From NCBI RefSeq assembly GCF_023734135.1, contig NZ_AP025730.1:5332001-5396000 (forward strand): 64,000 nucleotides of DNA. The letters are read 5' to 3'. Positions 1 through 64,000 of this stretch are shown here, piece by piece. Position 1 is the first letter of the stretch, and each line of letters opens with the position of its first letter. Source of the DNA: Sphaerotilus microaerophilus (lineage in GTDB: Bacteria; Pseudomonadota; Gammaproteobacteria; Burkholderiales; Burkholderiaceae_C). A model generated the notes under the pieces. The model saw only the letters and a list, made by a program, of their open reading frames with translations. It had not been told where the DNA came from and made no database searches. A program made the translations under genes and the position numbers.

Positions 1-462
1 ATCGGAGACACCGCTTGGCTGTGCGCGGCGTTCGATGCCGGCGTCCGGTTCGTGGCGTGCGCGGCGCCCACCGTGCACTACGCGTCCGGAGGGCTGTCCA
101 GCGACTCAAGGCGCCATGTCGAGGAGTGCGTCCAACTCGTCGCGCAACGGTTCCCGGCGCTGGACACCTCCGAAGTCTGGACCCTCATCCACGCCTTCTA
201 TCCGTGGCCGGACAATCTCGCCCCGTTCGCGTCCAGCTGCCCCGAAGATCTCGGACGTGCGCTGGATGCACTGCTTGCCCGTCACGCCGGCAACGAGGCG
301 CTGCAAGCGAGTGCCCGCGCGGTGGGGCTGGCGCGACAGCTGGGACGTGCCAGACGGGTGCGGTCTCGACGGCAACTGTTCGCGCAGCTCCAGCGTGGGC
401 TGTGGCGCGCTTGGTATGGGGTGCGCGAGGCCCTCGCCGCCCCCAAGCCCCGGCTCGGATGA
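1..462 (+). CDS. Glycosyltransferase family 2-like protein, C-terminal part (5' end outside window)
   Basis: The reading frame is open from base 1 and stops at 460-462, so the gene begins upstream. The visible 153 residues start with GDTAWLCAAFDAGVRFVACA and then PTVHYASGGLSS, which resembles the acceptor-side end of GT2 glycosyltransferases, where a conserved D is followed by a remark of the type 'age/colour of the sugar acceptor site'. The tail is Arg-rich and helical. The gene converges on the DUF5672 gene with only 4 bases between the stops. The surrounding genes are for LPS or surface glycan synthesis. The family is inferred from a short C-terminal piece, so the catalytic part cannot be checked. 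Confidence 0.55.
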   Translation: MGDTAWLCAAFDAGVRFVACAAPTVHYASGGLSSDSRRHVEECVQLVAQRFPALDTSEVWTLIHAFYPWPDNLAPFASSCPEDLGRALDALLARHAGNEALQASARAVGLARQLGRARRVRSRRQLFAQLQRGLWRAWYGVREALAAPKPRLG

Positions 463-466
463 CCCG

Positions 467-1315
467 TCAGGCGACGGGCCTCACCCAGGGGAGCATCTCT
501 TCCCAGAAGCCACGGTCGAATCGCTCCCACGCGTGAACACCAAACGGCAGGCGATTCGCGTTCATGTCGTAGAGCAGACGTGGCGCGACCTCGAACGCGA
601 AGCCGACGGCCTCTTCGGGCCTGGGTACCCGGAAGAAGGGACAAGCCGCCGGTACCAACACACCCCAGAAGAGATCCTCGTTGGAACTGGAGAAAACCGG
701 CTCGAAGTTGTAGGCCAGGAGACGCTCATGCTTGATGCGCCGCACCCAGTTCACCAGCCCCCGATCGCCATGCGAATGTGACTTGACGAAGTTGGGGATG
801 CGCCTGGGCTCCTGCAGCACGCGCACGAAATCCTCCAGCCGGCGCAACGAGAAGCCGCCATTCCCGACACCCCAGAACTGGAGTGGGAGTTGCGGCTGGG
901 CACCGCCCACAAACCATGGTGCACCGACGTAGGAGAAATCGCGTTCGCACCACGACGCCAGTTCATCCGAGATCACCAGCGCATCCGTTTGAGCAATCAG
1001 CAAGTGACTATGCCCTTCGAAGGCGCGATAGAAGCCGATCGAGCACATCAGCCGGTTGTAGCCCCGGATACCGGAGAAGAAGTCGTCGTCGAAGAGCTTG
1101 AACTCAAACCTGGGCGCGAAACGCTGGCACAGACTCTCCAGGTAGGCGCGCAAGCGACGGGGCCCGACGAAGTACAGCGGCCAGCGGGCCAGCACGTCGG
1201 CGCTACGTTCGATCGACAGCAACTCTGCTGCCGTCAGCTCGGTCTTGTAGATCGGGATCGCGACGGCGGGTCGAACGTCGCTGGTTTGCTGGGGCATCAG
1301 GGTTGAAGTCGACAC
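467..1315 (-). CDS. DUF5672 domain protein (glycan-locus protein)
   Basis: The protein is about 282 residues. It carries the signature order of DUF5672: AVAIPIYKTELTAAE near the start, then WPLYFVGPRRL, a FDDDFFSGIRGYNRLM block, LLIAQTDALVISDEL and FSYVGAPWF. This domain is common in glycosyltransferase loci and resembles a GT-A fold, but its reaction is not established to my knowledge. Start choice is uncertain: GTG at 1315 has a weak AGAAG upstream, ATG at 1297 lacks a ribosome site, and GTG at 1360 would add 15 residues. It lies among glycosyltransferases, which supports a role in surface polysaccharide synthesis. Confidence 0.75.
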   Translation of the reverse strand: MSTSTLMPQQTSDVRPAVAIPIYKTELTAAELLSIERSADVLARWPLYFVGPRRLRAYLESLCQRFAPRFEFKLFDDDFFSGIRGYNRLMCSIGFYRAFEGHSHLLIAQTDALVISDELASWCERDFSYVGAPWFVGGAQPQLPLQFWGVGNGGFSLRRLEDFVRVLQEPRRIPNFVKSHSHGDRGLVNWVRRIKHERLLAYNFEPVFSSSNEDLFWGVLVPAACPFFRVPRPEEAVGFAFEVAPRLLYDMNANRLPFGVHAWERFDRGFWEEMLPWVRPVA

Positions 1316-1516
1316 GGCATCATCTTCTGCATAACGCAGGGCGGTTCGGATCGCCAGCACTCACATCCGGCGCAGGCGATCGCATCGGATGAGCGGCGGA
1401 CGCCCTTGAGGTTGCCGACACGATGGAGCGCGTGAAGGACACGTCACAGATTCTAGGTATCCCGGTCAACGCGAAGGCTCCTGCCACGTATATCGGGTCC
1501 GATGCAACGTCGCCAT

Positions 1517-2530
1517 TCAAGCACGCGATCGGGCCGCTTCGAGCATCGCGCGCCCGGCTTGGATCGCCTGCGCAACGTCGGGCCAAACCACCTGAGCGGC
1601 ATCGTCCGCCGTGCCTTGTGCCACACGCAGGACCCGCACACCGGGTCCGCGCGCACCCCACTGCATCGGATCGGTCGGCCCCAGCACGCTGAGCAGCGGC
1701 GCCCCGACCGCAGCAGCCACATGGCCGGGGCCCGTGTCGTTGGAAACCATGAGTGCGCAACGCTCAAGCAAGGCGGCGTAATCATCGAGCCCGACACCGT
1801 CAAGCACCAGCGCCTGTGGGTAGTCGCGCCGCGCAGCATCACCCTCACCGGGCCCCGGGCAGAGCAACAGCGGCACTCCCCATTCGACCGCCGCGACCCG
1901 CGTGAACTCGGCGAAGTGGGGCCAGCGCTTGTCGATCTTCTCGAAGGTCCCGCCGGCGAATGGGCAGAGCACGACGAAGGGCCCCGCCACGCCCTGCGCT
2001 GCGAGCAGCGCCTGAACGCGCTGACGCGCATCCTCGCTGGTCGCGAGCAAGGCATGAGGCGGCAACGGCTCGTCACTGCCGAGCAGGGCCTGCACCAGGC
2101 GCCAGTCGTGCTGCATCTCGTGTTGGCCGGACAGCTTGCGCAAGGCCTGTTTCAGCAGCAGGGTGCGACCCTCGTGGGCATAGCCCAGGCCACGCAGGCC
2201 GGCCAGCCGGATCTCCAGCGCGCTGGAAAACGAGGTCGGCAACACGACGGTGTTGAGACGGTGATCGAAGCCCGGGTCACTCTGGAGCGCTTCGGCACGC
2301 AGCCGGCGGTACAGGGCGATGCGCGCACGCAGTTCCCGCGGCAGCGTGTGGACCGTCCAGCCTTCGCCGGCCAGCAACCTGGCCGCCCAGCCCTTGCCGA
2401 CCAGTTGCAGCGCGTAGCCGGCTTCAGCGAGCCGCTGCAGCGCCGCCACGCTGAGCGTGACGTCGCCGACCCAATTGCGCAGGCGGACGATCAGGGGCGA
2501 GCCAGGCGCGACACTCACGCGCTCACTCAC
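1517..2530 (-). CDS. Glycosyltransferase family 9 (heptosyltransferase-like, WaaF type)
   Basis: The 337-residue protein begins with the GT9 N-terminal pattern LIVRLRNWVGDVTLSVAALQ and carries the C-terminal nucleotide-sugar motif MVSNDTGPGHVAAAVG followed by LSVLGPTDPMQWG. Family members transfer heptose from ADP-heptose to the LPS inner core in the cytoplasm. The GTG at 2530 overlaps the stop of the upstream GT25 gene by 8 bases (GTGAGTGA), suggesting translational coupling; a second GTG at 2518 is possible. A second GT9 protein (waaC) is at 6729-7709, so this one is more likely the heptosyltransferase II-type or a side-chain enzyme. The exact acceptor cannot be told from sequence. Confidence 0.85.
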   Translation of the reverse strand: MSERVSVAPGSPLIVRLRNWVGDVTLSVAALQRLAEAGYALQLVGKGWAARLLAGEGWTVHTLPRELRARIALYRRLRAEALQSDPGFDHRLNTVVLPTSFSSALEIRLAGLRGLGYAHEGRTLLLKQALRKLSGQHEMQHDWRLVQALLGSDEPLPPHALLATSEDARQRVQALLAAQGVAGPFVVLCPFAGGTFEKIDKRWPHFAEFTRVAAVEWGVPLLLCPGPGEGDAARRDYPQALVLDGVGLDDYAALLERCALMVSNDTGPGHVAAAVGAPLLSVLGPTDPMQWGARGPGVRVLRVAQGTADDAAQVVWPDVAQAIQAGRAMLEAARSRA

Positions 2531-3362
2531 CGCGCGCCTCGCTCGCAACCGGGGCCACGGACGTCGCAGCGGCATCGCGAACGACGCGCCGCCGCTCCCG
2601 CTGCACCTGCACCAGGCCGTGGAAGACCCGCCTCAGCTCGTTGGTGATGCGCCAGGCATAGGTGCTGAGCTTGCGGTACCAGGGGAACTTGCGGCTGGGC
2701 GTGGTCGACTGGCCCGAGGCCGCGGACACCGCGGCGATCGTCGAGGGCGCCTCGCTGTCGTGCAGGGCCACCAGCGGATCGACCCGCCGCACCTTCAGGC
2801 CCAGCACCCAGGCGCGGTCGTAGGCGTGGTCATAGGGCAGGCGCATCGGCAGCAGGCGCTCGAGGTAGCGTTGCGCCGCGAAGCGGTTGACCAGGTAGGC
2901 GCTCGAGCCGGTGCACTGGCTCAACATCACCGTCAGCGCATGGCGACCGGTGAGCGGCAGCACGGTGCGCGGCGTGCCGCCGTGCACGGCCGAGAGCTTG
3001 ACCATGTCCCAGCGTTCCGGCACCGCAGCCAGCGCGCGCAGCACCTCGGGCAGATCCTCGGTGAGGCCGACATCGTCCTCCAGGATCAGGGCCAGCTGTG
3101 CCGGACTGGCCAGCAGCGCCCGCATCGCGTCCAGGTGCGAGAGATAGCAGCCGATCTCGCCCCGGCTCGGGAACATGCCGTGCCGCCGGCCGTAGCCGGC
3201 GCGATCGACCAGCCGGGCGCACTCCTCGTCGCTGAGCGAGGCGCCATGGACGCCGGGGATGCGCTGCCAGGCCAAGCCCAGCCGTTCCAGTTGCGCAGCG
3301 ATGCCGGCGAGGCGGCCGGTGTCGCGATCGAGGTTGATGACCAGGACGGTGACAGGGTGCAT
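2523..3362 (-). CDS. Glycosyltransferase family 25 (LPS biosynthesis protein)
   Basis: The protein is 279 residues from ATG 3362; an in-frame ATG at 3380 is also possible. It opens with VTVLVINLDRDTGRL, the GT25 start, followed by the QRIPGVHGASL segment, GEIGCYLSHLDAMR, the acidic LALILEDDVGL motif (metal/nucleotide-sugar site) and GSSAYLVNRFAAQRYL. GT25 enzymes such as LgtB/LpsA add hexoses to lipooligosaccharide. The Arg-rich C-terminus could lie against the membrane. It is the first of a two-gene minus-strand unit with the GT9 gene, divergent from the GT-B gene at 3560. Confidence 0.85.
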   Translation of the reverse strand: MHPVTVLVINLDRDTGRLAGIAAQLERLGLAWQRIPGVHGASLSDEECARLVDRAGYGRRHGMFPSRGEIGCYLSHLDAMRALLASPAQLALILEDDVGLTEDLPEVLRALAAVPERWDMVKLSAVHGGTPRTVLPLTGRHALTVMLSQCTGSSAYLVNRFAAQRYLERLLPMRLPYDHAYDRAWVLGLKVRRVDPLVALHDSEAPSTIAAVSAASGQSTTPSRKFPWYRKLSTYAWRITNELRRVFHGLVQVQRERRRVVRDAAATSVAPVASEARGE

Positions 3363-3559
3363 GCCGAAATTATCTGGCATGGCCAGCACCAATCCCGAGC
3401 CCGGCAGCGTCCCGCCGGGCCGGCTTGCGACCGCCAGTGAACGCGACCGGTGAAGACCCGGTATCCACTCGCTGGCTGGGCGGGTGACTGGAAGACGTGT
3501 CAGTTGCTGATGCTGCCGGGCTGGTAAGCTCTTCGGCCCAAGTTGAAGGTCATGGCGTG

Positions 3560-4714
3560 ATGCCGAACCCGAACATCCTGGTCCTGGCGACAGACCCTGG
3601 CAGCCACATTTCCGGGATCCGACTGGTGATTCCTCTGCAGCGACTGGCGGACCGTCTGGGCTGGACGCTGCGCCTGAGCCCGTTCCACGCCGTGAACCGT
3701 CTCGACCTGCGATGGGCCGACGTGGTGGTGATCCAGCGTGCCACACGGTCGCGAGAAGAACGCGTGATGGCGTGGCTGAACGCACAGCGCATACCAGTCA
3801 TTTACGAGATCGACGATCTGCTGACCGAACCCGCAGACCACGTCATGGGCGCAGCCGAACTCAGGGAACAGGCCCCCCTGGTGCGTCGGATGCTGGGGAT
3901 GGCCGATGTCGTCAGTGCATCGACCCCCCGACTCGTCGACGAACTGAGGCCTCTCACGAAATTGATCCACCTGGTTCCCAACTACGGCCCCGGCAAGTAT
4001 CTTGCGCGCGCGCAGCACGATGACCAGTCGCCGGTGACCCTGCTGATCGCCGCATCGGACCGGCAGGCTGTCGGTCCGATGGTGGCCGGCATCCGGAACG
4101 TCCAGGCCGACAGGTCGGTGCGCGTGGAGACCGTGGCCGTCGGCGCGATCGCCGACAGCCTTGAGGAAGCCGGCGTACCGTGTCGTCGTTTTCCTGGGAT
4201 GCCTCGCGAGGCCTTCTTCGCGACGATCTCAGCGCTTGCCAACCCGATCGGCCTGATTCCGCTCGACGACTCTCGATTCAGTGCGTGCAAGAGCGCGGTG
4301 AAGTTCTTCGACTACGCCTGCCTGGGGATACCAAGCATCTGTTCGAATCACCCACCGTATGCCGACGTGATCGAGTCGGGACAGGATGGCATGCTCTGCG
4401 ACAGTCCACACGCCTGGGCCGACGCGATACGGCAGTTGGTGCTTGATGCCCACACTCGCCAGAGGCTTGCCGACGCCGCATTCAGGAAGGTCACGCAGCG
4501 ACACTCGCTCGACCAGACAGTCGCCAGCTGGGAAGTCCTGATCACCCACCTCGTCGATCAGGGCGCGAGGAATCGCCGGCCGATCACACCATCGCAGCGG
4601 CTTGCCGATGCCGTCGCCAGTCGGCTCGATCACGTCCGAAGCGCCTTGACCGACTGGAATCGCCGACGCCTGAAGAATCGTCACGTTCGACCGACGGAAC
4701 ACCCCAAACCATGA
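3560..4714 (+). CDS. GT-B fold glycosyltransferase
   Basis: The 384-residue protein starts at ATG 3560, with GAAGGT about ten bases upstream. The N-terminal half has ADVVVIQRATRSREE and IPVIYEIDDLL, a Rossmann domain typical of group-1-like enzymes that find a conserved acidic pair after a short strand. The C-terminal half has SACKSAVKFFDYACLGIPS and ADVIESGQDGMLCDSPHAW, the donor-binding region of GT-B glycosyltransferases. There is no membrane segment. Base composition of this gene and the next two is visibly less GC-rich than the housekeeping run. The substrate is unknown. Confidence 0.75.
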   Translation: MPNPNILVLATDPGSHISGIRLVIPLQRLADRLGWTLRLSPFHAVNRLDLRWADVVVIQRATRSREERVMAWLNAQRIPVIYEIDDLLTEPADHVMGAAELREQAPLVRRMLGMADVVSASTPRLVDELRPLTKLIHLVPNYGPGKYLARAQHDDQSPVTLLIAASDRQAVGPMVAGIRNVQADRSVRVETVAVGAIADSLEEAGVPCRRFPGMPREAFFATISALANPIGLIPLDDSRFSACKSAVKFFDYACLGIPSICSNHPPYADVIESGQDGMLCDSPHAWADAIRQLVLDAHTRQRLADAAFRKVTQRHSLDQTVASWEVLITHLVDQGARNRRPITPSQRLADAVASRLDHVRSALTDWNRRRLKNRHVRPTEHPKP

Positions 4715-4748
4715 GCAAGCCCCACCCATTGACGTCTCGCAGCCCCTG

Positions 4749-4850
4749 ATGCCCTCTCTGGAGGACTACACCGAACTGCTTCATCCGATGTGGGATCGAA
4801 AGATCCTGATCAATGGAGGTCCGTTCCATCAACAACTCGAACGCCCATGA
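4749..4850 (+). pseudogene. Remnant: N-terminus of DegT/DnrJ/EryC1-type aminotransferase
   Basis: From ATG 4749 the 33-residue frame reads MPSLEDYTELLHPMWDRKIL then INGGPFHQQLERP and stops at 4848-4850. The first 31 residues are the usual start of PLP-dependent sugar aminotransferases (PSLEEYxELL...WDxxxLxNxGPF..QLE). The lysine-containing catalytic core is absent. Right after QLE the match ends and the DNA continues, in another frame, as the end of an acyltransferase. This is best read as a deletion remnant rather than a working gene. Confidence 0.7.
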
Positions 4851-5016
4851 TCACGCCTACATCGGAACCGGCGCCATCATCAAGCAGGGCACGCCCGACC
4901 AACCGGTCGTCATCGGTGAAGGGGCCATCGTCGGCATGGGCGCCGTCGTGACCCGAGACGTCGCGCCGCACACCACCGTCATCGGCAATCGGGCAAAGGT
5001 GATGGCCCGGCCTTGA
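4840..5016 (+). pseudogene. Remnant: C-terminus of left-handed beta-helix (hexapeptide) acyltransferase
   Basis: In frame +1 the DNA encodes HDHAYIGTGAIIKQG, then VVIGEGAIVGMGAVVTRDV and TTVIGNRAKVMA before the stop at 5014-5016. These are the hexapeptide turns and the GNPAK-like end of sugar O-/N-acyltransferases (NeuD/WbbJ type). The N-terminal part of such proteins is missing. An ATG at 4813 opens this frame, but the residues it adds do not look like the family. The piece is out of frame with the aminotransferase start just upstream, so the two cannot make one fusion protein. Confidence 0.7.
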
Positions 5017-5078
5017 CCGGAACGCCTGGCGACCCCATGGCCAGAAGCTGCGACCACCTCGGGCAACCCCTCCCAGTC

Positions 5079-6041
5079 ATGTCCCCCACCTTCATCATCT
5101 ACACATCCGGATTCGACGAGAACAGCGGCGGCTCCATCGCACTGCATCGCCTGTGTGACGCCTTGAACCAGCTCGGGCGACGTGCGCGGATCTGGCCGAG
5201 TCAACGGCCCGTTCAACCTCCGCCAAAGACCTGGAAGGATCGCGTGCCGTTCTATCGGCGCAAGCCTCGCTCGTGGGAGTTCCCCCGGTTCCAGACGCTG
5301 GCCCGGCTGGATACGCCCGTGGCGACTGCGGTCGATCTGGACGATGCGATCGTTATCTACCCCGAAGTCATCGACGGCAACCCGCTGCAGGCCCGTCGGG
5401 TCGTGCGCTGGCTGCTGCATCGGCCCGGTTTCCACACCGGCCATCACGAGTTCGGGCCCGATGACCTGTTCTTCTTCTTCCAGGCGGCATTCAACGATCC
5501 CGTGCTGAACCCGCATACGGATCGGCTGCTCCAGACCTTCTTCGTGCGCGACGACATCTACCGACCTCCTGCCCCGGAAGACGAGGATCGGCGCACCGGC
5601 ACGTGCTACATCCTGCGCAAGGGCAAGGACCGTGCACTGGTGCATGACGCGAAGGGCTCGATCCTCATTGATGGCCTGAGCCACGCGGCTGCCGCTGATG
5701 TCTTCCGTCGCACCCGAACCTGCATCTCATACGACCTGTACACGATGTACTCGATGTACGCGGCCATGTGCGGCTGCGACTCGATCGTCGTACCTGACCC
5801 TGCGGTCGACCTGAACGCCTGGTATCCAACAGAGGAAGAGCGCTACGGCATGGCCTACGGCTGGTCGGAGCTCGGGTGGTCCCGCGCGACACGGCCCCTG
5901 CTCCTGCCTCGCCTCAAGAGGCTGGAGGAACAGAGCAACGAGACCGTACGCCAGTTCATCCAGACCTGCGATCGCCACTTCCAGGTCGGGTCGGAATCCT
6001 CGCCACGACTGACTCCGAAGGCGGCGACAGAGGCGCCGTAA
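5079..6041 (+). CDS. WavQ-like surface polysaccharide protein (putative glycosyltransferase)
   Basis: The protein is about 320 residues from ATG 5079; ATG 5037 and TTG 5013 are in frame upstream. I prefer 5079 because relatives begin just before FIIYTSGFDENSGGSIALH. It also has AIVIYPEVIDGNPL, RRVVRWLLHRPG, TCYILRKGKDR and YDLYTMYSMYAAMCGCDSI. These blocks occur in WavQ-type proteins of LPS core and capsule loci, which look like GT-B glycosyltransferases; the reaction is not known to me. It follows the deletion scar directly. Confidence 0.6.
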   Translation: MSPTFIIYTSGFDENSGGSIALHRLCDALNQLGRRARIWPSQRPVQPPPKTWKDRVPFYRRKPRSWEFPRFQTLARLDTPVATAVDLDDAIVIYPEVIDGNPLQARRVVRWLLHRPGFHTGHHEFGPDDLFFFFQAAFNDPVLNPHTDRLLQTFFVRDDIYRPPAPEDEDRRTGTCYILRKGKDRALVHDAKGSILIDGLSHAAAADVFRRTRTCISYDLYTMYSMYAAMCGCDSIVVPDPAVDLNAWYPTEEERYGMAYGWSELGWSRATRPLLLPRLKRLEEQSNETVRQFIQTCDRHFQVGSESSPRLTPKAATEAP

Positions 6042-6072
6042 GATGCGCGCCCAGCCTGTTCCAGAGCCTGCC

Positions 6073-6732
6073 ATGACACAACTGCTCCGCGCCCAGTCCG
6101 TTGTCGACCTTCACGACACCCTCCTCGCCTCCCCCGCCTGGCCCGCCGACGCCTCGCTGCTGCCGGCCGATCCGCTCTGGCACTGGGTAGCGACCAACCA
6201 CCGCAACAACTGCCTGCTGTGGGCGGAAGAAGACCTCGCCCGCCGCACCACCGTGGGCGCCGAGGAGATCGCCGCCAACAAGCGCGCCATCGACGGCTTC
6301 AACCAGGCGCGCAACGACGCCACCGAGCGGGTCGACGAGATCCTGCTGACCGCGCTCGGCTTGGTCGATGCGGCCTCGGCCCGCACCAACGCGCCGGTGT
6401 CGACCGTGCCGCCGGGGGCCCGGCTGAACAGCGAGACGGCGGGCAGCATCATCGACCGCATGTCGATCATGGCGCTGAAGGTGCATGCCATGCGGGCGCA
6501 GACGCTGCGCACCGACGTGGACGCCGAGCACATCGCCAGCTCGCAGGAAAAGCTCGCGCGGCTGGAACAGCAGCGCGCCGACCTGGGCAGTTGCCTCGAG
6601 GCGCTGATCGCCGATGCCCAGGCGGGCCGGGCGTACTTCAAGGTCTACCGCCAGTTCAAGATGTACAACGATCCGCGCTTCAACCCCGAGCTGGTCAAGG
6701 AAGCCCGGCAGTCGAAGGCGCGCGGCGGATGA
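6073..6732 (+). CDS. DUF4254 domain protein
   Basis: The 219-residue protein contains the DUF4254 core: LWHWVATNHRNNCLLWAEED, EEIAANKRAIDGFNQARND, and SIIDRMSIMALKVHAM. The predicted fold is all-helical with no signal peptide or membrane segment. Its function is unknown to me. The stop overlaps the start of waaC (ATGA at 6729-6732), so the two genes are very likely co-translated; this pairing suggests a role in LPS core assembly, which is inference from context only. Confidence 0.8.
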   Translation: MTQLLRAQSVVDLHDTLLASPAWPADASLLPADPLWHWVATNHRNNCLLWAEEDLARRTTVGAEEIAANKRAIDGFNQARNDATERVDEILLTALGLVDAASARTNAPVSTVPPGARLNSETAGSIIDRMSIMALKVHAMRAQTLRTDVDAEHIASSQEKLARLEQQRADLGSCLEALIADAQAGRAYFKVYRQFKMYNDPRFNPELVKEARQSKARGG

Positions 6733-7709
6733 GTGTCCAGCCCGGTCCGCTGCGGCGGGTGCTGATCGTCAAGACTTCGTCGATGGGGGACGTGGTGCAT
6801 GCGCTGCCGGCGGTGTCCGACATGCGGCGCGCCCACCCCGGGCTGGAGGTGGATTGGCTCGTCGAGGCGCCCTTTGCCGCCATCGCGCGCCTGCACCCCG
6901 GCGTGCGCCGGGTGCTGCCGCTGGCCTGGCGCAAGTGGCGCAAGACGCTCTGGCGGGCTGACACCCGGGCGGCAGTGGCCGCGCTGCGCAGCGAGCTGAG
7001 GCGCGACGAGTACGATCTGGTGCTGGACCTGCAGGGCCTGCTCAAGAGCGTGCTCTGGGGGCTGCAGGCACGGGGGCCATTGGTGGGCTACGACGCGGCC
7101 AGCATCCGCGAACCGGCCGCCGCCTGGTTCTACCGCCGCAGGGCGAGCGTGCCGCGCGACCTGCAGGCGGTAGAGCGCTGCCGGCGGCTGGCGGCTGCCC
7201 ATCTCGGCTACGCGATGCCGGACTCGCCGCCGGATTTCGGTCTGCAGGCGGCGGCCGGGAGCTGGCAGGCAGCGAGCCCGTCGGCCGCGCTGATCCCCTG
7301 CGCCAGCCGGCCGGAGAAGTTCTGGCCCGAGGCGGACTGGATCGCGGTGGGCGAGCGCCTGCGCGCCGCCGGACTGACGCCGGTGGTGATCTGGGGCAGT
7401 GCCGAGGAGCGCGAGCGTGCCGAGCGCATCGCTGCCGGCTGCGGTGGTGTCGTGCCGCCCTTCCTGTCGGTGGCCGACATGGCGGCAGTGCTGGGCGCGG
7501 CACGCCAGATCGTCGGGCTGGACACCGGCTTCTCGCACCTGGCGGCGGCGTTCGGCCGGCCGACGATCGGCATCTACTGTGACCACGAGCCCGGGCTGGC
7601 CGGCATCACGGGGCCGGGGCCGGTGGCGAGCTTCGGCGGCAAGGGGCTACGCCCGGGGCGCGACGAGGTCCTCGCACAGCTGGAACGGCACCTCGCGCTG
7701 CAGGGTTGA
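6729..7709 (+). CDS. waaC: ADP-heptose:LPS heptosyltransferase I
   Basis: The protein is 326 residues. It has the GT9 N-terminus VLIVKTSSMGDVVHALPAV, the YDLVLDLQGLLKSV block typical of WaaC, and the C-terminal GLDTGFSHLAAAFGRPTIGIY that binds the nucleotide sugar. WaaC adds the first heptose to Kdo of the LPS inner core on the cytoplasmic side of the inner membrane. The start overlaps the preceding stop (ATGA). It converges on lapB, which tunes LpxC and so LPS synthesis, with 44 bases between the stops and no clear terminator. Confidence 0.9.
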   Translation: MSVQPGPLRRVLIVKTSSMGDVVHALPAVSDMRRAHPGLEVDWLVEAPFAAIARLHPGVRRVLPLAWRKWRKTLWRADTRAAVAALRSELRRDEYDLVLDLQGLLKSVLWGLQARGPLVGYDAASIREPAAAWFYRRRASVPRDLQAVERCRRLAAAHLGYAMPDSPPDFGLQAAAGSWQAASPSAALIPCASRPEKFWPEADWIAVGERLRAAGLTPVVIWGSAEERERAERIAAGCGGVVPPFLSVADMAAVLGAARQIVGLDTGFSHLAAAFGRPTIGIYCDHEPGLAGITGPGPVASFGGKGLRPGRDEVLAQLERHLALQG

Positions 7710-7753
7710 GCCGCAGGGCCGCACGCGGCGCGGACCGCCACGGCGTTCGCGCG

Positions 7754-8902
7754 TCAGAGTTCCTCGATGCGCTGCTGCGGGAAGCTGTCCCAGCTCAGGC
7801 AGCCGGGGCACTGCCAGAAGTGGCGCTGCGCCTCGAAGCCACAGGCCGCGCAGCGGTAGCGCTGCAGCGGCCGGGCCGCTCGGGCCACGGCGTCGCGCAC
7901 CGCCGGCTGGGCGCCCTCGGGCCATTGGTCGGCCGGCGCGTCCAGCAGGGCCAGCGCCGCGGACAGGCTGGGCTGCTCGCGCAGCAGGGGCAGCAGACGC
8001 TCGGACTGGCCCGGCGCGCAACCCTGCAGCAGGGCCAGGGCGCGCAGCAGGTCGATGCGCGGCTGGCGGGCAAACAGCTCCTCCAGTGCCGCGCGTGCGG
8101 GATCCAGCTGGCCGGCCGCCTTGGCACAGGCGACGAAGTCCTCGGCCAGGCGGCTGAAGGCATCCGGGTTGCGCTGGCGCAGCTCGGCAAACACGGCCAT
8201 GGCCTGCGCCGCACGGCCCTGGCGCACGAGGCGCTGGGCCTGTTGCACCAGCGGGCGGGCGGCCAGCGGGGCGATCTCGCGGGCGCGGGCCAGGGCGGCC
8301 TCGGCGGCCGGGGCGTCGCCGCGGTCATCGGCGGTCTGGGCCAGCTCGCAGTGGAAGTGCGCGCTGCGCTCGGCAAAGGAGCCGGTGCCGCTCTTTTCGA
8401 GCTGCGCGGCCACCTCGATGGCTGCGGTCCAGTCGCGCGAGCGCTCGTACAGGCTCAGCAACGCGAGCCGGGCGTCGGTGGCAAAGGCCGTGCCCTCCAG
8501 CGCCTGGAAGGCGGCCTCGGCCCGGTCGAACAGGCCGGCCTTGAGGAAGTCCTGCGCCAGCGCGTGCTGGGCGCGGTCGCGCTCGGCAGTGGGCAGGTCG
8601 GCGCGGGCCAGCAGGTGCTGGTGCACCCGCACCGCGCGCTCGTACTCGCCACGGCGGCGGAACAGGTTGCCCAGGGCAAAGTGCAGGTCGGAACTGCCGG
8701 GGTCGTGCTGGACGGCCTCGATGAAGGCGTCGATGGCTTTGTCCTGCTGTTCGTTGAGCAGCAGGTTCAGCCCCTTGAAGTAGGCGCGCGGGGAGGACTC
8801 AACCTCCCGCTTCCACTGCCGCAGGTCCAGGCGCGACGCGAGCCAGCCGAGCCCGAAGGCCACGGGCAGCCCCATCAGGAGCCACTGCAGGTCAAATTCC
8901 AT
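7754..8902 (-). CDS. lapB: LPS assembly protein LapB (YciM)
   Basis: The 382-residue protein starts at ATG 8902 with a single membrane anchor (LQWLLMGLPVAFGLGWLASR), followed by SPRAYFKGLNLLLNEQQDKA, the LapB hallmark, then TPR repeats (KAIDAFIEAVQHDP, LGNLFRRRGEYERAV and others). It ends in a rubredoxin-like zinc ribbon with CAAC and CPGC. In enterics LapB promotes FtsH-dependent LpxC degradation. The length and domain order are normal. It overlaps lapA by 11 bases, so the pair is translationally coupled. Confidence 0.93.
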   Translation of the reverse strand: MEFDLQWLLMGLPVAFGLGWLASRLDLRQWKREVESSPRAYFKGLNLLLNEQQDKAIDAFIEAVQHDPGSSDLHFALGNLFRRRGEYERAVRVHQHLLARADLPTAERDRAQHALAQDFLKAGLFDRAEAAFQALEGTAFATDARLALLSLYERSRDWTAAIEVAAQLEKSGTGSFAERSAHFHCELAQTADDRGDAPAAEAALARAREIAPLAARPLVQQAQRLVRQGRAAQAMAVFAELRQRNPDAFSRLAEDFVACAKAAGQLDPARAALEELFARQPRIDLLRALALLQGCAPGQSERLLPLLREQPSLSAALALLDAPADQWPEGAQPAVRDAVARAARPLQRYRCAACGFEAQRHFWQCPGCLSWDSFPQQRIEEL

Positions 8903-9212
8903 CGCGACGGGCAGCGGAGAGGTCGATGTCGGCCAGCGGCGCCGGGCGGGTGGCGGGGGCCGGTTCCGGCACAGCCGGGGCCTCAGGCACGCGCTCGCGG
9001 GCGCGGCGGCGCTGGCGCCACCACTGCGGCAGCATGGCCAGCACACCCACCACGCAGCCCACGGCAAAGGCGCCCAGCACGACGAAGACCATCGGTGCCT
9101 GCGTGCCGAAGCCGAAGAACCAGTGGAGGCGGACCTCGTGCTGGTTGTTCAGCGCAAAGGCGAACAGCACGAAAAAGACGGCGGCCCGAAAGAGCCAGGT
9201 GATCACACGCAT
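8892..9212 (-). CDS. lapA: LapA family inner-membrane protein (DUF1049)
   Basis: This small protein of 106 residues has two membrane segments (about residues 5-22 and 38-60) and the LapA-type RLHWFFGF loop between them, followed by a basic stretch WWRQRRRARERV and a Pro/Ala-rich tail. LapA and LapB act together in LPS assembly. The order rpsA-ihfB-lapA-lapB is widely conserved in Proteobacteria, which supports the call. Confidence 0.9.
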   Translation of the reverse strand: MRVITWLFRAAVFFVLFAFALNNQHEVRLHWFFGFGTQAPMVFVVLGAFAVGCVVGVLAMLPQWWRQRRRARERVPEAPAVPEPAPATRPAPLADIDLSAARRDGI

Positions 9213-9287
9213 GACGCGTGGATTCTAGTGCGCGGGCAGGACGCGCCCGCCATCGCGCCCGTCAGTGACGTCGTTCAGTCGGATCGG

Positions 9288-9632
9288 TCAGCGCGGGCTG
9301 CCAAGCAGGGGCATCACATGCACCACCTGGGCGTCATCGTCCGCACCCGGGCTGCGCTCATCGACAGCCTCGCGCAGCGCCTTGCCCGGCTTGAAGTGGG
9401 GCACCAGCTTCTCGGGGATGGTCACCTGGACGCCCGAGCGCGGGTTGCGGCCCATGCGCGGCGGGCGACGGTTGATCGAGAAGCTGCCAAAGCCGCGGAT
9501 CTCGATGCGGTGGCCGCGCGACAGGGCGTCGGTCATCGCGTCGAGCATGGTCTTGACGGCGAACTCGGCGTCGCGATGGGCCAGTTGCGTGAAGCGTTCG
9601 GCCAACAGGGTGACGAGGTCGGATCGGGTCAT
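9288..9632 (-). CDS. ihfB: Integration host factor beta subunit
   Basis: The 114-residue protein starts [14 protein letters not shown] and has [25 protein letters not shown], the DNA-intercalating beta-arm with the conserved Pro of the IHF/HU family. With IhfA it bends DNA, which matters for sigma-54 promoters such as the one seen at 46441-46456. It is longer than the E. coli protein (94) by an acidic C-terminal tail after [14 protein letters not shown], as is common in betaproteobacteria. It follows rpsA, as in E. coli. Confidence 0.95.
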
Positions 9633-9683
9633 GCGCGTGGCCCTCGGCCAGTGATCTGCGTTTCAGCGAGGCTGCCAATGTAA

Positions 9684-9728
9684 CAAGCCCCGTGCGGACG
9701 GTCCAGAACGGACCAGCGCCGGGGCTTG
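9684..9728 (-). terminator. Inverted repeat downstream of rpsA (possible terminator or processing hairpin)
   Basis: CAAGCCCCG at 9684-9692 is the exact reverse complement of CGGGGCTTG at 9720-9728, and inside lies a second stem GGTCC/GGACC, giving a stacked hairpin on the minus-strand transcript after the rpsA stop. It is followed by only a short T-containing stretch (TTACATT), so it is a weak rho-independent terminator at best; it could give partial read-through into ihfB. Confidence 0.5.
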
Positions 9729-9779
9729 CGGAGTGGCCGGCGCCCTGCGCCCGTGGGCACAGAGCGACACGCGACTGGA

Positions 9780-11507
9780 TCAGTGACCCTGATCCAGCTT
9801 GGCCTTGAGCAGGGCGCCCAGGCTGGTGGTGCCGGCGTTGCCGACGGTCTCGCGGTTGTCGGCCGACAGGCGCTGCAGGGCTTCCTGCTGCTCGACGTTG
9901 TCCTTGGCCTTGATCGACAGCTGGATCGAACGCAGCTTGCGGTCGATGTTGATGATCAGGGCGGTGACCTCGTCGCCTTCCTTCAGCACGTTGCGGGCAT
10001 CCTCGACGCGCTCGCGGGCGATCTCGGAGGCACGCAGGTAGCCGGTGACGTCGGCGTTGAGCTGGATCTCGGCGCCGCGCGGGTCGACCGTCTTGACCTT
10101 GCCGGTCACCGTGGCACCACGGTCATTGAGCGTGGTGTAGCTGGTGAACGGATCGGTGTCGAGCTGCTTGATGCCCAGGGAGATGCGCTCGCGCTCCACG
10201 TCGATGCCCAGGACGATCGCCTCGACGTCCTGACCCTTCTTGTAGTTGCGCACCGCGGCTTCGCCCGGCTCGTTCCAGGACAGGTCGGACAGGTGCACCA
10301 GGCCGTCGATGCCAGCGGCCAGGCCGACGAACACGCCGAAGTCGGTGATCGACTTGACGGGGCCCTTGACGCGGTCGCCGCGCTTGAAGTTCTGCGCGAA
10401 CTCGTCCCAGGGGTTCGGACGGCACTGCTTCATGCCCAGGCTGATGCGGCGCTTGTCCTCGTCGATCTCCAGGACCATGACTTCGGTCTCGTCGCCCAGG
10501 GCCACGATCTTGGACGGGGCCACGTTCTTGTTGGTCCAGTCCATTTCGGAGACGTGCACCAGGCCTTCGATGCCCGGTTCGATCTCGACGAAGGCACCGT
10601 AGTCGGCGATGTTGGTGACCTTGCCGAACAGGCGGGTGCCCGACGGGTAGCGGCGCGAGACGCCGATCCACGGATCGTCGCCCATCTGCTTCAGGCCCAG
10701 GCTGACGCGGTTCTTCTCGGCGTCGAACTTCAGGACCTTGGCGGTCAGTTCCTGACCGACCGTCACCACTTCGCTCGGGTGACGCACACGGCGCCAGGCC
10801 ATGTCGGTGATGTGCAGCAGGCCGTCGATGCCACCCAGGTCCACGAACGCACCGTATTCGGTGATGTTCTTGACCACGCCGTTGACGAAGGCGCCTTCGC
10901 GCAGCGTCTCGAGCAGCTTGGCGCGCTCTTCGCCCATCGAAGCCTCGACCACCGCGCGACGCGACAGCACAACGTTGTTGCGCTTGCGGTCGAGCTTGAT
11001 GACCTTGAACTCCATGGTCTTGCCCTCGAACGGGCTCATGTCCTTGACCGGGCGCGTGTCGAGCAGCGAGCCGGGCAGGAAGGCGCGGATGCCGTTGACC
11101 AGCACGGTCAGGCCACCCTTGACCTTGCCGGAGACGGTACCGGTGACGAAGTCGCCGGACTCCAGCGCGGTCTCCAGGCTCAGCCAGGAAGCCAGACGCT
11201 TGGCCTTGTCGCGCGACAGGATGGTGTCGCCGTAGCCGTTCTCGATGGCGTCGATCGCCACCGACACGAAGTCCCCGACCTGGACTTCGATCTCGCCCTG
11301 GTCGTTCTTGAACTCGTCGATGGGCACATAGGCCTCGGACTTCAGGCCGGCGTTCACGACCACGAAGTTGTGCTCGACGCGCACGACCTCGGCAGAGATC
11401 ACTTCACCGGCACGCAGGTCGGCGTTCTGGAGCGATTCTTCGAACAGAGCGGCGAAGCTCTCCACTTCAGGGGTGGCGAAGGGGCTGTCGGGGATGATTT
11501 CGGACAT
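9780..11507 (-). CDS. rpsA: 30S ribosomal protein S1
   Basis: The 575-residue protein (start ATG 11507) begins [20 protein letters not shown] and contains six S1/OB-fold repeats, visible from recurring motifs such as [20 protein letters not shown] and [10 protein letters not shown] with intervening KVLKFD/VMVLEID strands. S1 binds mRNA on the small subunit and assists initiation. It follows aroA-cmk as in most Proteobacteria, with a 176-base gap that probably holds its own promoter. Confidence 0.97.
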
Positions 11508-11683
11508 GGGGGGGAGTTCCTTGGTGCCGGCGAAAGCCAAGTGAGGTGAATGCCGGCGGGTGATTCAGCAAGGCGCTGAGATGGATGAAGCAGGAATCGC
11601 TACGCGGCGGACCCACCGGGCGGCGGGGCCGCCGGGCGGCGGGCGAAGTGGCTGCGCGGGACCGGGCGAACGCGTTCGAGCGC

Positions 11684-13696
11684 TCAGCCCAGGAGATCGA
11701 ACGGCCTGCGCTGCAGCCACCAATCCAGCACGAGCTCGACCGATTCGACGACCGTCATGCCCGAGTTGTCCAGCTCCAACGCATCTTCGGCGGGCTTGAG
11801 CGGCGCGGTGGCGCGATGCCGATCGCGCTCGTCGCGTGCCTCCAAGTCGGCGCGAAGACTGTCGAGGTTAGCAGAAATCCCTCTTTCCAGCAATTGGCGG
11901 TGGCGCCGCTCGGCGCGCGCCGCCGCTGAGGCGGTCAGGAAGATCTTCAGCGGTGCGGCCGGGAAGATCACCGTGCCCATGTCGCGCCCGTCGGCCACCA
12001 GGCCGGGCAGGCGGCGGAAGCTGCACTGCAGCTCGTAGAGCGCCGCCCGCAGCGCCGGCCAGACCGAGATCTGCGAGGCCATCGTGCCCACGGCTTCCTC
12101 CCGCAGCACATCGGTCACGTCCGCGCCGTCGAGGAACACGCTCGTGCCCTCGAAGCGCAGGTTCAGCCCGGCCGCCACGCGCGCCAGGCCCGCCTCGTCA
12201 TCCGGCGCCACGCCGGCTCGGCGCGCCGCCAGCGCGCTGACGCGGTAGAGCGAGCCGGAGTCCAGCGTGTGCCAGCCCAGCCGCGCGGCCACGCCGGCGG
12301 CCAGGGTGCCCTTGCCGGAGGCGGTCGGCCCGTCGATCGTGATCACCGGGATGTGGCGCGGCTCGCTGCGCACCACCGAGAACAGCGCCTCGAAGTAGTC
12401 CGGGAAGGTCTTGGCGACGCACTTCGGATCCTCGATGCGCACCGGCACCGGCTCGGCCTGCTGCAGGCCGTTGAAGGCCGCCAGCGACAGGCACATGGCC
12501 ATGCGGTGGTCGTCGTAGGTGTGGATGCTGGCTGCGCGGAACTGCGCCAGCGGGTGCACGCGGATGAAATCGGCGCCCTCCTCCACCGTGGCACCGACCT
12601 TGCGCAGCTCACAGGCCATCGCGGCGATGCGGTCCGTCTCCTTGACGCGCCAGCTGGCGATGTTGCGCAGCGTGCAGGGGCCGTCGGCGTAGAGCGCCAT
12701 CACCGCCAGGGTCATGGCCGCGTCGGGGATGTGGTTGCAGTCCAGGTCGATGGCCTTGAGTGGCCAGGCACCGCGGCGTACTTCCAGCGCATTCGGCTCC
12801 GCACTCACCACCGCGCCCATCGCCTCCGCGGCCTCGACGAAGCGGATGTCGCCCTGGATGGACCCGGCGCCGACGCCCTCGATGCGCACCGGCGCGTCCA
12901 CACCCGCGATCGCCCCCAGCGCGATGAAATAGGACGCCGACGAGGCATCCGCCTCCACCGGCAGCGTGCCCGGCGTCTGGTAGCGGCTGCCGCGCGGGAT
13001 GACGAAGCGCTGCCAGCCCTCGCGCTGCACCGCGATGCCAAAGCGCGCCAGCAGGTTCAGCGTGATCTCGATGTAGGGCTTGGAGATCAGCTCGCCGACC
13101 ACCTCGATGGTCACGTCGCGCTCGGCACAGGCCAGCGGCAGTGCCAGCAGCAGCGCAGTGAGGAACTGGCTGGAGACGTCGCCGCGCACCTTCACCGGCT
13201 GGCCCAGGTCGAGCCGGCCGCCGCGCAGGTGCAGCGGCGGATAGCCCTCCTGCCCCAGGCAGTCCACCTCGGCCCCCAAGCCGCGCAGGGCGTCGACCAG
13301 GTCGCCGATGGGCCGCTCGTGCATGCGCGGCACGCCGCGCAGGGTGTAGTCGCCACCGTGCTCGCAGGCCAGCACCGCCAGCGCCGCGGTGAGCGGGCGC
13401 ATCGCCGTGCCGGCGTTGCCGAGGAAGAGCTCGGCGCTGGCCACCGCAGCCCGCCCGCCCAGGCCGGTGATGCGGGTGGTGTCGCCATCACGCTCGATGG
13501 CGCAGCCCAACGTGCGCAGCGCATCGAGCATCACCTGCGTGTCGTCGGAGTCGAGCAGGTCGACCAGCGTGGTCTGCCCGGCACTCAGGCCGGCCAGCAG
13601 CAGCAGGCGGTTCGAGATGCTCTTGGAACCCGGCAGGCGCACGGTGCCGGCGGCATGACCGAGCGGCGGGAGATCGAGGCAAGGAAGGGCAAACAT
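11684..13696 (-). CDS. aroA-cmk: Bifunctional 3-phosphoshikimate 1-carboxyvinyltransferase / cytidylate kinase
   Basis: One frame of about 670 residues holds two enzymes. The first 430 residues are EPSP synthase: [39 protein letters not shown] and [20 protein letters not shown]. The rest is CMP kinase: [20 protein letters not shown] (P-loop), [24 protein letters not shown]. In most bacteria these are separate neighbours; here the aroA stop is gone and the domains are joined at about residue 430. Such fusions are known in Burkholderiales. The start could also be ATG 13726. It lies downstream of tyrA and upstream of rpsA. Confidence 0.93.
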
Positions 13697-13792
13697 GGTG
13701 CGAACAGAAGGCAAGGCGTGAAGCATCGCACGGCCGGCGAGCAGTGCAGCCCGGGACCATGCGAGGAGGGGCGGATCCGGCGGCCGCCGAAC

Positions 13793-14674
13793 TCAGCGTG
13801 GCGGCGTGGGTCGGGCGTTCATCTGCCAGCCGGAGCGGCCGTCGGATGCCGTGCGGATCAGGTCGGACAGCGCCTCGGCATTGCCAGAGCGCATCGCCAC
13901 CTCGAAGGCGTCCAGCGCGTGGCGCAGCCGCTGGGTCTGCTTGATGACCTCCTCGCGGTTGGCCAGCAGGATGTCACGCCACACCGACACGTCGCTGGCG
14001 GCAATGCGGGTGAAGTCGCGAAAGCCAGGCCCGGCCAGCGAGAGGAATTCGCGCCCCGCCGGCTGCGCCAGCATGGCGTTGAAATAGGCGAAGGCCAGCA
14101 GGTGCGGCAGGTGGCTCACGGCCGCGTAGGCGGTGTCGTGGTTCTCGGGCGTCATGCGCAGCACCTGGCAGCCGATCGCCGACCACACGTCGGTGGCCTG
14201 CTGCACCTGGTTGGGGTCGGTCTGCGCCAGCGGCGTCAGGATCACCTGCTTGCCCAGGTAGAGCTGCGCGTCGGCGTGCTCGACGCCCGAGACCTCCTTG
14301 CCGGCGATCGGGTGCGCTGGCACGAAGCCGGTCAGGCGGTCCTTGAGCACCCGCCGCGCCGCGTCGACCACGTCGCGCTTGGTGCTGCCCACATCCATCA
14401 CAAGCACGCCCGGCTCGATGAGCTGGCGGATCGCCTTGAAGGTCGCCTCGATCGCCGCCACCGGCACGGCCACCAGCACCAGGTCGGAGCCGGCCACCGC
14501 CTGCAGCGCGGAATCCGCCGCCGCGTCGATCACGCCCAGCTTGCGCGCCTTCTCGGTGGTCGCGGGCGACTTGCTGTAGCCGACCACGCGCTTGACCAGC
14601 CCGGCCCGCTTGAGCGCCAGCGCGAAGCTGCCACCCATCAGGCCGACGCCGATGACCCCCAGTTGATTGAACAT
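13793..14674 (-). CDS. tyrA: Prephenate dehydrogenase
   Basis: The 293-residue protein starts MFNQLGVIGVGLMGGSFALA, an NAD(P)-binding GxGxxG. It also has LVAVPVAAI, VMDVGSTKRDVV, FVPAHPIAGKEVSG and the TPENHDTAYAAVSHLPHLLA active-site stretch with the conserved His. It makes 4-hydroxyphenylpyruvate for tyrosine synthesis. There is no chorismate mutase domain, which is carried by PheA just upstream. It is co-directional with pheA, with 13 bases between them. Confidence 0.93.
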   Translation of the reverse strand: MFNQLGVIGVGLMGGSFALALKRAGLVKRVVGYSKSPATTEKARKLGVIDAAADSALQAVAGSDLVLVAVPVAAIEATFKAIRQLIEPGVLVMDVGSTKRDVVDAARRVLKDRLTGFVPAHPIAGKEVSGVEHADAQLYLGKQVILTPLAQTDPNQVQQATDVWSAIGCQVLRMTPENHDTAYAAVSHLPHLLAFAYFNAMLAQPAGREFLSLAGPGFRDFTRIAASDVSVWRDILLANREEVIKQTQRLRHALDAFEVAMRSGNAEALSDLIRTASDGRSGWQMNARPTPPR

Positions 14675-14687
14675 GGCGTGGCGCAGC

Positions 14688-15779
14688 TCAGTGCACGTCG
14701 ATGGGGTAGGTGCCCAGCACCTTGAAGAAGGCACAGGCGTCGCGCAACTCGTGCATCGCCGTCTGGACCGCCGGCTGGTCCGGGTGGCCCTGCAGGTCGA
14801 TGAAGAAGTAGTACTCCCACTGGCCCGAGCGCGCCGGGCGGGACTCCAGCCGGCTCATCGACACGCCGTGCCGCTTCAGCGGAGCCAGGATGTCGTACAT
14901 CGCGCCCGGGCGGTTCACCACCGAGACGACCAGGCTGGTGCAGTCGTGCCCCGAGGCCTTGGGTGCCGGGTGGCGATGCGGGTCGGTGACGATCGCGAAG
15001 CGGGTGCGGTTGTGCGTGTCGTCCTGGATCGCCGGGGCCACGACGTGCAGGCCGTACTCGCTGGCCGCGCGGGCGCTGGCGATGCCGGCCAGCTTCGGGT
15101 CGAGCCCGGCCAGGCGGGCGCCCTCGGCGTTGCTGGCCACCGGCCGGCGCTCGGCGTGGGGCAGGTGCAGCGAGAGCCACTCGTGGCACTGCGCCAGCGC
15201 CTGCGGGTGCGCGCAGACCGCCTCGATGCCCTCCAGCGAGTTCTCGCGGCGCAGCAGGTTGTGGCGCACGAACAGGCTGGTCTCGCCGATGATGAACAGC
15301 GGGGTGGTCAGGAAAATGTCCAGCGAGCGCGCCACCATGCCTTCGGTGGAGTTCTCCACCGGCACCACGCCGAAGTCGGCCACACCCGCCGCCGTGCTGC
15401 GGAACACCTCGTCGATGCTGGCGCAGGGCACGCGCACCAGCGACGAGCCGAAGTAGCCCAGCGCTGCCTCCTCGCTGAAGGTGCCGGCCGGGCCGAGGTA
15501 GGCCACCCGGGTGGGCGTTTCCAGCGCCCGGCAGGCCGACATGATCTCGCGCCAGATGGGCGCGACGCTGTCGTTCTTGAGCGGCCCCGGGTTGGCCGCC
15601 TTGAGCCCGTCGATGACCTGCGCCTCGCGCTCGGGGCGGAAAACGACGGAGCCCTCCTTTTTCTTGAGCTCGCCGACCTCCTGCGCCAGTTGCGCGCGGC
15701 GGTTCAGCAGCGCGAGCAGGTCGCGGTCGAGGGCATCGATCTGGCCGCGCAGGGCCAACAGGTCGGCGGGAGCTTGCAC
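14688..15779 (-). CDS. pheA: Chorismate mutase / prephenate dehydratase (P-protein)
   Basis: The 363-residue protein has three parts. Residues 1-90 are an AroQ chorismate mutase (LRGQIDALDRDLLALLNRRA). The prephenate dehydratase domain follows (VAYLGPAGTFSEEAAL, VVPVENSTEGMVARSLDIF, HNRTRFAIV with the TRF motif). An ACT regulatory domain ends it (LVVSVVNRPGAMYDIL, SRLESRPARSGQWEYYFFID), which normally senses phenylalanine. In many Burkholderiales serC sits between gyrA and pheA; here it is absent and a DUF2059 gene is in that place. Confidence 0.95.
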   Translation of the reverse strand: MQAPADLLALRGQIDALDRDLLALLNRRAQLAQEVGELKKKEGSVVFRPEREAQVIDGLKAANPGPLKNDSVAPIWREIMSACRALETPTRVAYLGPAGTFSEEAALGYFGSSLVRVPCASIDEVFRSTAAGVADFGVVPVENSTEGMVARSLDIFLTTPLFIIGETSLFVRHNLLRRENSLEGIEAVCAHPQALAQCHEWLSLHLPHAERRPVASNAEGARLAGLDPKLAGIASARAASEYGLHVVAPAIQDDTHNRTRFAIVTDPHRHPAPKASGHDCTSLVVSVVNRPGAMYDILAPLKRHGVSMSRLESRPARSGQWEYYFFIDLQGHPDQPAVQTAMHELRDACAFFKVLGTYPIDVH

Positions 15780-15819
15780 GGGCGGCTCGTCGGTTCAGGT
15801 CAGGTCGGGATCGAGGGGA

Positions 15820-16376
15820 TCACTTCTTCTTCGAGGCGGCCGCGTCGGCGGGCGGCAGGCCGAGCTTCTTCGCGATCGACTGGTCCAGCGCCTTGAGCTT
15901 GGGCTCGACGCTGGCGCGCGACTCGGCCACCACCTTCTGAGTCAGCTGCGGCTGCACTTCGGCGCTGAGCTGCTGGTACTTCTTGCTGACCGGCGACTCC
16001 AGCCAGGCGATCAGCGCCTTCAATTCGTCTTCGCTCAACTTCTCTTCGAGCGCCACACCGACCGTCCCGGGGGCCTGCTTGAGCGCCATGGCACGCAGGA
16101 TCGGGGCGGTTTCCTCGTAGAACTTGCGCACCTCTTCCTGGATCTCCTTGCCGACCTGCTCGCGCTTGTCGGCCGGCACGCGCCCGGCCTGTTGGCTGGC
16201 GGCCTGCAGCATCTGCTGCGCGGTCTGGCCGGCCACCACGTTGCCTACGCCTTCGATGCCCGGCTGCTGCAGCTGCAGCACTTTCTTGACCAGGTCTTTC
16301 TTCGCTGCCGAGGCATCCGCCGCCAGGGTCAGCCCGCTGGCGGTCAGCGCCGCCGCCAAAACACACAAACGCAACA

Positions 16377-16377
<1 letters not shown>
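15820..16377 (-). CDS. DUF2059 family exported protein
   Basis: The 185-residue protein begins with a Sec signal peptide (MLRLCVLAAALTASGLTLAA) and continues as a helical domain with LSEDELKALIAWLESPVSKK, the DUF2059 core. The function is not known; a periplasmic location is inferred. Its ATG at 16377 shares one base with the gyrA stop (TGATG), and GGAG lies 8 bases upstream inside gyrA, so it is translationally coupled to gyrA. Confidence 0.85.
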
Positions 16378-19073
<2,696 letters not shown>

Positions 19074-19228
19074 GCGTCGGTGCGTTCCGGCGCCCGGTCC
19101 TGCTCGGCCTGCGTCTGCGTAGTGCAGGCAGGCCAGCCCGGGCTGGACAAACCGCGATTCTACGGTCGCGCCGATGTCGCCCATTTGCAACAGGCCGGGG
19201 AGCACTCCGGCGTCAGGCCAGCCACGGG

Positions 19229-19256
19229 TTGTTGTTTAAATGGCCTATGGCACAAT
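19229..19256 (+). promoter_or_regulatory. Candidate sigma-70 promoter of ompA
   Basis: TTGTTG at 19229-19234 and CACAAT at 19251-19256 are separated by 16 bases, inside the 288-base divergent gap between gyrA and ompA. A start near 19263 would give a leader of about 100 bases before the ompA ATG. The -10 match is moderate, so this is only a candidate. Confidence 0.4.
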
Positions 19257-19361
19257 GATTTGGTCGGCCCATCGTGCCCTGCCTGCACATTTGAGACACA
19301 GGGGCCGCCGGGTCTCAGTGCGTTTTTGCAGCCCTCCGCGGCTTTTCTCGAGAGGAGAACC

Positions 19362-20081
19362 ATGAACAAACTCAATAAAGTGGCCTTGCTGTTCGCATCG
19401 GCCGCGCTGGCGGCTTGCGCAACCGGCGGTGGCGCTGGCGCCGTTGACAACTGGCGCTCCGCCGACGGCACCGTGGTGAAGAACGGTGCTGGCGATCTGT
19501 GCTGGCGCGATGCCGGCTTCACTCAGGCCACTGGCGTGCAGAAATGCGATGGCGTGCCTGCCCCGGCACCGGCGCCCGCCCCGGAGCCTGCACCGGCACC
19601 GGCGCCCGCTCCGGCACCTGCCCCCGCTCCGGCACCTGCCCCCGCTCCGGCGCCCGCCCCGGCACCGGTGGTGGCACCGACGCCCGCTCCCGCTCCGGTC
19701 GCTGCTCCGGCTGCACCGGTCAGCGAGAAGGTCACCTTCGCTGCCGACGCCTTCTTCGACACGGGCAAGTCCAAGCTCAAGCCGGAAGCCGGCGCCAAGC
19801 TGGACGATCTGGTCGGCAAGGTCAAGGACATCAACCTCGAAGTCATCATCGCAGTCGGCCACACCGACTCCGACGGCTCCGACGCGATGAACCAGAAGCT
19901 GTCGGTTGCTCGCGCCGAAGCGGTCAAGCAGTACCTGACCAGCAAGGGCATCGAGCAAAACCGCGTGTACACCGAAGGCAAGGGTGAGAAGCAGCCGGTG
20001 GCCGACAATTCGACCAAGGAAGGCAAGCAGAAGAACCGCCGCGTCGAAATCGAAGTGGTCGGTACTCGCACCAAGAAGTAA
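19362..20081 (+). CDS. ompA: OmpA-family outer membrane protein (peptidoglycan-binding, no beta-barrel)
   Basis: The 239-residue protein has a strong ribosome site (AGAGGAG) before ATG 19362. Residues 1-18 are a signal sequence ending LAAC, a lipobox with Cys19, so a lipoprotein is likely though signal peptidase I cleavage is also possible. Residues 28-62 are the WRSADGTVVKNGAGDLCWRD region with two cysteines, usual for the Burkholderiales gyrA-linked OmpA. Residues 66-119 are an almost pure Pro-Ala repeat. Residues 120-239 are the OmpA peptidoglycan-binding domain (VIIAVGHTDSDGS, NQKLSVARAEAV, KQKNRRVEIEV). It links outer membrane to cell wall. Confidence 0.93.
   Translation: MNKLNKVALLFASAALAACATGGGAGAVDNWRSADGTVVKNGAGDLCWRDAGFTQATGVQKCDGVPAPAPAPAPEPAPAPAPAPAPAPAPAPAPAPAPAPAPVVAPTPAPAPVAAPAAPVSEKVTFAADAFFDTGKSKLKPEAGAKLDDLVGKVKDINLEVIIAVGHTDSDGSDAMNQKLSVARAEAVKQYLTSKGIEQNRVYTEGKGEKQPVADNSTKEGKQKNRRVEIEVVGTRTKK
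19557..19718 (+). repeat. Pro-Ala coding repeat in ompA
   Basis: A run of about 54 codons alternates Pro and Ala, built from units close to CCGGCACCGGCGCCCGCC. The repeat is imperfect at DNA level but near-perfect in protein, and should form a rigid extended spacer through the periplasm. Such tracts can change length by slippage, so strains may differ. Confidence 0.9.
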
Positions 20082-20103
20082 GCTCTCGCGGCTTGCATCA
20101 GGA

Positions 20104-20126
20104 AACCCCGCTGCGGCGGGGTTTTT
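20104..20126 (+). terminator. Rho-independent terminator of ompA
   Basis: AACCCCGC at 20104-20111 pairs with GCGGGGTT at 20116-20123 around a 4-base loop and runs into TTTTT. It lies 22 bases after the ompA stop. Confidence 0.9.
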
Positions 20127-20174
20127 CGTTGCCGCCTCCCGTTTCATCACCCGTCCCCTCGCCACCACACTCCG

Positions 20175-20882
20175 ATGAGCAACGTCGACGCCCAGGAACT
20201 GGCCAAGTTCAGCGACCTGGCCCACAAATGGTGGGATCCGGACAGCGAGTTCCGCCCCCTGCACGAGATCAACCCACTGCGGCTCGGCTGGATCGAGCAG
20301 TGCGCTGGGCCACTGACCGGGCGCAGGGTGGTCGACATCGGCTGCGGTGGCGGCATCCTGGCCGAAAGCATGGCCCGCCAGGGCGCCGACGTGCTGGGCA
20401 TCGACTTGGCCGAGCGCTCTCTGAAAGTGGCCCAGCTCCATGCGATGGAAGCCGGCGTCGCCTCGCTGCGTTACCGCGAAATCGCTGCCGAAGCCCTGGC
20501 CGTTGAACAACCCGGCCTGTTCGACGTGGTCACCTGCATGGAGATGATGGAGCATGTGCCCGACCCGGCCTCCATCGTGCAGGCCTGTGCCACGCTCGCC
20601 AAGCCCGGTGGCTGGGTGTTCTTCTCGACCATCCATCGCCAGCCGAAGGCCTTCCTGCACGCCATCCTCGGTGCCGAGTACCTGCTCGGCCTGCTGCCAC
20701 GCGGCACGCATGAGTACGCGCGCTTCATCCGGCCGAGCGAGCTGGCCCGGTGGTGCCGGTACAGCGGGCTCGATCTGCAACACACCCGCGGCATGGGCTA
20801 CAACCCGCTCACGCGTCGCTACCAGCTGAATGCCGACACCAGCGTGAACTACCTGGTGGCCTGCCGCAAGGCCGCCATCTGA
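20175..20882 (+). CDS. ubiG: Ubiquinone biosynthesis O-methyltransferase
   Basis: The 235-residue SAM-dependent methyltransferase has the UbiG start [20 protein letters not shown], motif [14 protein letters not shown], and [16 protein letters not shown]. UbiG carries out both O-methylations of ubiquinone synthesis. This step is needed in aerobic and anaerobic routes alike, so it complements the UbiUVT genes at 51136-53626. The ompA terminator precedes it; the promoter is likely in 20127-20174. Confidence 0.95.
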
Positions 20883-20981
20883 CCTGAGCCGTCCGAGCTG
20901 AGATCTGACCTTTGATTTGCCAGTGCGACCACAGCAGCCGCCTGCTTGCGCCCCTCGCACCCGCTTTGCCCGACCTCCCCC

Positions 20982-21647
20982 ATGGCGATTCCCCACCACG
21001 CCGTCCTGTTCGACCTGGATGGCACCCTCGTCGACAGTGCCCCTGATCTCGCCGGCGCCGGCAACGATCTGCGTGAACAGCGCGGCCTGCCGCCCCGGCC
21101 ACTGGACGACTACCGCCCGCTGACCGGCACCGGTGCGCGCGGCATGCTGTCCATCGCGCTGGACAGCCGCCCGGAGCATGCCGACTTCGAGGCCCTGAAA
21201 GCAGAGTACCTCGACGCCTACGCCCGCCGCCTGACGCAACTGTCCCGGGTGTTCGATGACATGCATGCGGTCCTCCAGGCACTGGAACGCCGCGGCACCG
21301 CCTGGGGCATCGTGACCAACAAGCACAGCCGCTTCGCCACCCCCCTGGTGAGTGGCTTGGGCCTGGACCAACGCTGCGCCGTGCTGGTCTGTGGCGACAG
21401 CGCCGCCCGAGCCAAGCCCCACCCCGATCCGCTGCTGCTGGCGGCCGACCAACTGGGCCTCGCACCCGCCACCTGCATCTACGTCGGCGATGACCTGCGC
21501 GACATCCAGGCCGGCCGGGCCGCCGGCATGGCCACCATCGCCGCAGCCTGGGGCTACCTGGGAGACGGTGCCCCCATCGGGCACTGGGGCGCCGATCACC
21601 TCGCACAAAGTCCCTCCGACCTCTTGAAACTGCTGGGACTGGACTAA
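20982..21647 (+). CDS. gph: Phosphoglycolate phosphatase (HAD family)
   Basis: The 221-residue protein has HAD motif I VLFDLDGTLVDSAPDL, motif II around WGIVTNKH (Thr), motif III Lys in ARAKPHPDPLLLA, and motif IV YVGDDLRDIQAG, plus a helical cap. It removes 2-phosphoglycolate, for instance after DNA repair. It is downstream of ubiG with a 99-base gap, an order common in betaproteobacteria; MupP-type relatives that act on MurNAc-6-phosphate look similar and cannot be fully excluded. Confidence 0.85.
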   Translation: MAIPHHAVLFDLDGTLVDSAPDLAGAGNDLREQRGLPPRPLDDYRPLTGTGARGMLSIALDSRPEHADFEALKAEYLDAYARRLTQLSRVFDDMHAVLQALERRGTAWGIVTNKHSRFATPLVSGLGLDQRCAVLVCGDSAARAKPHPDPLLLAADQLGLAPATCIYVGDDLRDIQAGRAAGMATIAAAWGYLGDGAPIGHWGADHLAQSPSDLLKLLGLD

Positions 21648-21650
21648 AAT
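21624..21650 (+). promoter_or_regulatory. Candidate sigma-70 promoter of ssrA, inside the 3' end of gph
   Basis: TTGAAA at 21624-21629 and TAAAAT at 21645-21650 are 15 bases apart. The -10 lies 12 bases before the first base of mature tmRNA (21662). The spacer is shorter than the usual 17, but both hexamers are good. The promoter overlaps the final gph codons. Confidence 0.6.
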
Positions 21651-21661
21651 AGAGCGTTCTA

Positions 21662-22021
21662 GGGGCCGACCTGGTTTCGACGTGGGTGCGGAATCGGAGC
21701 AGGGCATGCCGAGCACCAGTTCGCTCGTAAATCCACTGGAAACAAAGTAACTGCGAACGACTCTACGTACGCTCTCGCTGCTTAACACCAGCGAGCCTCT
21801 CAACGGTTGGCCGATGGGCCGGGCCCGCAAGGGCTGAGAGGTAATTCACATTGGCTGGTATCCGGTGGGGTCACACAACCGGGTACGAGATCTTGTGACT
21901 GGCGTTGTCTGAAGGGTGTTCCTGCCCGTCTGCGACGCGAGACTCAAATCAGAGAACTACGCATGTAGAACTGCCTGAGGATGGCTTGCGGACGGGGGTT
22001 CGATCCCCCCCGGCTCCACCA
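21662..22021 (+). ncRNA. ssrA: Transfer-messenger RNA (tmRNA)
   Basis: The 5' end GGGGCCGACCTGGTTTCGAC and the 3' end with T-loop GGTTCGATCCC and CGGCTCCACCA form the tRNA-Ala-like domain; GGGGCCG pairs with CGGCTCC with one G-U. The tag reading frame at 21754-21786 encodes ANDSTYALAA and a TAA stop, the betaproteobacterial type. Pseudoknot regions lie on both sides. It frees stalled ribosomes and tags the nascent chain for proteolysis. A terminator follows directly. Confidence 0.97.
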
Positions 22022-22026
22022 AATCG

Positions 22027-22058
22027 ACGCCAAGTCCCTGACCGGACTTGGCGTTTTT
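22027..22058 (+). terminator. Rho-independent terminator of ssrA
   Basis: ACGCCAAGTCC pairs with GGACTTGGCGT around a CTGACC loop and is followed by a T run. It starts six bases after the tmRNA CCA end. Confidence 0.92.
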
Positions 22059-22168
22059 CTTTGCCTCTCGGAGTGGCGGCAAACGCTTTTGAGCGGCCAT
22101 TACACGATGGGCGCCCTCATGCCAGCCTAGAATTGCAAAAAATGCAATCACATGTGGCAGGCGGGATC

Positions 22169-23587
22169 ATGGCAGGCGGGCTGAGACAACCCAGGCGGTC
22201 ATTCGATGTGGGCGAAGCGGGTCGCGACGCAGATGGCTGGCCGGGGGCAGAATCACCGCGGCGGCGCTGGCTGCGGCAGGCTTGGTCAGCGGGCTGCGGA
22301 CTGGCTCTGGCAGGTTGTGCGCTGGCCGACCGCAGACCCGGCGCCTCAAGCGGTGATGCCAGCCCGGCCACAAGCGCTCCCCTGCCCGCGGCACCGGGGC
22401 GCGAGTCGGCCGACCCGGCCGTGGATGCACAGTTGGCACCGCACCAGTTCTCGCTGGACCTCGGTTTCGTGCAGGACGGTGACCTGCACGCCTATGTCGA
22501 GCGGGTGGGGCGCGACCTGCAGGCGGCAGCCAATTCGCAAGCGCAGCCCTGCACGGTGCGGGTGGTGAATGCGCATCATGTGAACAGCTACAGTTTCCCC
22601 GGCGGCAGCATTGGCATCACGCGCGGCTGGCTGGTGATGCTGCGCGATGAGTCCGAACTGGCCGCGGTCCTCGCGCACCAGTTGGGCCACCTGGGCAGCC
22701 AGCAGGTTGCGCAGGCCCTGTCGCGCAGCGAGTGGCGCCGGCGTCTGCTTGCCAGCACCGTGTCGGTGAGCCAGGACTCGGCCTGGACCCCGGTGATCGG
22801 CCTGGTCGATCCGCTGGGGGACAGTCCACTACTGCGCGATTTCACCCCGGAGCAGGAGATCGAAGCGGATGTGCTGGCCATGCGCTACTTGACACGCGCG
22901 GGCTACCCGGCGCAGGCATGGCCGCGCGTGCTGGACCGACTGGCCGAACGAGCCCAGGCCCAGCCGGGACTGCTTGCAACGATCAACCGGCACCACCCGC
23001 TGGACGATGCACGCCGCCGGCGCGCCCACGAAAGTGTCGGCCAGTTGCGTGACAGCACGACACGCCGCCGCACCGCCCCGGCGCTCTGGTCGGCACAACT
23101 GGCCTGGCTGCAGCGGCAGGTCCCGGCGATCGAGGCCTGCCAGCTCGGCGAGCTGGCGATGCTGGGCCAGGACCTGGTCACGGCGGCGACGCACTTCGGG
23201 CGGGCCCTGCAGATCGCCAGCGACGACTACGCCACCCGGGTGCGATTGGCGCAGTGCCTTCAGGCGCAGGGTCACAGTCGGGAGGCCCTGCTTCATGCAC
23301 AGGTGGCGCGGGAGCTGCATCCCGGCGAGGCCCAGGCCCACCGTCTGGTCGCCACGCTGCAGCTCAGCCTGCGCGACGCGGCAAAGGCCTGGCTGGCTCT
23401 GGAACAATACGACCGGCTGCTGCCGGGCGACCCGGGCGTGATCTTCCTTCAAGGCGTCGCCCTGGAAGCGCTGGGGCGTACCCGGCATGCGGCCGAACAC
23501 TACCGGACCTACCTGCGCCTCACCCGTGAAGGGCAGGCCGCTCAATACGCCCTGTCCCGCCTCAAGGCCCTCGGATACCCCCCCTGA
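22169..23587 (+). CDS. M48-like (BepA-type) TPR protein with HQLGH in place of HExxH
   Basis: The 472-residue protein resembles periplasmic BepA (YfgC): an M48 metalloprotease domain (about 75-300) then TPR-like helices (about 320-470). The zinc motif reads H170-Q-L-G-H174 (AAVLAHQLGHLGSQQ), so the catalytic Glu is Gln; both His and the later EIEADVLAMRYL metal/structural motif remain. The N-terminus has SPRRRWLRQ and a hydrophobic stretch ending LAGC (Cys50), a Tat-like lipoprotein signal. Start is uncertain: ATG 22142 is in frame but sits in a palindrome. It probably acts as a chaperone-like or scaffold protein rather than a protease. The next gene begins 2 bases after its stop. Confidence 0.75.
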   Translation: MAGGLRQPRRSFDVGEAGRDADGWPGAESPRRRWLRQAWSAGCGLALAGCALADRRPGASSGDASPATSAPLPAAPGRESADPAVDAQLAPHQFSLDLGFVQDGDLHAYVERVGRDLQAAANSQAQPCTVRVVNAHHVNSYSFPGGSIGITRGWLVMLRDESELAAVLAHQLGHLGSQQVAQALSRSEWRRRLLASTVSVSQDSAWTPVIGLVDPLGDSPLLRDFTPEQEIEADVLAMRYLTRAGYPAQAWPRVLDRLAERAQAQPGLLATINRHHPLDDARRRRAHESVGQLRDSTTRRRTAPALWSAQLAWLQRQVPAIEACQLGELAMLGQDLVTAATHFGRALQIASDDYATRVRLAQCLQAQGHSREALLHAQVARELHPGEAQAHRLVATLQLSLRDAAKAWLALEQYDRLLPGDPGVIFLQGVALEALGRTRHAAEHYRTYLRLTREGQAAQYALSRLKALGYPP

Positions 23588-23589
23588 CC

Positions 23590-24348
23590 ATGTCAACGAT
23601 GCCCGACCGTCCCCCCCGCCCGATGTGGCAGATCGTCCTGGGGTTGGTGGCCGGGGTGCTGATCCTGGTTGCTGCCGCGTTCGTGCTCCCTTGGCTGATG
23701 CCGCCTTCACGCCAAGACGCCAGCACCGCCACCGATCAATTGCCCTGGCAGATCCAGTTGCGCCCGGATGGCGGCACCCAGGTCTTCGGGCTGCGCCTGG
23801 GCGGCTCGGCCCCCAGCCGGCTGGAGGAGGCCCAGGCCCTGTGGCCGCAGGAGGTGATGAAGGTGGCCCTGCTGAGCAGCAGCGCGGGTCACCTGGCGCT
23901 GGAGGCCTACCTCGAATCCGTGCGCGTCGGTGGCCTGCAGGGCAAGCTGGTGCTGGCCGCCCAGGCCGACCCCGCCCACCTGACGGCCTGGGCGCAGCGC
24001 AGCCTGCGCGGCGAGATCCTGCCCAGCGGGGCCCGGCAGGCCAGCCTGCGCGCCGAGGACCTCGCCGAAGCACGCCGCAGCGTGCTCGGCGGGGTGGTCT
24101 TCCTGCCGGCCGCCCGCCTGGACGAGGCGACGGTGCAGCAGCGCTTCGGCATGCCCGCACAGCGGCTGGCGACGGCCGACGCAGCGGTGCACCTGCTCTA
24201 CCCGGACCGGGGCCTGGCGATCACCCTGACCACGGAGGGCCGCGAGCGGCCCGTGCTGCAGTACGTGGCCCCCGCTGACTTCCAGCAACGGCTGCGCGCG
24301 CCGCTGGACGCCGCCGCATCGGCCCCGCCTGCTGCCAGCGCCCCCTGA
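23590..24348 (+). CDS. Hypothetical membrane-anchored protein
   Basis: I do not recognise the family. The 252-residue protein has one N-terminal membrane segment (WQIVLGLVAGVLILVAAAFV, residues 13-32) and then an apparently soluble domain with QIQLRPDGGTQVFGLRLGGS and LLYPDRGLAITLTTEGRERP. The end is Ala/Pro-rich. It starts 2 bases after the M48-like gene and is probably in the same operon and compartment. The soluble part would lie in the periplasm if the N-terminus is in the cytoplasm. Confidence 0.7.
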   Translation: MSTMPDRPPRPMWQIVLGLVAGVLILVAAAFVLPWLMPPSRQDASTATDQLPWQIQLRPDGGTQVFGLRLGGSAPSRLEEAQALWPQEVMKVALLSSSAGHLALEAYLESVRVGGLQGKLVLAAQADPAHLTAWAQRSLRGEILPSGARQASLRAEDLAEARRSVLGGVVFLPAARLDEATVQQRFGMPAQRLATADAAVHLLYPDRGLAITLTTEGRERPVLQYVAPADFQQRLRAPLDAAASAPPAASAP

Positions 24349-24398
24349 CGCGCACCGCGCGGCCCCCCCACCCGACGCGCCCGCGGGTGCAGGCCGCG

Positions 24399-24439
24399 TC
24401 CGTGACAGCCTTCACCACCTGCGCTGCGCCTGTCACGGA
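24399..24439. promoter_or_regulatory. Perfect 10-bp inverted repeat before the AIM24-family gene
   Basis: TCCGTGACAG at 24399-24408 is the exact reverse complement of CTGTCACGGA at 24430-24439, with a 21-base spacer. No T run follows, so it is not a typical terminator. A possible -10 (CACAAT) lies about ten bases downstream, so it may be an operator, or an RNA hairpin ending the previous transcript. Confidence 0.4.
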
Positions 24440-24498
24440 GGCTGCCGCACAATGCGCGCCTTCCCTCACCCCCCTTTGTCACACAAGGAGCACACACG

Positions 24499-25317
24499 AT
24501 GGCGATGGACGTGATCGACTACGAGATCAAGGGCGCCGAGATGCAGTTCGTCGAGTTGGAACTCGACCCGGGAGAGGCCGCCGTGGGCGAAGCCGGCTCG
24601 ATGATGTTCATGGACGGTGGCATCGGCATGGACACCGTCTTTGGTGACGGCTCGCAGCAGACCGGCGGCTTCTTCGGCAAGCTGCTGGGCGCGGGCAAGC
24701 GGCTGATCACCGGCGAGTCGCTGTTCACCACCGTCTACACCAACCACGGCAGCGGCAAGCAGCGCGTCGGTTTTGCAGCACCCTACCCGGGCAAGATCCT
24801 GCCGATGGACCTGCGCAAGCTCGGCGGCCTGCTGATCTGCCAGAAGGACGCCTTCCTCTGCGCCGCCCGCGGCGTGAGCCTGGGCATCCACTTCCAGCAG
24901 AAGCTGTCGGTGGGTTTCTTCGGCGGCGAGGGCTTCATCATGCAGAAGCTCGAAGGCGACGGCCTCGCCTTCGTGCACGCTGGCGGCACCGTGATGCGCC
25001 GCGACCTGCAGCCCGGCCAGGTGCTGCTGATCGATACCGGCTGCGTCGTGGCACACACGCCGGACGTGAACTTCGAGATCCAGTACGTCGGCAAGATCAA
25101 GACCGCACTGTTCGGCGGCGAAGGCCTGTTCCTGGCCAAGATGACCGGCCCGGGCACCGTCTGGCTGCAGAGCCTGCCTTTCTCGCGCCTGGCCAGCCGC
25201 ATCTTCGCAGCCGCGCCGCAGACCGGTGGCGGTGGCCGCGAGGAGGGCTCGCTGCTCAGCGGCGTGGCCGCGGGCGGTCTGCTTGGCAGCGTGTTCGGTG
25301 GCGGCGACGACGACTGA
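24499..25317 (+). CDS. AIM24 / TIGR00266 family protein
   Basis: The 272-residue protein has the double beta-strand barrel signature of the AIM24 (DUF124) family: DYEIKGAEMQFVELELDPGE, VGEAGSMMFMDGGI, VGFAAPYPGKILPMDL, LSVGFFGGEGFIMQKLEGDG and IKTALFGGEGLFLAKMTGPG. The tail is Gly-rich and acidic (GSVFGGGDDD). Bacterial members have no settled function; mitochondrial Aim24 relates to inner-membrane organisation. An AAGGAG ribosome site precedes ATG 24499. Confidence 0.85.
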   Translation: MAMDVIDYEIKGAEMQFVELELDPGEAAVGEAGSMMFMDGGIGMDTVFGDGSQQTGGFFGKLLGAGKRLITGESLFTTVYTNHGSGKQRVGFAAPYPGKILPMDLRKLGGLLICQKDAFLCAARGVSLGIHFQQKLSVGFFGGEGFIMQKLEGDGLAFVHAGGTVMRRDLQPGQVLLIDTGCVVAHTPDVNFEIQYVGKIKTALFGGEGLFLAKMTGPGTVWLQSLPFSRLASRIFAAAPQTGGGGREEGSLLSGVAAGGLLGSVFGGGDDD

Positions 25318-25337
25318 CGCGCACCGGCATCAACGCG

Positions 25338-25366
25338 AAAAGGGGACGGCATGCCGTCCCCTTTTT
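25338..25366. terminator. Bidirectional rho-independent terminator
   Basis: AAAAGGGGACGGC at 25338-25350 and its exact complement GCCGTCCCCTTTT at 25353-25365 form a perfect palindrome with A and T tails on both sides. It serves the AIM24-family gene (plus) and the uspA-like gene (minus), which converge here. Confidence 0.93.
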
Positions 25367-25415
25367 GCTGCGCCGCCGCTGGGCGCCGCCTTGCGCTGCG
25401 TTGTGCCGAGTTGTG

Positions 25416-25850
25416 TCAGCGCACCACCAGCACCGGCACGCTGCTGTGCGTCAGCACCTTCTGCGTCTCGCTGCCCAGCAGCAGCGCGGCCACGCCGCGG
25501 CGGCCATGCGAGGCCATCACGATCAGGTCGGCATCCTGCTGCTTGCCGAAGTCGAGGATGGCCTCCCAGGGGTGCAGCGCCTCCACCGAGGCCGCCGTGC
25601 AGGCCACACCGGCGGCAGCGGCGGCGGCCTTGACGGCGTCGAGGTGTTTGTTGGCGATGCGCTCCTGCGAGTCGAAGAACTCCTGCGGCGGGATGGGCTG
25701 CATCTCGGAGATCGCGCTGTACGGGAAGGGCTCCTTCACCGCCAGGGCACTCAACTGCGCCCCGAAGGCCTTGCACAGGTTGATGGCAGTCTCCACGGCC
25801 TTGGCCGTGATGTCGGAACCGTCGGTGGGAACGAGGATGCGTTGGTACAT
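25416..25850 (-). CDS. Universal stress protein, UspA family
   Basis: The 144-residue protein starts at ATG 25850 with GGAGG ten bases upstream. It has the Usp fold start MYQRILVPTDGSDITAKAVE and the ATP-binding motif ending MASHGRRGVAALLLGSETQKVL (G-2x-G-9x-G-S/T), so an ATP-binding member. A perfect FNR-type box (25908-25921) is centred 64 bases upstream of the ATG; with a class II position it gives a leader of about 22 bases. It is therefore probably an anaerobic Usp. Confidence 0.92.
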   Translation of the reverse strand: MYQRILVPTDGSDITAKAVETAINLCKAFGAQLSALAVKEPFPYSAISEMQPIPPQEFFDSQERIANKHLDAVKAAAAAAGVACTAASVEALHPWEAILDFGKQQDADLIVMASHGRRGVAALLLGSETQKVLTHSSVPVLVVR

Positions 25851-25907
25851 GGAGGCCTCCGAAATGAGGGGAGCAAAGCAATCATGCGCCGGCCCGGTCG
25901 GGCAGTC

Positions 25908-25921
25908 TTGATACCCATCAA
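25908..25921. promoter_or_regulatory. FNR/Anr box upstream of uspA-like gene
   Basis: TTGAT-ACCC-ATCAA matches the FNR-family consensus TTGAT-N4-ATCAA at all ten defined bases. A CATGAT -10-like hexamer at 25881-25886 (minus) is about 31 bases from the box centre, the spacing expected for a class II FNR promoter with the box at -41.5. Confidence 0.85.
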
Positions 25922-26019
25922 GGCCGGTGCATGCCGGCAACGAGTGTGCACGGCGGCTTGCGGGCGGACAAGCGGGCCGACCCGCGTCCGTTGCCGCCAC
26001 GCCAGCATCGGCGCAGGGC

Positions 26020-26901
26020 TCAGCCGCGTGCGACCGGGCGGGCCGGGTCGCGGCACCACTCGCTCCACGAGCCCGCGTAGAGCACCCCGTCGCCCAGGCC
26101 GGCCGCGGCCATCGCCAGCAGGTTGTGGCAGGCCGTCACGCCCGAGCCGCACTGGTGGATGACCTCGCCCCCCGCACGCTCGCCCAGCAGCGCAGTGAAG
26201 GCCGCGCGCAGGGCCGCCGCGTCGAGAAAGCGGCCGTCGGGCCCGAGGTTGCTGGTGAAGGGCCGGTTCAGCGCCCCGGGGATGTGGCCGGCCACGGGGT
26301 CCAGCGGCTCGACGTCGCCGCGGTAGCGCTCCGGACCACGCGCATCGACCAGGGTGACGGCACCGAGGCCGCGCTGCAGCTCGTCGGCCGTGATCGTCGC
26401 CAGGGCGGGTGCCGCCGGCAGCGGATACGGCTCGGCGGCAGGCACCGGCCGGCGCTCGCCCGACTCCAGGGCGCCGCCCGCGGCCACCCAGGCGGGCAGG
26501 CCGCCATCGAGCACCGCCACGGATTGGTGACCGAGCCAGCGCAGCAGCCACCAGGCCCGCGCGGCGTACATGCCGCCGCTGGCGTCGTACACCACCACCG
26601 GCGTGGCTGGCGTGATGCCAAAGGCCGCGACGGTGCGCGCAAAGGCCTGCGGCGTCGGCAGCGGGTGGCGCCCGCCACACAGTGCCGGCGCCGGCGGCAT
26701 GGCACTGAGGTCTCGCTCCAGGTGGGCATAGAGCGCGCCGGGCAGGTGGGCCTGCCGGTAGGCCGACTCGCCCGCCTCCGGCTGCGCGAGGTCGAAACGT
26801 GCATCCAGCAGGCAGACGCGGCCGATGCGGTCAAGCAGAGGCTGCAACTCGGCCGCGCTGATCAGGGGGCTGGGCAGGGTCACGTTCACGGCAACAGTCA
26901 C
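26020..26901 (-). CDS. sseA: Thiosulfate/3-mercaptopyruvate sulfurtransferase
   Basis: The 293-residue protein has two rhodanese domains. The N-terminal one has LLDARFDLAQPEAGESAYRQ and VVVYDASGGMYAARAWWLL (inactive copy); the C-terminal one has TLVDARGPERYRGDVEP and the active loop HQCGSGVTACHN with Cys251. The CGSGVTA loop is typical of 3-mercaptopyruvate sulfurtransferases, but thiosulfate use cannot be excluded. It is 31 bases downstream of the EamA transporter gene on the same strand. Confidence 0.88.
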   Translation of the reverse strand: MTVAVNVTLPSPLISAAELQPLLDRIGRVCLLDARFDLAQPEAGESAYRQAHLPGALYAHLERDLSAMPPAPALCGGRHPLPTPQAFARTVAAFGITPATPVVVYDASGGMYAARAWWLLRWLGHQSVAVLDGGLPAWVAAGGALESGERRPVPAAEPYPLPAAPALATITADELQRGLGAVTLVDARGPERYRGDVEPLDPVAGHIPGALNRPFTSNLGPDGRFLDAAALRAAFTALLGERAGGEVIHQCGSGVTACHNLLAMAAAGLGDGVLYAGSWSEWCRDPARPVARG

Positions 26902-26932
26902 GGCAAGGCTCCTTGGCGAAGGGTCGGAAGGA

Positions 26933-27910
26933 TCAGGGCTCGATGTCGGGCGGCAGGGTTTCGGCCGGGCGCACGCGCGCCTGGTTGTCCTGGCGCAGGC
27001 TGGCCGCGGCGATGCCGGCCGCGACGATCAGCAGGGTGCCACCCAGCGCGACCAGGTGCACCGGCTCGCCAAACAGCAGCACCCCGTAGACGAAGGCAAA
27101 GGCGATGCCCAGGTACTGCAGGCTGGCGTTGACCAGCGGCCGGCCGGTCGCGTAGGCGCGCGTCATCATGAGCTGCGCCACCGTCGCCAGGCCGCCCACC
27201 GCCAGCAGCAGTGCCGCACTGCGCCAAGTGTGTGTGTGTAGGCCGCCGGTGAACTGCGACAGCACCGCCCCGGCCACCAGCCCGCCCAGCGAGAAGTAGA
27301 AGACGACCCGGCTCTCCGGCTCGCCGACCCGGCCGAGTGCCGTGACCTGCAGGTAGGCCATCGCCGACAGCACGCCCGACAGCAGCCCGAGCAGGCCATG
27401 CCAGAGCTGCTGCGCCTCGATGGTCGGGCGCAGCACCATCGCCACGCCGGCAAAGCCGGCCAACACGGAGGCCATCAGCCGGCCGTCGATGCGCGATCCC
27501 CCGGCCAGGATGCCCCCGCCGATCAGGAACAGCGCCATCCACACCGACGACATGTAGTTCAGCGTCATCGCCGTGGGCAGCGGCAGGCCCGAGATCGAAT
27601 AGAACCACAACGACAGGGCCGACACACCAACGATGGCGCGCCACAGGTGCATGCCCGGCACGCGGGTGCGCAGCGTCTCGCCGCGCGCATGTGCCAGCAC
27701 GGCCAGCACCAGCACGCCGACCAGGCCGCGGTACATCACGATCTCGCCGCTGCCATAGTAGGCCGAGGCCAGCTTGACGCACACGCCCATGGTGGCGAAC
27801 AGGAAGGCGGCCGCCACCATCAGGGCGCTGGCGGAGGTGAGCGCGGCCCGCCGCCCGGCCCTGCGCCCCGCCGACGGGGCATGGCCGGGAGACGGGTCAG
27901 GCGACGTCAT
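26933..27910 (-). CDS. EamA/DMT family transporter
   Basis: The 325-residue membrane protein has ten predicted helices in two EamA halves (first around FATMGVCVKLASAYY, second from LWHGLLGLLSGVLSAMAYLQ). The substrate is unknown. Its ATG overlaps the stop of the Rieske oxygenase gene (ATGA at 27910-27907), so the two are coupled. A short GT repeat (TGTGTGTGT on plus) occurs inside it at about 27230-27238. Confidence 0.85.
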   Translation of the reverse strand: MTSPDPSPGHAPSAGRRAGRRAALTSASALMVAAAFLFATMGVCVKLASAYYGSGEIVMYRGLVGVLVLAVLAHARGETLRTRVPGMHLWRAIVGVSALSLWFYSISGLPLPTAMTLNYMSSVWMALFLIGGGILAGGSRIDGRLMASVLAGFAGVAMVLRPTIEAQQLWHGLLGLLSGVLSAMAYLQVTALGRVGEPESRVVFYFSLGGLVAGAVLSQFTGGLHTHTWRSAALLLAVGGLATVAQLMMTRAYATGRPLVNASLQYLGIAFAFVYGVLLFGEPVHLVALGGTLLIVAAGIAAASLRQDNQARVRPAETLPPDIEP

Positions 27911-29037
27911 TCAGGCGCGTGCTCGCCCATGCGACGGCGGTACCACTCGTGGAAGTGCTGCATGCCGTCCTCCATCGGGCTCTGGTAAGGACCGACCTCG
28001 TTGTCGCCGCGCGCCAGCAGCGCCTTGCGCCCGGCGTCCATGCGCTCGCCGATCTCGTCGTCCTCGATGCAGGTCTCCATGTAGGCGGCCTGCTGGGCTT
28101 CGACGTACTCGCGCTCGAAGGCGGCGATCTCCTCGGGGTAGTAGAACTCCACCGTGTTGAGCGTCTTCTCCGGGCTGATCGGGTAGACGGTCGAGACCGT
28201 CAGCACGTTCGGGTACCACTCGACCATCACGTTCGGGTAGTAGGTCAGCCAGATCGCGCCGTGCCGTGGGACCACCCCGTTCTGGAAGCGTGCCACCTGC
28301 TCGTGCCAGCGGCGGTAGACCTCCGACCCCGGCTTGCCCAGCGCCTTGCCGATGCCCTGGGCCACGCCCACGGTCTGCACCGAGTACTCGCGGCCCATCT
28401 CCCAGCGCAGGTCGTCACAGGTGACGAAGTTGCCCAGGCCGGGGTGGAAGGGGCCGACGTGGTAGTCCTCCAGGTAGACCTCGATGAAGGTCTTCCAATT
28501 GTAATTGCACTCGTGCTGGATGACCTTGTCGAAGACGTAGCCGTCGAAGCTCAGGTCGGCACGCGGACCCATGCCGGCCAGGTCCGCCTCGATGTCGCGT
28601 CCGTTGTCCTCGAAGACCAGCCCGTTCCAGGTGCGCACCGGGTAGTTGCGCAGGTTCAGGCAGGGATCCTCGACGAAGTGCGGCGCACCCAGCAGCTTGC
28701 CGTGCAGGTCGTAGGTCCAGCGGTGCAGCGGGCACACCACAGCGCCACCCGAGTTGCCGCGGCCCTTGAGCATCACGGCCTGGCGGTGACGGCAGACGTT
28801 GGAGACCAGTTCGACCCCGTTGGCGGTGCGCACCAGCGCACGGCCCTCGCCTTCCTGCGCGAGCGCATGGAAATCGCCGACCTGGGGGACCATCAGCTCA
28901 TGCCCCAGGTAGCGCGGACCGGACTGGAAGATGAGTCGCGCCTCCTGATCGAAGAGCAGCGGGTCGAAATAACTCGACACCGGCAGTTGAGTGCGACTTC
29001 TTTGCAGCGCGGTCTGCGCAAGGCTCAGGTCGGACAT
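27907..29037 (-). CDS. Rieske non-heme iron oxygenase, alpha subunit
   Basis: The 376-residue protein (ATG 29037) has a Rieske centre with C82-R-H84 and C102-P-L-H105 and a catalytic domain with the mononuclear iron ligands D191-Y-H193-x4-H198 (EDYHVGPFHPG). This is the ring-hydroxylating dioxygenase alpha family. No reductase, ferredoxin or beta subunit gene is nearby, and the substrate is unknown. The gene is next to xseB-ispA-dxs in many Burkholderiales, which suggests a housekeeping function. Confidence 0.88.
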   Translation of the reverse strand: MSDLSLAQTALQRSRTQLPVSSYFDPLLFDQEARLIFQSGPRYLGHELMVPQVGDFHALAQEGEGRALVRTANGVELVSNVCRHRQAVMLKGRGNSGGAVVCPLHRWTYDLHGKLLGAPHFVEDPCLNLRNYPVRTWNGLVFEDNGRDIEADLAGMGPRADLSFDGYVFDKVIQHECNYNWKTFIEVYLEDYHVGPFHPGLGNFVTCDDLRWEMGREYSVQTVGVAQGIGKALGKPGSEVYRRWHEQVARFQNGVVPRHGAIWLTYYPNVMVEWYPNVLTVSTVYPISPEKTLNTVEFYYPEEIAAFEREYVEAQQAAYMETCIEDDEIGERMDAGRKALLARGDNEVGPYQSPMEDGMQHFHEWYRRRMGEHAPE

Positions 29038-29348
29038 GATCCCCAGGATCTCCAAAAATGCATGTCGAACCACCACCCGGATCGGCCCGGGCCTGGGCGG
29101 AAGGGAAACCGTGTGCAACCGGACGTTGCGAATTGAACGTGGCAGCTCACCCGATCACACGGTTGGGCCGGGGTGGGCGGTTGCCCAAGGCGAATTGCGG
29201 ATTGTAGCCGGCGTCTTCCTGCGGGCCCGGGGGGCGTGCAGTCTGCCGCGCCGATGTGCCTGCACGACGAAGACACCTCGCCCAGCCAGGCAAGCCAACC
29301 AGGTCCGGCCGTTCCCGACGCCTACAATCGAAAGTTTCTCCCCCGCCC
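29038..29348. other. Divergent intergenic region, Rieske oxygenase / xseB
   Basis: These 311 bases hold no convincing gene. TACAAT at 29323-29328 is a good -10 for xseB, 21 bases before its ATG. TACAAT on the minus strand at 29206-29201 is a possible -10 for the oxygenase gene but has no clear -35 and would leave a leader of about 160 bases. No FNR-type box is present. Confidence 0.5.
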
Positions 29349-29603
29349 ATGTCGAAGCGCGCGCCCTCCCCTTCCTCACCCGCCCCGATGGCCGAGCCCG
29401 CCAGCTACGAGGCTGCCCTGGCCGAACTGGACCGCCTGGTCCAGGCGATGGAAAGTGCCCAGCTGCCGCTCGACCAGCTGCTGGACAGCTACCGGCGCGG
29501 TGCCGAACTGCTGGGCTGGTGCCGTGGCCGCCTGGACGCGGTGGAACAGCAGGTCAAGGTGCTGGAGAACGGTCAGCTCCAGGCTTGGAGCGACGCGGCA
29601 TGA
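29349..29603 (+). CDS. xseB: Exodeoxyribonuclease VII small subunit
   Basis: The 84-residue protein has [20 protein letters not shown], then [20 protein letters not shown] and a coiled tail EQQVKVLEN, matching XseB along its length. With XseA it degrades single-stranded DNA. It is the first gene of the conserved xseB-ispA-dxs group. Confidence 0.95.
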
Positions 29604-29658
29604 GCAGGCCGATGCCCCGGTGGCCCGCGCGGCTGCGCCCTTCGCAAGGAATCCCGTC

Positions 29659-30561
29659 ATGACACGATTGGCATTCGATGCCTGGGCTGGCGAACAACTC
29701 GCCCGCGTCGAGGCCCAGCTCGACGCGCTGGTGCTCGCCGACGCCCCGGCCGGCCTGGGCGATGCGATGCGCTATGGCGTGCTCGACGGCGGCAAGCGCC
29801 TGCGCCCGCTGCTGGTGCTCGCCGCCGCCCAGGCGGTGCAGGGTGAATGTGCGATCGCCCTGCGCGCAGCCTGCGCGGTCGAGCTGATCCACGCCTATTC
29901 GCTCATCCACGACGACATGCCGTGCATGGACAACGACGTGCTGCGCCGCGGCAAGCCCACCGTGCACGTGCAGTACGGCGAAGCCCGCGCGATGCTGGCC
30001 GGCGACGCGATGCAGGCCCTGGCCTTCGAGGTGCTGACGCCGTCCGACACCCCCGCCGACGACCTGCCCTCCCTGGCGCTGCAGGCCAGGCTGTGCAGCC
30101 TGCTGGCGCGTGCCTCGGGCGTGTTCGGGATGGCCGGCGGACAGGCCATCGACCTGGCCAGCGTCGGCCACCAGCTCGACGAGCAGTCCCTGCAGGACAT
30201 GCACCGCCGCAAGACCGGCGCCCTGCTGCAGGCCAGCGTGCTGATGGGGGCTGCCTGCGGCCGCACCACGCCCGCGGCCTGGGCGGCCCTGGCCGACTAC
30301 GGTGCCGCCATCGGCCTGGCCTTCCAGGTGGTCGACGACATCCTCGATGTCACCCAGGCTTCCGACGTGCTCGGCAAGACCGCCGGCAAGGACGCCGATC
30401 AGAACAAGCCCACCTACGTCTCCCTGCTCGGCCTGGAGGGCGCCCGCGCCCGCGCCGTGGAACTGCACGGGCGCGCCCGTGTCGCGCTGGAGGCCAGTGG
30501 CGTCCCCGACCAGCGCTGGCTGGCGATGCTGGCCGACCGCGTGGTCGACCGCGAATCCTGA
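29659..30561 (+). CDS. ispA: Farnesyl/geranyl diphosphate synthase
   Basis: The 300-residue prenyl synthase has the first Asp-rich motif DDMPCMD at 85-91 (in [18 protein letters not shown]) and the second in [12 protein letters not shown], with [10 protein letters not shown] between them. The residues before the first motif (AYSLI) fit a short-chain enzyme. It makes C15 (or C10) diphosphate for quinone and undecaprenyl synthesis. AAGGA precedes ATG 29659. Confidence 0.93.
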
Positions 30562-30619
30562 GCCACGCACTGCCCAGACGCCGGCCCGTGCGCCGCCTCC
30601 CGATGGAACCTCTCCTGCG

Positions 30620-32554
30620 ATGAACACCTCCTCCGCCCACCCGCTGCTCTCCCGCATCGACAGCCCGGCCGACGTACGCCGGCTCGCGCGCGCGGAGCTC
30701 AAGCAGCTGGCCGTCGAGCTGCGCGAGTTCCTGCTGCAGAGCGTGTCGCGCACCGGCGGCCACCTGTCATCCAACCTCGGCACGGTGGAGCTGACCGTCG
30801 CGCTCCACCACGTCTTCCACACCCCCGAGGATCGGCTGGTGTGGGACGTGGGCCACCAGACCTACCCGCACAAGATCCTCACTGGCCGGCGTGACCGCAT
30901 GCACACGCTGCGCCAGCTGGACGGCCTGTCGGGCTTCCCGCGCCGGGCCGAGAGCGAGTACGACACCTTCGGCACCGGGCACTCGTCCACCTCGATCTCG
31001 GCCGCGCTCGGCATGGCGATGGCGGCCCAGCTCAAGGGCGAGAAGCGCCGCGCCGTGGCCATCATCGGCGACGGCTCGATGACCGCGGGCATGGCCTTCG
31101 AGGCACTGAACAACGCCGGCATGCCGCACGCCGGCAAGGTGCCCAACCTGCTGGTGATCCTGAACGACAACGACATGTCGATCAGCCCGCCGGTGGGCGC
31201 ACTCAACAAGTACCTGGCCCGGCTGATGAGCGGCAAGTTCTACGCCGCCGCGCGCGAGGGCGCCAAAAACGTGCTGAAGAACGCGCCGCCGCTGTTCGAG
31301 CTGGCGCGCCGCTTCGAGGAACACGCCAAGGGCATGGTCGTGCCGGGCACGATCTTCGAGGAGCTGGGCTTCAACTACGTCGGCCCGATCGACGGCCACG
31401 ACCTCGATGCGCTGATCCCGACGCTGGAGAACCTGCGCGACAAGTCCGGCGCGCAGTTCCTGCACGTGGTCACCCGCAAGGGCTATGGCTACAAGCTGGC
31501 CGAGGCCGATCCGATCTCCTATCACGGTCCCGGCAAGTTCGACCCCCGCATCGGCCTGGTCAAGCCGGCCACGCCGCCCAAGCCCACCTTCACCCAGGTC
31601 TTCGGCCAGTGGCTGTGCGACATGGCCGAGGCGGATCCGAAGCTGGTCGGCATCACGCCAGCCATGCGCGAGGGCTCCGGCATGGTGGAGTTCCACCGGC
31701 GCTTCCCGGACCGTTACCACGACGTGGGCATCGCCGAGCAGCATGCGGTCACCTTCGCCGCCGGCCTGGCCTGCGAGGGCCTCAAGCCGGTGGTGGCGAT
31801 CTACTCCACCTTCCTGCAGCGCGCCTACGACCAGCTGATCCACGACGTGGCGCTGCAGAACCTGCCGGTGGTGTTCGCGCTCGACCGCGCCGGCCTGGTC
31901 GGTGCCGATGGGGCCACCCATGCGGGCGCCTACGACATCGCCTACCTGCGCTGCATCCCGAACGTCTCGCTGATCGCCCCCGCCGATGAGCCGGAGCTGC
32001 GCCGCGCCCTGACCAGCGCCCACCACCACGGCGCACCCGTGGCGGTGCGCTATCCGCGCGGCAGCGGCGCCGGCCTGGCGGTGGGCAGCGAGCTGGACGA
32101 GCTGCCCTGGGGCCAGGGCGAGGTCCGCCGCGACAGCGCCGCAGCGCCCGGCAGCGGCCGGCGCATCGCCATCCTGGCTTTCGGCAGCCTGCTCTACCCG
32201 GCGCTCGAAGCCGCCGAGGCGCTGGACGCCAGCGTGGCCAACATGCGCTTCATCAAGCCGCTGGACACGGCCCTGGTCGAGCGCCTGGGCCGCAGCCACG
32301 ACGCGCTGGTGACGGTGGAGGAAGGCTGCCTGGCAGGCGGGGCCGGCTCTGCCGTGCTGGAGGCCCTGCAGGCAGCGGGCATCAAGGTGCCCGTGCTCAA
32401 CCTGGGGCTGCCCGACCGCTACATCGAGCACGGCGACCCGGCGCTGCTGCTGGCGCAGTGCGGGCTGGATGCCGCGGGCATCGAGGCCTCGATCCGCCAG
32501 CGCTTCGCCGGCACCCTCGGCGGCAGCCACCTGCGCCCGGTCGCGAACGGCTGA
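30620..32554 (+). CDS. dxs: 1-deoxy-D-xylulose-5-phosphate synthase
   Basis: The 644-residue thiamine-diphosphate enzyme has [15 protein letters not shown], the [18 protein letters not shown] cofactor motif, [12 protein letters not shown], and the transketolase half with [20 protein letters not shown]. It makes the first committed MEP-pathway precursor. Length is normal. It follows ispA with a 58-base gap and closes the group. Confidence 0.97.
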
Positions 32555-32638
32555 CCGGCCAAGCCACTGACCCATGGATCGGGCTGAGGCGCCCGGTCGG
32601 CGCAAGGCCTCGCAGGCCGTGCGCCCGCTTCACCCGGT

Positions 32639-33055
32639 TCAGTGGGGCCGGCACACCAGGAAGCGCTGGACCGAGCGGCATACCACCGTCGGCGCCGCGC
32701 TTTTGGCCACCAGCAGGTCGGCGTCGATGTGGGCCTGGAGCAGCTGGGCCACCTGCTCGGGCCGGTCCAGCAGCACCACCACGGGCGTGTCGGCCAGGCG
32801 CGCACGCAGGCCCTGCGTGACCCGCGACAACCGCGGCAGCCCGCACCAGGCCAGATCGACGAAGACCATGTCGGTCGTGCAGGCCTGCGCCGCGGTGGAA
32901 CCCTCACGCGCGCCGACAACCGGGTCGGGGTGGTGATCGGCCCGCGCAGGCAGCCGCGTGGCCCGTTGCACCGTCACCTCACCCCCCAGGCTGGACAGGG
33001 TGGCGCGCAGGCCGGCGAGGAGGGGCGGGTGATCGCTGAGGAGGACGGCTTGCAT
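32639..33055 (-). CDS. Orphan response-regulator receiver-like protein
   Basis: The 138-residue protein begins MQAVLLSDHPPLLAGLRATL, like NarL/LuxR-type receivers, and has a candidate phospho-acceptor in MVFVDLAW (Asp67) and the conserved Lys in DLLVAKSA (Lys118). There is an insertion of about 12 residues before Asp67, only one of the two N-terminal acidic residues (Asp8), and the switch Ser/Thr is replaced (VVVLLD). No HTH domain follows; the protein stops after the receiver. No histidine kinase is nearby. It faces away from cobA across a 157-base gap holding a Dnr-type box. It may be a degraded regulator or a small partner protein. Confidence 0.6.
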   Translation of the reverse strand: MQAVLLSDHPPLLAGLRATLSSLGGEVTVQRATRLPARADHHPDPVVGAREGSTAAQACTTDMVFVDLAWCGLPRLSRVTQGLRARLADTPVVVLLDRPEQVAQLLQAHIDADLLVAKSAAPTVVCRSVQRFLVCRPH

Positions 33056-33163
33056 GGCAGGTGGCGGGTCGGGTGGCGGATGAAGCGATGCTAGTGACGC
33101 CCGGACACAACCGGCCTCCCCCCAAAGGGGGAAGCCCGCCACCCCCAAGCGACCGCCCCAGCC

Positions 33164-33177
33164 TTGAACCAGTTCAA
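33164..33177. promoter_or_regulatory. Dnr/Nnr-type box upstream of cobA-nnrS
   Basis: TTGAA-CCAG-TTCAA is a perfect inverted repeat of the FNR family, differing from the uspA box in the fifth base of each half. Its centre (33170.5) is 42.5 bases before ATG 33213; a class II position would put the transcript start at the ATG, so either the mRNA is leaderless or the box works from another position. Confidence 0.75.
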
Positions 33178-33212
33178 GGACGCCCGGCCCCCACGAGGCC
33201 GACGATGTGGCC

Positions 33213-34109
33213 ATGAACATGCTGGATGACCGCTCACGTCTGCGCCCCGCCGCGGATGCCGCGCCCCAGGCCCCTGGTTTCGTGAGCCTGATCGGCGCCG
33301 GCCCGGGCGACCCGGAACTGCTCACCCTCAAGGCCGCCCGCCTGCTCGGCAACGCTCGGCTGCTGCTCTACGACCACCTGGTCTCGCGCGAGGTGCTGCG
33401 GCTGGTGCCCGACGATGCCGACCTGATCTACGTCGGCAAGGAAGCCGGGCAGCACACGCTGGGGCAGGAAGCGATCGTCGAGCTGATGCTGCGCCTGGCG
33501 CGCAGCGGGCGAAGCCTGGTGCGGCTCAAGGGCGGCGACCCCTACATCTTCGGCCGGGGCGGAGAGGAAGCGCTCGCACTGGCCGCGGCGGGCATCCCCT
33601 TCGAGGTCGTGCCCGGCATCAGCGCGGCACAGGGCGCCGCGGCGGCCGCCGGCATCCCGCTGACGCACCGCGACCACGCCACCGCGGTGACCTACGTGAC
33701 CGGCCACGGCCGCGCCGACCGCTGCCACACCACAGCCCCTGGCGATGACCCCGACGCGCCGGACGTGGACTGGGCCGCCCTGGCCCGTCCGCACCAGACG
33801 CTGGTGATCTACATGGGCCTGGGTCGGCTGCCGCAGATCAGCGCCCAGTTGATCGCCCATGGCATGCCGATGGACACCCCGGCCGCCCTGGTCGAACGCG
33901 CTTCGCTGCCCGACCAGCGCTGCGTCGTCGGCTGCCTGCGCGACCTGCCGGCCCTGGCTGTGGCCGAGGGCATCAAGGCCCCGGCCCTGATCCTGGTCGG
34001 CACGGTGGTCGGCCTGCAGGCGCAGCTCAATCCGGCCCGCATGGCGGCCCTGTGCGGCACAGCCACCAGGGGTGCCGCCATGGCCCTCACCGAGCTGCGT
34101 TCCCGCTGA
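33213..34109 (+). CDS. cobA: Uroporphyrinogen-III C-methyltransferase (SUMT; cobA/nirE type)
   Basis: The 298-residue protein has VSLIGAGPGDPELLTLKAAR, LYDHLVSREVLRL, VRLKGGDPYIFGRGGEEAL, VPGISAAQGAAAAAGIPLTHR and YMGLGRL, the whole SUMT core, with no CysG dehydrogenase domain. It makes precorrin-2, needed for siroheme, cobalamin and heme d1. Because it sits with nnrS and nor genes behind a Dnr-type box, a NirE role (heme d1 of nitrite reductase NirS) is possible, but no nir gene is in the window. ATG 33213 is preferred; GTG 33207 and ATG 33219 are alternatives. Confidence 0.9.
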   Translation: MNMLDDRSRLRPAADAAPQAPGFVSLIGAGPGDPELLTLKAARLLGNARLLLYDHLVSREVLRLVPDDADLIYVGKEAGQHTLGQEAIVELMLRLARSGRSLVRLKGGDPYIFGRGGEEALALAAAGIPFEVVPGISAAQGAAAAAGIPLTHRDHATAVTYVTGHGRADRCHTTAPGDDPDAPDVDWAALARPHQTLVIYMGLGRLPQISAQLIAHGMPMDTPAALVERASLPDQRCVVGCLRDLPALAVAEGIKAPALILVGTVVGLQAQLNPARMAALCGTATRGAAMALTELRSR

Positions 34110-34121
34110 TCTGGCACTGCC

Positions 34122-35420
34122 TTGGCCGCATCCGCATCCCGGCTGCTGGCCCAGCTGCTGGCCCGGCTGCTGAGTGCCCCGCACCGCCTGCTGTTCACGG
34201 CGGGTGCCCTGGCCTGGGTGGGCATCGCCCTGTGGTGGGCGGTGGTCTCGGTGCTGACCGCGCTCGGCCACGCCCCGCCCTGGGCCGTCGCCCCGGCGGG
34301 CGCCCACGCGCTGGTGCTGGCGTTGGGCTTCATGCCCGCCTTCATCGCCGGCTTCCTGTTCACCGCCGGGCCGAAGTGGCTGGCGCTGCCACCAGTGGCG
34401 GTGCGCCCCCTGCGCGGGCCCGCCGCTCTATGGCTGGCCGGCTGGGCCCTGGCCCTGCCCGGCCTGCATCTCGACGCACGCGGGGCCGCCGCCGGCACCA
34501 CGCTGGCCGCCCTGGGCTGGACCGGCCTGTGCGTGCAGCAGCAGCGGCTGCTGCGGGCCAGCCGGTTGCCCGCTGCCGACCGCCTGCATGCCCGTGCGAT
34601 CGGCTGGGCGCTCTGGTGGATCGCCGCGGCCCTGGCCGCCGCCGCACTGGCCCTGGTCACCGGGCCGGACCCGCAGGCCCTGCGTGCCGCGGCCCGGCTG
34701 GGGCTTTGGGGCGTGGCCAGCGTGTTCATCACGGCCGCGCACCGGCTCACGCCCTTCTTCCACCCCGCCTGGCTGCACCGCCTGCCCGGCGGGCTGCTCG
34801 GACCGCTGCAGGTGGGCCTGGCACTGCGCGCAGCGGCCGACATGGCGGCGCTGGGCCTCGGCCCGGCCTGGCCCGCTGCGGCGCACCTGGGGGCCGCAGC
34901 CGGGCAGGCCACTCTCGCCGCAGCCACCCTCGCCGCCGCGTTCGACCCGGCGCTGCGGGTGGCCCGGCGCACCGCCTTCGTGCGCTTGCTGCATGTCGCC
35001 GTCGTCTGGCTGGCAGCGTCGTGCGCGCTGCAGGCGCTCACCCACGGCACCGCGGCCCGCGGGCAGCCCGGAGGCTGGGGCGACATCGCGTTGGCCGCGC
35101 TGCATGCCGCGACGCTGGGCTTCATGCTCACCACGCTGCTGGCCATGGCCAGCCGGGTCACGGCCACGCAGCAGGGGCGCGCGGTGGCGGTCGACCGCCC
35201 GCTGCGCTGGTTGTTCCGGCTGCTGCAGGCCACCGCGCTGGCGCGCCTGGCCGCATCGCTCTGGACCGGTGCGCCGGCCTGGTGGCTGCCCGGTGCAGCG
35301 GTCTCATTGGCCCTGATCGCCGTTGCGTGGATGGTTCATCCAGGCCGATTGCTGGCCGCCGCGCCCCGAACGCCTGGATCCTTGAACCGCTTCAAGGAAA
35401 AAGACCCCCTGCGTCCCTAG
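34122..35420 (+). CDS. nnrS: NnrS family heme-copper membrane protein
   Basis: The 432-residue polytopic protein (about twelve helices) has the NnrS motifs PHRLLFTAGALAWVG, HALVLALGFMPAFIAGFLF, ITAAHRLTPFF and LHAATLGFMLTTLLAMASRV. NnrS helps cells cope with nitric oxide and often lies in NO-regulated clusters. The start is TTG at 34122, 12 bases after cobA. The last coding stretch contains the Dnr-type box of norC, so the nor promoter is inside this gene. Confidence 0.88.
   Translation: MAASASRLLAQLLARLLSAPHRLLFTAGALAWVGIALWWAVVSVLTALGHAPPWAVAPAGAHALVLALGFMPAFIAGFLFTAGPKWLALPPVAVRPLRGPAALWLAGWALALPGLHLDARGAAAGTTLAALGWTGLCVQQQRLLRASRLPAADRLHARAIGWALWWIAAALAAAALALVTGPDPQALRAAARLGLWGVASVFITAAHRLTPFFHPAWLHRLPGGLLGPLQVGLALRAAADMAALGLGPAWPAAAHLGAAAGQATLAAATLAAAFDPALRVARRTAFVRLLHVAVVWLAASCALQALTHGTAARGQPGGWGDIALAALHAATLGFMLTTLLAMASRVTATQQGRAVAVDRPLRWLFRLLQATALARLAASLWTGAPAWWLPGAAVSLALIAVAWMVHPGRLLAAAPRTPGSLNRFKEKDPLRP
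35382..35395. promoter_or_regulatory. Dnr/Nnr-type box of the norCBQ operon, inside the 3' end of nnrS
   Basis: TTGAA-CCGC-TTCAA is a perfect FNR-family inverted repeat. A TAGCCT hexamer at 35418-35423 is at the -10 spacing for a class II promoter (box at -41.5), which predicts a start near 35430 and a 22-base leader ahead of norC with a GAGGAGG ribosome site. Confidence 0.85.
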
Positions 35421-35451
35421 CCTACGCGAACCACGATCCGAGGAGGCCTTC

Positions 35452-35886
35452 ATGAGCCAAAGTCAGAGCGGGTTCACCAAGCAAATGGCCCGCAACATCT
35501 TCTACGGCGGCACAGTGTTCTTCGCACTGCTGTTCGTAGCCCTGGTGTTTCACACCGAAAAGCAGATCCCCCAGCGATCCAATGCACAAGCGATCACCCC
35601 CGCGGTGGTGGCCGGCAAGAAGATATGGGAGACCCGCAACTGCATCGGCTGCCACACGCTGCTGGGCGAAGGCGCTTATTTCGCGCCTGAGCTGGGCAAC
35701 GTTTACAAGCGCCGCGGCGGTGATTTCATCAAGGCCTGGATGAAGGCCCAACCCACGGGAACAGCGCACCGCCGCCAGATGCCGCAGTTCAATCTCGATG
35801 AGCAGCAGCTCAGCGACCTGGTCGAGTTCCTCAAGTGGACCGGCGAGATCAACACTGAAAAGTGGCCTCCCAATATCGAAGGTTGA
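35452..35886 (+). CDS. norC: Nitric oxide reductase cytochrome c subunit
   Basis: The 144-residue protein has one N-terminal membrane anchor (FYGGTVFFALLFVALVF) and one c-type heme site C64-I-G-C-H68, with Met110 (RRQMPQFN) as the likely sixth ligand. It brings electrons from cytochrome c to NorB on the periplasmic side. Length and motifs are as in Pseudomonas and Paracoccus NorC. norB follows after 15 bases. Confidence 0.97.
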   Translation: MSQSQSGFTKQMARNIFYGGTVFFALLFVALVFHTEKQIPQRSNAQAITPAVVAGKKIWETRNCIGCHTLLGEGAYFAPELGNVYKRRGGDFIKAWMKAQPTGTAHRRQMPQFNLDEQQLSDLVEFLKWTGEINTEKWPPNIEG

Positions 35887-37353
<1,467 letters not shown>

Positions 37354-37388
37354 TCAGCGCCTGAGCCAAAGCAGGACAATCGGAGCCC

Positions 37389-38243
37389 ATGATGGAGTTC
37401 ACCAGCGCCCGCCACGTGGCCGACACGGTCGCCGCGCTGCCCGCCAGGCTCGACCTGGCGAGCGGGTCGGTCCCGTTCTACGCCGAGCAGGGCGGTGAGG
37501 CAGCGCTCTTCGAGCACGCCTTCCGCCAGCGCCTGCCGGTGCTGATCAAGGGACCGACCGGCTGCGGCAAGACCCGCTTCGTCGAGCACATGGCCGCGCG
37601 CCTGGGCCGACCGCTCATCACCGTGAGCTGCCATGACGACCTGAGTGCAGCCGACCTGGTCGGCCGCCACCTGATCGGCGACGGCAACACGGTGTGGAAC
37701 GACGGCCCGCTGACCCGCGCGGTGCGTTCGGGCGCCATCTGCTACCTCGACGAGGTGGTGGAAGCGCGCAAGGACACCACGGTGGTGCTGCACCCGCTGG
37801 CCGACGACCGGCGCGTGCTGCCGATCGAACGTACCGGCGAGCTGCTCGCCGCGCCGCCCGGGTTCATGCTGGTGATCTCCTACAACCCGGGCTACCAGAA
37901 CCTGCTCAAGAGCCTCAAGCCCAGCACCCGCCAGCGCTTCATCGCGCTGAACTTCGGCTACCCGGCCCCGGCGGTGGAACGCACCATCGTCGAGACCGAA
38001 GCCGGCGTGGCCGCCCCGGTCGCGCAGCAGCTCGTGCAGCTCGCCGAGTCACTGCGCCGCCTGACCGACCACGACCTCGAAGAAACCGTCAGCACCCGCC
38101 TGCTGGTGATGGCCGCCCGGCTCGTCGCCTCCGGCGTATCGCTGCCCACCGCCTGCCGCGCCGCCATCGTCGACGCGCTGACGGACGATGCGGACACCGC
38201 CGCAGCACTGGCCGAAGTGGTCAGTGCCGTGATCGGCGAGTGA
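37389..38243 (+). CDS. norQ: NorQ/CbbQ-type MoxR AAA+ ATPase
   Basis: The 284-residue ATPase has Walker A GPTGCGKT at 55-62, Walker B in GAICYLDEVVEARKD, and NPGYQNLLKSLKPSTRQRF with the Arg finger. NorQ works with NorD to insert or activate the metal centre of NorB. It is 35 bases after norB and in the same direction. ATG 37392 is an equally good start. Confidence 0.94.
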   Translation: MMEFTSARHVADTVAALPARLDLASGSVPFYAEQGGEAALFEHAFRQRLPVLIKGPTGCGKTRFVEHMAARLGRPLITVSCHDDLSAADLVGRHLIGDGNTVWNDGPLTRAVRSGAICYLDEVVEARKDTTVVLHPLADDRRVLPIERTGELLAAPPGFMLVISYNPGYQNLLKSLKPSTRQRFIALNFGYPAPAVERTIVETEAGVAAPVAQQLVQLAESLRRLTDHDLEETVSTRLLVMAARLVASGVSLPTACRAAIVDALTDDADTAAALAEVVSAVIGE

Positions 38244-38307
38244 CGCCCCGGATCGAGCCCGGCTCGATCCGATCCATTCCCTCGGGTCGCATGCACGCGA
38301 ACAGTCC

Positions 38308-39363
38308 ATGCGCACCCCACCGTTTTGCGCGACGGCGACATCCTTGGCTGCTCCTGCCTCCTCCTCCTTGCCCCTGCAGCGTCGCCGTCGCCTCTTTCAA
38401 GTGGGCTTCTTCGCCCTGTTCCTCGTCGCGCCCATCCTCGACTGGCTGCGCTTCGACCTGAACCAGACGCAGCTGTGGTTCCTCGGCCAGCGCTGGTCAC
38501 TGGGCATCGATGACTTCCTGGCCGGGCGCCTCAGCGCCAACGAAGCCGCACTCTCGATCCTGCTGCGCGCCTTCCTGCCCGCGATTCTGCTGATCGCCAC
38601 CTTCCTCGGCGTGGCCTGGCGCTACGGGCGCCTGTACTGCGGCTGGCTGTGCCCGCACTTCTCGATCGTCGAGACGCTCAACCAGACCCTGCACCGCGCC
38701 AGCGCCAAGTACAGCCTCTGGGACCGCAAGCGCACGCCACGCGCCGACCGTGCCCCGCAGCGCCGCTGGTGGCCGCTGTTCTTCCTCGGCTGCGTCGCCT
38801 TCGGCTTCCTCTGGAGCATCACGCTGCTGAGCTACCTGCTGCCGCCGGCCGAGCTCTGGAGCAGGCTGTTCAGCGGCAGCTCCACGCCCAACCAGGCGCG
38901 CTTCCTGGCCATCGGCACCGCCGTCTTCACGCTCGAATTCGCGCTGGCCCGCCACCTGTTCTGCCGCTTCGGCTGCGCCGTGGGCCTGTTCCAGAGCCTG
39001 GTCTGGATGGCCAACCCGAAGGGCATGGTCGTGGCCTTCCAGCGCAGCAAGGCGCGCGACTGCCGCAGCTGCAGCACCACCGCCTTCCCCGACGGCGCCG
39101 CCTGCGACGGCGGCTGCCCGATGCGGCTGAACGCCCGCAACATCAAGCGCATGATGTTCTCCTGCGTGCAGTGCGGCCAGTGCCTGAGCACCTGCGAAAC
39201 CTCGCAGACCGCCCACCAGCGCGAGCCGCTGCTGACCTGGCAGATCGGCGCCGACGCGGTGGCCGAGACGCTGCGCCAGCGCCGTGCCGAGCTGGACGCC
39301 GACCGGCAACCCCCATCCCAACCCCGGTCCCACCGCCCACCAACGACTACCGAGGTGCCCTGA
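38308..39363 (+). CDS. Membrane-bound 4Fe-4S polyferredoxin in the nor cluster (CcoG/NapH/NosR-like)
   Basis: The 351-residue protein has about five membrane helices, then two cysteine clusters: CRSC...CDGGCP and CVQCGQCLSTC, for two 4Fe-4S centres. Two further Cys-Pro/Cys-Gly motifs, CGWLCPH and CRFGC, follow helices as in NapH, NosR and CcoG. It lies between norQ and norD, with a TGATG overlap into norD, so it is expressed with the reductase. It may move electrons or act in metal-centre assembly; neither is shown. It is clearly distinct from the true ccoG at 48375, which is longer and has a C-terminal Ig-like domain. Confidence 0.8.
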   Translation: MRTPPFCATATSLAAPASSSLPLQRRRRLFQVGFFALFLVAPILDWLRFDLNQTQLWFLGQRWSLGIDDFLAGRLSANEAALSILLRAFLPAILLIATFLGVAWRYGRLYCGWLCPHFSIVETLNQTLHRASAKYSLWDRKRTPRADRAPQRRWWPLFFLGCVAFGFLWSITLLSYLLPPAELWSRLFSGSSTPNQARFLAIGTAVFTLEFALARHLFCRFGCAVGLFQSLVWMANPKGMVVAFQRSKARDCRSCSTTAFPDGAACDGGCPMRLNARNIKRMMFSCVQCGQCLSTCETSQTAHQREPLLTWQIGADAVAETLRQRRAELDADRQPPSQPRSHRPPTTTEVP

Positions 39364-41366
39364 TGGAAGAATGGGTCGGCCAGCAATGGCATCGCTTCAT
39401 CACCCGCGCCGCGGACCGCAACCATGCCCCCGCCGCAGTGGCCCTGCCCGACATGGAGCGCGCCATCGGCATGCTCTTCCGTGCCGGCGGCGGAGCGAGC
39501 GCGGTGCGGGTGTCCACCGCCGCTGCCCAGCGCATCGGCGGCGCGCGCGGCCTGCTGCAGCGCATCGCCGGCAGCGGCACCCACGCCGAGCTGCCCCGGC
39601 TGGAGCCCGAGACCCTGGCGCTGCCGGCGCGCATCGCCGTCTTCCCCGACCCCGAACTCAACCGTGCGCTCTACCTCTGGCTGGCCGCGCTGGCCGCCAG
39701 CGGGTCTGACGGCCCTGCGTTCGACGGTGACGACGACGGATTCGACGCCACCGCCACCGGCTGGATCGGCCTCAACCTGCGCGCCACCCGCCGCGCGCTG
39801 CAGCGCTTCCCAGGCCTGCGCGGCCGCCACGCCCGCCTCGTCGAGGCCCAGCTCGCGCTGCGCCCCGAGCTGCAGCGCCTGCGCGGCGCAGCGGTGGACG
39901 CCGAGCGCGCCGTCCAGGCTGCCCTGCGCCAGGATCCGCTGGCACCCCAGCTGCCGCTTGACGCGACCGCTGCCCGGCTGCAGCCCGGCGACGTCGCCCC
40001 CGTGTGGCTCTGGCTCGAATCGGCCCCGGCGCCCGCACCAGCCGCCAACGCCCGCCAGGCCGGAGAGCCCGGTGAGGGGGGCGAGGACGCTGCCGGCCAG
40101 CAGGCTGCCACCCAGTCCGATCGCAAGCGCCGCCACGCCGAAGAGGTGAAGGACGAGCGCAACAACGCGCCGCTGATGATGTTCTTCCGCGCCGAGTCGA
40201 TCCTCAGCTGGGGCGACTTCGTCAAGGTCAACCGCGCCAGCGACGAGGACGAGAACCCCGACGCCCTGGCCGCCGCCGACGACATGGAGGCCATCGCGGT
40301 GGCACCTGACGGCGAGCGGGCCGCCTCGCGCGTCAAGTTCGACCTCGACCTGCCCAGCGCCGCCGCCGACGACAGCCCGCTCGGCCCCGGCATCCGCCTG
40401 CCCGAGTGGGACTGGAAGCGCGGCGTGCTCCAGCCCGAGCACTGCAGCGTGCAGTGCCTGATCGCCCACCCCGGCGAGCCCTTCACGCCCACCCCCGCGC
40501 TGCGCGCCACCGCCCGGCGCGTGCGCCGCCGCCTGGAGGTGCTGCGTGCCGCGCCGCGCCCGGCGCGCGCCCAGCCCGACGGCGAGGAGATCGACCTGGA
40601 CGCCTGGGTGCGCCACCAGGTCGAAGGCGGCAGCGGCGCCCCGCGCAGCGCCGCCCCGTCCGTCTACACCCGCCGCGTGCGCAGCGAGCGCAGCCTCGCC
40701 ACGCTGCTGCTGGCCGACCTGTCGCTGTCCACCGACGCCTACGTCTGGAACGGCGGCGGCCACGCGCCGCGCAGCTCGGCCTCCAGCAAGCTCTGGAAGA
40801 TCGGCAGCCGCGTCGATGCCGTGGCCGAGGCCGCCAGCGCCGCCCCAGAGCAGCGCGTGATCGACATCATCCGCGAGGCGCTGTACGTCTTCGGCGAGGC
40901 CCTGCACGCCGGCGGCGACCCCTTCGAGATGCTCGGCTTCAGCTCGGTGCGGCGGCAGAACGTGCGCATCCAGCACCTCAAGGGCTTCGACGACGCCTGG
41001 AACGAGCCGGCGCGCGCGCGCGTCGGCGCCATCAAGCCGGGCTACTACACCCGCATGGGCGCGGCGCTGCGCTACGCCACCCTGCGCCTGGCCGAGCGGC
41101 CCGAGCGCCAGCGCCTGCTGCTTATCCTCACCGACGGCAAGCCCAACGACCTGGACGTCTACGAAGGCCGCTACGGCCTGGAGGACACCCGCCACGCCGT
41201 GCAGTCCGCTCGCGAAGCCGGGCTGACGCCCTTCTGCGTCACCATCGACGAAGCCGCCAACGACTACCTGCCCATGCTCTTCGGCCAGCAGGGCTACGCC
41301 CTGGTGCACCGCCCGCAGGACCTGGTGCACCGGCTGGCGCAGGTGTACGCGGGGCTGACACGGTAG
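39363..41366 (+). CDS. norD: NorD, VWA-domain activator of nitric oxide reductase
   Basis: The 667-residue protein has an N-terminal helical region, an acidic and variable middle part, and a C-terminal von Willebrand A domain with a MIDAS motif D452-L-S-L-S (ADLSLSTDAYVW) and the later LLILTDGKPNDLDVYEGRY. NorD and the ATPase NorQ form a chaperone pair for cNOR. The start shares one base with the upstream stop (TGATG). It converges with the MFS gene at 41392, with only 25 bases between. Confidence 0.93.
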   Translation: MEEWVGQQWHRFITRAADRNHAPAAVALPDMERAIGMLFRAGGGASAVRVSTAAAQRIGGARGLLQRIAGSGTHAELPRLEPETLALPARIAVFPDPELNRALYLWLAALAASGSDGPAFDGDDDGFDATATGWIGLNLRATRRALQRFPGLRGRHARLVEAQLALRPELQRLRGAAVDAERAVQAALRQDPLAPQLPLDATAARLQPGDVAPVWLWLESAPAPAPAANARQAGEPGEGGEDAAGQQAATQSDRKRRHAEEVKDERNNAPLMMFFRAESILSWGDFVKVNRASDEDENPDALAAADDMEAIAVAPDGERAASRVKFDLDLPSAAADDSPLGPGIRLPEWDWKRGVLQPEHCSVQCLIAHPGEPFTPTPALRATARRVRRRLEVLRAAPRPARAQPDGEEIDLDAWVRHQVEGGSGAPRSAAPSVYTRRVRSERSLATLLLADLSLSTDAYVWNGGGHAPRSSASSKLWKIGSRVDAVAEAASAAPEQRVIDIIREALYVFGEALHAGGDPFEMLGFSSVRRQNVRIQHLKGFDDAWNEPARARVGAIKPGYYTRMGAALRYATLRLAERPERQRLLLILTDGKPNDLDVYEGRYGLEDTRHAVQSAREAGLTPFCVTIDEAANDYLPMLFGQQGYALVHRPQDLVHRLAQVYAGLTR

Positions 41367-41391
41367 GCCTACCCACGGCCCGGGCCAGCGT

Positions 41392-42639
41392 TCAGCGCGG
41401 TGTCACGGGATCGATCGCCCGCAGCGCAACGGCGATCCACCCCGCCAGCCCCAGCCCCAGCAGCGACGCGGTCCCCGTCACCCCCCAGGTCCACTGCCAG
41501 CCCCCAACGGCCGCGGCCACCGCCGCGACCAGCGGCGGGCCGGCGAACTGGCCCAGGGACGACCACTGCTGCACCCAGCCGACCGTGGTCGACACAGTCT
41601 GCTCGCTCGGTGACAGGCGCACCGCCAGCGAGAACAGCGCCCCCGGGATCAGCCCGCCCACCGACGAAAAGACCAGCACCGCGGCATAGCGCAGCACCGG
41701 GCGCCAGGCGCCCTCGCCCGCCGGCAGCGCAAAGGCGATGAACGCGCCCAGCGCCATCGCCACATAGCCGATCACCAGCAGGCGCGGCGCACGCCAGCCC
41801 CGCCACAGCAGCCGGCCGGCGCCGACGTTGCCGAGGATGTTGGCCGCCGAGGCCAGCGCGGTGAGTGACCCGGCCACCGGACCGGCCAGCCCCGCCTGGG
41901 CGTAGATCGACGGCAGGAAGCCGATCACCGCCAGCCACTGGCTGGAGTAGGCGGCAAAGGCGAGCGCCACCAGCCAGGGCCCGCGCGAGCCGAGCGTCAG
42001 GCGCAGCCGCTGCGCCCAGCCGTTTGGCGCCGCAGCAGGGGCCGCAGCCGCCGGAGACGGGCGCACCGTCCGCGGCGGATCGGCCGGCACCGCACGCACC
42101 AGCCACAGCGCCATCACCGCACTCCAGGCCGCCAGCAGCCACCACCACAGCGGCCAGCTGCCGGCGCCCATCACCCAGGGCCCGGCGAGCAGCGCCAGCG
42201 CGGTGCCGGTGGGCATGTAGGCGCCCCACAGGCCGAGCCGGCGGCTCAGGCGCTCGCCGGGCACCAGGCGGCGGATCAGGCTGGGCGCAGGCAGGGAGGC
42301 GAGCAGGAAGCCGCAGCCTTCCGCCGCGCGCAGCAGCAGCAACTGCGTCGGCGTGTCGGCAAAGCCCCCCAGCGCACTGGCCACGGCCAGGATCACCAGA
42401 CCGGCGAGCATGCTGCGCCGCAGGCCCAGGCCATCGGCCGTCAGCCCCACCACCAGGCCCAGCGCCATGCCGGCCACCTGCACCAGCGAGAGCAGGAAGC
42501 CCGCCTGCAGCAGCGTGACGCCCAGCGTCTCGCGCAGCAGCGGCAGCGCCGGCGGCAGCTTGCCCACGTGCAGCGCGGCGGTGACGCCGGCCAGGATCAC
42601 GACCAGTTCCGGCGAGAGCAAAGGGGTATGGCGGGGCAT
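41392..42639 (-). CDS. MFS transporter (CynX/NimT-like)
   Basis: The 415-residue protein has twelve predicted helices. It has the MFS loop 2-3 signature region GLTADGLGLRRSMLAGL and a second-half VGAGRLLWRGWRAPRL. It resembles the CynX/NimT group but the substrate is not clear; nitrate/nitrite carriers of the NarK type have different motifs and are excluded. The perfect FNR box in the 182-base gap to the glutamate-cysteine ligase gene is about equally far from both starts. Confidence 0.8.
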   Translation of the reverse strand: MPRHTPLLSPELVVILAGVTAALHVGKLPPALPLLRETLGVTLLQAGFLLSLVQVAGMALGLVVGLTADGLGLRRSMLAGLVILAVASALGGFADTPTQLLLLRAAEGCGFLLASLPAPSLIRRLVPGERLSRRLGLWGAYMPTGTALALLAGPWVMGAGSWPLWWWLLAAWSAVMALWLVRAVPADPPRTVRPSPAAAAPAAAPNGWAQRLRLTLGSRGPWLVALAFAAYSSQWLAVIGFLPSIYAQAGLAGPVAGSLTALASAANILGNVGAGRLLWRGWRAPRLLVIGYVAMALGAFIAFALPAGEGAWRPVLRYAAVLVFSSVGGLIPGALFSLAVRLSPSEQTVSTTVGWVQQWSSLGQFAGPPLVAAVAAAVGGWQWTWGVTGTASLLGLGLAGWIAVALRAIDPVTPR

Positions 42640-42722
42640 CAGGCGGCAGACTTCAGACTTCAGCGGGGAGCGTGCGGTCAACGACCGGCAGGTGCGGAAC
42701 CGAGCTTAGCCGGCCAGGGGGC

Positions 42723-42736
42723 TTGATGACCATCAA
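42723..42736. promoter_or_regulatory. FNR/Anr box between MFS and glutamate-cysteine ligase genes
   Basis: TTGAT-GACC-ATCAA matches the FNR consensus at all ten defined bases. The centre is about 90 bases from each of the two divergent ATGs (42639 and 42822), so it may serve either or both. No good -10 is visible at the exact class II distance on either side. Confidence 0.8.
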
Positions 42737-42821
42737 GCGGCGCGCGGGCTCGCCTGCGCCATCGGCCAGCGCTGGGCGGACGATAGGCGCAGCCGCCAGA
42801 CCCGAACGAGGAGCCACCGCC

Positions 42822-44318
42822 ATGGGCCAGGAGATCAGCGCCAGCGAGTTCAGCGCCGACGATGTCGCCCGCTTCGAGCAGGCCCTGCGCGCCGAGACGG
42901 CGCTGGCGCGCGAGCTGTTCGCCCGGCATGGCTATGCGCCGCGCACGCGCATGGCGGGCTTCGAGCTGGAGGCTTGGCTGCTGGACCACAACGGCTTCCC
43001 CAAGCCCTGCAATCAGAGCTTCCTGGCGCGCATGGCTGACCCGCTGGTGGTGCCAGAGTTGTCGCGCTTCAACATCGAGCTCAACGGCACGCCGCGGCCG
43101 CTGCAGGGCGCGGCGCTGTCGCTGCTGGAAACCGAGCTGGCCAACACCTGGGCACGCTGCCTGGCCAACGCCCAGGCGGACGAGGCCACGGTGGTGGCCA
43201 TCGGCACGCTGCCGACGCTGCGCGAGGCGGACCTCGACCTGGCCAGCATGACGCCCGCACGGCGCTACCTGGCGCTCAACCAGCAGGTGCTGGCCGCACG
43301 CGGCGGCCGGCCGCTGCGCCTGCGCATCGCGCCGGGGCAGGCCACCGACGATGCCGCCCGGGGTGCGCTGGACACCAGTCACGCAGACGTCATGCTGGAG
43401 GCCGCCACCACCTCCTTCCAGGTCCACCTGCAGGTGCCGGCCGCCCAGGTGGCACGGCACCTCAACGCCTCGATGATCCTCAGCGCGCCGCTGGTGGCGC
43501 TGGCGGCCAATGCGCCCTTCCTGTTCGGCCGCGCGCTCTGGCACGAGACGCGCATCCCGCTGTTCGAGCAGGCGGTGGATTGCGGCGAGGGCAGCGACGA
43601 CAGTGACGGCGCCGGCCTGCCGCACGACCTGGGCCGGACCGACCTGGCGCACCTCGGGCGGCGGCGCGTCAGCTTCGGCAGCGGCTACGTCGGCACCGAC
43701 CCGACCGAGCTGTTTGCCGACAACCTGGCGCGCTACCCGGTGCTGCTGCCGCTGGTGAGCGAGGAGCCGCCGCAGCGCTTTGCCCACCTGCGGCTGCACA
43801 ACGGCACGCTGTGGCGCTGGAACCGGCTGCTGATCGGCTTCGAGCCCGACGGCCGGCCGCACCTGCGCATCGAGCAGCGCGTGATGCCCGCTGGCCCGAG
43901 CGTGGCCGACATGATCGCCAACGCGGCCTTCTACTACGGCTGCGCCCACATGCTCGCCACTGCGGCGCAGCCACCCGAGGCGCAGTTGCCCTTCGACGCC
44001 GCGCGGCGCAACTTCTACCTCGCCGCCCGCGACGGCCTGGGCGCGACGATCCGCTGGCTCGATGGCCGCGACCACCCGGTCACCGAGGTACTGGCCGAGC
44101 TGCTGGCGCAGGCGCGCGAGGGCCTGGCCCGGCTGGACATCGACACCGCCGACCGCGAACGCAGCCTGGACCTGCTCGCCGCGCGCCTGCGCACCCGCCG
44201 CAACGGTGCGGCCTGGCAGCTGGCCCACCACGCCCGCCACCACGACTTCTTCCACCTCACCGCCGACTACCTGGCGCACCAGCGCAGCGGCCGGCCGGTG
44301 CACGAGTGGCCCCTGTAG
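42822..44318 (+). CDS. Glutamate-cysteine ligase family protein (GCS2 type)
   Basis: The 498-residue protein has GFELEAWLLDHNGFPKP, SRFNIELNGTPRPL, and TSFQVHLQVPAAQVARHLNA, all of which fit the GCS2 fold of ATP-dependent glutamate-cysteine (or similar amine) ligases. An ACGAGGAG site precedes ATG 42822. No glutathione synthetase follows; an M14 deacylase does. A role in glutathione supply under NO stress is possible given the FNR box, but a different gamma-glutamyl product cannot be excluded. Confidence 0.8.
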   Translation: MGQEISASEFSADDVARFEQALRAETALARELFARHGYAPRTRMAGFELEAWLLDHNGFPKPCNQSFLARMADPLVVPELSRFNIELNGTPRPLQGAALSLLETELANTWARCLANAQADEATVVAIGTLPTLREADLDLASMTPARRYLALNQQVLAARGGRPLRLRIAPGQATDDAARGALDTSHADVMLEAATTSFQVHLQVPAAQVARHLNASMILSAPLVALAANAPFLFGRALWHETRIPLFEQAVDCGEGSDDSDGAGLPHDLGRTDLAHLGRRRVSFGSGYVGTDPTELFADNLARYPVLLPLVSEEPPQRFAHLRLHNGTLWRWNRLLIGFEPDGRPHLRIEQRVMPAGPSVADMIANAAFYYGCAHMLATAAQPPEAQLPFDAARRNFYLAARDGLGATIRWLDGRDHPVTEVLAELLAQAREGLARLDIDTADRERSLDLLAARLRTRRNGAAWQLAHHARHHDFFHLTADYLAHQRSGRPVHEWPL

Positions 44319-44329
44319 AAAATCGCCTG

Positions 44330-45472
44330 ATGCCTGTGATCGCCGACCTCGCTGCTGCTGCACCCCTCACTCCGCCCCCGCCCCTCACCCGCCTCGACCT
44401 GACCCGCCTGGCGGATCTGCCGCCCGGGCTGCTCGACACCCGGGCGAGCGACCTGCATCGCCTGTTTCCCGGCCCGCTGCTGCTGCACCTGCCCGGCCAG
44501 CGCCGGCCGGAGCTGTTCGTCTCGGTGCTGCTGCATGGCAACGAGGACGTGGGCTGGGTGGCCCTGCAGCAGGTGCTGCGCCACGCGCTCGCCCACGGCC
44601 GGCAGGAGCTGCCGCGTGCGATGACGGTGCTGGTGGGCAACGTGAGCGCCGCCCGCCACGGCCTGCGCCGCCTGGACGGCCAGCCCGACTACAACCGCGT
44701 CTGGCCCGGCGGCGAGAGCGCTCTCGGCACACCCGAGCAGGCGCTGATGGCCGAGGTGCACGCCCGGATGCGCGAGCGGGCCGCGGCCGACGGGGGCGCG
44801 CTCTTCGCCGCCATCGACCTCCACAACAACACCGGGCTGAACCCGCACTACGGCATCGTCAACCACCTGGACGCGGCCAGCCTGCACCTGGCGCGCATGT
44901 TCGCGCGCACCGTGGTGCTGTTCCGCGGCGTGCCGGGCACGCAGACGGCGGCCTTTGCGCCGCTGTGCCCGGCCGTGGCCGTCGAGTGCGGCAAGCCCGG
45001 CGTGCCGGCCAACGAGGCAGCCGCGGCGCGCTTCCTCGACGCCTGCCTGCACCTGGCCGAGTTCCCCGCCCACCCGCTGCGCGAGAGCGACATCGACCTA
45101 TACCACACCGTCGCGCTGGTGAAGGTGCGCGAGGACGTGCGCTTCGCCTTCGTCGGCGAAGACGACGACCCTGCCTCCGCTGCCGCCGACCTGCTGCTCG
45201 ACGCCCGCCTGGACCACCTCAACTTCAGGGAGCTGGAAGCCGGTGCCGCGTTCGGCCACACCCGCCACCCGATGCCGCTGGACGTGCGCGACGAGGCCGG
45301 CACCGACGTGGCCGCCGCCTGCTTCCGCACCGAGCAAGGGCGCCTGCGCCTGGCGCTGCCCCTGATGCCCGCGATGCTGACCCTGGACGAGCGCGTGGTG
45401 CGGCAGGACTGCCTGTGCTACCTGATGGAGCGCGTACCGTTCGAGCGGGTGCAGGCGGCCGGCGCCGCCTGA
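44330..45472 (+). CDS. M14 family zinc deacylase (succinylglutamate desuccinylase/aspartoacylase-like)
   Basis: The 380-residue protein has the zinc ligands H69-x2-E72 in LLHGNEDVGW and His165 in AIDLHNNTGLNPHYG, plus AVAVECGKPG with the catalytic Glu. This is the AstE/AspA branch that removes acyl groups from amino acids. It starts 11 bases after the glutamate-cysteine ligase stop, so the pair is an operon; a linked substrate, e.g. an acylated or gamma-glutamyl compound, is plausible but unproven. Confidence 0.83.
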   Translation: MPVIADLAAAAPLTPPPPLTRLDLTRLADLPPGLLDTRASDLHRLFPGPLLLHLPGQRRPELFVSVLLHGNEDVGWVALQQVLRHALAHGRQELPRAMTVLVGNVSAARHGLRRLDGQPDYNRVWPGGESALGTPEQALMAEVHARMRERAAADGGALFAAIDLHNNTGLNPHYGIVNHLDAASLHLARMFARTVVLFRGVPGTQTAAFAPLCPAVAVECGKPGVPANEAAAARFLDACLHLAEFPAHPLRESDIDLYHTVALVKVREDVRFAFVGEDDDPASAAADLLLDARLDHLNFRELEAGAAFGHTRHPMPLDVRDEAGTDVAAACFRTEQGRLRLALPLMPAMLTLDERVVRQDCLCYLMERVPFERVQAAGAA

Positions 45473-45494
45473 GCACCTCGGTCGACCCGGCCGA

Positions 45495-46406
45495 TCAGCC
45501 GGCCAGGCGCTGCCCCCGTGTGCCGGCAAACGACTGGCGCGCACTGCCGCCGCGCTGCGCGGGGTAGGCGATGGCCTGCAGCGCCGGCAGGTCCAGCAGC
45601 GTCAGCTCGTAGCCCTGCACCTTGACGATGCCGGCATCGGCCAGGCGGCGCAGCGCCCGCGAAAAGGTCTCCGAGGTGGTGCCCAGCTGCGCGGCAATCG
45701 CCTGCTTCAGTTCGGTGAGCACCAGCTTGGGTGCGGCCATGCCGCCCAGGCCGCCCAACCCACCCAGCCCGTCGAGCGCCCCTTCGACGCGGCGCAGCAG
45801 CCAGCGCGCCAGCCGGGCCGGCACGTCGGCGGTGACCACGTCGTGCAGGGTGTCGCTGAGCGTGCGCACGCGGCTGGCCAGCTGCTGGCTCACCGCGCGC
45901 ATCAGCTCGGGGTCCTGCGCGGCGGCGTCGAAGAGGGTGCGCAGCGGGATGGCCAGCAGCTCCACCGGGGTGCGGCACTGCGCGGCGTCCACCCAGGCGG
46001 GCGACTCCGACAGCGCACCGGCCACGTCGAGCCACTCGCCCGGGCCGATCATGTGCTTCTCCACGAAGCCGCCCTGCTCGGCCAGCCAGCCCAGCGACAT
46101 GCGCCCGCGCCGCAGCAGCCACCAGGCCGGCACCGGGTGCACCGGGCCGCCCGGCAGGTCGAGGTTGCCGATGCCGTGGCGCACCACGAGGCTGTGGGTG
46201 CGCAGCCGCTCCAGCGTGGCCTCGCTCGGCCGGGCCGGGGCGAAAGCACGCCGCAGCAGCGCGATGTCCGGGTGGGCTCGCACCGGCAGCCCGGCGAGGT
46301 CGGGCACCGCCCAGGCCTCGCGACCGGGCGACGGCAGCGGGCCATCGGCCAGCAGCGGCCGGGCAGGAGCGTCTTGACGGGTCCAGGTGAGGGGCGAGGT
46401 CTGCAT
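45495..46406 (-). CDS. Crp/Fnr family regulator, Dnr/Nnr-like (NO-responsive candidate)
   Basis: The 303-residue protein has a cNMP-type sensor (about 40-165: WWLLRRGRMSLGWLAEQ, IGPGEWLDVAGAL), a dimer helix and an HTH with TSETFSRALRRL, which keeps the Glu, Ser and Arg that read TTGA half-sites. It lacks the N-terminal Cys cluster of FNR, so it is Dnr-like. A Gly-Leu-Gly repeat (GLGGLGGLGG) is inserted in the hinge before the HTH, absent from its paralog. ATG 46406 with AAAGGA upstream is preferred over ATG 46415. A sigma-54 promoter and three NorR-type sites lie upstream. A close paralog is at 53821. Confidence 0.88.
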   Translation of the reverse strand: MQTSPLTWTRQDAPARPLLADGPLPSPGREAWAVPDLAGLPVRAHPDIALLRRAFAPARPSEATLERLRTHSLVVRHGIGNLDLPGGPVHPVPAWWLLRRGRMSLGWLAEQGGFVEKHMIGPGEWLDVAGALSESPAWVDAAQCRTPVELLAIPLRTLFDAAAQDPELMRAVSQQLASRVRTLSDTLHDVVTADVPARLARWLLRRVEGALDGLGGLGGLGGMAAPKLVLTELKQAIAAQLGTTSETFSRALRRLADAGIVKVQGYELTLLDLPALQAIAYPAQRGGSARQSFAGTRGQRLAG

Positions 46407-46440
46407 GGGAAACATCCTTTGCGTCGATGCACCCTTACAG

Positions 46441-46456
46441 GGCAAGACCCGGGCCA
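46441..46456 (-). promoter_or_regulatory. Sigma-54 (-24/-12) promoter of the dnr-like gene
   Basis: On the minus strand the sequence reads TGGCCCG-GGTC-TTGC, against the consensus TGGCACG-N4-TTGC, with GG and GC at the required 10-base spacing and one mismatch. It predicts a start near 46430 and a leader of about 24 bases before ATG 46406 with AAAGGA in it. The enhancer-like NorR sites lie 66 to 123 bases upstream of that start, a normal distance for a sigma-54 activator. Confidence 0.8.
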
Positions 46457-46495
46457 GGCATCTTCCACGTGAGATCAACGAGTTAGCTCGGCATG

Positions 46496-46553
46496 GGTCT
46501 TTTTTACCATCATCCGAAGAAGGTATAATTCACCACAGAGGGTGATTTAGACC
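46496..46553. promoter_or_regulatory. Three NorR-type binding sites (GGT-N7-ACC)
   Basis: GGT-CTTTTTT-ACC (46496-46508), GGT-ATAATTC-ACC (46522-46534) and GGT-GATTTAG-ACC (46541-46553) all match the GGT-N7-ACC core reported for NorR of Ralstonia eutropha, where three copies precede norAB. The second and third also form an imperfect 13-bp inverted repeat (11 of 13 pairs) with a 6-base spacer. The second overlaps the norR -10 and the third ends at the norR ATG. Confidence 0.8.
46524..46529 (+). promoter_or_regulatory. Candidate -10 element of norR
   Basis: TATAAT at 46524-46529, 24 bases before ATG 46554, is a perfect -10 hexamer; the -35 at the expected distance is only a T-run. It lies inside the second NorR site, so NorR bound there should block its own transcription. 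Confidence 0.6.
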
Positions 46554-48173
46554 ATGACGGAATCCCATCTGCTGCGTGACCTGGCGGTCTGGCTGCCGGC
46601 GGCGGTGCGGCTGCAGCATGTGGTCGACCACCTGAGCGGCGCCTTCGACTGCGACGCGGTGGCCCTGCTGGCGCTGGAGCCGGGCGAGCCGCCGGACTGC
46701 CTGCGCCCGCTGGCCACGGTGGGGCTGGTGCGCGATGCCCTGGGGCGGCGCTTCCGCCTGCACGAGCAGCCGCGGCTGGCGGCCATCCTGGCCAGCGCCG
46801 AGGTGGTGGCCTTTGAGCAGGGCAGCCGCCTGCCGGACCCCTACGACGGCCTGATCGACGCGCGCCAGGGCCAGCCCCTGCCGGTGCACGACTGCATGGG
46901 CATCCGCCTGATGCAGGACGATCGCCCCTGGGGTGTGCTGACGCTGGACGGCCTGACGCCCGGGCGCTTCAACGCCGCCGCCCACGCCGCGCTGCGCCAG
47001 GCCGCCCTGTGGGTGGAAGCCGCCGTGCGCGTGACCCGCCTGGAGCGCGAGAACCACGCCCTGCGCCACGGCCGCGACTGGACGGTGCGGCCCCAGGAGG
47101 ATGCCCCGGCGCTGGCCATGCCGGCCGACGCCGACTGGGAGATCACCGCGCACAGCCAGGCCATGCGCCAGCTGCTCAAGGAGAGCCGCGTGGTGGCCGA
47201 GAGCGACCTGCCGGTGCTGCTGCTGGGCGAGACCGGCGTGGGCAAGGAACTGTTCGCGCGCCGGCTGCACCGGCTCTCGCCGCGGCACGAGAAGCCGCTG
47301 GTGCAGGTCAACTGCGCCGCCCTGCCCGAGACGCTGGCGGAGAGCGAGCTGTTCGGCCATGTGCGCGGCGCCTTCTCCGGCGCCACCGGCGAGCGCGCCG
47401 GGCGGGTCGAGGCCGCACAGGGCGGCACGCTCTTCCTCGACGAGGTGGGCGAGCTGCCGCTGCCGCTGCAGGCCAAGCTGCTGCGCACGCTGCAGAACGG
47501 CGAAATCCAGCGCCTGGGCTCGGACCGCCCGCGCAAGGTGGACATCCGCATCGTCGCGGCCACCAACCGCGACCTGCGCGCGGCGGTGCGCGACGGCCAC
47601 TTCCGCGCTGACCTGTACCACCGCCTGTCGGTCTACCCGCTGCCGATCCCGCCGCTGCGCGAGCGCCGCGACGACGTGCTGCCGCTGGCCGGGCGCTTCC
47701 TGGAGCTCAATCGCGCCCGCCTGGGGCTGCGCAGCCTGCGCCTGTCCGCCGAGGCCGAGCGCGCGCTGCTGGCCTACGGCTGGCCGGGCAACGTGCGCGA
47801 ACTGGAGCACGTGATCGGCCGCGCCGCGCTGCGCGCCGCCGGCCGGCTGGAGGACCGCCACCACATCGTCACCCTGGGGCTGGACCTGCTCGGCCTCGAT
47901 CCGCTGGAGCAGCCAAGCGGGTCGCCCATGGGCACGGCAGCCGGCACGCGCGCAGCCCTGCCCGATGCTGCGGCGTCGCTGCCCGCCCACCTCGCCGCCA
48001 GCCTCACGGCCACGACCCTGAAAGAGGCCACCGACGCCGCCCAGCGCGCCTGCGTGCAGGCCGCCCTGCAGGCCTGCGACGGCAACTGGGCCGCCGCCGC
48101 ACGGCGCCTGGGCGTGGACGCGAGCAACCTGCACAAGCTGGCCCGCCGGCTGGAACTGAAGCCGCTGCGCTGA
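46554..48173 (+). CDS. norR: NorR, NO-responsive sigma-54-dependent activator
   Basis: The 539-residue protein has a GAF domain with the motifs PDPYDG (94-99) and HDC (112-114), which in E. coli NorR surround the NO-binding non-heme iron. The AAA+ domain has Walker A GETGVGK (225-231), a sigma-54 contact loop GAFSGA (272-277) with Ser instead of the usual Thr, and GGTLFLDEVGELPL. The C-terminal Fis-type HTH ends WAAAARRLGVDASNLHKLAR. The gene is divergent from the dnr-like regulator and shares its control region. Confidence 0.94.
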   Translation: MTESHLLRDLAVWLPAAVRLQHVVDHLSGAFDCDAVALLALEPGEPPDCLRPLATVGLVRDALGRRFRLHEQPRLAAILASAEVVAFEQGSRLPDPYDGLIDARQGQPLPVHDCMGIRLMQDDRPWGVLTLDGLTPGRFNAAAHAALRQAALWVEAAVRVTRLERENHALRHGRDWTVRPQEDAPALAMPADADWEITAHSQAMRQLLKESRVVAESDLPVLLLGETGVGKELFARRLHRLSPRHEKPLVQVNCAALPETLAESELFGHVRGAFSGATGERAGRVEAAQGGTLFLDEVGELPLPLQAKLLRTLQNGEIQRLGSDRPRKVDIRIVAATNRDLRAAVRDGHFRADLYHRLSVYPLPIPPLRERRDDVLPLAGRFLELNRARLGLRSLRLSAEAERALLAYGWPGNVRELEHVIGRAALRAAGRLEDRHHIVTLGLDLLGLDPLEQPSGSPMGTAAGTRAALPDAAASLPAHLAASLTATTLKEATDAAQRACVQAALQACDGNWAAAARRLGVDASNLHKLARRLELKPLR

Positions 48174-48265
48174 CCTGCCGGCACGGCGGTCCGCACGCGC
48201 CACAACGCCTGCCGAAACGCAAGCCAGCGGGCAGAGGCCTGGGGACATTCCCGGTTTAGGGACAG

Positions 48266-48287
48266 GGCGCCGATACACTTCGGCGCC
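48266..48287 (+). promoter_or_regulatory. Perfect hairpin with possible -10 between norR and ccoG
   Basis: GGCGCCGA at 48266-48273 pairs exactly with TCGGCGCC at 48280-48287 around a TACACT loop. TACACT could itself be a -10 for ccoG, with a leader of about 90 bases, but no -35 is evident. There is no T run, so it is not a normal terminator. Confidence 0.4.
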
Positions 48288-48374
48288 TCGCCAGCCCGCG
48301 CTTGCCGCGCCATGCGAGCCCCTTGCCATCGCCCTGACGCGTGCCCATCCGCGTCCCCATCCACGCCCCACTCC

Positions 48375-49829
48375 ATGACGCCACCGCCCGGCCCCGCCGC
48401 GCCCGCCACCTCGCCAGTGGCCTCGCCAGCCGCCACGACCTCCCTGTTCCAGGCAACCGCCAAGATCTACCCGCGCGCCGTCAGCGGCGTGTTCGCGCGC
48501 TGGCGCTGGATCATGGTCTGGGTCACGCAGATCATCTTCTACGGCGTGCCCTGGCTGAGCTGGAACGACCGCCAGGCGGTGCTGTTCGACCTGGAAACGC
48601 CGCGCTTCTACCTCTTCGCGCTGGTGCTGCAGCCACAGGACCTGATCTTCCTGGCCGGCCTGCTGGTGATCAGCGCGCTGGCGCTGTTCTTCTTCACCGC
48701 CGTGGCCGGGCGGCTGTGGTGCGGCTACGCCTGCCCACAGTCGGTCTACACGCACATCTTCCTGTGGATGGAGCTCAAGACCGAAGGCGACCGGCTCGCC
48801 CGCATGCGCCTGGACCAGCAGCCCTGGGGCCTGGACAAGCTGCGCCGCAAGGGCGGCAAGCACGCGGCCTGGATCGCCTTCTCGGCGGTGACCGGCTTCA
48901 CCTTCGTGGGCTACTTCCTGCCCATCCGCGAGCTGGCCATGCAGGTGGCCACGCTGGCGCTGACGCCCTGGGCCACCTTCTGGATCGTCTTCTACGGCTT
49001 TGCCACCTACGGCAACGCCGGTTGGCTGCGCGAGCAGATCTGCACCTACATGTGCCCCTATGCGCGCTTCCAGAGCACGCTGCTGGACGGTGACTCGCTG
49101 GTGATCGCCTACGACACGGCGCGCGGCGACCCGCGTGGCTCGCGCTCCAGGAAGGCCGACCCGAAGGCGCTGGGCCTGGGCTCGTGCATCGACTGCACGC
49201 TGTGCGTGCAGGTCTGCCCCACTGGCATCGACATCCGCGACGGCCTGCAGGCCGAGTGCATCGGCTGCGCCGCCTGCATCGACGCCTGCGACGACGTGAT
49301 GGACAAGATGGGCTACGCGCGCGGCCTGATCCGCTACGGTACCGGCAACGGCGTGGCCCAGGGCTGGACGCGCCAGCAGCAGCTCGCCCGGGTGATTCGC
49401 CCGCGCGTGCTGATCTACGGTGCGCTGCTGGCGGGCTCGCTGGCGGCCTTCGGCTACGGCATGGCGATGCGCCCGGTGGTGGGCATGGACGTGATCCGCG
49501 ACCGCGGCATGATGGCGCGCATCGGCGAGACCGGCCGCATCGAGAACCTCTACCGCGTGCAGCTGATGAACCGGCGCGAGACGGCCACGCCCTACCAGCT
49601 CGGCGTCGAAGGACCGAACGGCCTGAAGGGGCTGAACGGCCTGGCGCTGGACGAGCCGCAGGTCTGGACCCTGCAGCCCGGCGAGGTGCGCTCCTACACC
49701 GTGCGGCTGTCGCTGCCCGCCGAGGCCGCTGCCACCCCAGGCGCCCACCCCGTCACGCTGACGCTGGCCAGCCCGGGGGTGCAGGGTATCGCCGTGCGCG
49801 AGGCCACCACCTTCCTCGTGCCGCGCTGA
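48375..49829 (+). CDS. ccoG: CcoG (FixG/RdxA), cytochrome c oxidase accessory protein
   Basis: The 484-residue protein has membrane helices, the CGYACPQSVYTHIFLWME and ICTYMCPYARFQSTL motifs, two 4Fe-4S clusters (CIDCTLCVQVCPTGIDIRDG and CIGCAACIDACD), and a C-terminal Ig-like domain (RSYTVRLSLPA). CcoG reduces copper for assembly of cbb3-type oxidase and is typical of micro-oxic and denitrifying bacteria. No ccoNOQP genes are in the window. ATG 48375 is used; no strong ribosome site is seen. Confidence 0.93.
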   Translation: MTPPPGPAAPATSPVASPAATTSLFQATAKIYPRAVSGVFARWRWIMVWVTQIIFYGVPWLSWNDRQAVLFDLETPRFYLFALVLQPQDLIFLAGLLVISALALFFFTAVAGRLWCGYACPQSVYTHIFLWMELKTEGDRLARMRLDQQPWGLDKLRRKGGKHAAWIAFSAVTGFTFVGYFLPIRELAMQVATLALTPWATFWIVFYGFATYGNAGWLREQICTYMCPYARFQSTLLDGDSLVIAYDTARGDPRGSRSRKADPKALGLGSCIDCTLCVQVCPTGIDIRDGLQAECIGCAACIDACDDVMDKMGYARGLIRYGTGNGVAQGWTRQQQLARVIRPRVLIYGALLAGSLAAFGYGMAMRPVVGMDVIRDRGMMARIGETGRIENLYRVQLMNRRETATPYQLGVEGPNGLKGLNGLALDEPQVWTLQPGEVRSYTVRLSLPAEAAATPGAHPVTLTLASPGVQGIAVREATTFLVPR

Positions 49830-49868
49830 ATCTGCTCGGGAACACGCGGCCAGGCACCCGCCGGCCGA

Positions 49869-51077
49869 TCAGCCCGCCTGCGCCCGGTACAGCGCGGCCA
49901 CCAGGTCCGACTGCGTGACCATGCCGACCAGCCGCCGCTCGGCGTCCACCACCGGCACGTGGTGCAGGCCCAGGTCGGACAGCCGCGGCACCAGCTCCAC
50001 CACCACCGCATCGCTGGCCACGGTGTGGACCGGGTGGGCCATGATCTGGCCGACCACCTCCGGCTTGTCCGAACTGGGCCCAGGGGTGGCGTTCAACAGG
50101 CGCCGCACCCGCTCGCCGAAACTGCGCGGGTCGCGCGGGTCGAGCCTTGCCTGCTTGATGAAATCGATCAGCGTGACGATGCCGATCACCCGGCGCGCCC
50201 GGTCCACCACCGGCAGCGCCTTGATGCGGTGAACGTACAGCAGTTGCCAGGCCTCCTCCAGCGGGGTGCCGAACTCGGCGGTCACCAGGTCGCGAGACAT
50301 GATGTCCACGCATCGCACGCTGCCGAAGCGGCGCTGCCAGGCCTGTGCCTGGGCTTGGCGCAGCAGGTCCTCCAGTGCGTCGCGGTCGATGTCGACCAAC
50401 TGGTTGAAATCGCGCAGCGCGGCATCCAGGTCGGCTCGCGTCAGGCCGATGCGGTCCTGCGGTGCGGCGTCGCGGGTCTGGTGCCGGTTGTCGTGGACCG
50501 GCGGCGTGTGCGCGCGTTGCGGCGCCGTGGCACGGCGATAGAGCTTGGCCACCGCGACCAGCAGGGCGGCATTCAACCCGACGGGCACGAAGGCGAAGCC
50601 CCAGCCCAGCGCATGCACCGTTGGCCCGCCCAGCACGGCCACCAGGGCGGTGCCGCCACCCGGCGGGTGCACGCAGCGCAGCGGGAACATCAGCAGCAGC
50701 GCCAGGCCCACCGCCGCCGCGGCCGCAGCCGGCCCGGCGCCCCAGGCCTGGTACACGGCGGTGCCCACCAGCGCTGCGACCACGTTGCCGGCCAGCGCCG
50801 GCCAGGCCTGCGCCAACGGGCTGCTGGGCACCGCGAAGAGCAGCACCGCGGATGCGCCCATCGGCGCCGCCAGCCAGAGGGCGCCACCCTGCCCCCCCAG
50901 CAACCACCAGCCCACGCTGCCCGATACGCCCACGCCCAGTGCCGCGCCGAGGCTGTCGCGCAGCCGCTCGCGCCAATCGACGGTCTGGCGCTGCAGGCCG
51001 AGGCGCTGCCACCATCGCAGGCGGCGCTCAGAAGCGGCCGTTTGGGCAGGCATGGGCGGCTGGTGCGAAGACGTCAT
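49869..51077 (-). CDS. HPP family membrane protein with C-terminal CBS pair
   Basis: The 402-residue protein has four membrane helices of the HPP family, including CVHPPGGGTALVAVLGGP, then a linker and two CBS domains (CVDIMSRDLVTAEFGTPL; QIMAHPVHTVASDAVVVEL), which usually bind adenine nucleotides. Some HPP proteins (plants, cyanobacteria) move nitrite; given the nitrate cluster here, a nitrite or anion role for this one is a guess. It is the last gene of the long minus-strand block, 58 bases from ubiT. Confidence 0.85.
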   Translation of the reverse strand: MTSSHQPPMPAQTAASERRLRWWQRLGLQRQTVDWRERLRDSLGAALGVGVSGSVGWWLLGGQGGALWLAAPMGASAVLLFAVPSSPLAQAWPALAGNVVAALVGTAVYQAWGAGPAAAAAAVGLALLLMFPLRCVHPPGGGTALVAVLGGPTVHALGWGFAFVPVGLNAALLVAVAKLYRRATAPQRAHTPPVHDNRHQTRDAAPQDRIGLTRADLDAALRDFNQLVDIDRDALEDLLRQAQAQAWQRRFGSVRCVDIMSRDLVTAEFGTPLEEAWQLLYVHRIKALPVVDRARRVIGIVTLIDFIKQARLDPRDPRSFGERVRRLLNATPGPSSDKPEVVGQIMAHPVHTVASDAVVVELVPRLSDLGLHHVPVVDAERRLVGMVTQSDLVAALYRAQAG

Positions 51078-51135
51078 GCGCGATTCTTGCACCAACAAGG
51101 TGCGTCGCGCCTGGATGAGCCTGCGTGCCCCGGCG

Positions 51136-51630
51136 TCAATTCGAGCCGCGCTCCCAGAGCGGGCCGATCGCGTCGAGCGAGTTCTTGAGCACCAGGCCGA
51201 GCTCGGTGTCACCCTCCATCACCAGCTCGCGCTCGAAGAAGAGCCGGTCCGGATCCTCCTCGCCACGCGCCAGCCGCAGGAAGCCGCCCGCGGTGGCCCG
51301 GATGCACAGCGCACACTCGCCCTGCTCGGCCGCTGCCGAGAAACCACCCGGCCCGAGCAACAGGCGCACGCGCAGGCCGAAGTCGCTGACATGCAGCGCC
51401 ACAATGCGGCCCTGCAGCGCGCGCCGTGCATCGTCAGGCAGCCGGTGCAGCAGCCAGCGGTTCAGCGCCAGCGCGGCCAGTGTGGAAGGCGGCGCGCTCG
51501 GCAGGTGCTCGACCAGGTCACAGATCCGGCGGTGAATCGCCCCCAGTGCCACGGGCAGGCCGGGCGGCAGCGGGCGTGTGGCGGCACCGGCGAGGGGCAC
51601 CGAAAGGGATGTGGCGGGCATCGGGTTCAT
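51136..51630 (-). CDS. ubiT: UbiT, SCP2-domain factor of O2-independent ubiquinone synthesis
   Basis: The 164-residue protein has the SCP2 lipid-binding fold: ALNRWLLHRLPDDARRALQG, RIVALHVSDFGLRVRLLLG, and GGFLRLARGEEDPDRLFFER. It matches YhbT (UbiT), which binds prenylated ubiquinone intermediates. Its ATG at 51630 overlaps the ubiV stop (ATGA), so the three genes ubiU-ubiV-ubiT are coupled in this order. Confidence 0.85.
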   Translation of the reverse strand: MNPMPATSLSVPLAGAATRPLPPGLPVALGAIHRRICDLVEHLPSAPPSTLAALALNRWLLHRLPDDARRALQGRIVALHVSDFGLRVRLLLGPGGFSAAAEQGECALCIRATAGGFLRLARGEEDPDRLFFERELVMEGDTELGLVLKNSLDAIGPLWERGSN

Positions 51631-52616
51631 GCGGTGACACTCCATTCCATCCCGGCTCGGCGCCGGGCGTATCCATTGGCAAAGGGCCCGGGCACGCCGA
51701 GTGCGGCCCAGCTCGCCAGGCGCTCGGCCGCCTTGGCCCCCTGGTTGGCCACGGCGTGGAAGTCCTCCACCACCCGGGCAAAGCCACGCGCACAGGGCGA
51801 CAGCCGCAGGCGGCTCACCCCGGCGGCGCGCAGCGCCTCGCGCTCGCCGAGCAGGCACTGCACCGCGGCCGACTGGGTCTGCGTGCCGTTGAGCACCAGG
51901 AAGGCCCGCGCCTCGCTGGTGTCCATCGCCAGGCCGTCCGGATCCTCGATGCAGCGGAAGCCGCACTGATCCTTGGGCAGGTGGTGGTGGCGCGCTGTGA
52001 AGCAACGCGCCGAAAAGGCCAGCGGCACCCGGCCGAAGGCCCAGGCCTCGGTCTGGACGGGCGCGCCCGCCGGGGTGCACACCGGGTCGGCGGCCGGATT
52101 GATGGCAGCGATGTCGTCCAGCGGCAGCTCCACCGGCGCCACCCAGCGGCCCAGGCCCATCCCGGCGCCCAGCGCGGCGTGCTCGACCAGCGCGGCGCGG
52201 CTGTAGATGTTCAGGTGCGGCCCCAGCACCAGCGGCACGCGCTCGGCCAGCAGGTGCAGCGCGGAGGCGTCGGCCGCCTCGACGGCGAAATCGGTCTGCT
52301 CGGCCTGGCGCTCCAGCAGGCGCAGGTCGGCCTCGGTCTCGATCAGCGCCTGGGCGGCCAGCACCACCGTCTTGCCGGCGGCGGCCAGGTCGGCCCCCAG
52401 CGCCAGCCAGTCCGGCAGGCGCAGCTCGCGCCGGCGCGCGCAGACCACCTCGCCGATCACGATGGTGTCGGCCGGCGTCTCGACCGCCTCGGCGTAGAAG
52501 TCCATCAGCGCCTGGCGCGGCCAGTGGTAGAGCACCGGGCCGATGGTCAGGCCGAAGCGGCCCGGCTCGGCAGGGGCGTCGGTGCCCGCAAGGGAAGCGG
52601 AGGTCGGCATGTTCAT
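51627..52616 (-). CDS. ubiV: UbiV, U32-family protein of O2-independent ubiquinone hydroxylation
   Basis: The 329-residue protein has LTIGPVLYHWPRQALMDFY, an early Cys (VVCARRREL) and the C-x13-C-x3-C group in ARCFTARHHHLPKDQCGFRC, which fit the 4Fe-4S ligands of E. coli UbiV (C39, C180, C193, C197). UbiU and UbiV together hydroxylate the ring using prephenate instead of oxygen. ATG 52616 overlaps the ubiU stop (ATGA); ATG 52610 is also possible. Confidence 0.88.
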   Translation of the reverse strand: MNMPTSASLAGTDAPAEPGRFGLTIGPVLYHWPRQALMDFYAEAVETPADTIVIGEVVCARRRELRLPDWLALGADLAAAGKTVVLAAQALIETEADLRLLERQAEQTDFAVEAADASALHLLAERVPLVLGPHLNIYSRAALVEHAALGAGMGLGRWVAPVELPLDDIAAINPAADPVCTPAGAPVQTEAWAFGRVPLAFSARCFTARHHHLPKDQCGFRCIEDPDGLAMDTSEARAFLVLNGTQTQSAAVQCLLGEREALRAAGVSRLRLSPCARGFARVVEDFHAVANQGAKAAERLASWAALGVPGPFANGYARRRAGMEWSVTA

Positions 52617-53626
52617 CGCCAGGGTCGGTCGTAGGCGCCGAGGGTGTGTTGCTGGCCCTCGGCGTGGCGCGCCAGGGTGTGGCTCCATTCCGGCGCCACC
52701 TGGTAGCGCTCGGGCGCGACAGCCGCGCGGTCAATGGCGGCACGCCAGACGCGCGTGACCTGCTCGACGTAGGCCGCACTGCGCTGGCGGCCCTCGATCT
52801 TGATGGCCGCCACGCCCATGCCGATCAGCTGCGGCAGCACATCCAGGGTGTTCAGGCTGGTCGGCTCCTCCAGCGCGTACCCGCGCCGGCCGTCGACCAC
52901 GAAGCGGCCCTTGCACAGCGTCGGGTAGCCACGCGCCTCGTCCGGGGCGTAGACGTCGATCAGCACGTCGTTCAGGCGGGCCTGCACGCCGCGGGCGTCC
53001 TCGCTCCAGCGCACCGCCGAGGCGGGCGAGCAGACCCCGGCGTTGTTGGGCGAGCAGCCGGTGGCCCAGGAGGACAGCGCGCAGCGGCCCTCGACCATCA
53101 CGCACAGGCTGCCGAAGCCGAACACCTCGATGTCCACCTCGGTGCGCTCGATCACCTGCGCCACCTGCTGCAGCGTCAGCACGCGCGGCAGCACGGCGCG
53201 CTGGATGCCGTAGCGCTCACGGTAGAACTCGATCGCCGCGTGGCTGGTGGCCGAGGCCTGCACCGACAGGTGCAGGCGCAGCTGCGGGTGCCGGCGGCGG
53301 CACCAGGCCATCACCGCGGTGTCGGCCACGATCAGCGCATCCGCGCCCAGCGCCACCGCCTTGTCCGCAGCTCGAAACCAGGGCGAGGGGTCGCGCGCCG
53401 CAGCAAAGGTGTTCAGCGCCATCAGCACCTGGGCGCCACGGGCATGGGCATGGGCCACGCCGGCCTGCACCTGGGCGTCGTCGAAGTTCAGGCCGGCGAA
53501 GTTGCGCGCATTGGTGGCGTCCTTCAGGCCGAGGTAAACGGCGTCGGCGCCAGCATCCACGGCGCACTGCAGGGCGCGCAGGGAGCCGGCCGGGCAGACC
53601 AGCTGGGGTTTGCGGGGTGGGGACAT
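52613..53626 (-). CDS. ubiU: UbiU, U32-family protein of O2-independent ubiquinone hydroxylation
   Basis: The 337-residue protein has QLVCPAGSLRALQCAVDAGA, DAVYLGLKDATNARNF, and the cluster-binding cysteines in EGRCALSSWATGC, NNAGVC and TLCKGRF, as in UbiU. GVAAIKIEGRQRSAAYV is the U32 signature. It forms a heterodimer with UbiV. It is the first gene of the ubiUVT group; the 194 bases before it include only an imperfect FNR-like site. Confidence 0.9.
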   Translation of the reverse strand: MSPPRKPQLVCPAGSLRALQCAVDAGADAVYLGLKDATNARNFAGLNFDDAQVQAGVAHAHARGAQVLMALNTFAAARDPSPWFRAADKAVALGADALIVADTAVMAWCRRRHPQLRLHLSVQASATSHAAIEFYRERYGIQRAVLPRVLTLQQVAQVIERTEVDIEVFGFGSLCVMVEGRCALSSWATGCSPNNAGVCSPASAVRWSEDARGVQARLNDVLIDVYAPDEARGYPTLCKGRFVVDGRRGYALEEPTSLNTLDVLPQLIGMGVAAIKIEGRQRSAAYVEQVTRVWRAAIDRAAVAPERYQVAPEWSHTLARHAEGQQHTLGAYDRPWR

Positions 53627-53820
53627 GATGAGTCGGACGTTGACCCGGGCGGGCCGGCACGAGGCCACAGCCGTGGCACACGGAGGACGCACACCGGAGG
53701 ACAGCAGTCCCCCCGATGCGGTCCATCCAGAAGGTGAGCGGGATTCTGGGTGGCGCGCAACGTGTGGATTTGCGGCGGGTCAACTCCCGCCTCGCCGACC
53801 GGCGGCGCGCTTGCGCAAGC

Positions 53821-54699
53821 TCAACCCGGCGACGCCCCGACGCGACGACGTGCCGAAAAGGACTGGCGAGCGCTGACGCTCCCCACGGATGGCCAGGCAA
53901 TGCAACCCAGCGCGTCGACATCCAGCACGGTCAGCGCATAGCCCTCCACCTGCACGATGCCGGCATCGGACAGCTTTCGCAGTGCGCGCGAGAAGGTCTC
54001 CGAGGTGGTTCCCAATTGCGCGGCGATCGACTGCTTCAGTTCGGTCAGCACCAGCCGCAACGGCTGGTCGTTGCCACGCGCCTCCAGGCGGCGCAGCAAC
54101 CAACGGGCCAGGCGCGCCGGCACGTCGGCGGTCACGACGTCGTGCAGCGTGTCGCTGAGGCTTCGCACCCTCGTGGCGAGCAGCCTGCCGACGGCCTGCA
54201 TGAGGGCGAGATCCTGGGCGCAGGCCTGGTGGAGCGCACTGACCGGCACCGCCAGCAGTTCGACGGGGGTACGGCACTGGGCCGCCTCGATCCAGGCCGC
54301 CGGCGCAGCCATGGCGCCGGCAACGTCCAGCCACTCTCCCGGGCCGATCAGGCGCTTCTCGGCAAAGAGGTCCTGCTCGGTCTGCCAGCCCAGTGCAATG
54401 CGCCCACGGCGCAGCAGCCACCAGGCGGGCACGGGCGCAGCCGGACTGGAGAGTTGGAGCGGACCGATCGGGTGGCGCACCACCAGGCTGTTCGTGCGCA
54501 GGGTGTCGAGCGACACCTCGGCAGGTTCGGCCGGGTCGAAGGCCCGGCGCAGCAGGGCGATGTCGGCTTCACCCTGCGCATTGCGGCGCCCCCCGGTGCC
54601 GACCGTCGTGGCAGGCGGCTGCGCCAGGGGAAGGCAGGCCATTGCCCGCAGACCGGAACGAGCCTCAGCGGCTGCGGCGGGAAAGGCAAAGGGTTGCAT
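53821..54699 (-). CDS. Second Crp/Fnr family regulator (paralog of the 45495 gene)
   Basis: The 292-residue protein shares most motifs with the regulator at 45495: WWLLRRGRIALGWQTEQ, LIGPGEWLDVAGAM, SLSDTLHDVVTADVPARLAR and LGTTSETFSRALRKL. It lacks the N-terminal Cys cluster of FNR and the Gly-rich hinge insert of its paralog. It lies 34 bases after the PPIase gene and may be the last gene of the nar operon, giving feedback, or control ubiUVT next to it. Confidence 0.87.
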   Translation of the reverse strand: MQPFAFPAAAAEARSGLRAMACLPLAQPPATTVGTGGRRNAQGEADIALLRRAFDPAEPAEVSLDTLRTNSLVVRHPIGPLQLSSPAAPVPAWWLLRRGRIALGWQTEQDLFAEKRLIGPGEWLDVAGAMAAPAAWIEAAQCRTPVELLAVPVSALHQACAQDLALMQAVGRLLATRVRSLSDTLHDVVTADVPARLARWLLRRLEARGNDQPLRLVLTELKQSIAAQLGTTSETFSRALRKLSDAGIVQVEGYALTVLDVDALGCIAWPSVGSVSARQSFSARRRVGASPG

Positions 54700-54733
54700 C
54701 GTCGCTCCGATCCTTCAATCTGTTGGGCAAGAC

Positions 54734-55543
54734 TCACTGCAGCAAGGGGGTGTCGGCAGCATCCAGTTGCACCCCGACCACCTGTGCCTGGCCGGCCAGC
54801 AACTGCAGGTACTGGCGCAACGCCGTCGCCCAGGACTGCTGCTGCAGCGACAGCCGCACCGCTGCCCGCACCGACTCGAACGGTGCGACGGTACCGACTT
54901 CGCGGCGCAGCACCTCGACGACGTGCAGGCCGAAGCGGCTGTGCACCAGCCGCGGCAGCACACCCACCTCCTGGCCGCTGAACAGCTCGCGCGCCAGTTC
55001 CGGGGCGAGGTCCGGGGTCGTGACCCAGCCCAGGTGGCCGCCCTCCTGGGCGCTGGGGCAATTCGACAGCTCGGCGGCACGCCGACCGAAGAGGTCGTCG
55101 ACCGATGCCTGCGCGTCGGCGGCGTCCGTGCAGCGCACCTCGAGCAGGACCTGCTCGGCGCGCTCGCGCAGGCGCCGTACATCGACCCCCGGCGTCACCG
55201 CGAAGAGGATGTGCCGCAGCAGCACCCGGTCGCCCTGACGGTAGGTCGCCTCGTGGGCCGCGTGGTGGCGCCGGCAAGCCGCCTCGTCCGGCTCGGCGCG
55301 GGTGAGCTCACGTTCGAGCAGCTGCTCGATGGCGTCGCTGGCGTCCGCGCTGAGCACGCCATCGGGGCTGGCGCTGTCCTCGATGCCGAGCAGGCCGGCC
55401 TCCTGCGCGGCCTGGCGCAGCAGTTCGCTGCAGGCACGCTGGCGCAGGGTCCCGGTGTCGGGTGCCTCACCCGGCAGGTGCAGCGCCACGCCATTGACGC
55501 TGGCCGGCTGGGTCAATACAGAAGCGGTGGAAGGGGTGGTCAC
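54734..55543 (-). CDS. Parvulin-type peptidyl-prolyl isomerase of the nar operon
   Basis: The 269-residue protein has a helical N-terminal part and a C-terminal parvulin domain: LLRHILFAVTPG, then AEL.NCPSAQEGGHLGWVTTP, FSGQEVGVLPRL and FGLHVVEVLRRE. The start is GTG at 55543, with GAGGAG six bases upstream, since no ATG fits. There is no signal peptide, so it seems to act in the cytoplasm, where NarGHJ mature. PPIase genes follow narI in several Betaproteobacteria. Confidence 0.82.
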   Translation of the reverse strand: MTTPSTASVLTQPASVNGVALHLPGEAPDTGTLRQRACSELLRQAAQEAGLLGIEDSASPDGVLSADASDAIEQLLERELTRAEPDEAACRRHHAAHEATYRQGDRVLLRHILFAVTPGVDVRRLRERAEQVLLEVRCTDAADAQASVDDLFGRRAAELSNCPSAQEGGHLGWVTTPDLAPELARELFSGQEVGVLPRLVHSRFGLHVVEVLRREVGTVAPFESVRAAVRLSLQQQSWATALRQYLQLLAGQAQVVGVQLDAADTPLLQ

Positions 55544-55597
55544 TGCGGCTCCTCTCGAAGGTCGTTCGTGCTGGTGTACGCGGCCGTGCAAGACCGC

Positions 55598-56323
55598 TCA
55601 GATCACCCGGCGCGGGGTGTTGTGGCCTGCCGGCAGGTTCAGGCGACGAGCCCGCACCAGCTGGTAGGGCCGCAGCACATAGCCCAGCGAAGCAAAGCCG
55701 CTCCACACGTGCACCAGGCGGCTGAAGGGGAAGAGCAGGAAGATCGTCATGCCAAGCACCATGTGGACCTGGAAGTGCCACTCCACGCCGGCGACCAGGG
55801 CCGCATCGGGGTTCAGCGTGGCAATGCCTTGCAGGTAGGTGGCCAGTCTCAGCATGGTGACGGGCTCGGCCACGTGGTGCAGCGACGACGGCAGCGTGGA
55901 CAGGCCCAGCGCCAGCTGCACCCACAGGATCACCAGGATGGCGATGTCGGTGCGGTGGCTGGTCAGCCGGATGCGCGGGTCGCTCAGCCGGCGGTGCAGC
56001 AGCAACGTCAGGCCGATGAAGCAGGCGGTGCCCGCCACGCCGCCGGCGACGACGGCCACCAACTGCTTCTGCGACGACGTCAGCAGCAGCCCATACACCG
56101 CATGTGGCGTCAGCTGGCCCAACAGGTGGCCGAAGAACAGGAACAGGATCCCGCCGTGGAACAGGTTGCTGCCCCAGCGCAGCTGACCGGTGCGCAGCAG
56201 CTGCGAGCTGTCACTCTTCCAGGTGTACTGGTCGCGGTCGAAGCGCGCCAGGCTGCCCATGAAGAACACTGCCAGGCAGATGTAGGGATAGACAACAAAG
56301 AGAAAGTTGTATGCGGTGCTCAT
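55598..56323 (-). CDS. narI: Respiratory nitrate reductase gamma subunit
   Basis: The 241-residue cytochrome b has five helices and the four heme-ligand histidines at H56, H66, H187 and H205, the same numbering as E. coli NarI. It oxidises quinol on the outer face of the membrane and passes electrons to NarH. The ATG overlaps the narJ stop (ATGA). Confidence 0.96.
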   Translation of the reverse strand: MSTAYNFLFVVYPYICLAVFFMGSLARFDRDQYTWKSDSSQLLRTGQLRWGSNLFHGGILFLFFGHLLGQLTPHAVYGLLLTSSQKQLVAVVAGGVAGTACFIGLTLLLHRRLSDPRIRLTSHRTDIAILVILWVQLALGLSTLPSSLHHVAEPVTMLRLATYLQGIATLNPDAALVAGVEWHFQVHMVLGMTIFLLFPFSRLVHVWSGFASLGYVLRPYQLVRARRLNLPAGHNTPRRVI

Positions 56324-57033
56324 GCGGAAGCTCCCGAACGCTGGGGATCAGAGCCGGCGGGGCGCCGGACGATGTGCACGGGCTTGGCGTCGCCCGGGCG
56401 TTCCTGGCCGGTGGAGTGGCAGCCGTCGAAGGCCGCGGGCTCCTCCCAGCTCTCGTCGATCGGCTCCTCGTCGGCGATCTGCACCGGCCGGGACGGCTCG
56501 CCCGCCAGGTCGAGCAGCGCGCCCATCACGCTGGCGTAACGGCTCTCGCGCTTTTCCAGTGCGTTGAAGATCACGTTGATCAGGTGGGCGATCTCGCCGA
56601 GGAAGCCGGTGGCCTCGCGCGGCGGCTGGGTCGAGGCGAACTCCAGCACCACCGGCAGGTGGTCGGGCATCTCGCCTTCGGCCAGGTACAGGTCGCCCTT
56701 CTCGTAGGTCTGCGCCAGGTCGATCATGGCCGGCCCCCGCTCGCGCGAGTCGCCGTGCACGTGCTCGAACAGGTGCAGCGAGGTGCGCCGGCCGCTGTCG
56801 AACAACTGCACGTAGTCGGCTTCGACATCCAGCGCATCGAGCCGGCCGAGTTGCGCCAGCAGCGCATCCAGCTCGGCCAGTCGCTGCTTCGACAGCGCCG
56901 CCTCGTCGTGCAGCGCCTGGCTCATGGCCGACAGGTTGGCACGCAACTCCGCATCCGGGTAACCCAGCAACCGGGCCAGCACACGCAGCGTACGCGACGC
57001 AGGCGGAGGGGACGCCTTGAACAGGTTGCCCAT
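56320..57033 (-). CDS. narJ: Nitrate reductase molybdenum cofactor assembly chaperone
   Basis: The 237-residue protein has TLRVLARLLGYPDAELRANL, YVQLFDSGRRTSLHLFEHVHGDSRERG and PPREATGFLGEIAHLINVIF, typical of NarJ. It loads the Mo cofactor into NarG. The tail after residue 200 is longer and Pro/Ser-rich than in E. coli. It begins one base after narH ends. Confidence 0.94.
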   Translation of the reverse strand: MGNLFKASPPPASRTLRVLARLLGYPDAELRANLSAMSQALHDEAALSKQRLAELDALLAQLGRLDALDVEADYVQLFDSGRRTSLHLFEHVHGDSRERGPAMIDLAQTYEKGDLYLAEGEMPDHLPVVLEFASTQPPREATGFLGEIAHLINVIFNALEKRESRYASVMGALLDLAGEPSRPVQIADEEPIDESWEEPAAFDGCHSTGQERPGDAKPVHIVRRPAGSDPQRSGASA

Positions 57034-57034
57034 G

Positions 57035-58567
57035 TCAGATCTCCGCCTTGATGGGAATGGTGCGCTTCTTGTCGCTGCCGAACAGGCTGGTCTCACCCAC
57101 GCCCTCCGAGCAGCCGTTGCCGAAGCTGAAGCCGCAGCCGCCGCGCACATTGAAGGCGTTCTCGGCGTACTCACGGTGCGTGGTGGGGATGACGAAGCGG
57201 TCCTCGTAGTTGGCGATCGCCATCACCTGGTACATGTCGTCGACCATGTGCTGGGTCAGGCCGACTTGGTCGAGCACCGCCTGGTTGTTGACGCCGTCCA
57301 CGTGCTTGCTGCGGTTGTAGGCCCGCATCGCCAACATGCGCTCCAGGGCGTTCACCACCGGCACGGTGTCGCCGGCAGTCAGCAGGTTGGCCAGGTAGCG
57401 CACCGGGATGCGCAGCTGATTCACGTCCGGTATCTGGCCGTTGACGCCAATCTGGCCGGCATTGGCCGCCGAGGTGATCGGCGACAGCGGCGGGATGTAC
57501 CAGACCATCGGCAGCGTGCGGTACTCGGGGTGCAGCGGCAGCGCGACCTTCCACTCCATCGCCATCTTGTAGACCGGGCTCTTGCGCGCAGCCTCCAGCC
57601 AGGCTTCGGGGATGCCGTCACGGCGGGCCTGCTCGATCACCTTGGGGTCGTGCGGGTCCAGGAAGACGTCGAGCTGGGCCTGATAGAGGTCACGGTCCTT
57701 CTCGACGCTGGCGGCCTCGGCGATGCGGTCGGCGTCATAGAGCAGCACGCCCAGGTAGCGGATGCGGCCCACGCAGGTTTCCGAGCACACCGTCGGCTGG
57801 CCCGACTCGATGCGCGGGTAGCAGAAGATGCACTTCTCGGCCTTGCCGCTCTTCCAGTTGTAGTAGATCTTCTTGTACGGGCAGCCCGAGACGCACATGC
57901 GCCAGCCGCGGCACTTGTCCTGGTCGATCAGGACGATGCCATCTTCCTCGCGCTTGTAGATGCTGCCGGACGGACACGATGCGACGCAGGCCGGGTTCAG
58001 GCAGTGTTCGCACAGGCGCGGCAGGTACATCATGAAGGTGTTCTCGAACTCCCCCACCATGGCCTTCTGCGCCGCATCGAAGCCCTCGAAATTCGCGTCC
58101 TTGCTGCGCTTGGAGAACTCGCCGCCGAGGATCTCCTCCCAGTTCGGACCCCAGACGATCTTGTCCATCTGCTGGCCGGTGATCAGGCTGCGCGGCCGGG
58201 CGGTCGGCGCGGCCTTCATCTCCGGCGCACTCTGCAGGTGGTCGTAGTCGAAGGTGAAGGGCTCGTAGTAGTCGTCGATCTCCGGCAGGTTCGGGTTGGC
58301 GAAGATCTTCATCAGCAGCTGCCACTTGCCCCCCTGGCGCGGGGCGATGCTGCCGTCGGCCTTGCGCACCCAGCCACCGTTCCACTTGGACTGGTTCTCC
58401 CACTCCTTGGGATAGCCGATGCCGGGCTTGGTCTCGACGTTGTTGAACCAGGCGTATTCGACGCCGGGACGGCTGGTCCAGACGTTCTTGCAGGTGACCG
58501 AACAGGTGTGGCAGCCGATGCACTTGTCCAGGTTCAGCACCATGCCGATTTGGGCGCGGACCTTCAT
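57035..58567 (-). CDS. narH: Respiratory nitrate reductase beta subunit
   Basis: The 510-residue protein carries four iron-sulfur clusters: CIGCHTCSVTCKNVW near the start, CEHCLNPACVASCPSG, CRGWRMCVSGCPYKK (Trp in place of one Cys, the 3Fe-4S site usual for NarH) and CIFCYPRIESGQPTVCSETC. It carries electrons from NarI to NarG. Its ATG overlaps the narG stop (ATGA). Confidence 0.97.
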   Translation of the reverse strand: MKVRAQIGMVLNLDKCIGCHTCSVTCKNVWTSRPGVEYAWFNNVETKPGIGYPKEWENQSKWNGGWVRKADGSIAPRQGGKWQLLMKIFANPNLPEIDDYYEPFTFDYDHLQSAPEMKAAPTARPRSLITGQQMDKIVWGPNWEEILGGEFSKRSKDANFEGFDAAQKAMVGEFENTFMMYLPRLCEHCLNPACVASCPSGSIYKREEDGIVLIDQDKCRGWRMCVSGCPYKKIYYNWKSGKAEKCIFCYPRIESGQPTVCSETCVGRIRYLGVLLYDADRIAEAASVEKDRDLYQAQLDVFLDPHDPKVIEQARRDGIPEAWLEAARKSPVYKMAMEWKVALPLHPEYRTLPMVWYIPPLSPITSAANAGQIGVNGQIPDVNQLRIPVRYLANLLTAGDTVPVVNALERMLAMRAYNRSKHVDGVNNQAVLDQVGLTQHMVDDMYQVMAIANYEDRFVIPTTHREYAENAFNVRGGCGFSFGNGCSEGVGETSLFGSDKKRTIPIKAEI

Positions 58568-61500
58568 GCGTTTTCTCCTTGGGCCTGGACGGTCGTGATG
58601 CGCTCGGCACCGACCGGCGTGTCCAGCCAGTCGACCTTCTTCATCTTGCGCACGATCACGAACTCGTCGCGGTTGGTACCGATGGTTCCGTAGTAGTTGA
58701 ACCCGTAGCTGAGCTGCGCGTAGCCGCCGACCATGTGGGTGGGCTTGACGACGATGCGGGTGACCGAGTTGTGGATGCCACCGCGCACGTTCGTGATCTC
58801 GCTGCCGGGCGTGTTCACGATCTTTTCCTGCGCGTGGTACATCAGCGTCATGCCTTCATTGACGCGCTGACTGACCACCGCACGCGCAGCGATCGCCCCG
58901 TTGACGTTGAAGAGCTCGACCCAGTCGTTGTCCTCCACGCCGATCTTCTTGGCATCCACCTCGCTGAGCCAGATGATCGGGCCGCCCCGCGAGAGGGTCA
59001 GCATCATCAGGTTGTCGGTGTAGGTGGAGTGGATGCCCCACTTCTGGTGCGGTGTGATGAAGTTCAGCAGGATTTCCGGGTTGCCGTTGCCGCGCTGGTT
59101 GTGCAGTTCGGCGGTGGCCTTCACGTCCACCGGCGGGCGGTAGCTGGAGAAGCCCTCGCCGAAGGCGATCATCCAGGCGTGGTCCTGGTAGAACTGCTGG
59201 CGCCCGGTCAGCGTGCGCCAGGGGATCAGCTCGTGCACGTTGGTGTAGCCGGCGTTGTAGGAAACGGTCTCGCTTTCGATGCCGCTCCAGGTGGGCGAGC
59301 TGATGATCTTGCGCGGCTGCGCCTGCACATCGCGGTAGCGGATCTTCTCGTCCTCGCGGTACAGCGCCAGGTGGGTGTGGTCGCGGCCGGTGGCCTTGCC
59401 CAGCGCCTCCCAGGCCTTCACCGCCACGTGCCCGTTGGTCTCGGGGGCGAGCTGCAGGATCACCTCGGTGGCGTCGATGTCGGTCTCGATCTTCGGCATG
59501 CCCTTGGTCACGCCCTCGTCGCGCACCACACCGTTGAGCTCGCCGAGCTGCTTGACCTCGACCTGGGTGTTCCAGCCGATGCCCTTGCCGCCGTTGCCCA
59601 GCTTGTTCATCAAGGGGCCCAGCGCGGTGAAACGCTTGTAGACGTTCGGGTAGTCTCGCTCGACGATCGAGATCGAGGGCGCGGTCTTGCCCGGGATCAG
59701 TTCGCACTCGCCGCGCTTCCAGTCGGCCACGCCCAGCGGCTGGCCCAGCTCTCCCGGGGTGTCGTGCAGCAGCGGCGTGAGCACCACCTCCTGCTCGACG
59801 CCGAGGTGGCCGACGCAGAGCTCGCTGAACTTCCTGGCGAAGCCCTTGTAGATCTCCCAGTCGCTGCGGCTCTGCCAGGCCGGGTCCACCGCCGCGGACA
59901 GCGGGTGGATGAAGGGGTGCATGTCGCTGGTGTTGAGGTCGTTCTTCTCGTACCAGGTCGCCGCGGGCAGCACGATGTCCGAGTACAGGCAGGTCGTGCT
60001 CATGCGGAAGTCCAGCGTGACCAGCAGGTCGAGCTTGCCTTCCGGTGCCTGCGCGTGCCACTTCACCTCGGTGGGCTTGGCGTCTTGCGGACCCAGGTCC
60101 TTGCCCTGCACACCGTTGCTGGTGCCCAGCAGGTGCTTGAGGAAGTACTCGTGGCCCTTGCCGCTGGAGCCCAGGATGTTGCTGCGCCAGACGAACATGT
60201 TGCGCGGCCAGTTCTGCGGCGCATCCGGGTCGTGGCAGGCGAAGTCGATCTTGCCGGCCTTGATCGCGGCAACGGTGTAGTCCTTCGCATCGACGCCGGC
60301 GGCCTTGGCTTCACGCGCCAGCGTCAGCGGGTTGACGTTGAGCTGCGGCGTCGAGGGCAGCCAGCCCATGCGTTCGGCGCGCACGTTGAAGTCGATCGCG
60401 CTGCCCTTGTAGGCCTGCTTGTCGGCCAGTGGGGAGAGGATCTCGTCCATGCCCAGCTTCTCGTAGCGCCACTGGTCGGTGTGGGCGTAGAAGAAGCTGG
60501 TGCCGTTCTGCTGGCGCGGCGGGCGCAGCCAGTCCAGCGCGAAGGCCAGCGCGGTCCAGCCGGTCTGCGGGCGCAGCTTCTCCTGACCCACGTAGTGGGC
60601 CCAGCCGCCGCCGCTCTGGCCGATGCAGCCGCACATCATCAGCATGTTGATGACGCCGCGGTAGTTCATGTCGGCGTGGTACCAGTGGTTCATCGCCGCG
60701 CCGATGATCACCATGGCCTTGCCGTGGGTCTTCTCGGCCGTCTCGGCGAACTGGCGCGCCACCGTGATGACCTGCTGGCGCGGCACCCCGGTGATGCTCT
60801 CCTGCCAGGCCGGGGTGTAGGCGGCGTTGTCGTCGAAGCTCTTGGCACCGTCGCCCAGGCCGCGCTCGACGCCGTATTGCCCCACCTGCAGATCGAACAC
60901 GGTGGCCACCCACGGGCCATCCGGCCCCAGGCGGGTGACCGGTACCTTGACGCGGCGGATCGCGCCGCCCTGCTTGTTGGACTTGAAGTGCGGGTTGACC
61001 ACGCCGCCGAAATACGGGAAGGCGATCTCGGCCACCTGGTGCGCCGCGTTGCTGCCGTCGGCGTTGGCCTCCATCAACGACAGCTTGAGCGACACCTCCG
61101 CGTCCGCGCCGCCTTCCTTGGCTTCCAGGTTCCACTTGCCCTGGTCGGCCCGGCCGTCCGGGCCCCAGCGGAAGCCGATCGAGCCGTTGGGCACGACGAC
61201 CTGACCGCTGGCGTCGAGGGCCACCGTCTTCCAGTCCGGGTTGTTGGTCTGGCCGAGCGAGTCGGCGAAGTCGGTGGCGCGCACGAAGCGCCCCGGCACC
61301 AGGGCGGTGCTGCCGTCCTCCAGTGTCTGTTGCTCGAGCTGCACGAGCAGCGGCAGGTCGGTGTAGCGGCGCGCGTAGTCGTCGAAGTACGGCGCGCGGC
61401 GGTCGAAGTAGAACTCCTTGAGGATGACGTGGCCCATGGCCATCGCCAGCGCCGCATCGGTGCCCTGCTTGGGGTGCATCCACAGGTCGGCCAGCTTGGC

Positions 61501-62361
61501 GACCTCGGAATAGTCGGGCGTCACCGCCACCGTCTTGGTGCCCTTGTAGCGCACCTCGGTGAAGAAGTGGGCGTCTGGCGTGCGGGTCTGCGGGACGTTG
61601 GAGCCCCAGGCAATGATGAAGCTGGAGTTGTACCAGTCGGCCGATTCCGGCACGTCGGTCTGCTCGCCCCAGATCTGCGGCGAGGAGGGAGGCAGGTCGC
61701 AATACCAGTCGTAGAAGCTCAGCGGCACGCCGCCGATCAGGCTGAGGTAGCGGCTGCCGGCGGCGTAGCTGACCATCGACATGGCCGGGATCGGCGAGAA
61801 GCCGACGATGCGGTCCGGCCCATGCTGCTTGGCGGTGTAGACGTTGGCCGCGGCGATGAGCTCGTTGACCTCGTCCCAGCTCGAGCGCACGAAGCCGCCC
61901 AGGCCCCGCACCTTCTGGTAGTCGCGGCGCTTGGCGGAGTCGGCCATCAGGGCGGCCCAGGCGTCCACCGGGGCATGCTTCAGGCGGGCCTCGCGCCAGT
62001 GCTTGAGCAGGCGACCGCGCACCATCGGGTGCTTGACGCGGTTGGCGCTGTACAGGTACCAGCTGTAGCTGGCGCCGCGCTGGCAGCCGCGCGGCTCATG
62101 GTTGGGCAGGTCCCAGCGGGTGCGCGGGTAGTCGGTCTGCTGGGTTTCCCAGGTGACGATGCCGCCCTTGACGTAGATCTTCCAGGAGCAGGAGCCGGTG
62201 CAGTTGGCGCCGTGGGTGGAGCGCACGATCTTGTCGTGCGCCCAGCGGTTGCGATAGGCGTCCTCCCAGGTCCGGTCTTCGCCGGTGGCGACGCCGTGAC
62301 CGTTGGAGAAGCTTTCCTTGGGCAACGCGAAGTGATTGAGGCGGTCTAGAAAGTGACTCAT
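58564..62361 (-). CDS. narG: Respiratory nitrate reductase alpha subunit
   Basis: The 1265-residue protein has the FS0 cluster ligands H50, C54, C58 and C93 (HGANCTGSCSW and RGCQRGASYS) and the Mo ligand Asp222, all at the same numbers as E. coli NarG. It reduces nitrate to nitrite in the cytoplasm with bis-MGD. No Tat signal is present, consistent with the cytoplasmic NarG type. AAGAGGA precedes the ATG. Confidence 0.98.
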   Translation of the reverse strand: MSHFLDRLNHFALPKESFSNGHGVATGEDRTWEDAYRNRWAHDKIVRSTHGANCTGSCSWKIYVKGGIVTWETQQTDYPRTRWDLPNHEPRGCQRGASYSWYLYSANRVKHPMVRGRLLKHWREARLKHAPVDAWAALMADSAKRRDYQKVRGLGGFVRSSWDEVNELIAAANVYTAKQHGPDRIVGFSPIPAMSMVSYAAGSRYLSLIGGVPLSFYDWYCDLPPSSPQIWGEQTDVPESADWYNSSFIIAWGSNVPQTRTPDAHFFTEVRYKGTKTVAVTPDYSEVAKLADLWMHPKQGTDAALAMAMGHVILKEFYFDRRAPYFDDYARRYTDLPLLVQLEQQTLEDGSTALVPGRFVRATDFADSLGQTNNPDWKTVALDASGQVVVPNGSIGFRWGPDGRADQGKWNLEAKEGGADAEVSLKLSLMEANADGSNAAHQVAEIAFPYFGGVVNPHFKSNKQGGAIRRVKVPVTRLGPDGPWVATVFDLQVGQYGVERGLGDGAKSFDDNAAYTPAWQESITGVPRQQVITVARQFAETAEKTHGKAMVIIGAAMNHWYHADMNYRGVINMLMMCGCIGQSGGGWAHYVGQEKLRPQTGWTALAFALDWLRPPRQQNGTSFFYAHTDQWRYEKLGMDEILSPLADKQAYKGSAIDFNVRAERMGWLPSTPQLNVNPLTLAREAKAAGVDAKDYTVAAIKAGKIDFACHDPDAPQNWPRNMFVWRSNILGSSGKGHEYFLKHLLGTSNGVQGKDLGPQDAKPTEVKWHAQAPEGKLDLLVTLDFRMSTTCLYSDIVLPAATWYEKNDLNTSDMHPFIHPLSAAVDPAWQSRSDWEIYKGFARKFSELCVGHLGVEQEVVLTPLLHDTPGELGQPLGVADWKRGECELIPGKTAPSISIVERDYPNVYKRFTALGPLMNKLGNGGKGIGWNTQVEVKQLGELNGVVRDEGVTKGMPKIETDIDATEVILQLAPETNGHVAVKAWEALGKATGRDHTHLALYREDEKIRYRDVQAQPRKIISSPTWSGIESETVSYNAGYTNVHELIPWRTLTGRQQFYQDHAWMIAFGEGFSSYRPPVDVKATAELHNQRGNGNPEILLNFITPHQKWGIHSTYTDNLMMLTLSRGGPIIWLSEVDAKKIGVEDNDWVELFNVNGAIAARAVVSQRVNEGMTLMYHAQEKIVNTPGSEITNVRGGIHNSVTRIVVKPTHMVGGYAQLSYGFNYYGTIGTNRDEFVIVRKMKKVDWLDTPVGAERITTVQAQGENA

Positions 62362-62392
62362 CGTGTCCTCTTGAGAAAAGGGGGGCCGGCGG

Positions 62393-62415
62393 CCGGGCGC
62401 GGCTTCTGCGCCCGG
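62393..62415 (-). terminator. Hairpin between narK and narG
   Basis: CCGGGCGC at 62393-62400 pairs exactly with GCGCCCGG at 62408-62415 around a 7-base loop, directly after the narK stop on the minus strand. The T run is short (TTTTC) and separated by a C-rich stretch, so it may act as a partial terminator or an mRNA-stabilising hairpin that sets narK against narGHJI levels. Confidence 0.5.
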
Positions 62416-62424
62416 GTGCGGCGA

Positions 62425-64000
62425 TCAGGGGTTCTTCACGTAGGCGTTGCTGCGCAGGTAGAACCACCAGTTCAGGACCAGGCACAGCGCGTAGAAGACC
62501 GCGAATCCGTAGAAGGCCAGCTGCGGCGTGCCGCGCTTGATCTGGTCACCGATCACCACCGGGGCGATGAAGGCGCCATAGGCGGCCACCGCGGAGGTCC
62601 AGCCCAGCGCGGGGCCGGCCTGCTGGCGGTCGAACACCACACCGATGGTGCGGAAGGTGCTGCCGTTGCCGATGCCGCTGGCGAAGAACAGCAGCAGGAT
62701 CAGGCCCAGGAAGGTCGGGAAGTACTGCTCCGGCGTGGCCGAGGCATAGGCCTGCGTCATCACCATGCCGGTGGCCACCGAGCCGCCCACCAGGATGGCC
62801 GAGATGATCTGTGTGACCAGCGAGCCGCCCCACTTGTCGGCGATCCAGCCACCCACGGGCCGCACCGCGGCGCCGATGAAGGGGCCGAGCCAGGCGTAGG
62901 TGAAGGCCGAGGGCGCGTTCGGGTTCTTCAGCGTGTGCTGCATCACGCCGTTGGCATCGGGCACGTGGCTGATGCCGAAGATCACCGTGATCGCCAGGGG
63001 CAGCGCCATCGAGAAGCCGATGAAGGAGCCGAAGGTGACGATGTACAGCGCCGTCATCGACCAGGTGTGCTTGTTCTTGAAGATCTCGAACTGCTTGGCG
63101 ATGTTCTCCTTCATCGGGCCGAAGGCCGCCAGCTTCATCACCATCAGGGCGCAGACGATGTCCAGCGGCACCGCCACCCACATGTTGATCAGCCCGAGGC
63201 CGGTGGGCTTGGGCAGGTAGATGTACAAGATGGCGATCGAGGGCACGAACGCCAGCGAGTACAGGTAGATGATCTTGGCGAACGCCGTGAACGGGTTGCC
63301 GGTCGAGGGCGACACCGTCTTCAGGTTGTTCATGCCCCACCAGCAGGCGATCGACAGCGGCAGCAGCGAGATCACCCAGGCGAAACCAGCGTTCTGGATC
63401 CAGGTCGGCGTACCGGCCACGATCTTGCCGAGGATCCAGCCGCTGTCCTTCTTCAGCACCGTCGGGTCGCCACCCAGCGCGCCGAACAGCCCGACGGTCA
63501 TCACCAGCGGGATGACGATCTGCATCGTGGTGACGCCGAAGTTGCCCAGCCCGCCGTTCAGGCCCAGGGCGGTGCCCTGCAGCCGCTTGGGAAAGAAGGT
63601 GCTGATGTTGGACATCGAGCTGGCGAAATTGCCGCCGCCCACGCCCGACCACAGCGCCATCAGCTGGAACACCCACAGTGGCCACTCCGGGTGCTGCAGC
63701 GCGATGCCCGTGCCGATGGCCGGCGACAGCAGCATCGCGGTGGTCAGGAAGACGGTGTTGCGCCCACCCGCCAGGCGCACCAGGAAGGACGCCGGGATGC
63801 GCATCGTCGCGCCGGAGATGCCGGCGATGGCCGTGAGCGTGAACAGCTCGGCCTGGGTGAAGGGGAACCCCAGGTTGAGCATCTGCACGCTGATGATGCC
63901 CCACATGCCCCAGACGGCGAAGCCGCACAGCAGCGCCGGCACCGACAGCCAGAGGTTGCGGTAGGCAATCGCCTTGCCGGTGCGGTTCCAGAAGGTGTCG
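62425..64000 (-). CDS. narK: Nitrate/nitrite transporter, MFS NNP family (5' end outside window)
   Basis: The frame stays open to the window edge; before residue LWLSVPALLCGFAVWGMWG it continues as FWNRTGKAIAYRN, the usual NarK lead-in, so the gene starts beyond 64000. Visible motifs include FTLTAIAGISGATMRIPASF (NNP nitrate signature, first copy), WSGVGGGNFASSMSNISTFF, and GLILLLFFASGIGNGSTFRT (second copy). It is the first visible gene of the narKGHJI operon. Whether it is a simple NarK or a NarK1-NarK2 fusion cannot be seen. Confidence 0.93.
   Translation of the reverse strand, partial: DTFWNRTGKAIAYRNLWLSVPALLCGFAVWGMWGIISVQMLNLGFPFTQAELFTLTAIAGISGATMRIPASFLVRLAGGRNTVFLTTAMLLSPAIGTGIALQHPEWPLWVFQLMALWSGVGGGNFASSMSNISTFFPKRLQGTALGLNGGLGNFGVTTMQIVIPLVMTVGLFGALGGDPTVLKKDSGWILGKIVAGTPTWIQNAGFAWVISLLPLSIACWWGMNNLKTVSPSTGNPFTAFAKIIYLYSLAFVPSIAILYIYLPKPTGLGLINMWVAVPLDIVCALMVMKLAAFGPMKENIAKQFEIFKNKHTWSMTALYIVTFGSFIGFSMALPLAITVIFGISHVPDANGVMQHTLKNPNAPSAFTYAWLGPFIGAAVRPVGGWIADKWGGSLVTQIISAILVGGSVATGMVMTQAYASATPEQYFPTFLGLILLLFFASGIGNGSTFRTIGVVFDRQQAGPALGWTSAVAAYGAFIAPVVIGDQIKRGTPQLAFYGFAVFYALCLVLNWWFYLRSNAYVKNP

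Follow-up and report, generated by a model that had tools for sequence, protein, structure and literature searches.

A NorR-type sigma-54 promoter module facing a Crp/Fnr regulator gene in Sphaerotilus microaerophilus

The sigma-54 promoters of norAB in Ralstonia eutropha and norVW in Escherichia coli have been described as preceded by three GT-N7-AC sites in tandem (PMC1274295). The NorR targets named in excerpts of two papers are norVW, norB, hmp, hcp, dnrN/norA and nnrS, and these excerpts list no regulator gene (PMC1274295, PMC9045102). The literature examined portrays NorR as a switch that acts locally on NO-removing enzymes and related proteins, and in the literature searched no report was found in which it drives a Crp/Fnr gene. 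Here we report on a stretch of 64,000 nucleotides of the S. microaerophilus genome (the window, meaning the whole stretch that was analysed), in which norR lies divergent from a Crp/Fnr gene (Table 1). We consider it highly probable that the gap between the two genes is a complete NorR-dependent sigma-54 promoter driving the Crp/Fnr gene, and that the boxes before the nor, cobA, nirS and nosZ genes most likely belong to another regulator, the canonical Dnr.

Table 1. Coordinates of the features discussed, in positions of the window.
Feature	Position	Strand	Sequence	Remarks
Box before cobA-nnrS	33163..33178	.	CTTGAACCAGTTCAAG	TTGAA-N4-TTCAA at 33164; identical in G248
Box before norC	35381..35396	.	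CTTGAACCGCTTCAAG	TTGAA-N4-TTCAA at 35382; identical in G248
Putatively NorR-driven Crp/Fnr gene	45495..46406	-		303 aa; HTH_Crp_2 (PF13545) is the only Pfam domain
Likely ribosome-binding site of Crp/Fnr gene	46415..46420	-	AAAGGA	
norR–Crp/Fnr gap	46407-46553			147 bp; divergent genes on either side
Sigma-54 -24/-12 element	46442..46456	-	TGGCCCGGGTCTTGC	TGGCCCG-GGTC-TTGC; Crp/Fnr side
IHF-like site	46473..46485	+	GATCAACGAGTTA	8/9 match to WATCAA-N4-TTR
NorR site 1	46496..46508	+	GGTCTTTTTTACC	GGT-N7-ACC; kept in place in G248
NorR site 2	46522..46534	+	GGTATAATTCACC	GGT-N7-ACC; kept in place in G248
NorR site 3	46541..46553	+	GGTGATTTAGACC	GGT-N7-ACC; kept in place in G248
norR	46554..48173	+		NO-responsive sigma-54 activator; GAF, AAA+, Fis HTH
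Paralogue of driven gene	53821..54699	-		67% identical; same recognition helix

The NorR protein scores 660.9 bits against NCBIfam NF003451, over the curated cut-off of 476, and contains the Pfam domains GAF, Sigma54_activat and HTH_8. PR74, D95, D98, C114 and D132, at positions that apart from R75 we take to be the iron-ligand positions of the GAF domain, are present in 90 of 91 aligned NorR rows (87 loci plus four repeats), the remaining row having a gap. R75 has been reported as such a position (PMC2941729). Judged by its sequence, NorR is intact and keeps the residues at the iron-ligand positions. Its GAFTGA loop reads GAFSGA, which is a usual variant among the aligned rows (S in 61/91, T in 30/91).

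An earlier note on this DNA had placed three GGT-N7-ACC sites in the 147-base gap, and their coordinates were confirmed, as was the -24/-12 element on the Crp/Fnr side, which scores 10/11 (minus strand, 46456-46442). The predicted sigma-54 transcription start of the Crp/Fnr gene lies at about 46430, and its best start codon is the ATG at 46406, preceded by AAAGGA. At the other end of the gap, the last base of NorR site 3 immediately precedes the norR ATG. Between the NorR sites and the promoter lies an IHF-like site, scored against what we presume to be the IHF consensus.

Taken singly, neither kind of element is rare: the window contains 16 GGT-N7-ACC sites (12.1 expected) and 31 matches to the -24/-12 element with at most two mismatches (40 expected). 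Their combination in the gap is another matter, since dinucleotide shuffling of its sequence, repeated 20,000 times, yielded three sites in 0 cases and two in 14, and a minus-strand -24/-12 element of at least 10/11 in 8. Close pairs of exact sites are common across the 6.06-Mb genome (49 pairs 0-30 bp apart, versus 17 for a reversed control pattern). Such pairs chain into three at two places, the norR gap and 2888466-2888532, the latter within a long open frame of coding-like base composition. A pair at 18810/18839 lies inside a coding frame that, from its sequence, we take to be gyrA-like.

Positional conservation in a congeneric genome, G248, is stronger evidence than any shuffle. A survey of the gap in relatives found the three NorR sites and the -24/-12 element of G248 at the same distances from norR as in the window. 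In the alignment of the two gaps, 32 of 33 site columns are identical, compared with 48 of 117 other columns (Fisher p 9e-10). Amid this diverged DNA, GGCCCGGGTCTTGC of the -24/-12 element is unchanged at the same offset, the -24 element has G in place of its T, and the IHF-like site matches 9/9. NorR autorepression through site 2, which overlaps a TATAAT, was considered and rejected: G248 has no TATAAT there, and no sigma-70 promoter was found in a scan of both strands of 46380-46600.

The same layout recurs beyond the two congeners. Among 87 distinct NorR loci (E at most 1e-100), drawn from family, order and class surveys, of which the family survey scored at most a few candidates per genome, 68 have three GT-N7-AC sites at the spacing of the window, 40 of them in the form GGT-N7-ACC; 19 have no three-site array, and the following counts refer to the other 68. 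A -24/-12 element of at least 9/11 stands at the fixed offset from site 1 in 49 loci and is absent in 19, an IHF-like site stands at its fixed offset in 39 and is absent in 29, and both are present in 35, while shifted-offset controls gave 0 for either element. The module is not universal among the surveyed NorR loci. The sequence data establish that the module exists and is conserved, and that the activator is NorR. The step from NO through NorR and sigma-54 to the Crp/Fnr gene, as proposed in the earlier note, is well supported by these comparisons because the sites and promoter are kept at the same spacing in G248 and match the modules beside many NorR genes of other genomes.

The divergent neighbours of the module in relatives are mostly NO-detoxification genes, each label denoting the strongest divergent match to one reference protein per label in the 1.5 kb upstream, which need not be the first gene; three of the 87 loci gave no match, and three have less than 1.4 kb upstream. 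A Crp/Fnr gene faces NorR at 2/87 loci, those of the window's genome and G248, and one of these two genomes is a metagenome-assembled genome. Independent sequence support for the pairing of this promoter with this gene is one comparison.

From this layout we infer dependence on NO and sigma-54, DNA bending by IHF, and autorepression. NO would be bound at the iron centre of NorR, and NorR on its three tandem sites, with IHF-bent DNA, would then cause sigma-54 RNA polymerase to open the promoter at the -24/-12 element, so that the divergent Crp/Fnr gene would be transcribed from it. Because site 3 reaches up to the norR start codon, NorR probably also restrains its own synthesis. Since a transcription factor gene occupies the usual place of an NO-removal gene at the NorR module, NO would control the amount of that regulator, which may or may not share sites with the canonical Dnr.

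The driven protein is assigned to the Crp/Fnr superfamily from its Crp-type HTH and its predicted fold: the AlphaFold2 model (mean pLDDT 81) has a Crp/Fnr fold, and a Foldseek search agrees on the fold and indicates no ligand. Its designation as Dnr in the earlier note did not hold. It is not the DNR orthologue, because the canonical Dnr, encoded elsewhere in the genome (G000:C1:5479378-5480193) and also present in G248, matches Pseudomonas aeruginosa DNR (PDB 3dkw) far better, as judged by its orthologue in G170 (E 1.5e-36, versus a weak 1.4e-6 for the driven protein). The tree, with long branches and midpoint rooting, likewise places the driven protein far from the canonical Dnr. A contig scan with the driven protein returned only the G248 record (such a scan detects close relatives only and may omit the window's own genome). 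In a protein search, 53 relatives reached E ≤1e-20 among 7,995 candidates scored, and eleven of these, including those of the window's genome and G248, are at least 70% identical over most of the query. G267 and G395 have one relative of 52-53% identity; in the congeners G170 and G299, close relatives were found neither of the driven gene nor of its paralogue.

The paralogue, which shares the recognition helix TTSETFSRAL, lies downstream of a PpiC gene and a gene that we take to be narI-like, ending the nar cluster. This position and the 67% identity suggest another role, in which both regulators tune nitrate respiration or transport (narK-narGHJI or an MFS gene) and not NO reduction. The window's genome and G248 share a TTGAG-N4-RTCAA box upstream of the nar genes, and in G248 the driven gene is directly followed, after a short gap and on the same strand, by an MFS gene. 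However, no site is tied to the driven protein, the nar box could belong to FNR or another Crp/Fnr protein, and the stretch of G248 examined contains nothing that corresponds to the window's box near the MFS gene (42723). We regard this role as possible but rather unlikely.

The TTGAA-N4-TTCAA boxes before cobA-nnrS and norC are located where the earlier note had described them. The window's genome contains four exact CTTGAA-N4-TTCAAG boxes, before cobA, norC, nirS and nosZ, the last two genes lying outside the window. One-mismatch boxes were not used, as counts at up to one mismatch, exact boxes included, were 17 in the genome versus 21 for a reversed control; the four exact boxes are without a control of their own. 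The search covered six chosen relatives and the window's own genome. Exact boxes occurred in all six whole-searched genomes with canonical Dnr (G000, which is the window's genome, G248, with at least two among the matches listed, G299, G170, G267 and G395), and there were 0 in G058, the single searched genome without it. The driven gene is present in two of these six, with the more distant relative in G267 and G395. Same-pattern boxes precede norC in G170 and G299, in neither of which NorR was found at E up to 1e-100. The cobA-nnrS and norC boxes are thus most likely sites of the canonical Dnr, because the boxes accompany Dnr even in relatives that have neither NorR nor the driven gene, although both regulators could bind them.

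These boxes bear on the two-step NO relay of the earlier note, of which the first step stood, with the NorR module conserved in G248, and the second, activation of norCBQD and cobA-nnrS by the driven gene, was undermined, as the boxes track the canonical Dnr. In its fullest form, the driven protein, alone or together with the canonical Dnr, would bind the CTTGAA-N4-TTCAAG boxes and activate norCBQD, cobA-nnrS, nirS and nosZ. Its helix keeps the S-E pair that goes with TTGA half-sites (a rule given in PMC1274295), its gene is located in the nor cluster, and the boxes are identical in both genomes that have it. Against this, boxes of the same form occur in G170 and G299 with canonical Dnr but without NorR or close relatives of the gene or paralogue, neither the window's genome nor G248 has lost the canonical Dnr, and the driven gene is not needed to account for the four exact boxes, which makes such activation doubtful. 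The canonical dnr promoter has a CTTGAC-N4-GTCAAG box near -85 in the window's genome, G248 and G170; since G170 has no driven gene, the idea that the driven regulator acts specifically on this promoter was rejected. More speculative, and about as improbable, is a nested NO feed-forward loop, in which an NO-gated sigma-54 step doses a second Crp/Fnr regulator that has its boxes in common with Dnr, and NorR thereby indirectly governs the entire denitrification set of nirS, nor, cobA-nnrS and nosZ atop the canonical Dnr; the loop would have been born when a duplicated nar-linked regulator replaced an NO-removing gene at a NorR promoter. Very improbable is that the NorR sites, which abut norR, serve autorepression only, with a chance -24/-12 match of a kind not rare in this GC-rich window and the Crp/Fnr gene read from another promoter, as GGCCCGGGTCTTGC is unchanged at the same offset within diverged surroundings in G248, the element stands at that offset in 49/68 array-bearing loci and at the control offset in 0, and a sigma-70 promoter was seen on neither strand of the gap.

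If the preferred reading, a NorR-dependent sigma-54 promoter driving the Crp/Fnr gene, is true, rewiring can move a NorR promoter module from detoxification to a regulatory role, and the locus would offer a compact example from nature of a sigma-54 activator relaying an NO signal to a Crp/Fnr regulator while the genome retains a canonical Dnr. The norR gap has the same three-site and sigma-54 layout as the R. eutropha norAB and E. coli norVW promoters (PMC1274295), but these drive NO-removing enzymes, whereas here the divergent gene encodes a transcription factor. The module and its local wiring are likewise the same as in the beta- and gammaproteobacterial NorR regulons (PMC1274295) and for NorR of Ralstonia solanacearum (PMC9045102), as far as the excerpts of these papers describe them. 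P. aeruginosa DNR shares the Crp/Fnr family and the denitrification setting with the driven protein, but differs in that the driven protein matches 3dkw far more weakly than the G170 Dnr does and stands far from it in the tree. In Bradyrhizobium diazoefficiens, FixK2 acts on NnrR, so that there too the level of a denitrification regulator of the Crp/Fnr family depends on another regulator; the first step of that cascade, however, is a Crp/Fnr regulator answering microoxia (PMC6710368), whereas here it would be an NO-signalled sigma-54 activator. A Nitrospira metagenome-assembled genome also links a Crp/Fnr NO regulator and NorR, but the predicted link runs from NnrR to NorR (PMC8510549), opposite to the direction from NorR to the Crp/Fnr gene proposed here.

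The 147-bp gap between norR and the divergent Crp/Fnr gene holds three GGT-N7-ACC sites and, on the side of the Crp/Fnr gene, a sigma-54-type -24/-12 element (TGGCCCG-GGTC-TTGC), as the earlier note had described. Single motifs of either kind are commonplace in the window (16 GGT-N7-ACC sites observed vs 12.1 expected; 31 -24/-12 matches vs 40). Their joint occurrence in the gap is unlikely by chance: when its 147 bp were dinucleotide-shuffled 20,000 times, no shuffle contained three sites, and a -24/-12 of 10/11 or better arose in 8. The same pair of genes is found in G248, a congeneric Burkholderiaceae metagenome-assembled genome (JAKLLA010000001.1), which together with G000, the 6.06-Mb genome of the window, makes up the two of 13 surveyed genomes of the genus with NorR at E ≤ 1e-100. 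In both, the NorR sites lie at -58, -32 and -13 from norR, and the -24/-12 sequence GGCCCGGGTCTTGC is unchanged at an equal distance from norR. In an ungapped comparison, 32/33 site and promoter columns are identical vs 48/117 of the others (Fisher p = 9e-10). Between promoter and NorR sites lies an IHF-like sequence, matching the IHF consensus at 8/9 positions in the window and 9/9 in G248.

Positions of the regulatory genes (window coordinates unless a contig is given)
Feature	Position	Strand	Remark
norR	46554-48173	+	
Divergent Crp/Fnr gene	45495-46406	-	
Paralogue of the divergent Crp/Fnr gene	53821-54699		67% identical; last gene of nar cluster
Canonical Dnr	G000:C1:5479378-5480193 (L209:5379-6194)		81% identical to G170 orthologue

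The NorR protein is ordinary and intact: its profile score is 660.9 bits (cut-off 476), residues at the iron-ligand positions are kept in 90 of 91 aligned NorR rows, and its loop reads GAFSGA, as do 61/91 rows. In the most likely mechanism, NO would activate NorR, which together with sigma-54 would transcribe the Crp/Fnr gene; NorR may also restrict its own synthesis. With its conservation in two genomes, this first step of the proposed relay is about as firm as sequence allows.

NorR loci at E ≤ 1e-100 were drawn from overlapping sets covering 299 genomes of the family, 399 of the order and 369 of the class. Once three repeats and a second copy of the stretch from G248 had been removed, 87 distinct loci remained. 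Three GT-N7-AC sites at the window spacing occur in 68 of them. A -24/-12 of at least 9/11 stands at the fixed offset in 49 of these 68, an IHF-like site in 39 and both in 35, while shifted-offset controls over the same loci gave counts of 0 and 0. The strongest divergent match within 1.5 kb upstream of norR (families by Pfam; Hmp, NorA and quinol or c-type NorB labelled by eye) was Hmp in 41 loci, quinol NorB in 24, NorA (hemerythrin, ScdA_N) in nine, NrdD in four, multicopper oxidase in two, and cNorB-like and NnrS in one each; three loci had none. A Crp/Fnr gene takes this place in two of the 87, G000 and G248, and four Crp/Fnr protein queries (E ≤ 1e-4) found no upstream match in the other NorR loci. 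The module is therefore a stock promoter, and its Crp/Fnr cargo here is unusual.

The divergent Crp/Fnr protein carries HTH_Crp_2 as its sole Pfam domain. Its AlphaFold2 model has a Crp/Fnr fold (mean pLDDT 81), and the 50 Foldseek matches listed look like members of that superfamily, with 3dkw at rank 4. Relatives at E ≤ 1e-50 occur in four of 399 family genomes. The name dnr-like does not hold: the match to P. aeruginosa DNR is weak (E 1.4e-6), an orthologue of DNR is encoded elsewhere in G000, and the tree places this canonical Dnr far away. The relative G170 carries, downstream of norD, a different Crp/Fnr gene that matches DNR at E 1.5e-36, with orthologues at E < 1e-100 in seven of 15 searched genomes, itself counted (G170, G000, G248, G299, G307, G267 and G395). 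The G000 orthologue has a Cys-rich insert, CYPGCPKQCGSC, ahead of the HTH, where that of G170 has two Cys. Upstream of canonical dnr (stretches L209, L210, L173), G000 and G248 carry CTTGAC-N4-GTCAAG near position -85, and G170 has a half-matching ATTGAC-N4-GTCAAG; the half-site here differs from that of the CTTGAA boxes.

The second step, in which the divergent regulator would turn on the nor and cobA-nnrS genes, becomes a minority reading, with canonical Dnr encoded elsewhere and the boxes accompanying it. Exact CTTGAA-N4-TTCAAG boxes number four in G000, ahead of cobA-nnrS, norC, nirS and nosZ (norC typed by eye, the other products by Pfam). Whole-genome searches of six relatives found them in G248, G299, G170, G267 and G395, all with canonical Dnr, and none in G058, which lacks it; G307, a further carrier, has one within a 14-kb piece. 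In G299 and G170 boxes precede norC and cobA, and in G299 also genes that we take to be nirS and napA. The boxes thus track canonical Dnr, and the divergent regulator is not needed to explain them, because G299 and G170 hold them with neither NorR at E ≤ 1e-100 nor a close relative of that regulator. The divergent protein could nevertheless bind them: under the TTGA half-site rule of PMC1274295, its recognition helix SETFSR fits such half-sites, and Dnr's PEYFSR fits equally. The divergent protein may go on to share the Dnr boxes, to regulate genes for nar or transport, or to do something else.

No CTTGAA-type box with up to one mismatch occurs in 46300-46560. In G248 an MFS gene follows closely behind the Crp/Fnr gene on the same strand; in the window, gshA-like (glutamate-cysteine-ligase-like) and AstE/AspA-like genes (42822-45472), not found within the compared G248 stretch, separate the two. 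Between the MFS and gshA-like genes, CTTGATGACCATCAAG (42722-42737) equals the DNR consensus given in PMC1274295, and the compared G248 stretch lacks a counterpart. TTGAG-N4-RTCAA boxes lie upstream of narK-like genes (named by eye; G000:C1:5397569, G248:C1:298040), preceding the cluster that ends with the paralogue. A CcoG/NapH-like membrane polyferredoxin gene between norQ and norD (38308-39363) is retained in the nor clusters of G248, G299, G170 and G395. NorR-less G299 has a Rrf2-type regulator (G299:C1:1558680-1559213; L170:13681-14214), NsrR-like by eye, beside an nnrS-like gene, which suggests that NsrR and NorR may take each other's place in different members of the genus.

In the open-access literature searched, including passages of PMC1274295, PMC10256816, PMC6977074, PMC5710167, PMC8510549, PMC9045102 and PMC2941729, we found no description of a Crp/Fnr gene under NorR control. 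PMC10256816 mentions a Pseudomonas cluster with both norR and dnr, in a passage that gives no wiring between them. The link predicted in PMC8510549 runs in the opposite direction, with NnrR acting on a NorR gene, whereas here NorR would act on the Crp/Fnr gene.
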